The notes below the pieces were generated by a model. That model was given only the letters and a program-made list of their open reading frames with translations, was not told the origin of the DNA and ran no database searches. Made by a program: the position numbers and the translations under genes. This document shows positions 1 to 49,292 of a DNA stretch of 49,292 nucleotides, in pieces. The stretch comes from Terrimicrobiaceae bacterium (GTDB taxonomy: Bacteria; Verrucomicrobiota; Verrucomicrobiia; Chthoniobacterales; Terrimicrobiaceae): the NCBI GenBank assembly GCA_021463905.1, contig JAJTZA010000068.1:1-49292 (forward strand). The letters run 5' to 3'. How positions within the stretch are numbered: the first letter of the stretch is position 1; each line of letters starts with the position of its first letter.

Positions 1-2120
1 GACGCGATCTGCAACCATGCAGGTTCCAAACGAAACGGGAGTTCGACAGGCGGCAGAGCCTCCACGTCATTCACAAAGACGGCGAGCTTGTTGTGGCCGG
101 TGAAAACCGCTGTGAGAGAATTCCATTCGCCTGGTTTGAAATTGCTCACTTGAATCGGGCCCATTGGCGCGATCTCCACCCGGTTAGAGTTCTGCCTGCC
201 GGACCAACGGTCGGGAATGATGCGGAGATTTCCCGCCTCATCCAGCAGCACTTCGATCCCCTGGTGTGGGTTGTCTTCACGAATTTCCGTATGGTGTGGC
301 CCGTAGATCAGCAGCCCCCAGCCTCGGTGCTTTCCATTGGAAACCCGAGCCACCACTTCGCAGGCGAAGCCGTTGAAAGCCAACTGACGCGAGGCCCAAG
401 TCCGACCATCCTTGCCCTCAAGAACCAGTTTGCCATCGCGATAATTCGACTGCAAAGAATCGCGGAAAAACCAACTGTCCTTGGGGTTATCAAAGTTGTC
501 CTCGACTAAGGGTGCTCCCTCGGATTTGTCAATGAAGTCCGTGAGCTTTCGCAGGCGAGGTGAGCGGTTCGCTGAAGATTCGGGACCTTCGGGAGGCTGA
601 GACCCGGATTTTCCCTCACTCTCGAAAAAGCCTTTTAAGCGTGGCCAAACACCTCCCTCGGCACGCTGAAACCGTGCGGCAAGCTGGTCCATGAATTCGC
701 CGGGGTCGTAAGCGTCCAAGAGTAATTGTTCCTTTTCCGAAAACCAACGTCCCCCGACCCAATCTTGAGCGGGGCTTTGTGACTCGGCATGGGAGGCACT
801 TGCGGGGGGCGTTTCGGAATTTTCCAGATGCTGGGATTCCGGCGCAAATAAAGACCCCACGGTTCCGCGCATGATCCATGCCGTGGATAAGACCGACACC
901 GCCAAGAGCAGCGAAAAAACAAGGGTGGTGGTAATGGCCGTGCGGTTCCGCCGAATAAATTTGGCCGCGATGTAGGTGCTGGAAGGAGGTCTTGCCGTGA
1001 CGGGCTTGTTTTCGTGATAGCGGATGAGATCGCGAACCAGATCGTCAGTTGATTGGTAACGCCGCTCCGGCTTTTTCTCCATCGCCTTGTGCGCGATCCA
1101 ATCCAGCTCGGAGCGGAGGGCTTTGCGCAGAGTCTTGGGAGAATGGTTCCGGTTCGCCGCGATTTGGAAGGCTTTGCCGGCGGGCAGATATTGCAGACGC
1201 AGCGATGGACGGGGCGGATCCACATCACAAACAATGCGTCGAATTTCCGAAATATCTTTTCCAGAAAAATCGAAGGGAGGCAGGCCGCAGAGCAATTCGT
1301 AGAGCAAGGTTCCGATTCCGTAGATGTCGGTGCGGGCATCAATCTTTGCACCATTTCTCCCCGCCTGCTCGGGGCTCATGCAGTACGGAGTGCCCACCAA
1401 CTGATCGGCAATGGTGAAAAGCGTGTCATCCGTGAGCCTGCCTTCGAATGCCTTCGCCACTCCGAAATCTATCACCTTCACCACAGACTCATTGCAACCG
1501 GCGACAAGAATATTGCTCGGCTTGATGTCGCGATGGATCACGCCTTTCTGGTGGGCGTGGCCCATGGCCTCGCAAACCCAGGTCACCAGCGCGATGCGAT
1601 CCCTGATGGAAAGCTGATGTTCGTCGCAAAATTCCGTGATGGGAATTCCCTCCACCATCTCCATAACAAAATAGGGACGGCCAGTCGGAGTAGAGCCCGC
1701 ATCATAAACCCGGGCGATATTTGGATGCTCCATGCGGGCCAGAGCCTGACGCTCCGCCGCAAAACGGGCCAACACCTCGCGGGTATCCATTCCGGGTTTG
1801 ATCAGTTTGAGAGCCACCAGACGCTCGATCGGCTCGGTCTGTCGGGCCTTCCAGACCACACCGAATCCCCCTTCGCCAAGGGGTTCGATCAACTCATACG
1901 GGCCGATTCGGTCACCCGGCTTCGCCCCCGCCAAACCGTAAAATTCCTCCAGCGGGCGAGTGGACGTTTCAAAAAAATTGTCAGCAGACGAGTGTTCCTC
2001 CAACTGCCTAATAACCTCGGCTCGCAAGGTTTCATCTCCCGCGCACTGGGTCTCGAGGAACACCTCCCGCTCATCGGCGGGGAGTTCCAGAGCTTCCAGA
2101 GCGATTTCTTGCGCGTTCAT
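1..2120 (-). CDS. Serine/threonine protein kinase with C-terminal LamG/DUF1080-like domain, truncated at window edge
   Basis: Reverse translation from 2120: MNAQEIALEALELPADEREVF...GPYELIEPLGEGGFGVVWKARQ...VALKLIKPG...HRDIKPSNILV...VKVIDFGVAKAF...GTPYCMSPEQAG; glycine loop, HRDIKPSN and DFG motifs, TM segment, then a concanavalin-like tail. Open at the left edge, so absent from the ORF track. Confidence 0.9.
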   Translation of the reverse strand, partial: MNAQEIALEALELPADEREVFLETQCAGDETLRAEVIRQLEEHSSADNFFETSTRPLEEFYGLAGAKPGDRIGPYELIEPLGEGGFGVVWKARQTEPIERLVALKLIKPGMDTREVLARFAAERQALARMEHPNIARVYDAGSTPTGRPYFVMEMVEGIPITEFCDEHQLSIRDRIALVTWVCEAMGHAHQKGVIHRDIKPSNILVAGCNESVVKVIDFGVAKAFEGRLTDDTLFTIADQLVGTPYCMSPEQAGRNGAKIDARTDIYGIGTLLYELLCGLPPFDFSGKDISEIRRIVCDVDPPRPSLRLQYLPAGKAFQIAANRNHSPKTLRKALRSELDWIAHKAMEKKPERRYQSTDDLVRDLIRYHENKPVTARPPSSTYIAAKFIRRNRTAITTTLVFSLLLAVSVLSTAWIMRGTVGSLFAPESQHLENSETPPASASHAESQSPAQDWVGGRWFSEKEQLLLDAYDPGEFMDQLAARFQRAEGGVWPRLKGFFESEGKSGSQPPEGPESSANRSPRLRKLTDFIDKSEGAPLVEDNFDNPKDSWFFRDSLQSNYRDGKLVLEGKDGRTWASRQLAFNGFACEVVARVSNGKHRGWGLLIYGPHHTEIREDNPHQGIEVLLDEAGNLRIIPDRWSGRQNSNRVEIAPMGPIQVSNFKPGEWNSLTAVFTGHNKLAVFVNDVEALPPVELPFRLEPAWLQIA

Positions 2121-2151
2121 TCGTGAGGGGAATCAGGAGGTGGACACACGT

Positions 2152-2698
2152 TCAGCTTGCTCCCTGAATTTTCTGAAAGAGCCAGAGCTTGGCCTGATTC
2201 CAATGACGACGGACGGTCTTTTCATTCATCTCCATCATCGAAGCGATCTCCTCATTCCCCATTCCGCAGAAGAACCGCAGCTTCACAATTTCCGCCTGCT
2301 CGGGGTGGGCGGCTTCGAGTTCCGCCAGTGCCTCGTGGATGGCAAGCACCCGCTCATCGGTGGGTGGTTCCGGGATTTCGATTTCCGCAATGTCAAGGGG
2401 CTGCTCCCCGGCACCCCGTTTTGCAGCCAACCGACGGCGGGCCCGTTCCACGAGAATCCGCCGCATGGCCTCGGAGGCTGCCGCAAAAAACTGCGCCTGA
2501 TCCCGCCACTGAGTCGGTGCCGAGCGGATCCAGCCGCATCCATGCCTCATGAACCAAGACGGTGGCATTCAGCGTAACCCCCGGTCGTTCCGTGCTCATC
2601 TTCGAGCGGGCCAGCGATTTCAGCTCACCGTAAATCCTGACGACAAGAGCTCCCTGTGATTCGCCTTCACCTGAAAAGTGGATTGTTTTCGATTGCAT
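2152..2698 (-). pseudogene. ECF-type RNA polymerase sigma factor (TIGR02999-like), split by an apparent frameshift
   Basis: N-terminal half in ORF 2393..2698 (ALVVRIYGELKSLARSKMSTERPGVTLNATVLVHEAWMRL) and C-terminal half in ORF 2152..2568 (QWRDQAQFFAAASEAMRRILVERARRRLAAKRG...GMGNEEIASMMEMNEKTVRRHWNQAKLWLFQ) lie in different frames; directly upstream of the kinase. Confidence 0.8.
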
Positions 2699-2803
2699 CA
2701 GATGATCTTGAAGTGTTCTGAGTTTGCGTCACTTGGTCAAACCAAAGATAGATGGTGCAAAAAGGAAATTGCGGCGCGTCCCAGTTTGCCATTTGATGCG
2801 CAC

Positions 2804-3907
2804 ATGAGTATTTCCGCCATTGATGGCCTCAGGGCCCGGCGTCCGCATCTGTTTCAATCGCCGGAATTTTGGCGTTCCCGCTGGGAGCATGTGGTGCGGC
2901 AGGCGGAAAGCGTTGCCTGCGGACAGGCTCAAGAGATTGGTGAGAGCGCAAGCGGACGCAAAATTCCGGCATTTTTTTACGGGGCCTTCGAGCCGGTGTC
3001 TCCGACGGCCACGATTTCCAGCGCGATGGCCTCGGATCGTCCTGGTGCCTTCTATGCGCCTTCGCAGCGAAAAACCCTCTCGCTTGCGCTCATCGGCTCG
3101 ATTCATGGCGGAGAAACCGAGGGCATCGCCTGCTGTCTGAGTCTCCTCCGGCTGCTCGAGACCGGTCGGGATTGGCGGGGTCAACCCCGGCCCGCATTGC
3201 TGGATAAAATGAGCCGTGTTCGTCTGAGCATTGTCCCGTGTCTGAACCCAGACGGGCGCATCGCCGCAGGCGTGGATCATTTATGCGGTGGCGAGCTGGA
3301 GGATCTGTTTCTCGTGCAACAGGGCCTTCTGGCGGATGGGACTCTCTTTCGCGGGCGTAAGATCAAGGAGACGCAGCCCATTCCGCCGGGGATGCTGCAA
3401 TTCATGGGGGGGTATTACAATGCAGCGGGAGTCAATCTGCAGCATGATGATTTTCTCGGGCCAGAAATTGCTCCAGAAAACCGGGCCATCCAAAAAATGT
3501 TTCGGAGAGAGATTCCTGACGCCTTTCTGACCATGCACGCGCATGGAGCGCGGGCGGCATTTCTGGCTCCGGACGGACTGCTTCCTCCGGGTTACCAACG
3601 GAAGCAAACCGGGGCGGTTGGGTTTATTCTGGGAGAGATGCACCGGCAGGGAATACCATTTCTGGCTTCCGAGGACATCACGACGCCGCCATGGAGTTTT
3701 TATTTTCAGGTCTGGCTGCATTTTATGACCGGGGCGACGCCGTTGCTCTTTGAGTTCAGTCATGGACTGGCCATGCAACCAGCATCGCTCGAGCAAATTA
3801 TGGAAACCGGCTACTGCGTTTTCGAAGCATGGTTGGACTACAATCTGGCCTTCAGCCCCCGCCCCGCGACTCCCGACTTGTTTGGCGCGACCACGCCCGC
3901 CGCGTAG
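2804..3907 (+). CDS. M14-family zinc carboxypeptidase-like protein
   Basis: MSISAIDGLRARRPHLF...; LIGSIHGGETEG (HxxE-type Zn site), VPCLNPDGR, MHAHG, FEFSHG. Confidence 0.75.
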   Translation: MSISAIDGLRARRPHLFQSPEFWRSRWEHVVRQAESVACGQAQEIGESASGRKIPAFFYGAFEPVSPTATISSAMASDRPGAFYAPSQRKTLSLALIGSIHGGETEGIACCLSLLRLLETGRDWRGQPRPALLDKMSRVRLSIVPCLNPDGRIAAGVDHLCGGELEDLFLVQQGLLADGTLFRGRKIKETQPIPPGMLQFMGGYYNAAGVNLQHDDFLGPEIAPENRAIQKMFRREIPDAFLTMHAHGARAAFLAPDGLLPPGYQRKQTGAVGFILGEMHRQGIPFLASEDITTPPWSFYFQVWLHFMTGATPLLFEFSHGLAMQPASLEQIMETGYCVFEAWLDYNLAFSPRPATPDLFGATTPAA

Positions 3908-3925
3908 TCGGCCGTCTGCGCGATG

Positions 3926-4112
3926 TCCTATTTGCGGCGTCCCTGCCAGAAATCGTTGGGCATTTCGGCAACGGTTTTAGGAACTTCTTCGCGCGTGATG
4001 GCGCGGACATGGTGGTGTAAATGCTCCGGAACATCCACGGAGAGTCCGGCATGTCCTCTTTGGCCAGCGGGAAAAGCAAGGGGCTGAGAAAACACGGATG
4101 AGCGATGACCCG
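3926..4112 (-). pseudogene. Relic of prepilin-type (pseudopilin) gene, internally deleted, paralogous to 5893..6660
   Basis: Near-identical 3' end (VRAITREEVPKTVAEMPNDFWQGRRK) plus a fragment matching PLAKVDAPDTQWMFRGIYT (here PLAKEDMPDSPWMFRSIYT); the interval between them is missing. Confidence 0.8.
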
Positions 4113-4120
4113 ATCTGATT

Positions 4121-5428
4121 TCACGATTTTCCGATAATCCGGCGCGGAGCTTTGAGTGGAGGCGGATCGGAGAACCCCAAAAAGGCTTCGCCGGATTTCC
4201 AATCACCCAAGGCGTACGTGCGTTTATTCCTTAAATCGCTTACGCCTTCGCGCCACGCATTGAGCAGATGCTTGCCGATCTCGCGAAAGCCGGGGTGTTC
4301 TTTCATCGCCCGTCGCACCCGGGGGGCCGTGTCGGAAATGGCATCTCCGATTTTTTCGACGAGAGCCGCTTGCTCCCGTGGCGGAATGCCGAAATTTCCT
4401 GCGAGGAACTTTTCGAGATTTTTTCCGGGTTGCCAGGTCTTTTTTCCCATGAACGAGATACCGGGCGGACTGTCTTTATGCTCGGCATAAACACAGGTGG
4501 TCAGCATGTCGTAAACGGGCGCGATTTGAACGTCTGCCCTTGAAGTGTAGGTCAGGGCGATGTTCTTGGCGTGGCAGTCGGCATTGCGCAACGCGTAGGT
4601 CAGCAGGATTGTGGCGGCCAGATGATGAAAAGTTTCCCGTTGCTTTGCTCCAGGAACGTTATCCCGCACGGCTTTGCCAATGCGTTCCCATGTTGTCTCG
4701 TATTTGGCTGATGGCCGCATGCCGAGCAGGGCGCAGAAATCTTCCAGCCCGTATTTTGGCTGGCCATCCCCATCCACATCGAACCGATGGACGACGAGTG
4801 CCTGCCCATCCTGGGAAACTTCTGTGCGAGCCGTGGGCACGATTTTGGCCGCTACTTGCATGCCCAGATGTTCGTTCAGGGCGACGAAAGGCAGATGTTG
4901 TGACGACCCTTTGACGATGTGCCTGCGCGTGAAAAGAGTCGCCTTGCCGTATTGTGAAAAGCGCGATCCTTTTTGCACATCCAGAAACTTCGGCACGACA
5001 CCCGACACGCCACTGGTCGCATACTTGCGCACCAGCGCCGAAAATGCCGCCTCGGAATTATCGCCTTTCAGTAATTCCGCCACATCCAAAGGCGTGACAG
5101 GTTCGTTCAAATCGGCTCCAGGGACAGCAACTTGCAGGCGACCGATCATGTTTCGTCCGACAATCGAGAGTAACGTGATGGGACTGGCTCCGATATGGCG
5201 GCCAAACTGTTCTTCCAGCACATGCAGCAGATATCCCTCGGGAAGATTCATGCGAAAAATTGGGTGCAGGGGATCGTCCCAAACCCATGACTCCGTCCGC
5301 ACTGGCATGGTCAGCGAGACCAAATGATTCGGATCCGCGCCTGCCTCATAGGTCAGAACGCTCTTGAAATCACCAATGCTTTCCAACGTGGCCACCGGCT
5401 TGCTCAAGACGAATACCGTCAGTTTCAT
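4121..5428 (-). CDS. hipA: HipA-family type II toxin (Ser/Thr kinase)
   Basis: MKLTVFVLSKPVATLE...FRMNLPEGYLL...GASPITLLSIVGRNMIGRLQV...ATSGVSGVVPKFL...LRNADCHAKNIALTYT...PVYDMLTT; HipA N-terminal and catalytic motifs. Confidence 0.9.
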   Translation of the reverse strand: MKLTVFVLSKPVATLESIGDFKSVLTYEAGADPNHLVSLTMPVRTESWVWDDPLHPIFRMNLPEGYLLHVLEEQFGRHIGASPITLLSIVGRNMIGRLQVAVPGADLNEPVTPLDVAELLKGDNSEAAFSALVRKYATSGVSGVVPKFLDVQKGSRFSQYGKATLFTRRHIVKGSSQHLPFVALNEHLGMQVAAKIVPTARTEVSQDGQALVVHRFDVDGDGQPKYGLEDFCALLGMRPSAKYETTWERIGKAVRDNVPGAKQRETFHHLAATILLTYALRNADCHAKNIALTYTSRADVQIAPVYDMLTTCVYAEHKDSPPGISFMGKKTWQPGKNLEKFLAGNFGIPPREQAALVEKIGDAISDTAPRVRRAMKEHPGFREIGKHLLNAWREGVSDLRNKRTYALGDWKSGEAFLGFSDPPPLKAPRRIIGKS

Positions 5429-5676
5429 GACCCGCGCTCCTTCCGCAATTCATCCAGCGAACCCGCCGTGCCTTTTTCTGCAAACTGAATTTCCATCCCC
5501 AAAACCGCCAGCACGGCCAGCAGTTTCCGGGCTCCAAATTCCGCCGTCCGCCCTTGTTCAAATCGAGATAATGTTTCTGGAGTAATGCCTGACTGTGAGG
5601 CCACAACACCTTGCCGTTGTTTCAGGATCTTGCGTCGTTTTGCCACAGCTTCTCCTAGCTCTTGGAGTGTCGTCAT
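5425..5676 (-). CDS. HipB-like XRE-family antitoxin
   Basis: MTTLQELGEAVAKRRKILKQRQGVVASQSGITPETLSRFEQGRTAEFGARKLLAVLAVLGMEIQF; HTH of XRE type; 4-nt overlap with hipA. Confidence 0.85.
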   Translation of the reverse strand: MTTLQELGEAVAKRRKILKQRQGVVASQSGITPETLSRFEQGRTAEFGARKLLAVLAVLGMEIQFAEKGTAGSLDELRKERGS

Positions 5677-5695
5677 ATTGATATATATATCAATA
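5676..5695. promoter_or_regulatory. 20-bp perfect palindrome at hipB start, candidate autoregulatory operator
   Basis: TATTGATATATATATCAATA is self-complementary and abuts the ATG at 5676. Confidence 0.5.
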
Positions 5696-5784
5696 AAACT
5701 CAGAGTTCCAAGAAGAATTGACATAAATTTCAAAAAAATGCCCCAATGAGGGCCGCCTCTCGAATTTTACTTTCTCCCCACGAT

Positions 5785-5891
5785 GGCAGGCGCAAGAGAT
5801 TGGTAAGAGCGCAGGCGGAAGAAAAATTCCTGCGTTTTTCACGAGGCGTTCGAACTGGTCTCCTCGACGGTCACGATTTCCTGTGCGGTGA
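5785..5891 (+). pseudogene. Relic of M14 peptidase gene (paralogous to about 2927..3030)
   Basis: aggcgcaagagattggtaagagcgcaggcggaagaaaaattcctgcgtttttcacgaggcgttcgaactggtctcctcgacggtcacgatttcc closely matches the intact gene at 2927-3020, then jumps to sequence matching the 3' flank at about 3918. Confidence 0.8.
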
Positions 5892-5892
5892 T

Positions 5893-6660
5893 CTATTTGC
5901 GGCGTCCCTGCCAGAAATCATTGGGCATTTCGGCGACGGTTTTAGGAACTTCTTCGCGCGTGATGGCGCGGACGCTTCCATCGGCAAACGCCACGTTCAC
6001 ATTTTTGTTGTGCCTGCTCTCCAGCTTTTGCCACGACTCCTCGTTGTTGACTCCAGCAATGGCAGCAAGGTAATGACCGAAAAATTCCATGTAGAGCATC
6101 ATTTTTGAAGGTTCATGCACGCTCAAGCGATTGAGAACACTATTGCTGTTCCCCCCCGTACCTGGGCAATAGGCGTTTTGGGCATAGCTCAGACCATATT
6201 TGACGGGTTTGTTGGTGACAGGGTCTGTATAGGTGGAGGGAGTGTAAATCCCTCGGAACATCCACTGAGTGTCCGGCGCGTCCACTTTAGCCAATGGGCA
6301 CACCAAGGGGCTATTCATGTAATTTTCGCCGGTGCCGGGGATTTTTCCAAGATAGGGGATGAGATAATTGGAAAAAACAGTTCCTACTGCGCTGGGTGGC
6401 CAGTCGCCATTATGGTCGTTGGAATAGGTTGCTGATGCCGCACTGATTTGTCTCAGGTTGGAAACACATCGCATCATGGCCGCCTTTTTATGCACGCTCT
6501 TCAAGGAAGGCATGAGGAGAGCGACTAGTACAGCCAGAATGGCCACGATGGCGAGGATTTCGATCAGCGACAGACCACGACAGGAGGACGCCTCACTTCG
6601 GAGAAAAATTGGCGGGCGGCGGGTTCGTTTAGTTTTGGGGATCATGGAGGAGTTCCTCAA
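5893..6660 (-). CDS. Prepilin-type N-terminal cleavage/methylation domain protein (pseudopilin-like, DUF1559-type)
   Basis: CRGLSLIEILAIVAILAVLVALLMPSL prepilin segment; C-terminal NVAFADGSVRAITREEVP; possible alternative start at 6645. Confidence 0.85.
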   Translation of the reverse strand: MRNSSMIPKTKRTRRPPIFLRSEASSCRGLSLIEILAIVAILAVLVALLMPSLKSVHKKAAMMRCVSNLRQISAASATYSNDHNGDWPPSAVGTVFSNYLIPYLGKIPGTGENYMNSPLVCPLAKVDAPDTQWMFRGIYTPSTYTDPVTNKPVKYGLSYAQNAYCPGTGGNSNSVLNRLSVHEPSKMMLYMEFFGHYLAAIAGVNNEESWQKLESRHNKNVNVAFADGSVRAITREEVPKTVAEMPNDFWQGRRK

Positions 6661-7867
6661 GGGCTTTATTTAATCGTTCCTCGATTTGCGGTGTGGCCAG
6701 GCTGGCTGTTGGTTCGTAACCACCCTCCTCGAACATTGCTGCGGTGGGCAGATAAAAATAGGTTGAGTTTCCATGAGATGCGCAGGCGACCAGCGCTTCC
6801 GGAGCAAGCGACTGTGCGTAAATCTGGTATTCGACAACCGCCTCCGAGGGGAACGAAAGAATGTGGACGCCCTCGCCCAGACTCAGCCGATAGAGCGAGA
6901 TATTTTCCCACTTTTCCTGTTCTTTGGCCAAGAGCCGCTTTGCTTCTTCCAATAGACTGGTCTCTTTTTCAGTCCAATCAAAAGGGAAGAGGAACTCCGC
7001 ACGGGCAAAAGAAATCGGGCCGAGTGGTCGCTCCTCAAGATGCTGGATATTGGACACCAATCCCCCTCCCATGCGGCAACCCATCATCCGCAGACTTTTC
7101 TCCTTGTCGCCAAGAAAATATTTCCCAAGGGTCACGTCGCCGGAGCAACCCGTCAAATACATGTGGAATATCCCATCCCCCAGTGTGCTTTCCGCGTAAG
7201 CCAGTGCCACACCGGGCATATCTGCGCTCACGAGGCTGCGATGGTAGGCGGTCATGGGATGAGTGGCATAAAAATGCAGAGCCACCAGCGGTTTCCCGTT
7301 ATTGTCCGCCAGAGCGATTGTGCGCAGGAGTGGGTCAATTTTTCCCACCGGACGCGCACGGAGTCTCGGGTCATCGCACATGCTGAATCGCGTGGCAACG
7401 CTGCGTCCGTTCTCGATGATGCGCCGATTGGCTGCCAAACCACTCATTCGCTGCTCAGCAACCATCAGTTTGGCCGCCACCGACCATTCAGCTGCAGCCG
7501 TTTCGCGGACGGTCGTCTCCAGCCTTGCGATGGTCTGCTCGGCATAACCAAGATCTGAAGTCAGAAATCCAACTGCCTCGATATCGGATGTCGCTGTGAT
7601 GCGCATGCTGTCGTGTTGGTGCAGGCAATGTAGAAGCACGCGCTCCTCTTCAATTTGGGCCGCTGCGGCAATGCGTCGTCGCCAGTCCAGCCATGCCTGT
7701 CCCCAGATGTAGAGGAAATCGCAGGCGACAAGTGCTGCGCGATTGATGCCATCATCGAGCAAGATCCCCCGGATAAAAATGGGAGAGTCCACTCCCTGAC
7801 AAACGCTGTAAGCCATGAACGCCCCGACTGAAGGAGTCACATCAATCTGGAAGGTGGTGAATTTCAT
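6629..7867 (-). CDS. Neutral/alkaline ceramidase-like hydrolase superfamily protein
   Basis: MKFTTFQIDVTPSVGAFMAYSVCQGVDSPIFIRGILLDDGINRAALVACDF...HCLHQHDSMR...YLTGCSGDVTLGKY; overall pattern of this superfamily. Substrate unknown. Confidence 0.6.
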   Translation of the reverse strand: MKFTTFQIDVTPSVGAFMAYSVCQGVDSPIFIRGILLDDGINRAALVACDFLYIWGQAWLDWRRRIAAAAQIEEERVLLHCLHQHDSMRITATSDIEAVGFLTSDLGYAEQTIARLETTVRETAAAEWSVAAKLMVAEQRMSGLAANRRIIENGRSVATRFSMCDDPRLRARPVGKIDPLLRTIALADNNGKPLVALHFYATHPMTAYHRSLVSADMPGVALAYAESTLGDGIFHMYLTGCSGDVTLGKYFLGDKEKSLRMMGCRMGGGLVSNIQHLEERPLGPISFARAEFLFPFDWTEKETSLLEEAKRLLAKEQEKWENISLYRLSLGEGVHILSFPSEAVVEYQIYAQSLAPEALVACASHGNSTYFYLPTAAMFEEGGYEPTASLATPQIEERLNKALEELLHDPQN

Positions 7868-7889
7868 GGCAACGGAACTGCCATTTCCC

Positions 7890-9131
7890 TCACATTTTTT
7901 CCTCAAGGTCACGCATCACTTCGGCCATGCGATCCACCACATCTTCCGTCATGGACTCGTTAAAGGCAATCATCATGTGATTGGCAAGTGCTCTCTCTGC
8001 GTTGGGGCAGCAATTGTCGTAGTCGGGAACGCGCTGGCATTGTGGCAGTGACCAGGGGATGCCTGAATCTGCAAAAATCCGCTTGTTGGCGAACCACGGC
8101 TGCTTGGCAATGAGTGATGTGTAGGTGGGCGCGGCGGGAATGCCGACATCGCAGAGCTGTTGTGCGATTTTTTCCTTGGAGAGAGACTCCTCTCCCCCAA
8201 ACACACGCATCCGAAGAAACCAATATGCGGATTCGGCCTGCTCCGGCATCCATCCCAGCGAGAAAAGCGAGGACCCCGACAGTGCGGCACGGAGGCGTGC
8301 AGCCAATCTCTGCCGCCGGGAAATAAAGGCCGGCAAGCGACGCAATTGCACCCGCCCCATCGCGGCCTCAAGCTCCGTCATACGATAGTTCAGGCCCAAA
8401 AATCCCCCCACATCAGAGCGGGAAAAGTTTTTTCCGCGATCCGCAAAGCTCTTGGCTCTCCAATACAGAGCTTCGTCGTTCGTCGTGACCATGCCGCCCT
8501 GTCCGCCCGAGGTGTGGTGTTTTCCGCTCATAAGGCTGAACGCGCCCAATGTGCCAAAACTGCCCACCCTCTGGCCGTTCCACGTTGCATCATGCGCCTG
8601 TGCCACATCTTCAATCACTGGCAGATGGTGGCGGCTTGCAACTTCCATGATCGCCCCCATGTCACACGGCTCGCCGGCAATATGTGCCACCACGATGGCC
8701 CGGGTCTGGTCGGTGATCACCTTCTCGATGCTCTCCGCTGTGACATTAAAAGTCTCCGGATCGGTATCCGCAAAAACTGGAATACACAAACTTGCCAAAA
8801 CCGGGCCGATGCCTCCGGGATCGGTAATCGGCGGACAAATCACCTCGCTGCCAGGCTCAAGATTCAGCGCAGCAATCGCTGCGTGAACAGCTGCTGTACC
8901 CGAACTCACCGCCGTGGCAAACCCGGTTCCCATGTGTGCGGCAAACTCTTGCTCGTAGGCATCCACCTCTTCACCACCATAGCGATCAAAGGCCGTATGT
9001 TTTGCAATCGCCTTGTCAATCACGCGCAGCACTGCGTCACGCTCCTCTTCGCTAATCAGAGCGCGTCGGAAATCCTCCGGCTGAAAACGAGAGGACACGG
9101 ACGATTTTGTTTGGTTTGACGACTTGGACAT
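7890..9131 (-). CDS. DegT/DnrJ/EryC1/StrS-family PLP-dependent aminotransferase
   Basis: GTGFATAVSSGTAAVHAAIAALNLEPGSEVICPPITD...PVIEDVAQAHDATWNGQRVGSFGTLGAFSLMSGKHHTSGGQGGMVTTND, includes the PLP lysine region. Confidence 0.9.
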   Translation of the reverse strand: MSKSSNQTKSSVSSRFQPEDFRRALISEEERDAVLRVIDKAIAKHTAFDRYGGEEVDAYEQEFAAHMGTGFATAVSSGTAAVHAAIAALNLEPGSEVICPPITDPGGIGPVLASLCIPVFADTDPETFNVTAESIEKVITDQTRAIVVAHIAGEPCDMGAIMEVASRHHLPVIEDVAQAHDATWNGQRVGSFGTLGAFSLMSGKHHTSGGQGGMVTTNDEALYWRAKSFADRGKNFSRSDVGGFLGLNYRMTELEAAMGRVQLRRLPAFISRRQRLAARLRAALSGSSLFSLGWMPEQAESAYWFLRMRVFGGEESLSKEKIAQQLCDVGIPAAPTYTSLIAKQPWFANKRIFADSGIPWSLPQCQRVPDYDNCCPNAERALANHMMIAFNESMTEDVVDRMAEVMRDLEEKM

Positions 9132-9135
9132 ACAA

Positions 9136-9153
9136 ACTGGTTTCTAGTGGTTT
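9136..9153 (+). promoter_or_regulatory. Operator-like element S1 (TGGTTT-N4-TGGTTT direct repeat, 10-bp spacing)
   Basis: ACTGGTTTCTAGTGGTTT, 4 bp from the start codon at 9131; orientation opposite to the gene. Confidence 0.6.
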
Positions 9154-9205
9154 CTTTGTAAAATGACAATCAAAAAATCGAATACGCCGTTGGCTTGTGG
9201 GCGAT

Positions 9206-9970
9206 TCAGACGGGCAGAAAGGCCCGGGCATTTCGGAAGGCGATATCTTGTTGTGCCGACCCGCAGATGGCGGCTCCCGTCAATTTTCTGACGGAGGCTT
9301 GCGTGTAGAAAAAGGGCGAGTGCGATCCGAAGAGGAGCCGGTTGGGAGGAACCGTGGCCAGCAGGCTTTCGACAGTGGTTCCGCTCTCCGCGAAGGAGAT
9401 GTCACAGAGAGCGTTGTTGTTATCGGAGAGGATGGCTGGAATGTGGTTTGCCAGTGCGCCGAGGACGAGGATGCGCAAGTGGGGAAAAAGGGCGGCGAGG
9501 TGGGCGATGTGTTCCGGTGGCGGCGGGGTGACCTGCAGGAGAGGGTATTGATTGCGCTCGTCCTCGATCCGCATTTGGACAATGAGAGGGATGTTGAGGC
9601 GCAGGAGGGTCTCGGCCAGCTCGATGACGCGCCAGTCCAGCAGCGGATAAAGGTGGTAGCTGGGCGCGATCCGCACGAGGTGAAAGCCGTTGACTTCGAT
9701 GGCGGTTTGCAGGCTTTCGCGCCAATTTCCGAGAATGGGGTTGATGGTTTTCACCAATTTCACCTGAGGGTGATTTTGAAACGCTTCGCGCAATCGGGCG
9801 TCGGGGATATCCACGTCGGGAAAGAGGAGGGACTCTATCGAGGATATCCAAGCTTCTTGGATGCCCTCTGCCTGGAGATTCCTGATGAGCGCCCCGGGGG
9901 TGATGGCGGAGAAATCCATCCACGGCCAGAAGCCAAAAGAAACATGGGTATCTATGAGACGTGGAATCAT
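9206..9970 (-). CDS. Amidohydrolase-family (TIM-barrel) protein
   Basis: MIPRLIDTHVSFGFWPWMDF...LFGSHSPFFYTQASVRKL...DIAFRNARAFLPV; amidohydrolase_2-like ending. Confidence 0.65.
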   Translation of the reverse strand: MIPRLIDTHVSFGFWPWMDFSAITPGALIRNLQAEGIQEAWISSIESLLFPDVDIPDARLREAFQNHPQVKLVKTINPILGNWRESLQTAIEVNGFHLVRIAPSYHLYPLLDWRVIELAETLLRLNIPLIVQMRIEDERNQYPLLQVTPPPPEHIAHLAALFPHLRILVLGALANHIPAILSDNNNALCDISFAESGTTVESLLATVPPNRLLFGSHSPFFYTQASVRKLTGAAICGSAQQDIAFRNARAFLPV

Positions 9971-10737
9971 GGAGCGGGAATGCCAAGAAGACGCGCGGCG
10001 TTGTCTCCGAGAATGGCCTTGCGGTCGGCTTGCCGGAGGCGGGCCCCCTCCACGCGCCCGATTTGCGCGGCAAAATCACGCACGGGAAAATCCGATCCAA
10101 ACAGGACGCGCTGTGGGCCCAGATGCTTCACCGCGTACTCGACCATGCCGCTGACCGGAGGCGAGCCGGATGTGTCCACCAAAACATTCGGGTGATCTTT
10201 TACATCCAACACCCCGCGCATCCCGCAGGCGGTCAGATGGGCCATGAGAATTTTGGTGCGGGGATGGCGGGCGGCGAGGTGCGCAATGTCGGAGGGGTCG
10301 GATTCGAGAGCCACCTTCGAGACCGTTTTATACCACGCGTGATGCAAAACAAAGGCGTCCCGCTCGGCGAGCATTTCCATGATGGGATCAAGGCGGGCAT
10401 CCCGGGCATTGATCTCGTACTCCAGTTTTACGCCGGAGAGCCCGGCATCGAGACAACGAGACAATTCGGTGATAAGGAAATCGGTCGGAAGGGCGGGGTT
10501 CAGGAAGCACAGTCCGAAGAGCCTTCCGGGATGCCGTCGCACGATGGCGAGAGTGGCGTCATTGATCTTCCGAACTCCCTTCTGATCGGGGTAGGAGTAG
10601 AAGGCACCCAGAAGACACAGTGCGCCAATGCCTTGACGCGCGGCGAGCTCTAGCATGGCGTCACCTTCCTCCGGGTCGGGATGAGTGAGAAACTTTCCAC
10701 CCTTCCAGCGGGGGTGCGTATGGATGTCTATGATCAC
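9967..10737 (-). CDS. Amidohydrolase-family (TIM-barrel) metal-dependent hydrolase
   Basis: GTG start: VIIDIHTHPRW...GVKLEYEI...FVLHHAWY...KILMAHLTACG...NVLVDTSG...RVLFGSDFPV...ILGDNAARLLGI. Confidence 0.8.
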   Translation of the reverse strand: MIIDIHTHPRWKGGKFLTHPDPEEGDAMLELAARQGIGALCLLGAFYSYPDQKGVRKINDATLAIVRRHPGRLFGLCFLNPALPTDFLITELSRCLDAGLSGVKLEYEINARDARLDPIMEMLAERDAFVLHHAWYKTVSKVALESDPSDIAHLAARHPRTKILMAHLTACGMRGVLDVKDHPNVLVDTSGSPPVSGMVEYAVKHLGPQRVLFGSDFPVRDFAAQIGRVEGARLRQADRKAILGDNAARLLGIPAP

Positions 10738-12644
10738 GCCAAATCCACTTTTACAATATCGCTTCCATTGGTTGTGGCGAGAATTTCTCCTGTGTCCAGC
10801 AGCGAAAAGAAGTGCCATGCCTCGGATCCGGAGGCCACACGCGAAACCGAGTCGTTCGCGAGATGGAGCAGATGGATGTCGGAGCCGCCTTCCGTCTGGG
10901 GGATCGAGACGAGAACGCGCTCCTCATCCAGGAAAACGCCAGAGGTGGGTGCGTCATGTTCCCAAGCGCCGATGCGAAGAGACCTTTGGGAGACATCGAA
11001 CAGGTAGTATTGGGACGCGCCAAATCCGATCATTTGTCCTGCCGCCGAAAGTGCCAATGCCCCGAGAGATTGGGCGGGCCAGGGCGAAACACTAAAAACC
11101 GTTTTTTTCTCCACGGGGTTCCAGGTAAAAATCACCGCGTTTGCGGCTTCGGGAAGGCAGCTTCCCTGATCTCCATGGATTTCCGTTGTGCCAACAAACA
11201 CGTCCCGGTATTGAAAAAACGAGCAGGGATTTTGCCTGGGCACAAAATCGCGAAAGACTTCGCAGCCGCCATCGCGGGGGTTGATCACGCTGATTGCGCC
11301 GCCCAACTCGCCGTATTCGGCGCGGGTGGCGATATAAAGACGGCTGTCATCATGAAACAACCCCATCGGGCGGCTTTGTGCATGGCCGACCACACACAGC
11401 TCCCGGGGATTTTCTCCATAAACGAACGGTTCATCCGGGTTCCATGCAAGAACATGCGCATTGCCGTATGCTCCAAGGTAAACCACACCCTCATAGGAAG
11501 TGGAGCACGTGATTTGGCCGCGATCACTCAGAACTTTATTGAGCGAGGAATGCGCCGCTCCGGTTTCCATGTCCACTGAAAAAACCTGGCTATTGATGAA
11601 ATGCGATCCGACCACCACAGGACGATCCGGCAATTTCTCCAGGGAGTGAATGCCCAGCCCCCTGCAGGAAATGTTTTCGATCTGCGTAATGGCCAGCGGC
11701 CCGTCCTCAAGTGAAAATTTCGCAACCTGTCCATTGTCGCCCTGACAGACGAAGGTCTCCTCGGCAATTTCATGGATCGGCCCGGTGACTTTATTTCCCG
11801 AATGAAGGCCCGTTTCCACTTGGTGCCAGCGATTGTCCGCCAGGGCAAAAACGCGACCGCTGGAAGCACCCACGCCCATCAGTCGTCCCTGCGTGGAATT
11901 GAGCCAGGAAAAAGCCTCGGGAGTGTCCTCGAGGAAATCCTCCTCGCGCGTCCCCTCGTGAAAGTTGAAGGTGTGGATGGCGTGCTGGCTGCCGTAAATC
12001 ACCCGCTCGTTGTCCAACAAACAGAGCGCAGACCGCAACAGGCTGTTCCGCTCGTCATGGGTCATGGCAAAGCGTTCCTCGATTTGGCCATTCGAGGGCT
12101 GGTAGATGATCAGCTCGGAGTGTGCGCCCCACAATTTCACCAGAATGCGACCGTCCGGGAGTTCGAGGAATTGCCGTGCGTACACTCCGGTCGTCGTGTC
12201 TGGCAGCGGAGCGATAATGCGGCAGTTTCCGGTGGCGGTGTCGTATTCGGCGAATTCTCCGGTGGGATAGTAACCGACATAAATTTTGCCGGCACGGCTC
12301 CCGCAGGCACTCCATGCGAGGCGGTACGTTTTTGTGCCAAACGGCTCTGCCACCAGATCAAAGACGCGGGTGGCCGGGTCGAACCGGTAAATTCGTCCGT
12401 AAAAAAATCCCACGTAGAGGCGATCGTCGTTTCCCAGCGCGAAGCCGTAGGGACCGGTTTGATGATCCGGTACGGGGATCCATACGGATTCCATGTTTCC
12501 GACATGAGTCAAAAACAGACGTGTGTCGCGCCCCTCGCTGGAAAAATTGATAGAGGCCAGACAAAGCGATTTGCTCAGGAAATGGGTATCGTTGTTCACG
12601 ATGGGCAGTCGGCAATCCGGCTGCGCGATGCGAGTGATTATCAT
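10734..12644 (-). CDS. Beta-propeller-type protein, no signal peptide (copy 1 of paralogous pair)
   Basis: MIITRIAQPDCRLPIVNNDTHFL...; repeated YVGFFYGRIYRFDP / IYVGYYPTGEFAEYD / LELPDGRILV blades; closely resembles 23326..25221. Confidence 0.7.
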   Translation of the reverse strand: MIITRIAQPDCRLPIVNNDTHFLSKSLCLASINFSSEGRDTRLFLTHVGNMESVWIPVPDHQTGPYGFALGNDDRLYVGFFYGRIYRFDPATRVFDLVAEPFGTKTYRLAWSACGSRAGKIYVGYYPTGEFAEYDTATGNCRIIAPLPDTTTGVYARQFLELPDGRILVKLWGAHSELIIYQPSNGQIEERFAMTHDERNSLLRSALCLLDNERVIYGSQHAIHTFNFHEGTREEDFLEDTPEAFSWLNSTQGRLMGVGASSGRVFALADNRWHQVETGLHSGNKVTGPIHEIAEETFVCQGDNGQVAKFSLEDGPLAITQIENISCRGLGIHSLEKLPDRPVVVGSHFINSQVFSVDMETGAAHSSLNKVLSDRGQITCSTSYEGVVYLGAYGNAHVLAWNPDEPFVYGENPRELCVVGHAQSRPMGLFHDDSRLYIATRAEYGELGGAISVINPRDGGCEVFRDFVPRQNPCSFFQYRDVFVGTTEIHGDQGSCLPEAANAVIFTWNPVEKKTVFSVSPWPAQSLGALALSAAGQMIGFGASQYYLFDVSQRSLRIGAWEHDAPTSGVFLDEERVLVSIPQTEGGSDIHLLHLANDSVSRVASGSEAWHFFSLLDTGEILATTNGSDIVKVDLA

Positions 12645-12660
12645 CCGGTTGGGTGGCGAC

Positions 12661-15441
12661 CTATGGGGCAAAGGCGTTGCCCTCGGAGCGAAAAAAATAG
12701 GTGAACTGTTTCAGGGCCTTTGCCAACTGCGCCGCATCGGTTCCGCCGATCTGCAGGGTGATAACGCCGGTTTTGGGATCCGTGGCATCTCTGATCCATG
12801 ACGAATTTTTTGGGGCGTCCTTCCGCTCCTGTGGGTTTTCGACGACGATGCGGGTTTTGCCGCCCTCGCCCAGAGGGAGTTCGAGGCCCACGGCGGCTTT
12901 GATGGCGGTCTGCAGGGGAGCAACATCCTGCTCCGTGGAAATGGTGGCCACCGGGCGGCCATCCTGAATGAGCGGAATGTCGTGCCAGAAGAGGCTGGGC
13001 TGGATGTGCGCTTGGCGGGCCAGCGGACGGAGTTCGTCGAGGATGGCCAGCACTTCATTCTTGGCCCGCGTATATTCCTCACGACTCGCGTCAATCACGT
13101 CACTGGTGTAGTCCAGGTACTGCGTGGGTTGCCAGCGGATGATGCTCGATGTGTCCTTACCGACAATCCGTTGGGCCCGCTGACGCAGACTCTCCGGCAC
13201 CCGGTCTCCCAACTTTTGCAGATACCAGCTCATGAGGGCCGCCAGATTCGCTTCCTCCATGCTCTCGCGAATGCCTTCAATGAACGGGCTGTTCAACAAG
13301 GGGGCCTCCAGATTGTCCTTATCAAGGAAGGCCACCATGCGCTCACCGCTGACACCGCGATCCGCCGAATAATCTGTGTAATACAACCAGCCCTTAAAAT
13401 AGGGATTGGGAGCGCAATAATCCAGGCCAAGAGACCACGCCTCCCAGCCGATCATCCGCGAGGCACTCGCGTTTTTTTGAGTTTCCGTACCGCGCCCCTC
13501 TCCTGCACCGTAGCTCCCAACCAATGCCCTCTCGGCCAACTGGATTTTTCCCTCCCGCACCCAGGCCATAAACGTGCCCGTGTGCAGGCGGTTAAACGTC
13601 CATGCGCCGACGTTGCGGCTGAGGGCCTGCGCCAGAGGAAAGTCCGCGACGGCGGAGGTGGTAAAGCTCGAGGTCGTGGGCAGGCCCGCCCCGGCCAGAT
13701 CATCGCTCCAGGGAATGAAGCGCTCCCACAGCTCCTTGATGCTCATCTCATCACCCATCGAAACGTAGATATTCCGAATTCCCTTGTCTTTCAAATAGCG
13801 CGCAAACTCCCGCAGGTACCACTGCCGGACGGCCTTTTCCTGTTCATCCGTGGTGACGATCCCTTTCACGAGGCCGTTGATGGACTCGGTGATATTTTGG
13901 GTGGCGCGAAAGTAGGTCAGGTTGTGATCGAGCGCATCGTCAATGAAAGCGTCCATTGAGGAGAAATCTATCACGGGACTCTGGCCTGCCGTGATGGCCT
14001 CAAGATGCTCCTTGATAAAAGTGCGATCCAGGGGTTTTCCGCCGACGGTGAAAGTTTCCGGGCGCAGCGTGTTGATGAGTGACCACTCGTAGCCCAGATC
14101 CCGCAGGTTACGGTGGAAGCGGCGGGCAGGCGGCGCCTCGTTCACGTCGCCATAGACATGGCCCAGAGGCTGCAAGGTGATGCTGCGACGCGCGGGCACT
14201 CGGACAGGATGCACGGTCACCTCGAGAGCCACCTCGCCGGCCGGTTTGCCATTCACTGAGAAGGCCAGCCTGCCGTGATAGGACCCGGGGTCGAGGTGGC
14301 TCGTATCAAATTTCAGCCAAAAAATGCGAGTGCCCTGCAGTCCGATTTTCACCCCCGGCTGTCCTTTGGGTTCCACCTCTTCGGGGGGCATGAGCCAGAA
14401 AGGTGCTTCACGGGCCAGTGCCGGGTTTTTCGGCCAGGGAATGGGATTGGGCTTGTCCTGCACGAAGACGGTCACGGCCTGCCCGGGGAGGCCCTCGACT
14501 TTCCATGTGACCAGCCCGCCCTTCCCAAGGTCGGTGATGTTGAATTGCACGGCCTCGCGCTCATTCAGTGCCAGTTGGACGGGCCATGTGGCGACAAGTT
14601 CGCTGGGGCCGGGCAGGGGAGGCTGAAAAATCGGCTCCTTCTCGTTGCCACGCTGCCATTCCCGGTTCCAGATCAAAAACCGCCGCCCCTGCTCTTTCCA
14701 GTCCTTGGCCAGCGACTCCCGCCACTGGGTGAAAGTGAGGGGGTTGGCCTCGGAAAGGATGTTGCGGATGAGCGTAAGATACGATTCCGAATCTTTGCGG
14801 TGAGGCGAGTTGGCCAGCCGCAAGCGGAAGACCTCGCTGCCCAAATAATAAACCCGGCCTTTGCCAACATCCCGCCTGGCCACCAAGGCGCGATCCCCCT
14901 CTCCAATCAGCGCCTGCACGCCTTCGGCCAGATGCACGACCCCCTGCGACCCTCCGATCCAGGAAGGCCTCGGGCCTGCGGGACTGACGACACCTTTTAA
15001 TACCGGATCCTGGGCAATCACCGCCTTCTCCGGATCAATAGCCTTGATAGCCTGTTGACTCATGCCCAGCCATTGGCTTTGCGCGGCGGCGGACTCCGCA
15101 TCGGCCATGTTGCGTGGAGCCTGTTGGATCAGCAGGAGCTGCCCGCCCTGTTCGAGGTACTGGCGGATGATCTCCTGCTCCGCAGCAGTGTAAGGCCGAT
15201 CCTGGGAAGAGGCGATGACCACCAGCGCGTATTTCTCAAACTCTCCGGCGGGAAGGAATGTCCCCCGGCTCTCAAAAACCCAGTCCTCCTGATCCAGGAT
15301 ATTGCGGACGATACTGGTCACTTCGTGCGTTCCGTAGCCCCCGCCCACCAATGCCAGCGGACGCGCGTCCCTGGCCGGGGAAAGCGGGGACAACCCGAGG
15401 CCGATCAGAGCCACAAGGATCATCCGTGGCCAGGGTCTCAT
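12661..15441 (-). CDS. Secreted large protein: ThuA-like/GATase-like N-terminal domain plus DUF4091-like glycoside-hydrolase-type region (copy 1)
   Basis: Signal peptide MRPWPRMILVALIGLGLSPLSPA; LALVGGGYGTHEV...YLEQGGQLLLIQQAPR; C-terminal ...PFIEGIRESMEEANLAALMSWYLQKLGD resembles DUF4091; paralogous to 25238..28003. Confidence 0.7.
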   Translation of the reverse strand: MRPWPRMILVALIGLGLSPLSPARDARPLALVGGGYGTHEVTSIVRNILDQEDWVFESRGTFLPAGEFEKYALVVIASSQDRPYTAAEQEIIRQYLEQGGQLLLIQQAPRNMADAESAAAQSQWLGMSQQAIKAIDPEKAVIAQDPVLKGVVSPAGPRPSWIGGSQGVVHLAEGVQALIGEGDRALVARRDVGKGRVYYLGSEVFRLRLANSPHRKDSESYLTLIRNILSEANPLTFTQWRESLAKDWKEQGRRFLIWNREWQRGNEKEPIFQPPLPGPSELVATWPVQLALNEREAVQFNITDLGKGGLVTWKVEGLPGQAVTVFVQDKPNPIPWPKNPALAREAPFWLMPPEEVEPKGQPGVKIGLQGTRIFWLKFDTSHLDPGSYHGRLAFSVNGKPAGEVALEVTVHPVRVPARRSITLQPLGHVYGDVNEAPPARRFHRNLRDLGYEWSLINTLRPETFTVGGKPLDRTFIKEHLEAITAGQSPVIDFSSMDAFIDDALDHNLTYFRATQNITESINGLVKGIVTTDEQEKAVRQWYLREFARYLKDKGIRNIYVSMGDEMSIKELWERFIPWSDDLAGAGLPTTSSFTTSAVADFPLAQALSRNVGAWTFNRLHTGTFMAWVREGKIQLAERALVGSYGAGEGRGTETQKNASASRMIGWEAWSLGLDYCAPNPYFKGWLYYTDYSADRGVSGERMVAFLDKDNLEAPLLNSPFIEGIRESMEEANLAALMSWYLQKLGDRVPESLRQRAQRIVGKDTSSIIRWQPTQYLDYTSDVIDASREEYTRAKNEVLAILDELRPLARQAHIQPSLFWHDIPLIQDGRPVATISTEQDVAPLQTAIKAAVGLELPLGEGGKTRIVVENPQERKDAPKNSSWIRDATDPKTGVITLQIGGTDAAQLAKALKQFTYFFRSEGNAFAP

Positions 15442-15528
15442 TATTCTTTTCGCTCTCACCTCCACGCAGGGTGGATGTTACTCATGCGTGATGAGATTTG
15501 GCTGCATGATCCAAAATACGCGGGCGCA

Positions 15529-16938
15529 TCATCCCCGACGCCGCTGGAGGCTCAGAAGAGCCATGCCACCAACACACAGGAGCAGGAACGCACTGGGCTC
15601 GGGGATAACAGTCAGCATCCCGGTCGTCTGGCTGAATGTGTAATTCCCTTGCGTCCAATTGCCTCCCCCTCCGTTGGTGAAGCCCTGCACGGCAAAGTTG
15701 CCCGTGTAGGATACCGTGCCCAGGCTGGCATCATCCACAATGAGCCAATGATCTCCCGGCGTGGTTCCCGCTCCAGTCAGGTCAAAGGTGAAGGTGCCAT
15801 CGAGGGACACATTACCGGTGCCCGTCCCCGTAATTCGATTGTTCGCCTCGCTCGTGGCATCGATAAGAAAATTGAGCTTTCCGGACGAGTTAAGAAGGAG
15901 TGTACCGGAGGAGACGTACGTGTCGCCGGTGTAGGTGTTATTGCCACTCAGTGTTGTTGTGCCCGCCCCCGCCGTTTTTTCGACTCGTCCAGTGCCGGTG
16001 ATATTTCCTGAGTACGTGGTGTTACCGGTTTGGGCAAAACGCACAATCGCGGTGTTGTTGGTGATTAAGTCTAAATTTTGAGCAGTGCCTCCACTGTATT
16101 TGAGTTCAAGAGTGAGGCTCCCCGTGCTATTGATGCTGTTGGCAAACGTGAGCTTGTACCCAGGATCCGATGCTGCCACGCGGTTGTTCATTGTTATCGT
16201 TCGGCTGGCCGAGCTGGGTGCCACCTCCGAGATGCGGATGCTGCTCGATCTCTGCTGCAGCCACGAATAAGTCCCTCCTCCAATGGTGACATCCGAGCGC
16301 AATGACAAGGTGGACGTGTTGGATTTTTGCACTGCACCCGTACCCAGCGCGGTGGTGCTGCCGGCAATCAGCTCCCCTGTGCCTCCAAAATTGAAATTAT
16401 CAGCCGCATTACTGCCATTAATGATAATGATGCTCGTCCCAGAAGATTGCATTCCGCGCGAACCCGTTCCGGAGATGCCAATGTTTCCATTGAATGTGAC
16501 CGGCTGCCCCATCCCGATATTAAAAACCGTACCCGTGCTTGCTGTATCGCTCGAAAAATCAATGTTGGAATTGATGGTAATCGGTACGGTGCTGGAGGTG
16601 GTATTCCACAAAATGGTTGCATTGCCCACGCTCTGCAAGTACAGCGTTCCGCCTCCAATCGTCACCGAGCGACTGCCCGTCGTCGCAAAGTTCAGCGGCC
16701 CGGCGGGAGTTGTTGTGTCCACGTTCACAGAAATCGGAGCATCGGGCAGGCTGCCGTCCAAGAACCGTGCCTGATTTGATTTGCTGGGAAGCCCGGAACT
16801 CCAGTTACCCGCGTCGCTCCAGTTTCCGGTGGAGTTTCCGTTGGTCCACGTTGTTGACTGCGCACTCGCCCCCGACAACCCCAACGCAAAAAAGAACACG
16901 GATGAAAAACAGACTCGAAACAGGATGGGAGTTTTCAT
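15529..16938 (-). CDS. PEP-CTERM sorting-domain protein with autotransporter-associated beta-strand repeat
   Basis: MKTPILFRVCFSSVFFFALGLSGASAQSTTWTNGNSTGNWSDAGNW...TLSGNNTYTGDTYVSSGTLLLN...VIPEPSAFLLLCVGGMALLSLQRRRG. Confidence 0.92.
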   Translation of the reverse strand: MKTPILFRVCFSSVFFFALGLSGASAQSTTWTNGNSTGNWSDAGNWSSGLPSKSNQARFLDGSLPDAPISVNVDTTTPAGPLNFATTGSRSVTIGGGTLYLQSVGNATILWNTTSSTVPITINSNIDFSSDTASTGTVFNIGMGQPVTFNGNIGISGTGSRGMQSSGTSIIIINGSNAADNFNFGGTGELIAGSTTALGTGAVQKSNTSTLSLRSDVTIGGGTYSWLQQRSSSIRISEVAPSSASRTITMNNRVAASDPGYKLTFANSINSTGSLTLELKYSGGTAQNLDLITNNTAIVRFAQTGNTTYSGNITGTGRVEKTAGAGTTTLSGNNTYTGDTYVSSGTLLLNSSGKLNFLIDATSEANNRITGTGTGNVSLDGTFTFDLTGAGTTPGDHWLIVDDASLGTVSYTGNFAVQGFTNGGGGNWTQGNYTFSQTTGMLTVIPEPSAFLLLCVGGMALLSLQRRRG

Positions 16939-16942
16939 AACG

Positions 16943-16960
16943 CGCCAGTAGATACCAGAT
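16943..16960 (-). promoter_or_regulatory. Operator-like element S2
   Basis: Minus strand ATCTGGTATCTACTGGCG, 4 bp from the start codon at 16938. Confidence 0.5.
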
Positions 16961-17053
16961 AAAAAAATCCCACGCAAGAGGTATTTTCGATTTTTGAAAA
17001 ATTTTTTTGGGGTCAGCAGGGGTGCGTCTCCGATTCAGCATCACAGCCTTGGG

Positions 17054-17341
17054 TTAAAAATGCCGAGAAAAATCCATGGCACCGTGCAGCACACGGACAA
17101 CCTGCAGCGTGTCAGCCTGGACACGAAAGAGCACGACATGTTTTTCCACCGCAGCGACCTGACAATTGGGAAAAAGATCATTCCGGAAGCGGCAACGGTC
17201 TCGAGTGGCTTGAAGGTCTGAAAATTTCCTCCAGATCAAATCAATGTAGTGCTGTTCCTGAGCTTTACCCCACCTCTTGAGGGTGTAGCGGCGGATGGAT
17301 CGCAGGTCGGCGAGAGCGGCCTGAGTCAGTTCCAGCCTCAT
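17054..17341 (-). CDS. parE: ParE/RelE-family toxin
   Basis: MRLELTQAALADLRSIRRYTLKRWGKAQEQHYIDLIWRKFSDL...VVLFRVQADTLQVVRVLHGAMDFSRHF; overlaps antitoxin by 4 nt. Confidence 0.88.
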   Translation of the reverse strand: MRLELTQAALADLRSIRRYTLKRWGKAQEQHYIDLIWRKFSDLQATRDRCRFRNDLFPNCQVAAVEKHVVLFRVQADTLQVVRVLHGAMDFSRHF

Positions 17342-17577
17342 CCCTCCCCGCGCAGAAGAGCGGCAAAGTCGTCCTTCGTCTCGACGACGACGGTCTGTCC
17401 CGCCTTCAGCTGGGCAAAGCCGATTGCCGCCTCGCGTTGCAACCATTGGTTTTCCCGTTCCCGTTCCAGCATCCCGCGAAGCGCCTCACGAACGACCTCG
17501 CTCGCATTGTTATACATCCCCGTGGCAATTTTTTCTTTCACAACGCGATTCAGTTCGGGTGTCAACGAGACGTTCAT
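17338..17577 (-). CDS. parD: ParD-family antitoxin
   Basis: MNVSLTPELNRVVKEKIATGMYNNASEVVREALRGMLERE...; RHH ParD signature. Confidence 0.88.
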   Translation of the reverse strand: MNVSLTPELNRVVKEKIATGMYNNASEVVREALRGMLERERENQWLQREAAIGFAQLKAGQTVVVETKDDFAALLRGEG

Positions 17578-17650
17578 TTGTGGGTAAAGAAGTAAAGATT
17601 GCCAAAGATTGTCAAGCTGGAATTGCTAGGATGCCCGTTGCTGGGTGTGA

Positions 17651-17890
17651 TTAAATGTGGGTGAGATGAACATGCGAGAGTTCATGGTGGGCGCATCGCG
17701 GGCTTTGGAGAACCGCAGATTCAAAGGATTTGCGCAGATTTCTTCCGAGTTCAGAACAAGGCGTTTTGAGAGAAGTCAATTCCACCGTCAGGCCATCCTG
17801 ATAAACGGCCTCCAGGAAGCCCTCGCCCAGTTCGCGATGAATTTCCATCGCCGCGCCAATCACGGCATAGGCTTGAGGATCCTTCTTCAT
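17651..17890 (-). pseudogene. Truncated GxxExxY protein
   Basis: MKKDPQAYAVIGAAMEIHRELGEGFLEAVYQDGLTVEL matches the GxxExxY family N-terminus (GEGFLEAVY); the remainder does not. Confidence 0.7.
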
Positions 17891-18085
17891 AAAATCTGTG
17901 GGAATCGGCGTAAATCTGCGGTTGATTCCGTTGCCATGCACCGAGAATGCCTCTGTGAAGAATTCGACAAGAGAGCAGGTCTTCAAGACAGCCCCTTAGA
18001 CCCCACGCTGTGATCAGGCGGCTCGGCGGGCCGTGGAGCCTCAAAAATAGCGAAAAATCGCTTCCCATTGAGACAGTCGGGTTAA

Positions 18086-18325
18086 AAACCCCCGTTGGGG
18101 TTTCAAGGCTTGCTCAGTCCAAACTCCAGTGCGCCACTGAGTGGCGCAGCTACAAGCGTCTGCGGCGCAAGACAGAGACAACCCATTCAGGGTTGGCCCG
18201 TCGAACGGCACAAACATCCAGGGTAGCTCCGCAACCCTGGGCTATCGGAAACATCCCCGTTGGAGATGACCGCAAAACATCCAAACTCCAGACATCCGCA
18301 CGTTGGGGATGTGGCTTGTCGCATC
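18086..18325. repeat. Cluster of intergenic hairpins, possible non-autonomous repeat element
   Basis: AAACCCCcgttGGGGTTT (18086-18103), TGCGCCACtgaGTGGCGCA (18130-18148), CCAGGGTagctccgcaACCCTGG (18218-18240), ACATCC...GGATGT (about 18302-18313). Confidence 0.6.
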
Positions 18326-18412
18326 TGGCCACTTGAAGCCCTGCGAGTGGGTGCAAACCGCTCCAACCTCACCCATTTTTAATTACACCCCCGGCAAGAT
18401 TGAATTGACCAT

Positions 18413-18430
18413 ACTGGTATCAAGTGGTAT
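18413..18430 (+). promoter_or_regulatory. Operator-like element S3
   Basis: ACTGGTATCAAGTGGTAT; two perfect TGGTAT half-sites 10 bp apart, 6 bp upstream of ATG 18437. Confidence 0.65.
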
Positions 18431-18436
18431 TTATCT

Positions 18437-20968
18437 ATGCTTGTGCATGGGAAGATGTCCATATTTGCGGGGTTGCGATCCGTTTTGAGGTATTGGGTTG
18501 CGCTGGGGTGGGTGGGGTGCCTTGGTGCGGCGGATCCGGCGCAGGAGGCTTCGGGTGAAGTGTTGGCGCAGGTATTTTGCCGGGGGGAGACACTCCCCCT
18601 GGTGATTGAGGCGTCGCCGGGTGCCGGGCCTGCGGCCGAGGTCCTTCGGAAGCGGCTCGAGGCTTCGTTGGGTCAGCGGGTTCTGGAGGATCGGGGGCGC
18701 GGCGGGCGGGAAAGAGAAAGGGAAAGGGAAGACGGGAAGGTTTTTCGCATTCATGTGGGGCAGACACCCTACGTCGAGACTCTGGGGCTGGACTTTGCCA
18801 CCCTGCACCCTTTCGGCTACTTCATCAGACTGGTGGACGGCGAGAATCTCGTTCTTACCGGGTCTGGAAAATCGCCGACGGCTGACGAATACGCTGTCTA
18901 TGATTTTTTGAAGCGATTTATGGGCTACCGGTATTTTGCTCCGGGAGAGTGGGGGGAAGTCACGCCCCGGCATGCGCGTATCGAGCTGCCCGACACGCTG
19001 GATGACCGGGAAGAGCCTTCGATTTTGTCGTACACCAATGCGGGATTCGCGGGCGGCAACGGGGGATTTTCCCGAAGCTGGCGGACGACGCTCTACGCGA
19101 CGCACGCGCTCGGACGCATCGTTCCGGTCGCGAAGTTTGGTAAGACCCATCCTGAGTATTATCCGATGTATGACGGTCAACGCTTCATTCCCGGCGAGAA
19201 ATTGGGTGGCACCTGGCAGCCCTGCGTGAGCAATCCCGACCTGCCCGGATTGGCCATCCAGTGGGCGAAGACCTACTTCAAGGAAAATCCGACCGCTCTG
19301 GGGTTCCCGCTGGGCGTCAACGATGGGGGGGGAGACTGCCGCTGTCCGGAGTGTCTGAAAGCCAAGGCCGCTTACGGCAATCAGTACATTCCATTTTACA
19401 ATGAGACCGCGCGTCTGGCCAAAGCGGCCTTCCCGGGGAAGTACGTCGGCTTTATCGCCTATGGCGGTGCCCGGCCCGCTCCCAGAAATATCACGCTCGA
19501 AGACAACCTGCTCGTGGAAGTGACCGGAGGGATGGCGGAAGATATGCGGCAATTCCGGGAATGGCGCGCGGCGGGCATCAAGCATTTTGGGTTATACGAC
19601 TATTTCTACGGCGGCGGGTACGTCGTGCCACGCCACTACCCCCGCCTCATGGCCCAGGCGTGGCGCACAGTCGCCAAGGAGTTTGGCCTGCTCAGCCTCT
19701 GGGGCGAGTCCTTCATCAAGTCCTGGATTTTTGACGGCCCCCGCCAGTATGTCCTCAACGAGCTGGCCTGGAATCTGGATGCCCCGGTCGAGAGCCTCCT
19801 CACAGACTATTTTGACAATTTCTACGGCCCGGCCTCCACGCCGATGCGGGCCGTCTTTGACCGACTGGAAGACATCTACACGCGAAAACGCGAAGCTCTT
19901 TACCCCATTGCCGATTGGAAGGACTGGCATCAGTTTGCGGAGTTTACCACCGACGATCTGACGGTCATCCGTGCGCATTTGGACAAGGCCCGGGTGCTCG
20001 CGAAGGACGATGCGGCCTGCGCCCGGCGAGTTGGGCAATTCGTAAAATTGTGGGGGCTTTCCGAGCTTTTCGTGCGGTCATTTTTGGCCACCCAGGAAAT
20101 GACGAATTTATCGGCGGGCGACCCGCGCTGGCATGAAATTGCGGACAGCGGGTATGCGCTGTTTCAGCAGATCGAGGATTTTTCCTTGTCCGCCGAAGAG
20201 GAGAAAAGTCTCTTGGTCAACAGCAGTCTCGCGCAATACAAGGGACATGAGAGACTCAAAATGCGCAGTACCATGGATTCGGCCATAGACGAATTTTTGG
20301 GGAGAACCCGCGCCAAATTGGGCGGGCGGATGGACGCATTTTTAGAGGGGGCGCGGGTTCTGGCTCCGCAGACGCGCCTGATCGTGGAGAGCCATCAGCG
20401 TGAAGCCCATCAGGAACCGGGAACGCGCCAGGATGTCTTTGCGCTCCCGCCCTCCGAGCCTGCGCGGGCGCGCTCCTCCGACTGGGAAAGCCTCTCCGAG
20501 ACCATGCCCGGCTGGAGTACATGGCACTTTCCCAATTCCAAGACGGTGTTTGAAATAAGTGACCGGGATAGCCCCGGGGGCAGGCCGTCCATGATCATTC
20601 GGCAAAATGATATTCGGGGATCTTTTTTGCGCGCGTGGTCGGTGCAGCCCGGAGAGGTTTATCGCATCCGGCTGAGGGTCAGGCAGGACGTTGGAGAAAA
20701 GCCGGGAAGCCTGCACATCCGGTGGAAGGATCAGCGCGGCCAGTGGCTTCCTTCCGAAGACCAAGGTTCGCAATCGCCGGTGTCTCAGCAATTTCCGGAG
20801 CCGACGGGCCAGTGGCAGGCGATAACCAGGCTGTTCGCGATTCCCGATGGGGCGGATGCGATGATCATTCTCCTCTCGGCACCCGTTCAGGATGACACAC
20901 GCGCCACTGCGTTTCATGATGTGGCACTCTACAAAATCCACGATGCCCAACCCTCCGCCCACCCATGA
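18437..20968 (+). CDS. DUF4838-domain secreted protein (glycoside-hydrolase-like)
   Basis: HVGQTPYVETLGLD...GYFIRLVDGENLVLTGSGKSPTADEYAVYDFLKRFMGYRYFAPGEWGEVTP...LGVNDGGGDCRCPECLKAKA...NIYFPLAY-like regions. Confidence 0.8.
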   Translation: MLVHGKMSIFAGLRSVLRYWVALGWVGCLGAADPAQEASGEVLAQVFCRGETLPLVIEASPGAGPAAEVLRKRLEASLGQRVLEDRGRGGREREREREDGKVFRIHVGQTPYVETLGLDFATLHPFGYFIRLVDGENLVLTGSGKSPTADEYAVYDFLKRFMGYRYFAPGEWGEVTPRHARIELPDTLDDREEPSILSYTNAGFAGGNGGFSRSWRTTLYATHALGRIVPVAKFGKTHPEYYPMYDGQRFIPGEKLGGTWQPCVSNPDLPGLAIQWAKTYFKENPTALGFPLGVNDGGGDCRCPECLKAKAAYGNQYIPFYNETARLAKAAFPGKYVGFIAYGGARPAPRNITLEDNLLVEVTGGMAEDMRQFREWRAAGIKHFGLYDYFYGGGYVVPRHYPRLMAQAWRTVAKEFGLLSLWGESFIKSWIFDGPRQYVLNELAWNLDAPVESLLTDYFDNFYGPASTPMRAVFDRLEDIYTRKREALYPIADWKDWHQFAEFTTDDLTVIRAHLDKARVLAKDDAACARRVGQFVKLWGLSELFVRSFLATQEMTNLSAGDPRWHEIADSGYALFQQIEDFSLSAEEEKSLLVNSSLAQYKGHERLKMRSTMDSAIDEFLGRTRAKLGGRMDAFLEGARVLAPQTRLIVESHQREAHQEPGTRQDVFALPPSEPARARSSDWESLSETMPGWSTWHFPNSKTVFEISDRDSPGGRPSMIIRQNDIRGSFLRAWSVQPGEVYRIRLRVRQDVGEKPGSLHIRWKDQRGQWLPSEDQGSQSPVSQQFPEPTGQWQAITRLFAIPDGADAMIILLSAPVQDDTRATAFHDVALYKIHDAQPSAHP

Positions 20969-23181
20969 GCCGGATCGGGATGCTATGCGCCTCGCTGCTC
21001 TTTTGTGAAATGACCCTTGCCACCCCGCCACCCGCCACCCCACTGTCGCCCCACACGCCTGCGGGTTTTGCCGTGGATACCCAATTCCCCGGCGACCCTC
21101 AGGCGAACGCATCGGCGGAAAACGCCCGCAGGCTCCTCGGCCTCATGGGGCTGCGCGAATCGCCCGATGCGGGATGGCATATCCGTCTTCTAAAAAACAC
21201 CTCCCTTCCATGCGGCGAGTATCACCTGCAAGGCAGCGCGGAGGGCGTCCGCATCGAAGCCTCCGACGCAGAGGGTGTCCGACGCGGAGTGTCCGCGTTC
21301 CTCCACGAGCTGGGCGTGCGCTGGTTTGATCCCGCAAGCGAGCCGCTGCTGCCCGCCATCCCGGCTCCCCTCCCCGACTTTCAACACCAAAGCGGGCCGT
21401 CGTTTCCCTACCGCGGGCTGCACATCTGCGGAGCGCCGGATCACTACGACCCCCGCCTCGCCGACTGGATGAGCTTTCAGGGAATGAACCGCAAGCTGAC
21501 CCATATCCCCGAACTCGAGCGTGTCGGCGGCGCACTGAAACGCCAGGGTCTCTCACCGGACACCACGGTCCACAGCTATTCCCTCTGGATCCCGGACGAA
21601 ATATACTTTGCCAGCCATCCGGAATTTTTCGCGTTGGTGGGCGGCAGGCGCATCCCGCACCGCGAGGGCGGCCAACTCTGTCTGGCCAACCGCGCCATGC
21701 GCGCGGCCTTCCTTCGCGAAGCGCGGAGCTACCTGGACGCCCATCCGGAAGTTTCCGTGATAGGCATCTGCCCCGACGATGGGTACGGATGGTGCGAGTG
21801 CCCGGCCTGCGCCGCGCTGGATACTGCCGAAGACCGCGCGGCAGGCAAGGTCAATGCCCGTGTCGCGGATTTTGTCGAGGAGCTTTGTCGGGGGCTGCAG
21901 GAGAGCCACCCGCAGACGCTTGTCGGCCATTATTCCTACAGCATCTTCAGCGACTTCTCTCATCATCTGAAATCGCCACCCCCAAACCTGCTGGTCAGTT
22001 GCACCACCGCGCGCTGCTACAAGCACGGGATTGATGCGGCGGAATGCCCTGTCAATCGCGACATCTTCCAGCGGCTGCGCACGTTGCGCGACAGGGTTCG
22101 CCACGTCTATGTGTATGACTATATGTTCTACCGATGGGAGGGGTTGCCGCATCCGCAATGGCGCGTCATCGGGCGGGATGTCGCCGCCTACGCGAAATTG
22201 GGCCTGGATGGCTACATGACGGAAGCGCCCCCCGCAAACGCGAAGGATTATGCCGCCGCTCATCTCTCGCTGTACACGCTGGCGCGCCTGCTGACCGACC
22301 GTCAAACCGATGTGGGGGCGCTGCTCGATGATTATTGTGCCAGGCGCTTTGAGAAGGCCGCCGTGCCGATGCGCTCGTATCTGACCCTGTGGGAGGATGC
22401 CCTGGCCGGAATGGAGGGCTGTCTGACTCATGGCGGAGACGACCTCGAGCGTCTCATTCAGCCGGAGTTTTCCGCGAAGGCTTCGATTCTCCTCGATCAG
22501 GCCATGCGCTCGGCCACCGGAGCGGCTGCTGAAGCGGTGCGCGACGAACAAAAACTCTTCCAACGATGGATGCAGATTTTAGAAGCGCGCCGCGTGGCGG
22601 CTCAAAAATTACCGGTCAGGATTGGAACGATGGAGGAGTTTCATCGCGATATTGAGCGGACGACAGCCAATGATGAGGGTCTTTCCTTTCTCGACCACAC
22701 CCTCAAAATCGCGCCTCAAGACCACTCGACCCGTGCGCGTCTCTACGCCGACCGGGACGCACTGGGTCTCGTCATCGAATGTGAGGAGCCCGAAATGCGC
22801 AAAATATCCGACAAGCCCGGAGATTCTCTCGGAGCGGTTTGCGGCAGCGAGCATGTCGAAATTTTTCTGCGCGACGGCCAGGACGAGCGCGTCTGCTATC
22901 ATTTCCTGGTCAGCATCTCCGGAGGACAGGCCGCATCCGAGTGTCATGGTTCGCGGTGGAACTGGGCGTGGGAATCCGGCACCTCGACGGAAGTTCGCCG
23001 TTCCGAGGGCTTCTGGAAGGTGGGCATGAAAATCCCTCTTTCTAAAATCCGGGCCGATCGGAAGTTGGCGTTTTCTCTCATCAGGAACCGCTTTGTTCAC
23101 GATTGGCAAAAATCGGGGGTTCCCGAGGGCGGCGTCTTCTTCAACACCAGCCGCTATCTGGAAACGAACCTGCCGGAATAA
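20965..23181 (+). CDS. DUF4838-domain secreted protein with C-terminal CBM9-like region
   Basis: ASDAEGVRRGVSAFLHELGVRWFDP...ICPDDGYGWCECPACAALD...; C-terminal LYADRDALGLVIECEEPE...HVEIFLRDGQ...MKIPLSKI. ATGA overlap with upstream gene. Confidence 0.8.
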   Translation: MSRIGMLCASLLFCEMTLATPPPATPLSPHTPAGFAVDTQFPGDPQANASAENARRLLGLMGLRESPDAGWHIRLLKNTSLPCGEYHLQGSAEGVRIEASDAEGVRRGVSAFLHELGVRWFDPASEPLLPAIPAPLPDFQHQSGPSFPYRGLHICGAPDHYDPRLADWMSFQGMNRKLTHIPELERVGGALKRQGLSPDTTVHSYSLWIPDEIYFASHPEFFALVGGRRIPHREGGQLCLANRAMRAAFLREARSYLDAHPEVSVIGICPDDGYGWCECPACAALDTAEDRAAGKVNARVADFVEELCRGLQESHPQTLVGHYSYSIFSDFSHHLKSPPPNLLVSCTTARCYKHGIDAAECPVNRDIFQRLRTLRDRVRHVYVYDYMFYRWEGLPHPQWRVIGRDVAAYAKLGLDGYMTEAPPANAKDYAAAHLSLYTLARLLTDRQTDVGALLDDYCARRFEKAAVPMRSYLTLWEDALAGMEGCLTHGGDDLERLIQPEFSAKASILLDQAMRSATGAAAEAVRDEQKLFQRWMQILEARRVAAQKLPVRIGTMEEFHRDIERTTANDEGLSFLDHTLKIAPQDHSTRARLYADRDALGLVIECEEPEMRKISDKPGDSLGAVCGSEHVEIFLRDGQDERVCYHFLVSISGGQAASECHGSRWNWAWESGTSTEVRRSEGFWKVGMKIPLSKIRADRKLAFSLIRNRFVHDWQKSGVPEGGVFFNTSRYLETNLPE

Positions 23182-23325
23182 CCGGCTCCCTCCAATAACC
23201 ACACCTCGCCATCCCACATCACCCTGAATCCTCAAGATGCTGTTGACGCTTTATGCGAAGCTGGTGATGAAATCTTGTGGTGCTTCGGGAATAAATCAAG
23301 TTATACGCCTAGGATTGGTCGCACC

Positions 23326-25221
23326 CTACCACGCCAAATCTTCCAGCTTCACGATTTCTGCTCCGTTTCTGCTGGCGAGGATTTCACCGGTTTCCAGCCG
23401 TTCGAAGAAGCGCAGGGCATCCGTGTCATCCACCGTATGCGTCGTGTTGGCATCAAGTTCCAGCAGCAGGATTTTGCTATTTTCCTCCCCAGTGGGAATA
23501 GCCATGAGGAAGCGGTTTTCATCCAGAAAAATGCCGGAGGATGGCGCGGCTTCCGTCCAGTCGCGGAGCGTGAGCGTTCTTTCGTCCACATCGAAGAGAA
23601 AATATTTTTCCACCCCGAAACCGATCAGTTTCCCCGCAGGGGAAATCGCCAGCGCCCGCAGGGTTTTGCCCGGCCACGGCACGACGGAGTGAACGGTTTT
23701 TCGCTCCGCCACGCTCCAGACAAAAATCACGGCATCCTCCGCCTCGGGCAGACAACTTCCCTGATCTCCGTAAATCTCCGTCGTGCCGGCAAAAAGGCCG
23801 CCGTGTTTGAAAAAGGCGCACGGATTTTGCGCCGGGACAAAATCACGATAAACCTCGCACGTCCCATCCGAGGGATTGATGACGCTGATCGCGCCGCCGA
23901 GTTCTCCGTAGTCGGCGCGGCTTACGGTGTAGAGCAGCCGTCCTTCATTATACAGCCCCATCGGACGGTTCTGCGCGTGGGCGATCCTGCAGAGCTGCCG
24001 GGGATTCCGCCCGAAAACAAACGGCTCGTCCGGCAGCCAGGCGAGGATTTCCGCACCGCCATACACGCCCAGATAGACCGTGCCGTCGAGGAATGTGGCA
24101 CAGGTGATTTGTCCGGCATGAGTCGTCACCTTGTTCAGCGAGGAATGGGTCACGCCCGTGTCGAGGTTGACGGAAAAAATCTGACTGTTGATGAAATGCG
24201 AACCCACAGCGAGATGGCGTTCCGGAATTTTCAGCAGGGAATGAATGTTCATGCCGGTGTCCGTCAGATTGTCAAGTTGCGCGGTGGCCAGCGGGCCGTT
24301 GGCCCAGGAGAATTTCGCGACCAGCCCGTTGTCGCCAAGGCAGACGAAAGTGTCCAGTGCGACTTTATGAATGCCGCCGGTCGCGCGGTTGCCGGAGTGG
24401 AGTCCGGTTGCGATCCTGCGCAACCCGTCGCGCGACACTTCATAAACATCACCATGCTCGTAGCCGGAGGCAAGCAGACGGCCATCCTGAAAGGTCAGCC
24501 ATGAGAGAAAATCCGGCATGTCGCTTGCGTGGTCCGCCTCCCAGTCTCCTTCGACAAAGTTGAAAACGCGGATGGCGTTTGCCGCGCTGTAAATGACGCG
24601 TTCGTCGTCGAGTAGGCAGAGCGAACGGATTTTGCTGCGGTTTTCCATTTCGCGGCGAAATTCAATCTGCCCCGTCGTGGGCTGGTAGAGGAGGATTTCC
24701 GAATGCGCACCATAAAGCATCACCAGAATGCGTCCGTCGGGCAGTTCCAAAAATTCGTTCGCGTAAACTCCGAACGGCTCACCCGGCAGCGGCGCGATGA
24801 GGCGGCATTTCCCGCTAGCGATGTCGTATTCCGCAAATTCTCCGGTGGGATAATACCCCACGTAAATCCGCCCCGCTTTGCTGCCATATCCGCCCCACGC
24901 CAGCCGGTATTTTTTTCCGCCGAACGGCTCGGCCACCAGCGCGAACTCTTTGGTGCCGGGATCGAAACGATAAATCCTGCCGTAGAAAAATCCATTGTAC
25001 AAGCACCCGTCCGCTCCGAGTGAAAATCCATACGGCCCCTGTTGTCCATCCGGCACGGGGAAAAATTCGGACTGCATCGTGTCCACATTCAGCAGAAACA
25101 ACCGCGTGTCGTGGTCGGAAACATTCATCGCTGCGAGACAGCGCTGTTTCTCAAGAAAATGGGTGGCGTTGAGAATGATGGGTAGACGGCACTGCGGACG
25201 GGCGATGGGTGTGATCGTCAT
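23326..25221 (-). CDS. Beta-propeller-type protein (copy 2 of paralogous pair)
   Basis: MTITPIARPQCRLPIILNATHFL...; aligns end to end with the 10734..12644 product by eye. Confidence 0.7.
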   Translation of the reverse strand: MTITPIARPQCRLPIILNATHFLEKQRCLAAMNVSDHDTRLFLLNVDTMQSEFFPVPDGQQGPYGFSLGADGCLYNGFFYGRIYRFDPGTKEFALVAEPFGGKKYRLAWGGYGSKAGRIYVGYYPTGEFAEYDIASGKCRLIAPLPGEPFGVYANEFLELPDGRILVMLYGAHSEILLYQPTTGQIEFRREMENRSKIRSLCLLDDERVIYSAANAIRVFNFVEGDWEADHASDMPDFLSWLTFQDGRLLASGYEHGDVYEVSRDGLRRIATGLHSGNRATGGIHKVALDTFVCLGDNGLVAKFSWANGPLATAQLDNLTDTGMNIHSLLKIPERHLAVGSHFINSQIFSVNLDTGVTHSSLNKVTTHAGQITCATFLDGTVYLGVYGGAEILAWLPDEPFVFGRNPRQLCRIAHAQNRPMGLYNEGRLLYTVSRADYGELGGAISVINPSDGTCEVYRDFVPAQNPCAFFKHGGLFAGTTEIYGDQGSCLPEAEDAVIFVWSVAERKTVHSVVPWPGKTLRALAISPAGKLIGFGVEKYFLFDVDERTLTLRDWTEAAPSSGIFLDENRFLMAIPTGEENSKILLLELDANTTHTVDDTDALRFFERLETGEILASRNGAEIVKLEDLAW

Positions 25222-25237
25222 GGGAAATCAGGATCAG

Positions 25238-28003
25238 TCAGTCCACAAACGCCGCCCCCTCGGAGCGCAGGAAATACGTGAATCGCCGCAGGGCCTTCGC
25301 GGTTTGTTCCTCATCAGTCCCGCCGATCCAGATGGTGGTTTGGTCGCTGGGGGAATCCACCGAATCCCTGATCCATGAATAATTTTCAGGGTGTTTTTTC
25401 ATCCCGTTCGGTTTTCCGATGACGATGCGGACTTTTCCTTCCCCTCCCACGGGCAGCTCTTGCCCGGCCGCGTTTTTGATGGCGGATTGCAGGACGGAAA
25501 CATCCCCCGTGGCCTCGATGCTTGCGACGGGTTGGCCGTCCACGATGAGCGGGATGTTGTGCCAGAACAGACTCGGCTGAATGCCCGTCTGTCTGGCCAG
25601 TCCGCGCAATTCGTCGAGGATGGCCAGCACTTCGTTTTTGGCGGCGGCATATTCCTCGCGGGTGGCGTTGATCAATTCGCTTTTGATCTGGTGGTATTGG
25701 CGGAGTTTCCAGCGCAGCAGGCTTCCCTCGTCTTTGCCGACGATTCTTTCCGCCCTTTGCCGCAGCGCCGCGGGCACGTGGTCGCCCAGTTTGTGCAAAT
25801 ACCAGTTCATCACCGCCGCGAGGTTCGCCTCCTCCATGCTCTCGCGGATTCCCTCGATGAAGGGGCTGTCCACCAGCGGCGCGTCGAGGTCGTCCATGTG
25901 GAGATAACCGACAAACCTCTCGCCGCCGATGCCGCGGTCGGCACGGGAGTCGGCATAATAAATCCAACCCTTGAAATACGGATTCGGCGAACAATAGTCC
26001 GCGCCGCGAGCCCACGTCTCCCAGCCGATCATACGCGATGCGCTGGCGTTTTTGCGCACTTCCGTGCCGCGTCCTTCGCCCGCTCCGTAGGTGCCGACCA
26101 GTTCGCCTTCCGGCAGCTGGATTTTGCCTTCGTGCACCCAATCCATGAAGGTGCCGAGGTGCAGTCGGTTCAGCGTCCACGCGCCGACGGTGCGGCTGAG
26201 TTCCTCGGTAAACTTGAAATCCGCGACGGCCGGCGTGGTGAAGCTCGAAATGGATTTCCAGCCCGCTTCGGCAAGATCTTCGCTCCACGGGAGGAAGCGT
26301 TCCTTCAATTCCGTCACGCTCATTTCGTCGCCCATCGAGACATAGGCGTTGCGGATGCCCATGTCTTTCAGGTAACGGTTGAACTCCCGCAGATACCATT
26401 GCCGGATGGCCTTTTCCTGCGCCTCATCCGCGTTCATGCGTTTGGCCAGCCCCCGGATGGATTCCGTCAGGTTCTGCGTGATGCGGAAATACGTCAGATT
26501 ATGCTCCAGCGCGGCGTTGATGTAGGCATCCATCGAGGAGAAATCAATCACCGGCGGATTTTCCGAGGCGATGGCTTCCAGGTTGTTTTTGAGAAATGCG
26601 GCATCCAGTTTTTTCCCATCCACGGTAAATGTCTCCGGGCGCAAAGTATTGATGAGCGACCATTCAAAGCCGTGGTCGCGCAGATTGCGCTTGAACCGCA
26701 GGGCGGGAGCGGCGTCGTTCACATCGCCATAGACATGGCCGAAAGGTTGCGCCGTGATGATGCGGCGTTTCGGTACGCGCACCGGATGCAGCGTGACATC
26801 CATCGCGACTTCGCCGACCGGTTCGCCCCCAACGGAAAATGCGATCTTCCCTGCGTGATGCCCTGACGGCAGGCCGTGCGAATCGAATTTAAGCCAGAAA
26901 ATGCGCGTCTCTCCCGCGCCGATGTTCACGGCCTCTTCGCCCTTCGGCTCCACGGCCTCCGGCGGCATGAGCCAGAAGGGGACTTCACGCGCGATCTCCG
27001 GATCTTTTGGCCACGGAATCGGATCCGGTTTATCTTGCACAAAGACAGTCAAAGCTCCGGTCGGCAGGCCCTCTACCTTCCAGGTGACGAAACCGCCTTT
27101 CCCGAGATCGGTGAGATTCAGTTGCAGCGCTTCGTATTCGTCGAGGGCGAGATTGAAGGACAGCGCGGTGATCAATTCACTTTCGGCAGGCAAGGGTGGC
27201 AGGAAGATCGCGCCTTTTTCCGTGCCGCGCTGCCATTCGCGGTTCCAGAGGAGGAAGCGCTTTTTTTTGGCCTTCCACTCCTCAGTTTGCGCGCGTTGCC
27301 AGTCGGTGTGCGTCAGCGGATTCGCTTCGGCGAGGATGTTGCGGATGAGGGCAAGATAGGAATCGGAGTCCTGCAAATGCGGGGATTTCGCCCCGCGCAG
27401 CCGGAACACTTCATGCCCAAGATAATAAACGCGCCCCTGACCGACAACCCTGCGCGCGACCAGGGCCTGATCGCCGGTACCACTGCCGATGAGCACCTGC
27501 ACATCGTCCGCCAGATTGCCCACGCCCTGCTCTCCCGCGATCCAGGAGGGACGCCCCGTGATGCCCAGGAGCACCGGATCCTGGGCAATCATGGCCTCTT
27601 CGGGCGCGAGGGACTTGATGCCCTGCTGTTTCATGCCCAGCCATTCGTAAAGCGCGTCTGCCGATCCGGCATCGGCCATGTGGCGCGGAGCCTGCTGAAT
27701 GAGAAGCAGGCGACCGCCCTGCTCCAGATATTTGCGGATGATGCGGTGTTCTTCTGCGGTATAAGGCCGCTCCTGCGAAGTGGAAATGACGATCAGCGCG
27801 TATTTTTCAAACTCCTCCGCCGGAAGAAACCTGCCCCGCGTCTCGAAGATCCAGTCTTCCCGATCGAGGATGTTGCGCGTGATGCTGGTAACTTCGTGTA
27901 TGCCGTAGCTGTCGCCAACAAGAGCGATGGGAAGGGCGTCCTTCGCGGAAGAAGTCAGGGCGCAGACGAGGCAGGAAATGGTGATGAGGAGGCGGATGTG
28001 CAT
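25238..28003 (-). CDS. Secreted ThuA-like/DUF4091-like protein (copy 2)
   Basis: MHIRLLITISCLVCALTSSAKDALPIALVGDSYGIHEVTSITRNILDREDW...; aligns end to end with the 12661..15441 product. Confidence 0.7.
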   Translation of the reverse strand: MHIRLLITISCLVCALTSSAKDALPIALVGDSYGIHEVTSITRNILDREDWIFETRGRFLPAEEFEKYALIVISTSQERPYTAEEHRIIRKYLEQGGRLLLIQQAPRHMADAGSADALYEWLGMKQQGIKSLAPEEAMIAQDPVLLGITGRPSWIAGEQGVGNLADDVQVLIGSGTGDQALVARRVVGQGRVYYLGHEVFRLRGAKSPHLQDSDSYLALIRNILAEANPLTHTDWQRAQTEEWKAKKKRFLLWNREWQRGTEKGAIFLPPLPAESELITALSFNLALDEYEALQLNLTDLGKGGFVTWKVEGLPTGALTVFVQDKPDPIPWPKDPEIAREVPFWLMPPEAVEPKGEEAVNIGAGETRIFWLKFDSHGLPSGHHAGKIAFSVGGEPVGEVAMDVTLHPVRVPKRRIITAQPFGHVYGDVNDAAPALRFKRNLRDHGFEWSLINTLRPETFTVDGKKLDAAFLKNNLEAIASENPPVIDFSSMDAYINAALEHNLTYFRITQNLTESIRGLAKRMNADEAQEKAIRQWYLREFNRYLKDMGIRNAYVSMGDEMSVTELKERFLPWSEDLAEAGWKSISSFTTPAVADFKFTEELSRTVGAWTLNRLHLGTFMDWVHEGKIQLPEGELVGTYGAGEGRGTEVRKNASASRMIGWETWARGADYCSPNPYFKGWIYYADSRADRGIGGERFVGYLHMDDLDAPLVDSPFIEGIRESMEEANLAAVMNWYLHKLGDHVPAALRQRAERIVGKDEGSLLRWKLRQYHQIKSELINATREEYAAAKNEVLAILDELRGLARQTGIQPSLFWHNIPLIVDGQPVASIEATGDVSVLQSAIKNAAGQELPVGGEGKVRIVIGKPNGMKKHPENYSWIRDSVDSPSDQTTIWIGGTDEEQTAKALRRFTYFLRSEGAAFVD

Positions 28004-28123
28004 AGTGGAGAGTTATGAGTTAAGTAAGAGTAAGCACGGAGACTGGAAACAGGTGCATGGGGATCGCGCCCGCGAAAGAGAGGGTGAGTATCTTGATGCG
28101 AGGAACAATGTGTGCTTTCATGG

Positions 28124-28141
28124 TGACCACATGATACCAGA
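28124..28141 (-). promoter_or_regulatory. Operator-like element S4
   Basis: Minus strand TCTGGTATCATGTGGTCA; 2 bp from the ATG (28121) of a 33-codon ORF, 120 bp upstream of 28003. Confidence 0.5.
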
Positions 28142-28304
28142 TAGGGAGCCGCTTCCAAGGAAACATTAGCGACGTCGGCGTCTTTTTTTTGGGGGGAGGT
28201 GTACCGTGCAAAATCGGGGGGCACGAGCGGGGCGCCCGTGCCCCCTGTGCGTCAAAAAACACACAGGATTTGACAAGGCGGAAATCTGGCTAAATTGGCC
28301 AACT

Positions 28305-28531
28305 ATGGAAACAACGATTCTGGCGGCGAAAAACCAGTTATCCCTGCTGCTGCGCAAGGCGGAGGCGGGGAGGAGGTTTTTATCCGTCGCGGCATCAGGG
28401 GGCCGTTGTTTTAGATAACATCCGTTGTCCCCGTGAAATCCCGCACCCTTGCCCCCGACCCTCGCTGGAAAAACCAGATCCGGTATGAGGATGCGGATAT
28501 TTGGGAATCCGAGTGGAAGGATGCGGAATGA
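28305..28531 (+). pseudogene. Frameshifted Phd/YefM-type antitoxin relic
   Basis: METTILAAKNQLSLLLRKAEAG then EEVFIRRGIRGPLF in a shifted frame; 3' end ...KSRTLAPDPRWKNQIRYEDADIWESEWKDAE* reads into the vapC relic with ATGA overlap. Confidence 0.65.
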
Positions 28532-28673
28532 TTTCGCATGTTCTGGACACCTGCGCGTTGCTTGATCTTGCGACCGGATGATTCTTGCCCTCGCCCTCTC
28601 CGCCAACGCGGCCATTTTCACAACAGACACGCGATTCCACGACTATCCGGCGCGTGTGATCCGCCACCGCTGA
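28528..28673 (+). pseudogene. Internally deleted VapC (PIN-domain) toxin relic
   Basis: MISHVLDTCALLDLATG* (PIN N-terminus) followed directly by ILALALSANAAIFTTDTRFHDYPARVIRHR* (PIN C-terminus); middle missing. Confidence 0.7.
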
Positions 28674-28789
28674 GCCAGTATCTCGCCGCGCTCGGAGCAG
28701 CTCTCTTCGGCCTCATCAGCGGTGAATTTTTGGGCGGATCGCGCTTACGCGCGGATTTGGGTTTTCCCATCGCTCTTGACAAAAATACG

Positions 28790-28807
28790 GAACCACTAGA
28801 TACCTCA
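28790..28807 (-). promoter_or_regulatory. Operator-like element S5
   Basis: Minus strand TGAGGTATCTAGTGGTTC; 4 bp upstream of ATG 28812; orientation opposite to the gene. Confidence 0.5.
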
Positions 28808-28811
28808 ACAC

Positions 28812-30803
28812 ATGACATTTTTTTCCGTTGTTGCCGCAGCTTTTCTTTTTTTGGTTTCTTCCGCTCTGAACGCCCAAAAAGTCATGTCCTCTCATCCCCC
28901 CCTTCACACGCCCGTTTTCTCCGGCGAGACCAGTTTACCGGAGACGGGATGCTATTTCGTGGATGCCCAGGCAGGGGATGACGCAGGGCCGGGGACGAAG
29001 GACAAGCCGTGGCGGACGGTGCAGGCCAGCCTGCGCAAGCTGGAACCGGGGGATACGCTGGTACTGCGTGGGGGGGTCTATTTTGAGAATGTGTATTGCG
29101 CCATCACGGGAACGCCGGAGAAGCCGATCACCGTGCGCGGGTATCCGGGCGAGACAGCGGTGCTGGATGGCGGGTATGCGGAGTTCCAGAACGACCCGGC
29201 CAATGCTTGGGTGCCGGGGGAGGCACCGGGGGAATTTGTTTCCAAAAACAGCTACCGCAACATCCGCGACGTTCTCGGATTGTTCGGGGATTCCAACGTG
29301 GGATTGCAGACGTATTGGCACAAGGACTATCTGCTGACGGAGAGCGAAACAACGGCGGCGGGAAATGCCGTGCCGTTTTATTGCGGGCCGGGAATTTTTT
29401 ATGATAAGGCCACCGGGAAAATCCACGTGCGGCTGGCGCACACGCATCAGAAGCGCACGGGGTTTGTCAATTATGTGGGGGAAACCGACCCGCGCAAGCT
29501 GCCGCTGGTCATCGCGCCGTTCCGCTCTGTGCCGCTTTTTCTCGATCAGGCGATGCACCTTCGCCTGCGCGATCTGGTGATTCGCGGCGGGGGACTCAAC
29601 ACGATGGTCATGCACTTCGCGGTGGATGTGAAGCTGGATTACGTGACGATCTACGGAGGCTCCTATTGTCTGCGGGCGAAAAACAGCGGGCCGGTGGCAA
29701 TCAGCAATTCGGCCTTGGTCGGACAGATTCCGCCGTGGGGTTATTGGAGCGACAACGCGCTGCAAACTTACGACGGGACGTATTACGATCCATGGACGCA
29801 GCCGGAGGAGCCTCGCGCGGCACGCAACGTCGCCCGCCTGCCCACGCACGCGCTGTTGGTGACAGAAGGCGCGGAGGAGTCGGATATTTTCGCCCTGCCG
29901 TTCAACAACCGCTGGACGGTGACACAATGCGAGTTCATGGATTCACACGACGGCGTTTATTTCAACGGGCGGAAAATGGAGTTGAACCATTGCCTGATGC
30001 AGCGCGTGCAGGACGACGGATTTTATCTCAGCAGTCCCACGCCGCAGAACATCATTGACGAGACGCATATTTACAGCAACTGCATCATCGGGAGCATCGC
30101 GCCGTTCGGCGCACATCTGCGCGGAGCAACGAGTGGACAGATTTTTGTCTATGGCAACATCGTTGATATGCGCCCTCTCACCCAGATGTATCGCCCGAGC
30201 GAGAAATGGCCTGAGGGCCGCTTCATAACCCACGCTCTTTTCACCGTTCACGGGCGGGGCAAACCGCATGGCATGGAAAACATCGGCTTTTATCACAACA
30301 CCTGCGTGTTTGATCGGGGAGTACTGGCCGGAATAACTTGGAACCGCACGCATCCCGACACCGTGCGCGAAGTGTTTAATAACCTTTTTGTCTATCTGGA
30401 GAAACTTCCATCCGTGGAGCTGAACCAGCCGCTGGATGGATTGGTCAATATGGACGGCAACCTGCATTGGGCGCCGGGGAACAACCCCGCTTCGCCGGAC
30501 GAGTGGATCGCCAGCATCCGCGACTCCGTGGCTTCGCGGGAGAATGTGAGCCGTTGGGGCGGTGCTCTTTGGGAACTGCACTCCCGCTATGGTGACCCGA
30601 AATTCCGCAAATGGAGCGTGGAAAAACTGACAGGCAATGACTACCGCCTCGAAAGCGACAGCCCGGCGAAAACGCTGGCGGTGGACTTTCCCAAAAAGGC
30701 CATGCTGCGCGGTGGCGTGGCCGGCCCGGCGGCGGGCGCCTTACAGGGCGATGAACAACTCAAGGTGGGCATCAACCGGCGGGTGACGACGGGAGATTTT
30801 TGA
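28812..30803 (+). CDS. Secreted right-handed parallel beta-helix protein (DUF1565-like)
   Basis: Signal peptide; YFVDAQAGDDAGPGTKDKPWRTVQASLRKLEPGDTLVLRGGVYFENV...PITVRGYPGETAVLDGG; HDGVYFNGRKMELNHCLMQRVQDDGFYL. Confidence 0.82.
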   Translation: MTFFSVVAAAFLFLVSSALNAQKVMSSHPPLHTPVFSGETSLPETGCYFVDAQAGDDAGPGTKDKPWRTVQASLRKLEPGDTLVLRGGVYFENVYCAITGTPEKPITVRGYPGETAVLDGGYAEFQNDPANAWVPGEAPGEFVSKNSYRNIRDVLGLFGDSNVGLQTYWHKDYLLTESETTAAGNAVPFYCGPGIFYDKATGKIHVRLAHTHQKRTGFVNYVGETDPRKLPLVIAPFRSVPLFLDQAMHLRLRDLVIRGGGLNTMVMHFAVDVKLDYVTIYGGSYCLRAKNSGPVAISNSALVGQIPPWGYWSDNALQTYDGTYYDPWTQPEEPRAARNVARLPTHALLVTEGAEESDIFALPFNNRWTVTQCEFMDSHDGVYFNGRKMELNHCLMQRVQDDGFYLSSPTPQNIIDETHIYSNCIIGSIAPFGAHLRGATSGQIFVYGNIVDMRPLTQMYRPSEKWPEGRFITHALFTVHGRGKPHGMENIGFYHNTCVFDRGVLAGITWNRTHPDTVREVFNNLFVYLEKLPSVELNQPLDGLVNMDGNLHWAPGNNPASPDEWIASIRDSVASRENVSRWGGALWELHSRYGDPKFRKWSVEKLTGNDYRLESDSPAKTLAVDFPKKAMLRGGVAGPAAGALQGDEQLKVGINRRVTTGDF

Positions 30804-31507
30804 AAACGCCGGACATCACGCGGAGATTCGTCCCGCCCGTCGCGGGCATGGATCTTGAACAGGCCCTGAATTACACCTCCGCCGACGGAGTACCGCTGGA
30901 ATGGTTTTATACCAGCTATACTTATCCGCGCACCTTTTACGCACCGGGTTCGCGGCCTGAGCTGGAGCGTTTTCTGGACGCCCCGCCCGCCGTGGCCGGG
31001 GAGGGAAATGATGGACTGTCGGCGTTGGTGCGGCGGGTCTATGAGACGGTGCGGCATTATTCGCTGTTGGGATTTCACGGGCCGAAGAACCGGGGTTTTT
31101 CCGAGGAGGAACTCTTGCGCAGCGGGGAAGGATGGTGCAACGAACAGGCCCGCGTGCTCTGTGTGCTGGCGCAAATCTGCGGATGGCCGGCGCGTCTGGT
31201 TTTTGCGGGGATGCGCAACAGGAAGGGGCACGTTCTGGTGGAAATTTTTCATCAGGGGCAGTGGGTGCTTGTTGACCAGACGGCGGCCTATATTTTCCAG
31301 ACCGGAGACGGTCGTTGGGCCAATGTGCTGACCATGAAGACGGAAGCCGCCGCCGGAATCTCCGCGCGTTACCACGCCGCGCTTCAGGCGGAAAGGGAAA
31401 AAGCCAAAAGCCTGAAAGACTGGGAAATCATCGTGCCTTACGGCATGGTGGATGACCCGCTGGAACTATTTTTTTCCGTGGGGTACGGCAATTATTTTGT
31501 GCATTGA
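30800..31507 (+). CDS. Transglutaminase-like domain protein
   Basis: GEGWCNEQARVLCVLAQICGWPARLVFAGMRNRKGHVLVEIFHQGQWVLVDQTAAYIF shows the Cys-His-Asp arrangement; 4-nt overlap with the beta-helix gene. Confidence 0.82.
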   Translation: MKTPDITRRFVPPVAGMDLEQALNYTSADGVPLEWFYTSYTYPRTFYAPGSRPELERFLDAPPAVAGEGNDGLSALVRRVYETVRHYSLLGFHGPKNRGFSEEELLRSGEGWCNEQARVLCVLAQICGWPARLVFAGMRNRKGHVLVEIFHQGQWVLVDQTAAYIFQTGDGRWANVLTMKTEAAAGISARYHAALQAEREKAKSLKDWEIIVPYGMVDDPLELFFSVGYGNYFVH

Positions 31508-31534
31508 GGAGAGGCATTGTTGATATCCTCCAGT

Positions 31535-31858
31535 CTAGGATTCAAAAATCATCTCCACATAATCTCCAGCCGACAGGGTTTTCAGAATCTCAAGGATAGA
31601 GTCACCCTTGGTTTTGAGTATGGGCCAATGGTTGGTGGGGAGAACCAGCAGAGGAATGGTTCGCACAGCCAGGTTTTGCTGGTAGCCCAGGTTCTGGTCG
31701 CTGGTTACAAACACCTCAAACCCATGCGTCTGCACCAGCCGTAACAAATCGCCGTTTTGCGCGCCGCCCCACCCCATTTGCTGAGCGGTGGAACAGGCGT
31801 GACCGATCAGCAATTTTTCGACGGGGCGGGGCACGCATTCATCAAGAAAAATTCTCAA
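31535..31858 (-). CDS. DUF5615 PIN-like toxin
   Basis: MRIFLDECVPRPVEKLLIGHACSTAQQMGWGGAQNGDLLRLVQTHGFEVFVTSDQNLGYQQNL. Confidence 0.85.
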   Translation of the reverse strand: MRIFLDECVPRPVEKLLIGHACSTAQQMGWGGAQNGDLLRLVQTHGFEVFVTSDQNLGYQQNLAVRTIPLLVLPTNHWPILKTKGDSILEILKTLSAGDYVEMIFES

Positions 31859-32088
31859 GCCATCCCCGCTGTTTCCAGAGCTTCCTGCCGCGAATGTGTC
31901 AGGATGGCAATGGCATCTCTCCGTTTTACTGTCGGGAAATGGTCTAGAAATTCTTCGAGCCCCAGGCCGTCCATGAGGTAATCGAACAAGGTCGAAATGG
32001 GAACGCGCGTGCCTCGAATTACAGGAGTTCCTCCCATAATCCCCTGGTCTGTCACAATGGGGTTTGTCGCTTCCATGAGAACAACCAT
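31855..32088 (-). CDS. DUF433 antitoxin
   Basis: IMGGTPVIRGTRVPISTLFDYLMDGLGLEEFLDHFPTVKRRDAIAIL; overlaps toxin by 4 nt. Possible start at 32076. Confidence 0.88.
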   Translation of the reverse strand: MVVLMEATNPIVTDQGIMGGTPVIRGTRVPISTLFDYLMDGLGLEEFLDHFPTVKRRDAIAILTHSRQEALETAGMA

Positions 32089-32203
32089 GCCATTTTTTTT
32101 GCCTTGTTCAAATGGAAAAATCCGATGGCGCGGAGAAGCTAAGAACGGAAGAGTGAGGTGAGTGGTGCGCCAGTGTATTAAAATTTACAACTTGCGGAGC
32201 GCG

Positions 32204-33244
32204 TCAATCCGGCTGCTTGAGATGCTGGGCCAAAAATTCGCAGATGAGCGCCTTGGAATCCGGCGGCACGGCGTGCCCCTGGCCGTGGATATAGAATGCG
32301 AGGTTCTGCGGTTGTTCCAGCAGGCCGTAGAGTTCGCCGAGTTTCAGAAGCATGAGGGCACGCTGCCGTTGGGTGGGGATGTGGCATAGCGGGTCATTCC
32401 ACGCGGAAATGTCGAGGAAGGCGCGCGGCGCGATGAGGGCGATGATCTCGTGCATGTCAATGGGCGGGGCTTCGCCGCGCAGCAGGCTTTCGCGGAGATG
32501 ACGAAAATAGATATACCAGCGATCCCGCGCCCATTTCTCCACCTGCGGATTGTGCCGGAAAAACGTGCTGCCACAATTGTAGACGGCCGCCTTCAGGCGT
32601 TCGTCATAGGCCGCGAGAAAATAGGCGCCGTGTCCGCCGAGCGAATGTCCCATGACGCCGAGCCGCGAGGCATCCACTTCGGGAAGTGAGGAGAGAATGT
32701 CCACGGCCAGCGAATGTTCGTAGGTGAATTTACCAACCGCCGTCCATTCAGGATGCTTGTCGTAAAAGCGTTTCGTGTCGTAGGGGCCTTCCGGCGGAAT
32801 GCGTGTGCCGGAGACAAAATGTTCCGGCGCAATGACGGCAAATCCGCGCCGGCAGAGGTGGTCGAGATGGGCTTCCTCCGGCGCTCCTTCGAGTCCGACG
32901 GTCTGGCGCAAACCCTGTGGGGTGGTGCCATGCAGCGCGACGACTCCCGGCAATGGCCCCGTGGGATTCAGGGGGATTCCCACTGCGGCCAGTGCGCGAT
33001 CCTCGGATTCCGTCTGATAACTGATCCAGCGCAGACGATAGGATCCATCAACAATCTGCTCGTCCTCGATGCGTGTGTCCTTCGGCACGGGCGGCGGTTT
33101 GGCCTCATCCCGAATGAGTTCGAGAAAGCGTTTCCTGAGCGTTTCCCTTCGTTTCTGCCAGTGCCCGGCGTCTTCGATTCCCACCAGCAAATCATCCCAC
33201 GAGGACTGAATTGCGGGTACTTCGGAATGCAGGCGTGCGGTCAT
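32204..33244 (-). CDS. Alpha/beta hydrolase (dienelactone hydrolase/acetyl-xylan-esterase-like)
   Basis: LPGVVALHGTTPQG...GFAVIAPEHFVSG...VDASRLGVMGHSLGGHGAYFLAAYDERLKAAVYNCG; GxSxGG nucleophile elbow. Confidence 0.8.
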   Translation of the reverse strand: MTARLHSEVPAIQSSWDDLLVGIEDAGHWQKRRETLRKRFLELIRDEAKPPPVPKDTRIEDEQIVDGSYRLRWISYQTESEDRALAAVGIPLNPTGPLPGVVALHGTTPQGLRQTVGLEGAPEEAHLDHLCRRGFAVIAPEHFVSGTRIPPEGPYDTKRFYDKHPEWTAVGKFTYEHSLAVDILSSLPEVDASRLGVMGHSLGGHGAYFLAAYDERLKAAVYNCGSTFFRHNPQVEKWARDRWYIYFRHLRESLLRGEAPPIDMHEIIALIAPRAFLDISAWNDPLCHIPTQRQRALMLLKLGELYGLLEQPQNLAFYIHGQGHAVPPDSKALICEFLAQHLKQPD

Positions 33245-33939
33245 TTTGCGGTGTCGTTGAAAATATTTTTTAGGATTTGCACCCATCCCTCGACCCCGCC
33301 CTGCTGGCCAGATTTGGATTCATTGAGCAAGCGGAAGAGTTCGGAGCCGAGGTAGTAGAGTTTCCCTTGGCCCAAGCGTCGCTCCCCGACCAAAATGTAG
33401 GTGTCCGTTCCAATTAAATTTTCCCAATCCAGGCTTTTGAGAAACACGTTTCCCTGGAGCCAGAACGGGTGCCCGACTTCAAGCGCACCGGCCAGAAGAG
33501 GCGAATCGGGCTGGCGAACCTCGCACTCCGCTCCTTCTCGCACATAAAAACTCGGCCCGAAGAGAAACCCTCCCTTCGCCCCGTCAGGAAACATTTTGGG
33601 TGCCTGTCGGATCAACAAAAGTCGGCCACCCTTCTCAACATAATTGCGGATTTTTTCGGACTCTTCGATGGTATAACCCCGCTCGGCGTCCAGCCCCGCC
33701 AACACGACCATACCAAAGTTTCCGTAGTCATCGGCGGCCAAAAACTCCCCGACGTCTTCATAGGGCATAGATTGCAGATCCCGATTGAAGAGCATGTTGA
33801 TGATGCTCTCCGCCTCCCTACGCCCATATCCCTGCCCGGCCAGCGCAATTTTTTCTTCCGCCTGGCTCAGGCTGGAGGAAAGACCTAAAAATACGACGAG
33901 GAGTGAAACAACAACGCACCGTAAAAATGGAGGCTTCAT
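33241..33939 (-). CDS. Secreted ThuA-like/GATase-like single-domain protein, paralogous to the N-terminal domain of the two DUF4091-like proteins
   Basis: IALAGQGYGRREAESIINMLFNRD...KIRNYVEKGGRLLLIRQAPKMF...LYYLGSELFRLL; ends where the paralogs continue. Confidence 0.7.
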   Translation of the reverse strand: MKPPFLRCVVVSLLVVFLGLSSSLSQAEEKIALAGQGYGRREAESIINMLFNRDLQSMPYEDVGEFLAADDYGNFGMVVLAGLDAERGYTIEESEKIRNYVEKGGRLLLIRQAPKMFPDGAKGGFLFGPSFYVREGAECEVRQPDSPLLAGALEVGHPFWLQGNVFLKSLDWENLIGTDTYILVGERRLGQGKLYYLGSELFRLLNESKSGQQGGVEGWVQILKNIFNDTAK

Positions 33940-33941
33940 AA

Positions 33942-33959
33942 AAACCAGTCAATACCACT
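33942..33959 (-). promoter_or_regulatory. Operator-like element S6
   Basis: Minus strand AGTGGTATTGACTGGTTT; TGGTAT and TGGTTT 10 bp apart; 2 bp from ATG 33939. Confidence 0.6.
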
Positions 33960-34050
33960 CGACGGAGGTTGTCAATCTGCTTGGATTTGTGGATTTATGC
34001 GGCCTGAGTGAGCCCGTTCGAAATGAATTACGCCTTGATTTCATTTCCTC

Positions 34051-34068
34051 AATGGTATGCTGTGGTAT
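34051..34068 (+). promoter_or_regulatory. Operator-like element S7
   Basis: AATGGTATGCTGTGGTAT; two perfect TGGTAT half-sites 10 bp apart; 6 bp from ATG 34075. Confidence 0.65.
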
Positions 34069-34074
34069 CTTTCT

Positions 34075-37000
34075 ATGAAATTCCCCAAGCTTCTGCTTAT
34101 GCTTCTTGCCATGAATGGCGCATCAGGTTCTTTCATCACAGTGGATTCCTCGGGGCGGAGCAGGGACGCTTACACGACAATTCAATCAGCCGTAGATGCG
34201 GCCCAGCCCGGTGATGTCGTGGAAGTTCGCGGAGGGGTCTACCACGAGCGGGTTCACATCAGTCGCGGAGGGGAGCCAGGACGTCCGATTGTCGTTCAAG
34301 CGGCACCCAATGAGCTGGTTTTAGTCAATGCCGGCCGAAAGCTGGTTCTGGATTTGCGTCCGGTTGAGGGTCTTCCCGAGGTGTATTCCGCCTCGGTGGA
34401 GGATGGCCAGATGGACGAGCGCACGGGTCTCTGGGAGACACCGACACGGCTGCGCATGGCGCATGTCCACTCACCCGGGCAAACTGCACAACGGCTTGGC
34501 TCCTGGTATTACGACGCAAAAAGCCGTCGGATTTTTCTTAGGAGCAGCGGACGGGGGCCGGCCAGCCAGATGGACTATTGGGTCGAGTCGTCGGACGCGC
34601 CTGCGATCAAAGTAACTGGCTCTTATGTGCATATCCGCAACATTCAAGCCGCTTTCGGGCAGCATGGATTTTTACTCGAAGGAAAAAACTGCTCTCACGT
34701 AACCATCGAGGGGTGCCGGGCTTTTGCCAATTCCTGGGCGGGCATCCAATTGACCGGAGACAACCATGTGATCCGCGACAACGAGACCTTTCAAAACAAC
34801 ACCTATGGCATTCAGTTGCGGTTTGGAGTCAGCAACAACAAAATCCTGCGTAATGTTTGCCTGTGGAACGGTCCCAACAATGGGGAACCGACAGGATCGT
34901 CCGTCCCCACCGACTTGGGCATTTACAGTCAGGGCGGGTTCAACCTTGTGGCGGAAAACATCGTTGAGGGATGGCACGAGGACGTTTACCGCTACAAGTC
35001 CGGCCACGGAGCCAACGAAACCAACGTTCTCCGCAATAACGTCATCAAAGGCCACCAGACACCCGGGATTATGGGAGTATACGACAACACCCTGCTGGTC
35101 AGCGGGTTGGGTATGCGCGCGGGAATGTATCGGAATGGAGGGGAACCGAGTCCGCTCCGGGATTGGACCATTGTGGATCCGACCGGTTTTCAACGCGCCA
35201 CCAATCTGATTGTCCCGCTCGTGCAGAAGGAGGATCCGCGCTTTGCCGATGTCGCCTACCGCGATTACCGTCTGCAGGCGGACAGCTCATACCTGGGAAT
35301 GGGAGCTTTTCCCGAACGCGGCACCGTCTTTTATGTGAATCCGGCCACGGGTTCGGACGAAAACGATGGCTTGAGCGAGTCGAGACCGCTGGCTTCGATG
35401 TCAACAGCGCTGAGCCGCATGCCCGCCGGAGGAACCCTCTATTTGAGGCCCGGCAATTACACGGAAGCTGTGGAAATTCGCAGCGGAGGATTGGCGGCGC
35501 GGAATCCGCTGCGCTTGCGCGCCCTGGGCCGACAGCCGGGAGTCAGGATGATCGGCGGACTGACGATCAAAGACGGCCAGTTCATCGAGGTGGATGGCTT
35601 GGAGTTTGTTTCTTCGTTGCAAGTGGATGGAGCAAGAGGAGTGGTGGTTAAGCATTGCGTGTTTGACGGACAAGGAGCGGGGGTGACGGGAACCCGGAGT
35701 CCAGAACTGCGTGTGGATCGCTGCACGTTTGTCAATAATGACACCGCACTCGAGCTGACGGCTGCGCCCCAAGCTGGCGTCACCCAATGTCTGTTCAAAA
35801 ATTGTCGCGTCGTCTATCAGTTGGACAGCGCGGATATTTTTCTTGGTTTCAATGCTTATTCGAGTTTCCACGGCAGGATCGGCGGAGAGGGTATCGGAAG
35901 CCTGGAAGCTTGGCAGACGCGCCTCTCTGGGGACGGACAAAGCCAACAGACGGATTTCTCGCTTTTACAGGATTTCCTCTTGCCTGCCGACAGCCCGCTG
36001 GCCGGGCGCGGCGCGGATTTTGGGCCATTGGGAGCGCGCATCGAGAGCGTGGTCTCACAATTGGAGATCACCAACCCGCGCATTGCCGGGATCAGCCCCC
36101 GGGGAGCCTCGTTGCTGTGGAATACGCCACGGATGGCCACGCTGGCAGAAATCACTCTCAAAAACGAGACCGGGAAAATCCTTAGAACATGGGAGCCATC
36201 GTTTTTTGTCCAGATCATGGGAAGCTCGTTTGATATCACGCAATTTTCACAGGCGTTCTACTCCTCGCAACGCCATGCCGTCATCGCGGATTTGCAGCCA
36301 GACACCGGCTATACCGTGTCGGTGGTGGCTCGGGATCTCCTGGGACAGCACGGCCAGCCGGTCGAGATCACTTTCAAAACTCCACGGGAATACCGCCAGC
36401 CGGTCGCTTGGTACGTCTCTCCGGAAGGAAACGATGCGGCGGACGGACGATCACCCTCGACCGCGTGGCGGTCATTGGCCCATGCCTGCGCGCAAGCCGG
36501 TCCGGGGGACGAGATTATCCTGCAACCAGGCCGGTATCGGGAAACGCTGCGTCCGAACGTTTCCGGAACCTCCGAGCGCAAGATCAGCATCCGCGCGGAG
36601 AAACCTCAGTCCGCCATCTTGGATCTGGCGGAAAACATCCCGGTCGGAGTGGAAATTCTGAACACCGATCACCTGGTCATCAGTGGTCTGCTTTTCCAGA
36701 ATGGTGCCTTTCCGCGTACAGCCTGCTTTTCGATCAACAACGCTCGCGACATCACCATCCGGGATTGCGCACTGGATTGGCCGCGCGCGAGCAATTTTGA
36801 AAAACTCAAACTTGGCTATAGCGGCTTGGTGGCCAATCGCGTTTCCGGACTGACCGTGGAAAACAATCTGTTTCTGTGCGCGAGTTGGGGAGTGGGTGTG
36901 GCCAACTCCTCCGATGTGTCCATCCGCCATAATACCTTCGTTGGCGAAGGAAACTATGGCGTCGTTATTGTTCCCGGAAGCCCGGAGGAAACATACACCA

Positions 37001-37326
37001 TCAAGGATAATGTATTCTATCGCGCGACCATGGGATACAAAAGCAACCCCTGCCTCTGGGTTTTCGCGCCAATGCCTCGGCTCGCTTCTGACCACAACCT
37101 GTTTTATATCCCCGAAGAGAGCAAGGGAACGATAGGAACTCTTCCCGGTCGCGAGCGCCTTTCCCCGCTGGTTGCCTGGGTGGAGGCCACCGGGCTGGAC
37201 AAAAACAGCGTTCAGGCCCGGCCGGAGTTTACCAATCCTGAAACGCTGGATTTTTCGCTCCAACCAGGCTCGCCGGGCCAGAGGGCCGCCAGTGATGGCC
37301 GCGATATGGGAAGAGTCTTTCCGTAA
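34075..37326 (+). CDS. Large secreted multi-module parallel beta-helix protein (three DUF1565-like N-caps, Fn3-like linker)
   Basis: ITVDSSGRSRDAYTTIQSAVDAAQPGDVVEVRGGVYHERV; FYVNPATGSDENDGLSESRPLASMSTAL; WYVSPEGNDAADGRSPSTAWRSLAHACAQAGPGDEIILQPGRYRETL. Confidence 0.82.
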   Translation: MKFPKLLLMLLAMNGASGSFITVDSSGRSRDAYTTIQSAVDAAQPGDVVEVRGGVYHERVHISRGGEPGRPIVVQAAPNELVLVNAGRKLVLDLRPVEGLPEVYSASVEDGQMDERTGLWETPTRLRMAHVHSPGQTAQRLGSWYYDAKSRRIFLRSSGRGPASQMDYWVESSDAPAIKVTGSYVHIRNIQAAFGQHGFLLEGKNCSHVTIEGCRAFANSWAGIQLTGDNHVIRDNETFQNNTYGIQLRFGVSNNKILRNVCLWNGPNNGEPTGSSVPTDLGIYSQGGFNLVAENIVEGWHEDVYRYKSGHGANETNVLRNNVIKGHQTPGIMGVYDNTLLVSGLGMRAGMYRNGGEPSPLRDWTIVDPTGFQRATNLIVPLVQKEDPRFADVAYRDYRLQADSSYLGMGAFPERGTVFYVNPATGSDENDGLSESRPLASMSTALSRMPAGGTLYLRPGNYTEAVEIRSGGLAARNPLRLRALGRQPGVRMIGGLTIKDGQFIEVDGLEFVSSLQVDGARGVVVKHCVFDGQGAGVTGTRSPELRVDRCTFVNNDTALELTAAPQAGVTQCLFKNCRVVYQLDSADIFLGFNAYSSFHGRIGGEGIGSLEAWQTRLSGDGQSQQTDFSLLQDFLLPADSPLAGRGADFGPLGARIESVVSQLEITNPRIAGISPRGASLLWNTPRMATLAEITLKNETGKILRTWEPSFFVQIMGSSFDITQFSQAFYSSQRHAVIADLQPDTGYTVSVVARDLLGQHGQPVEITFKTPREYRQPVAWYVSPEGNDAADGRSPSTAWRSLAHACAQAGPGDEIILQPGRYRETLRPNVSGTSERKISIRAEKPQSAILDLAENIPVGVEILNTDHLVISGLLFQNGAFPRTACFSINNARDITIRDCALDWPRASNFEKLKLGYSGLVANRVSGLTVENNLFLCASWGVGVANSSDVSIRHNTFVGEGNYGVVIVPGSPEETYTIKDNVFYRATMGYKSNPCLWVFAPMPRLASDHNLFYIPEESKGTIGTLPGRERLSPLVAWVEATGLDKNSVQARPEFTNPETLDFSLQPGSPGQRAASDGRDMGRVFP

Positions 37327-37383
37327 CGGGATATGGCTGATCGGGCAGCGAATCTTCGGTGGGGTGTTGACGGAGGCGCTCTT

Positions 37384-38526
37384 TCAAGCCTCTCGGCAGG
37401 ATGCTCCCATACGTACGGTATGAGGGAGAAGCTCCTGAATTGAGGAGAAAGCCTGTCGTTGGTGGTACTGACGCAGAAACTCGAGGCTGCGCAGCATGGC
37501 GGCGCGATCGGGGTAGCAGTGCGCGGTCCAACGCATGGCCATTTTATCCAGGGTGTACTGCTCGGTCACCAAAATCGCGGAGAGCTGGTCAGGGATCACA
37601 GTGGCAGAGGCCTGGATGGTTTTCTCGAAAGGCATGGAGAGAGCACTGCCCGCCACCACCACAGCACTGTAACGCCTCTTTTCCAAATAGGGTTTCAAGC
37701 CGCGCTCGATGCTCCCCGGCTCCAAGGACTCCGTGAGAAAAATATCCTCTTCATGGCGAGGGAAGCCGCTCTCCGTCAGAGCCTGGAGGAAACCGTCATA
37801 GGCAAGTCTCATGAAATGCGCGGAGGTTTGGCCGGAGACGTAACCAATACGCCGATGACCCAGCGCGATCAATTTTTGTGCGGCCTCATAGGTCTGCTGG
37901 AAATGATGAGGCGAGACGAAATTCAGCTTCGATCCGCTCAGATTCCGATTCACCACCACCACAGGCACCGGGAAGGTCTCCTTGTCCATGCTCAGCAACA
38001 TGTCCACCCAGCTCTGCTCAGGACGAATCACCAAAATACCGTCATACCCTGAAGGCGGACGCAAAAGCGTTTCGCGCAATTTTTGCGCGGTGGGTGTGTA
38101 TTTGTAATGGACAAACGCATGGGTTTTTTCCTCGGCTTCGTGGATCAAATCATAATGGTAGGGAGTGACCCGCCAGTGTTGCGGCGCAAATCGCTCCAAC
38201 GAGAGGTAGCGAAACTCTTGTCGCACGGGCGGCTCCAGGACAAAGTTTCCTCGTCCGTGGGTGGCGGAGAGATAGCGGCGTTCGATCAGCCGGGCAAAGG
38301 CGGCGCGAACCGTTCGACGACTCACGTTCAGAAATTCAGTCAGCTTTCGCTCCGACATCAATCGCTCACCCGCAGACAGGTGCCCGTTCTCAATCCACTG
38401 CTCGATTTGCACCGCAATCTGTTGGTAAAGAGGAGTCGGAGAATTTGCGTCCAATCCTTTCGCCAGAGATTGGAGCTGTGTGGTCACGGATTGATCTGGC
38501 TCCCGCAAAGGTCGTCTGCTCTTCAT
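37384..38526 (-). CDS. GntR-family transcriptional regulator with LacI/periplasmic-binding-like effector domain
   Basis: PLYQQIAVQIEQWIENGHLSAGERLMSERKLTEFLNVSRRTVRAAFARLIERRYLSATHGRGNFV (wHTH GntR) followed by YDGILVIRPE...VPVVVVNRNL...LIALGHRRIGYVSG...YDGFLQAL. Confidence 0.92.
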   Translation of the reverse strand: MKSRRPLREPDQSVTTQLQSLAKGLDANSPTPLYQQIAVQIEQWIENGHLSAGERLMSERKLTEFLNVSRRTVRAAFARLIERRYLSATHGRGNFVLEPPVRQEFRYLSLERFAPQHWRVTPYHYDLIHEAEEKTHAFVHYKYTPTAQKLRETLLRPPSGYDGILVIRPEQSWVDMLLSMDKETFPVPVVVVNRNLSGSKLNFVSPHHFQQTYEAAQKLIALGHRRIGYVSGQTSAHFMRLAYDGFLQALTESGFPRHEEDIFLTESLEPGSIERGLKPYLEKRRYSAVVVAGSALSMPFEKTIQASATVIPDQLSAILVTEQYTLDKMAMRWTAHCYPDRAAMLRSLEFLRQYHQRQAFSSIQELLPHTVRMGASCREA

Positions 38527-38612
38527 GTATGCACCGTCATGCGTTACAGAATCGTCCCGCGCCTGCAATCGCCAGCCGTCGGATCTATTTCTCGTTTTCT
38601 GCTCATAAGAAG

Positions 38613-38630
38613 AAACCTTTGGTAACCAGT
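38613..38630 (-). promoter_or_regulatory. Weaker operator-like element S8 upstream of the GntR gene
   Basis: Minus strand ACTGGTTACCAAAGGTTT; TGGTTA and AGGTTT 10 bp apart; about 87 bp upstream of 38526. Confidence 0.35.
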
Positions 38631-38680
38631 TGAGGGGGCCAGTTCAAGCAAATGCTGGGGAGGAACGGCGATGCGGGTGC

Positions 38681-39667
38681 TCAGCGCGGGCCGAGGTGTT
38701 TGAACCATTCCGCAGTGGCTTGGGCGATGGAGTTTTGATCCCAGAGTGGGGCGTCCCGCCAGTCCTCGATGACCTCGATCATACGGGCCACGCCCGCTTC
38801 GAGGGGTACTTGAGGTTCCCAATCCAGAAGGCGTCGGATTTTTTGAGTGTCGGCAAATGTGCAATCGGGTTCGCCGGGTCTTCGGGGGATAAGGATGCGT
38901 TCCCCGCCAAGCAGTTCCACGAGGCGATTCACCGCGTAAGTATTTCCGGATCCGACGTTCAAGATTTCACCGGACACGTCGGATTGTGCCGCTGCGAGAA
39001 ACGCGGTGGCAACATCGCTAACAAATGTAAAGTCGCGGGTTTGGGTGCCATCTCCCACCACGGTGAACGGATGTCCCGCCAGCTTTTGTTTGAGAAAAAC
39101 TCCGAAGACTGCGCCATAAGCGCCCGTGGTGCGGCTGCGCGGCCCGTAGACGTTAAACAGCCGCAGCGACAGCACCGGGAGCTGATACACATGATGCCAG
39201 TGCAGGGCCATCTGCTCGCCAAGAAGCTTAGTCAGCGCGTACGGGTGCTCGGGGCGGCAGGGAGCATCCTCGGGCGTCGGGCAGGTGTCCGGAATCCCGT
39301 AGCATGTCGAGCTGGCCGTGTACACGAATTTCGATACGCCCAGAGCCCGCGCCAGCTCGAGAGCGCGAAACGTTCCCTCGACATTGACTTGAAAATAATC
39401 CTCCGGATTGACAATGGAAGGCACGAGATCTGCCCGTCCGGCAAGGTGAAAAAACCAGTCCGTGCCATGTGGGAAATCGCTGACCGACGTGTTTCGGATG
39501 TCTTTTGGGAGGAATTGAAACGCGGGATTCCTGAGAGCCTTTTCGAGGTTTTTTTCGCGTCCGGTGCTGAGGTCATCCACACCCACGACCTGGTGGCCCT
39601 GTTCGAGGAGAAGGTCCGTGAGGTGGCTTCCAATAAATCCGGCGGCGCCGGTAATGAGGCATCGCAT
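38681..39667 (-). CDS. NAD-dependent epimerase/dehydratase (NDP-sugar type)
   Basis: MRCLITGAAGFIGSHLTDLLLEQGHQVVGVDDLSTG...YTASSTCYG...HPYALTKLLGEQMA...SLRLFNVYGPRSR. Confidence 0.92.
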   Translation of the reverse strand: MRCLITGAAGFIGSHLTDLLLEQGHQVVGVDDLSTGREKNLEKALRNPAFQFLPKDIRNTSVSDFPHGTDWFFHLAGRADLVPSIVNPEDYFQVNVEGTFRALELARALGVSKFVYTASSTCYGIPDTCPTPEDAPCRPEHPYALTKLLGEQMALHWHHVYQLPVLSLRLFNVYGPRSRTTGAYGAVFGVFLKQKLAGHPFTVVGDGTQTRDFTFVSDVATAFLAAAQSDVSGEILNVGSGNTYAVNRLVELLGGERILIPRRPGEPDCTFADTQKIRRLLDWEPQVPLEAGVARMIEVIEDWRDAPLWDQNSIAQATAEWFKHLGPR

Positions 39668-39669
39668 GG

Positions 39670-41217
39670 CTAAAAGTTCAGCAGAGAGGCGGCGGATTTG
39701 AGCAGTGCCGCTCGTGAGATGGAGTGTTCATTTCCGACGATATTGACCGCCTGTGCGCCTGCGAGCTGGCCCAGGAATGTGGCCACATCGAGGGGAAGCC
39801 CGCGCGCTGCCGCCAGGCCTACCAGAGAAAAGAAGGCGTCTCCCGCACCCACCGTGTCGGTGACTTCGGTGGCCAACGGCGGAATCAACACCGGCGGACG
39901 CCCCCTGGCATGTCCGATCGTCAGAACGCTCCCGCGCGTGAGCCAGCCATATCGCGCGCCAAAGGATGTGGCCAGCCGCTCCAGCTCGACCTCTCCCTCC
40001 GGATTTCGCTGACCGCACGCGAGCATCATTTCCTGCAGGTCGAGCGAAAAGGCGTCCGCGCGCTGGTATTGGCGCGTAATGATATTGAACCCGTGGTTGT
40101 TGCTGTTGGTCTGGCAATTCAAGACGAGAAAGGGCGCCTCATTTTGAACCATCTCGCGCAGTTCCTTTTGCATCAGACCATGACCGAAATCCGCAAGCAA
40201 CACCACGTCGCAGGATTTCATTTCGGAACGGAGGGTTTCCAGAAGTCGCCGCCCCGTGTCCTTCGATGGAGGCGTGTTGTCCAAAAAATTGACCGAGAAG
40301 AGCTTGGAAAGCTCATTCTCATTATCGAGCGGCTCGACGTAGCGTTTTTTCACAACGGTGGTAAAATTCGGGTCGCGCGTGGTCGCGTCCTCCTCCGGGC
40401 TTATGGTGCCTGCCAGCAGCTCCTCCACCCACGGCTCGCCACCCAGCAGGCTGACAAACCGAACGTGATCGCAGAACTCCCTGACATGACGAAACACGGC
40501 CAGCGCACCTCCCAGGTGGGTGTCCTGACGAAGAAATTTCCCTGAGATGATGCGATTTTTCGAGGTGAGACCCTGGACCTTCAAATACGAGTATTGGTCA
40601 ATGATGGTATCGCCAACGACGAGCACACGCAGCCCGCGAAAGCTTTCGATCATCGTCTGGAAATCCTTTCCGGAGACCCGCGTGGCCAGGTCGCGGCAGA
40701 ACTCCCGCACAGGCTCGGCGAGATGGCTGAAATGACGGTTGAGCAGCCGCGTTGAGCTGAAGACCACCGAGCCGATGTAGCGGGTCTCTCCGCCATGCGC
40801 GGCCACCTCTTTCAGATCATCGTGGATATTGCCGGTCACATCGTTGTCCGGGTTTTCGTATTCCCGGCCCTTGCAATAGACAGCGGGCTTGACCAGACGG
40901 ATGGCCTCGACCGCCGCCGGAAAAGGAATCAACACGACATAGTCCACGCATTCAAGCGCCGCCAGGCTGTGTGCCCTCAGCTCATCGTTGAAGCAGGGCC
41001 GTCCCGGCCCTTTATTGACAAAGGCCTCGGCGGTCACCGTCACCACCAGCGCATCCCCGAGTGCCCGCGCCTCCTCGAGGTGGATGACATGACCAGGATG
41101 CACAAGATCGAATGTTCCATGACACTGCACCAGACGCTTTCCTTCAGCGCGCAATCTCTCGAAGCGCTCCGCCGCTTCCGCAACCCCGAGAATCTTGGAG
41201 TGTGTCGCCTGACTCAT
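39670..41217 (-). CDS. Fused cytidylyltransferase (N) and PfkB-family sugar kinase (C), HldE-like with reversed domain order
   Basis: QCHGTFDLVHPGHVIHLEEARALGD (nucleotidyltransferase) then LVVGDTIIDQYSYL...TDTVGAGDAFFSLVGLA (PfkB). Confidence 0.85.
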   Translation of the reverse strand: MSQATHSKILGVAEAAERFERLRAEGKRLVQCHGTFDLVHPGHVIHLEEARALGDALVVTVTAEAFVNKGPGRPCFNDELRAHSLAALECVDYVVLIPFPAAVEAIRLVKPAVYCKGREYENPDNDVTGNIHDDLKEVAAHGGETRYIGSVVFSSTRLLNRHFSHLAEPVREFCRDLATRVSGKDFQTMIESFRGLRVLVVGDTIIDQYSYLKVQGLTSKNRIISGKFLRQDTHLGGALAVFRHVREFCDHVRFVSLLGGEPWVEELLAGTISPEEDATTRDPNFTTVVKKRYVEPLDNENELSKLFSVNFLDNTPPSKDTGRRLLETLRSEMKSCDVVLLADFGHGLMQKELREMVQNEAPFLVLNCQTNSNNHGFNIITRQYQRADAFSLDLQEMMLACGQRNPEGEVELERLATSFGARYGWLTRGSVLTIGHARGRPPVLIPPLATEVTDTVGAGDAFFSLVGLAAARGLPLDVATFLGQLAGAQAVNIVGNEHSISRAALLKSAASLLNF

Positions 41218-41792
41218 GGCTGTGGCATCCCTGCCAGTTTTCTGCTGACCGCATGCGCGAGCGCCATTTGACAGTCCTCGGCCACTTGCATGTCCCGGAC
41301 TGGAAAATGAATGGCATGATCGGCCAGCGCACGCGCCTGGCCGCCATCAAATCCCAGGATGGCCCATGAAGAAATCCCCAACGTGCGCGCCTCCTCCAAA
41401 GCCCGGAGAATATTTGGGGAGTTTCCGCTTCCGGACAGGACGATCAAAACATCCCCACTCTCTCCCAACACACGCAACTGACAGGCAAACACCTCGGCAT
41501 AAGCGACATCATTGGCCAGGCAGGTGAGCACTGAGGCATTGGCAGGCAGCGCGGAGGCCCTGAGACCACCACGCCCGTGCGCGTTGGCACCATAAATGAG
41601 ATCATTCGCCCAGTGGGCCGCGTTGGCTGCGCTCCCGCCATTGCCACACAGAAAGACCTGCCTCCGCAATGCGCGCGCCTCCTCCAGCGCATCCGCCAGA
41701 CCGTCAACCCGCGCCACATCCACCGCGCCAAGTGCCTCCGCCAGCGTCCGCTGGTAGCTTTCAAAGATTTCCTGCATGGGAGATGCTTTCAT
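41214..41792 (-). CDS. SIS-domain phosphoheptose isomerase-like protein
   Basis: VFLCGNGGSAANAAHWANDLI...LTCLANDVAYAEVFACQL...DVLIVLSGSGNSPNI; GmhA-like. Confidence 0.85.
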   Translation of the reverse strand: MKASPMQEIFESYQRTLAEALGAVDVARVDGLADALEEARALRRQVFLCGNGGSAANAAHWANDLIYGANAHGRGGLRASALPANASVLTCLANDVAYAEVFACQLRVLGESGDVLIVLSGSGNSPNILRALEEARTLGISSWAILGFDGGQARALADHAIHFPVRDMQVAEDCQMALAHAVSRKLAGMPQP

Positions 41793-41812
41793 AGAGAGTT
41801 CGCGGGGGCCGG

Positions 41813-43453
<1,641 letters not shown>

Positions 43454-43514
43454 TCAGAAATGCCCGCCCGAAACATTTCTTGGGAGACCCAGGGAAAAAT
43501 TTCAAGGAGTACAT

Positions 43515-43901
43515 GTGAAATATCTCATTGATACCAACGCGTGGATTGCCTTTTTGGAGGACTCCCCGATGTTGTCAAATCGAGCCGCTCTTCTTATGGA
43601 AAGCAATGAAAGCGTTTGCTACGCCAGCCTTGCCTCTGTTTGGGAAGCGGCGATCAAAATTGGTCTTGGCAAGTTGAAGCTCCCCTACTCCCTCGATCAT
43701 GAACTGCCGCGCATTTTTGAGGAAAGCGGATTTGAAATCCTCGTGTTCGATTGGCGCACCGTCACGTCCGTGCAGCACTTGGAGCGCATTCACGGCGACC
43801 CATTTGATCGCATCCAAGTCGTCCAAGCCCGGCAGCATGGCCTCGACATCATCAGCCGGGACGCCATCTTCGACCGCTATGGTCTGCTTCGGATTTGGTG
43901 A
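43515..43901 (+). CDS. VapC-family PIN-domain toxin, no adjacent antitoxin seen
   Basis: GTG start preceded by aaggag: VKYLIDTNAWIAFLEDSPML...ASVWEAAIKIGLGKLKL...GDPFDRIQVVQARQHGLDIISRDAIFDRYGL. Confidence 0.85.
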   Translation: MKYLIDTNAWIAFLEDSPMLSNRAALLMESNESVCYASLASVWEAAIKIGLGKLKLPYSLDHELPRIFEESGFEILVFDWRTVTSVQHLERIHGDPFDRIQVVQARQHGLDIISRDAIFDRYGLLRIW

Positions 43902-43916
43902 CAGCCCGCCCGACGC

Positions 43917-44540
43917 TTACGAAGCGAAGTGGGCGGCAGCGGCCTTCCACGAAACCACATTCCAGAAGGCCTTGAGGTAATCGGCCCGTCGGTTCTGGTA
44001 GTGCAGGTAGTAGGCATGTTCCCAGACATCCACGCCGATGACCGGTCGGCCTTCGACGCCCGCGATGGCTTTGCCCATGAGCGGACTGTCCTGGTTGGCC
44101 GTTGAGACGACTTCCAATTTCCCCGCAGGATTGACAATCAGCCAGGCCCAGCCGCTGCCAAAGCGCGACAATCCCGCTGCTTCAAATTTGGCTTTGAAAT
44201 CCTCAAAGCTGCCAAAGGTGGAGGTGATGGCCTCCGCGAGAGCGCCTTCGGGAGCACCGCCGGCGGAAGGAGCGAGGATCTTCCAGAAAAAGCTGTGGTT
44301 GGCATGGCCGCCTCCGTTGTTTCTAACGGCCCCACGAATCGCTTCCGGCACCGCGCCCAAATCCGCGATGAGTTCCTCGACGGGCTTTTTGGCCAGCTCA
44401 GGAGCAGACTCGAGTGCCTTGTTCAGGTTGGCGACGTAGCCGGCGTGGTGCTTGCCGTGGTGAATTTCCATGGTGCGTGCATCAATGTGGGGTTCGAGGG
44501 CGTTGAATGCGTAATCCAGTGAAGGTAGTTGGTATGACAT
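43917..44540 (-). CDS. Fe/Mn superoxide dismutase
   Basis: [41 protein letters not shown]...GSGWAWLIV...[28 protein letters not shown]. Confidence 0.97.
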
Positions 44541-44649
44541 GATATTTCGTTTTGTTATGAGGAAGAAAACTTAGTTCACGATGCGATGATTTGCAAGTGG
44601 TTGCGCAAAGATTTCTCGATGGGGGGTGTTCCGCTGTGGTTTCTGGCGA

Positions 44650-45540
44650 TCAATCAATGAGACGACAGGCGATGTCGCCGTAGGCGTCAATGCGCCGGTC
44701 GCGCAGGAATGGCCAGTGGGTGCGCTGGGTCTCCACGGTTTGCAGGCTGATCTCGGCGACGAGGACGGTCTCCTCGGAGTCTCCCGCCCTGGCCAGAATC
44801 TCGCCGGACGGATTGCAAAGAAAGCTCTGGCCCCAGAACTCGATGCCGTCGCCGCCATCGGGTGCTTCGTGGCCCACGCGGTTGGGAACCGCCACATAGC
44901 AGCCATTGGCAATGGCATGGGCGCGCTGGATGGTCTCCCACGAGGAGTGGTGCGTCTTCCCATAGACCGCTTTTTCGGACGGATGCCAGCCGATGGCCGT
45001 GGGATAGAAAAGAATCTGTGCGCCACGCAGGGCGGTGAGTCGGGCCGCCTCGGGAAACCACTGATCCCAGCACACGCAAACGCCGACACGGACGCCACAA
45101 ACATCCCAGGCCTGAAAGCCGAGGTCGCCAGGCGTGAAGTAAAACTTCTCGTAGAAGAGCGGGTCATCGGGGATGTGCATCTTGCGGTATTTCCCGAGGA
45201 GCGCACCGTCCGGCCCCAAAATGACGGCGGTATTATGGTACAATCCGGCCGCGCGCCGCTCGAAAAGCGACAGGATGATCCCGACGCCCAGCTCCCGCGC
45301 AAGGTTTCCAAATCGTTCCGTCGAGGGGCCGGGGATGGTTTCGGCCAGCGCGAAGTACTTATGGTCTTCGGACTGACAGAAATAGACGGAGGCGAAAAGT
45401 TCCTGCAGGCAGACCAGCTTTGCGCCGCGCACCGCTGCCTCGCGGATTCCCCGCTCTGCCGCATCCAGGTTCTCCGCGACATTCGACCCGCAGCGGTTCT
45501 GCACGAGGCCGATGGAAATGCTTTCCGCGTGTTCAGCCAT
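44650..45540 (-). CDS. aguB: Carbon-nitrogen hydrolase, N-carbamoylputrescine amidase-like
   Basis: [18 protein letters not shown]...[24 protein letters not shown]...[34 protein letters not shown]. Confidence 0.9.
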
Positions 45541-45552
45541 GAAGGTCGTTCT

Positions 45553-46164
45553 TTATCGCTTCCCACCCGTCACCTGCGAGCGTGGGAGGATTTTTGCAGT
45601 TTTGATGAAGACCTTTTCCGTGGGCTTGCTGGGTTCGCCGTTCGGCGACATGGTCACCGGAGTCCTTTCGATGAGGTCGAGGGTTTTGTTCCCTTCCGCA
45701 TCCCCCTCCAAAACACGGCCAAAGGCGGTGTATTGGTGATCGAGGTGCGGGGAGGTTCCCAGCATGAGAAAGAATTGGCTTCCGGCAGAGTTGGGATCGG
45801 ACGAACGGGCCATCGAGATCACTCCACGCTCGTGCTTGCGATCGTTAAACTCAGCGGGAATTTTGTAGCCCGGATCACCGGTTCCCCAAAGAGACTCCTT
45901 CGCGGGATCCTTGGTCAGCGGATCCCCACCCTGCGCCATGAATCCCGCAATGATCCGGTGAAACGCCGTGCCATCATAAAACCCCGCGCGCACCAGCTTC
46001 TTGAAATTTTCCACAGTCCTGGGAGCTACATCCGGCCAGAACTCCACCACCAACCGCCCCCTGTTGGTCTCGAGAACCGCCACCTCATCATCCGCCCGCA
46101 CAGAAACACTGGCCGACACCCCCAGAACCCCCACCAACACCATCCCCAAAAGCTTTTTCATCAT
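45553..46164 (-). CDS. Secreted/periplasmic cyclophilin-type peptidyl-prolyl isomerase
   Basis: Signal peptide; [53 protein letters not shown]...[19 protein letters not shown]. Confidence 0.95.
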
Positions 46165-46299
46165 ACGCCCACCACCATTCCACAAACCAACGCGAAAACC
46201 AGCGCATTTTTGAGAATTTCACACTCCGTACGCTTTTCTTTTTCACAGGGAGGGGTTGCAATTCTGTTATGCAACAGGTATCGTTTGAGGAGAAATCCA

Positions 46300-47271
46300 A
46301 TGAGCACGAAATCAACACTCAGCAGCCTCGATCAACTCAAGCAATTCACGACTGTCGTTTCCGACACCGGGGATTTTGATTCGATTCGAAAATACGCACC
46401 GCAAGACGCCACGACAAATCCGACACTGATCCTCAAGGCGGTGAGTCGTCCCGAGTACCGTCACCTGCTGGACAAGGCCATTGCCGACAACCGTGGGTCG
46501 GGGCTCGGCGCGGACGCGCTTTTGCAAAAAATCATTGATGATCTGCTGACGCTTTTTGGGCGGGAGATTTTGCAGATCATTCCGGGGCGCGTGAGCACCG
46601 AGGTGGATGCGCGGCTGTCGTTTGATGTTGAGGCCACAGTCAAGCGCGCCGGCCAATTGATTGCCTTGTATGAGGGGATGGGGATACCGCGCGAGCGCAT
46701 TCTGATCAAGATCGCCTCGACATGGGAGGGGATTCGGGCGGCGGCGCTTTGCGAAAAGCAAAAGATAGCCTGCAATTTGACGCTTCTTTTTTCGTTGCCG
46801 CAGGCGGTTGCGGGGGCGGAGGCGGGGGTGACGTTGATATCGCCGTTTGTCGGGCGCATTTACGATTATTACAAGGCGGCCACGGGGAAGGATTTTTCCG
46901 GAGTGGAAGACCCCGGCGTGCAGTCGGTTCACAAAATCTACACGTACTACAAGAAGTTCGGGTATCCGACGCAGGTCATGGGAGCGAGCTTCCGGAATGT
47001 CGGGCAAATCACCGAGCTGGCAGGCTGCGATTTATTGACCATCAGCCCGGACCTGCTCGAAAAGCTCCAGGAGAGCGATGCGCCGGTTCCGCGCAAGTTG
47101 GATCCAAAATCCGCAGCCGCCGGAAACATCGAACGCATCGAAAATTCGGAAAAAAATTTCCGCTGGCTGATGAACGAAGATGCCATGGCGACGGACAAAC
47201 TGGCCTCGGGTATCCGCGTCTTTGGCGCAGACATCCGCAAGCTCGAGAAACTCATCACCGACGCCTTGTAA
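46300..47271 (+). CDS. tal: Transaldolase
   Basis: [47 protein letters not shown]...[15 protein letters not shown]...[12 protein letters not shown]...[13 protein letters not shown]; gaggag RBS upstream. Confidence 0.97.
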
Positions 47272-47355
47272 CCCCCCCCACCCCCACGTATGAACTCGTC
47301 TCCGCCAGCCTTGTCACAATCGCACGGATGAGCGGTTCCCTGCCCTAATCCAACC

Positions 47356-49292
47356 ATGACTGCGAAATCCTCCGGCGCACGGCCCTCGTATGGAGACTGG
47401 AGAATCAGCCCGTTTTTTGACGCGCTGATCATTGGGGTTCTGGTCTGCGCTTCGTTTTTTGTCAGCGGGATGATCGTGTATTCCCGGACGTTGGCGAAAA
47501 GAGGCCTCACTGTCACCGCACCGCAGGCTGTTCTTCCCGAGCCGCCAGCATCCGCGATGGCACCACCCGGGGAAGGAGGCAACAGCGAAGCGACAGCGCG
47601 GATCAAAACGGTTTTGCAACGATTTTGGGTTTCCTGGCCGGAGCTGCGATCCAGCGGATTGAATCAGGCGCTGGCGATTGGTCTGGCTGTTGGCGCACTG
47701 ACCGGGGTTTTTGTTTTTCGTTCGAGCCGGAAATTCCGGCGTGCATTTCATGAACTGTCGGAGGCGGAGCGGCGTCTGGAAGATGCGGGGGGGGCGGCGG
47801 GGGATTATGTGTGGGAGGGAGACGTCTCGGGGCGCTACGTTTATGTGTCGCAACGGGTCAGCCAGGTCCTGGGTTACGAGGCTTCCGAATTGCTGGGACG
47901 AACCTACTTCGAGTTGGCGTCTGAGCGGGATGACGTGGAAGAGCGCGCAGCGGCGATCCTTGGCGAAGCACAGGCCTTCCGCAATTTCGAGGCGCGGATG
48001 ATTTGCAAAAATGGCTCGATCATCTGGACCTCGAGTCATGGGACGCCGCTGAAGGACGCGAACGGTCGGCTGACAGGGTATCGGGGAGCGACGCTCGACA
48101 TCAGTGATCGCAAGCGCGGCGAGGAGGGACTCATCCGGCAAAAAGAGGCGGCGCAAACCGCCACCGCAGCCAAGAGTCAGTTCCTTGCGGTGATGAGCCA
48201 TGAGCTGCGGACGCCGCTGAACAGCGTGCTGGGGTTTGCCGATAATCTGGCCATGACCCCGCTTTCCCAAGAACAGCGCGAGAGCCTTGAAATGATCCGG
48301 CGCAATGGCGACGCACTCCTGACTCTCTTAAATGACATCCTGCTGTTTTCGCGCGCGGAGGCGGGTGCCCTTGGGGTGTTTTCCGAACCCACAACCATCC
48401 GGGAGTTTCTGGAGGGCGTGGTCGCCCTGTATCGGCCATCCGCCACGGCCAAACGGCTTGAACTGCGGCTCGAAGTTGCGCCCGGCGTCCCTCCGCATCT
48501 GAGCCTGGATCAAATGCGCATTCGCCAGATTCTTCTGAATCTTATTGGCAATGCGGTCAAATTCACCCTGAAGGGCCACGTGCTGGTTCGCGCGGAAGCG
48601 ACTCTCTCACCCAATCACTCCGGTGAGATCGAGCTGCGGATTGCCGTGGAAGACACCGGCATTGGAATCCCCGGGCATAAAACCGGATTTCTTTTTGATG
48701 CGTTCTGGCAGGGTGATTCCTCCGACACTCGACTGCATGGCGGCACGGGCTTGGGGCTGCCCATCTGCCGTCAGTTGGCGGGACTGTTGGGTGGTGCCGT
48801 CACGCTGGATGCGTCCTCCCGGGAAGGCAGTCGGTTTCTGTTCGTCTGCCGGTGCCGACAGTCCGAATCCCCTGTGGAAAAACAGCAAAGTGGCGTCATC
48901 ACGCTTCCCAAGGAGACCGCCCCGCCCCGCCGCCGGATTCTGATTGCCGAAGACAACCCCGCCAACCAGAAACTCCTCCAGCTCCTTTTACGGAATCTGG
49001 GGTACGCGTCCGAGTGCGCGGTCAATGGACAGGAAGCCGTGGAAATGCACGAGCGCACGCCGTTTGACATCATCCTGATGGATCTGCAAATGCCCGTTCT
49101 GGACGGCCTCGCGGCCACACGCGAAATCCGCCGCAAGGAGCTGTCATCTCCCGCGATGCGACCCGTTAGCGTGGTGGCCCTGACTGCAAACGCCATGTCA
49201 GGCGATCGCGAAAGGTGTCTCGCCGCCGGCATGAATGACTACCTTGCAAAACCGATCCGTCTCGATGACCTCCGCCATGTCATCCAAAAAAC
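47356..49292 (+). CDS. PAS-domain hybrid sensor histidine kinase/response regulator, truncated at window edge
   Basis: TM segments; PAS; FLAVMSHELRTPLNSVLGFADN; QILLNLIGNAVKFT; GTGLGLPICRQLA; receiver ILIAEDNPANQKLL...DIILMDLQMPVLDG. Open at the right edge, so absent from the ORF track. Confidence 0.95.
   Translation, partial: MTAKSSGARPSYGDWRISPFFDALIIGVLVCASFFVSGMIVYSRTLAKRGLTVTAPQAVLPEPPASAMAPPGEGGNSEATARIKTVLQRFWVSWPELRSSGLNQALAIGLAVGALTGVFVFRSSRKFRRAFHELSEAERRLEDAGGAAGDYVWEGDVSGRYVYVSQRVSQVLGYEASELLGRTYFELASERDDVEERAAAILGEAQAFRNFEARMICKNGSIIWTSSHGTPLKDANGRLTGYRGATLDISDRKRGEEGLIRQKEAAQTATAAKSQFLAVMSHELRTPLNSVLGFADNLAMTPLSQEQRESLEMIRRNGDALLTLLNDILLFSRAEAGALGVFSEPTTIREFLEGVVALYRPSATAKRLELRLEVAPGVPPHLSLDQMRIRQILLNLIGNAVKFTLKGHVLVRAEATLSPNHSGEIELRIAVEDTGIGIPGHKTGFLFDAFWQGDSSDTRLHGGTGLGLPICRQLAGLLGGAVTLDASSREGSRFLFVCRCRQSESPVEKQQSGVITLPKETAPPRRRILIAEDNPANQKLLQLLLRNLGYASECAVNGQEAVEMHERTPFDIILMDLQMPVLDGLAATREIRRKELSSPAMRPVSVVALTANAMSGDRERCLAAGMNDYLAKPIRLDDLRHVIQK

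Follow-up and report, generated by a model that had tools for sequence, protein, structure and literature searches.

A hipBA module between decayed direct repeats in a Terrimicrobiaceae bacterium: probable insertion with long target duplication

Introduction

How does a toxin-antitoxin pair that carries no mobility gene of its own enter a bacterial chromosome, and what becomes of the genes among which it settles? The mode of insertion of such chromosomal pairs is poorly documented. For restriction-modification genes, Nobusato et al. reportedly described in 2000 an insertion with long target duplication, in which the target is duplicated on both sides of the insert. A locus from a Terrimicrobiaceae bacterium (Verrucomicrobiota) raises the question for a hipBA module, since the module lies here between two diverged copies of part of a convergent peptidase-pseudopilin gene pair. 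The window, that is, the whole stretch of 49,292 nucleotides that was analysed (contig JAJTZA010000068.1 of assembly GCA_021463905.1), had at first been read as recording a duplication of the complete gene pair, each copy of which then lost the other gene. The analysis presented here retains the duplication and arrives at a different account of its extent and of the decay that followed.

The locus stands near the left end of the window, beyond an ECF sigma factor gene (PF07638; 2152-2698, minus strand) that is seemingly split by a frameshift near 2490, as a pseudogene or through an assembly error, and that is adjoined by a serine/threonine kinase-like open frame (402-2132). Further along, two overlapping DUF4838 genes stand in tandem (18437-23181, plus strand), and an HldE-like protein (39670-41217, minus strand) has its adenylyltransferase before its sugar kinase, whereas in E. 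coli the two domains come the other way round. An 881-aa frame (44626-47271, plus strand) ends in a C-terminal transaldolase (residues 567-880), its N-terminal half being without an NCBIfam match.

A duplicated segment of a convergent gene pair

Comparison of the interval from 2.4 to 7.2 kb with itself reveals three collinear direct-repeat blocks on both sides of hipBA. Positions 2924-3028 correspond to 5787-5890 at 81%, with one 1-nt indel (peptidase codons 41-75), 3916-4008 to 5881-5973 at 94% (the final 27 pilin codons and 12 nt of 3' flank), and 4015-4085 to 6242-6312 at 80% (pilin codons about 117-140). The score of the top ungapped block is 156, the highest among 200 dinucleotide shuffles being 31, and the blocks follow in the order that the initial annotation had predicted. 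A search of the whole host genome (2.04 Mb in 157 contigs, 72% complete) with 2804-4112 returned matches at the repeat places only, which points to a local duplication and not to a dispersed repeat. Other members of the pilin family are numerous in the host genome, but a protein search places them all at 26-39% identity. Taken together, the blocks make up a single unit of 1424 bp, which starts at peptidase codon 41, crosses the stop codons of both convergent genes and ends at about pilin codon 117. The left copy (2924-4085), delimited by the repeat blocks and a gapped alignment, comprises the peptidase from codon 41 and then a pilin relic from which about 262 bp have been deleted internally, while the right copy (5787-6312) is delimited by the repeat blocks and the genome-wide search.

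Each gene of the pair is intact on one side. The M14-family zinc carboxypeptidase-like gene (2804-3907, plus strand, 367 aa; PF00246 at 7.5e-5, 22.9 bits against a cutoff of 21.6) lies within the duplicated unit from codon 41 onward and is open over its full length, and the M14 HGGE motif and the later His/Glu can be read intact from the sequence. The pseudopilin gene (5893-6660, minus strand; PF07596 at 1.7e-8, TIGR04294 above cutoff) is likewise open throughout, with a prepilin N-terminus whose GLSLIE site is intact and a DUF1559 / H-X9-DG C-terminal domain.

The surplus pieces have decayed. In the pseudopilin relic of the left copy (3926-4085, minus strand) the last 27 codons are fused, out of frame, with pilin codons about 140-117; the relic proposed by the initial annotation at 3926-4112 is thus real, its end lying at 4085. 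The peptidase relic of the right copy (5787-5890, plus strand; 5785-5891 as initially annotated, correct within 2 nt) consists of codons 41-75 with a 1-nt deletion and is fused to the pilin 3' end. The equivalent of 3029-3915, about 887 bp, is deleted from this copy, and the breakpoints lie in a 10-bp near-repeat, CAGCGCGATG (3019-3028) and CTGCGCGATG (3916-3925), as is typical of deletions between short repeats. Differences between relics and intact genes, counted over the peptidase block and the inner pilin block, number 13, 7 and 13 at first, second and third codon positions, and this absence of third-position bias fits decay, not long coding divergence. Moreover, the peptidase relic reads GKSAGGRKI where the intact gene reads GESASGRKI, and distant homologs have G-x-SAGGRE/DI; the relic is nearer to these than the intact copy is, which argues that it is a true old copy.

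The pilin tail is a case of its own. Of the 81 sites in the last 27 codons, only 2 differ between 3928-4008 and 5893-5973, and both changes are synonymous, whereas about 19% of sites differ elsewhere. At that full rate, 2 or fewer differences would arise in this tract with a probability of 6e-6, and at half of it with one of 0.012. Gene conversion between the repeats is possible and would be the simplest explanation. An intrinsic terminator was dropped as the cause of the conservation of these 81 bp, as folding was no better than in shuffled sequences.

A foreign module at the joint

The only content between the repeats is hipBA, with neither a transposase nor an integrase: 4086-5786 amounts to the module and about 145 bp. 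The toxin kinase gene hipA (4121-5428, minus strand) encodes 435 aa with Couple_hipA and HipA_C domains in Pfam, the former N-terminal and the latter, the kinase domain, carrying the catalytic Asp/His/Asn motif; aligned with Legionella HipT (8ezr), the protein keeps the catalytic-loop NADCHAKN and the metal-binding YD motifs. The antitoxin gene hipB (5425-5676, minus strand) lies upstream of hipA with a 4-nt overlap. It encodes 83 aa from an ATG that matches the start in a Chthoniobacterales MAG (L025), the TTG start from the ORF tool giving 102 aa, and it matches HTH families and, at 6.1e-7, TIGR03070 couple_hipB, all below their thresholds. Directly upstream of hipB stands a palindromic operator-like sequence, ATTGATATATATATCAAT (5677-5700), with a similar sequence in L025 and in a Chthoniobacteraceae MAG (L026); sequence comparison finds the palindrome TTGATATATATATCAA, just ahead of hipB here, again in relatives. 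The module presumably works as an ordinary HipB/HipA kinase toxin-antitoxin pair.

The HipA protein is 91% identical to that of L025, in which the flanks of the module are unrelated, 72% identical to that of L026, and 58-68% identical to most other relatives, which belong to Acidobacteria and Proteobacteria. Within the host phylum, 6 of 388 genomes, the host included, have a hipBA match; the match is close in two, one of them the host and the other at 83%. DNA similarity to related loci is limited to hipBA and its operator. The unrelated flanks of so close a relative, the rarity of the module in the phylum and the abrupt end of similarity at hipBA and the operator together indicate that hipBA was acquired horizontally.

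The novel joint of the duplication is occupied by this foreign module: 35 bp separate the hipA stop codon from the left copy, and about 110 bp, operator included, separate the hipB start from the right copy. The 35 bp (4086-4120), which the initial annotation had largely counted as pilin, resemble neither the pilin nor the gene upstream. In a test whose positive control scored above all 500 shuffles, 4086-4123 had no similarity to the region that would hold the missing pilin 5' part (6313-7912; shuffle p = 0.94), nor had 5677-5786 to the missing peptidase 5' part (p = 0.16). With no detectable remnant of the missing 5' ends beside hipBA, the relics were probably 5'-truncated copies from the start. 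The proposal that each of two complete copies lost the other gene is therefore not supported as it stood: one segmental duplication with hipBA between its copies stands, of which the unit is the inner part of the pair only. The reciprocal appearance of the decay follows from where the edges of the duplication fall and requires no history of two functional copies. Short target-site duplications, suggested near 4112-4121 and 5733-5785, are likewise lacking, as 4060-4160 and 5690-5800 have none of at least 7 bp in common, and the long repeat is the only duplication.

Other hipBA loci and the search for an empty site

It was of interest whether other hipBA loci have flanking repeats. In a Dokdonella MAG (L049), direct repeats of 188 bp enclose hipBA at distances of 55 and about 118 bp. 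One repeat is the 3' end of a RES-domain gene and its counterpart a frameshifted copy, and that genome has no further full-length copy of the gene. The L034 locus, from an Acidobacteria MAG, has part of a 307-codon reading frame, 146 bp in length, repeated on the far side of hipA. Leaving out the locus of the window itself, 6 of 30 hipBA loci have flanking direct repeats, as against 2 of 86 control spans of equal length on the same contigs (Fisher p = 0.004). The contrast is 4/30 to 1/86 for repeats at the nucleotide level (p = 0.016) and 2/30 to 0/86 for clear gene-fragment repeats (p = 0.065), the statistics being post hoc, after the window was seen, and the cases few. The excess is suggestive and no proof; the six loci include one with REP-like repeats (L059) and two, L027 and L091, whose matches are weak and at the protein level.

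Two loci were not counted as gene duplications, L059, with its REP-like sequence in both orientations, and L037, with a 51-bp repeat in three copies (4132-4182, 6484-6534 and 8051-8098 of that locus), two of them around hipBA. The hipBA locus of E. coli K-12 (L088) is without a flanking direct repeat of at least 25 bp; it lies between the annotated pseudogenes yneL and yneO (5335-5537 and 7666-11001 of its stretch). Further hipBA loci sought in Gammaproteobacteria and plasmids proved too rare.

A relative with the gene pair and no hipBA was therefore sought. With the peptidase as the guide, a pattern scan of GTDB r220 yielded no such empty-site relative, nor did 57 relatives from the same family and order. 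The peptidase homologs of the class are only 31-33% identical, and in the stretches read none stands beside a pilin gene save in L074, where a distant pilin match lies about 3.2 kb from the peptidase homolog. As no empty site was found, the order of events is one that we infer.

How the arrangement may have arisen

The reading that we hold to be somewhat better than even is a single event in which insertion and duplication went together, as an insertion with long target duplication. A horizontally acquired hipBA would have entered the interior of the convergent peptidase-pseudopilin pair, and the same event would have duplicated about 1.4 kb of target DNA, with hipBA left at the novel joint. 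Because it is the 3' parts of the two genes that were duplicated, a whole peptidase gene remains on the left and a whole pilin gene on the right, and neither was broken by the insertion. The surplus gene pieces were probably dead at birth and lost internal segments later, about 887 bp and 1 nt on the right and about 262 bp on the left. That insertion and duplication were one event is something we infer, as is the molecular route, for which template switching and the end-joining of a long staggered break are candidates. Complete copies might instead have been trimmed back to hipBA by later deletions, a course that needs more events.

Tandem duplications are common in bacteria, and their frequency speaks for a history in two steps, in which the 1.4-kb segment was duplicated first and hipBA subsequently landed between the copies or close by, with the joint trimmed in the process. 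The repeat blocks by themselves fit such a history as well, and it is the position of the module that tells against it. From hipBA to the exact joint is no more than about 110 bp, and by our estimate a random landing in a tandem of ~2.85 kb would come so close in far fewer than one in ten cases; the hipBA of L049 is placed equally tightly. Placement exactly at the joint thus favours one event over two, and we give the two-step history a modest chance.

Direct repeats around an insert, as seen here, are also what a single crossover would yield in a Campbell-type integration, had a circular DNA with hipBA and the peptidase-pilin segment of a related strain recombined once with the chromosome; a related hipBA (L080) does adjoin a P-loop ATPase gene, maybe of a mobile element. 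Such an origin is improbable, as nothing between the repeats resembles further plasmid or phage sequence, and two functional alleles that had diverged should show a third-position bias, which the differences lack. That the assembly joined strain variants of a metagenome bin is very improbable indeed: the host genome is a fragmented bin, yet the copies are 6-20% different and carry their own deletions where near-identical copies would be expected, and L049 offers the same architecture in an independent MAG.

Relation to known systems

Insertion with long target duplication has been inferred from the comparison of Helicobacter strains, mostly for restriction-modification genes (PMC1643837), at which the long target duplications are 'in the order of 100 bp' (PMC3874152), and it has been suggested (PMC3031569) that an argument on mobility and post-segregational killing may apply to toxin-antitoxin systems too. 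Openly licensed full texts, the scope of our literature search, held no report of such an insertion for hipBA. Tentatively, this hipBA subfamily might tend to enter by insertion with long target duplication (1.4 kb here, about 0.15-0.2 kb elsewhere) and leave its neighbours intact, and this would account for the spread of toxin-antitoxin pairs that lack recombinases, though we think such a tendency less likely than the opposite. Should the pattern be borne out, long flanking repeats would mark hipBA insertions, the decay of these repeats could serve to date them, and the target genes would be seen to be spared, as has been proposed for restriction-modification modules.

With HipBA type II systems the module shares a HipB-like HTH antitoxin gene upstream of a full-length HipA-like kinase and a palindromic operator-like sequence, whereas its subfamily is distant from E. 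coli HipA and its NCBIfam and PDB matches are remote. The flanks resemble an ordinary tandem duplication with pseudogene decay in their direct repeats and in the deletions of the surplus copies at short near-repeats, and they differ from one in the foreign module at the joint and in a unit without the 5' end of either gene. The locus also resembles the restriction-modification insertions: long direct repeats of the target enclose an addiction-type module that has no recombinase of its own, both target genes survive, and the insert is foreign to the site, its flanks differing from those of its relatives elsewhere. Unlike those insertions, the module is a HipBA toxin-antitoxin module, the repeat of about 1.4 kb is far longer than the order of 100 bp, and the copies are old and decayed, while the empty-site comparison that defines the class has no counterpart here. 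Given these differences in repeat length, age and empty-site comparison, the shared topology and the sparing of the target make the locus a probable, not proven, member of this class of insertions.
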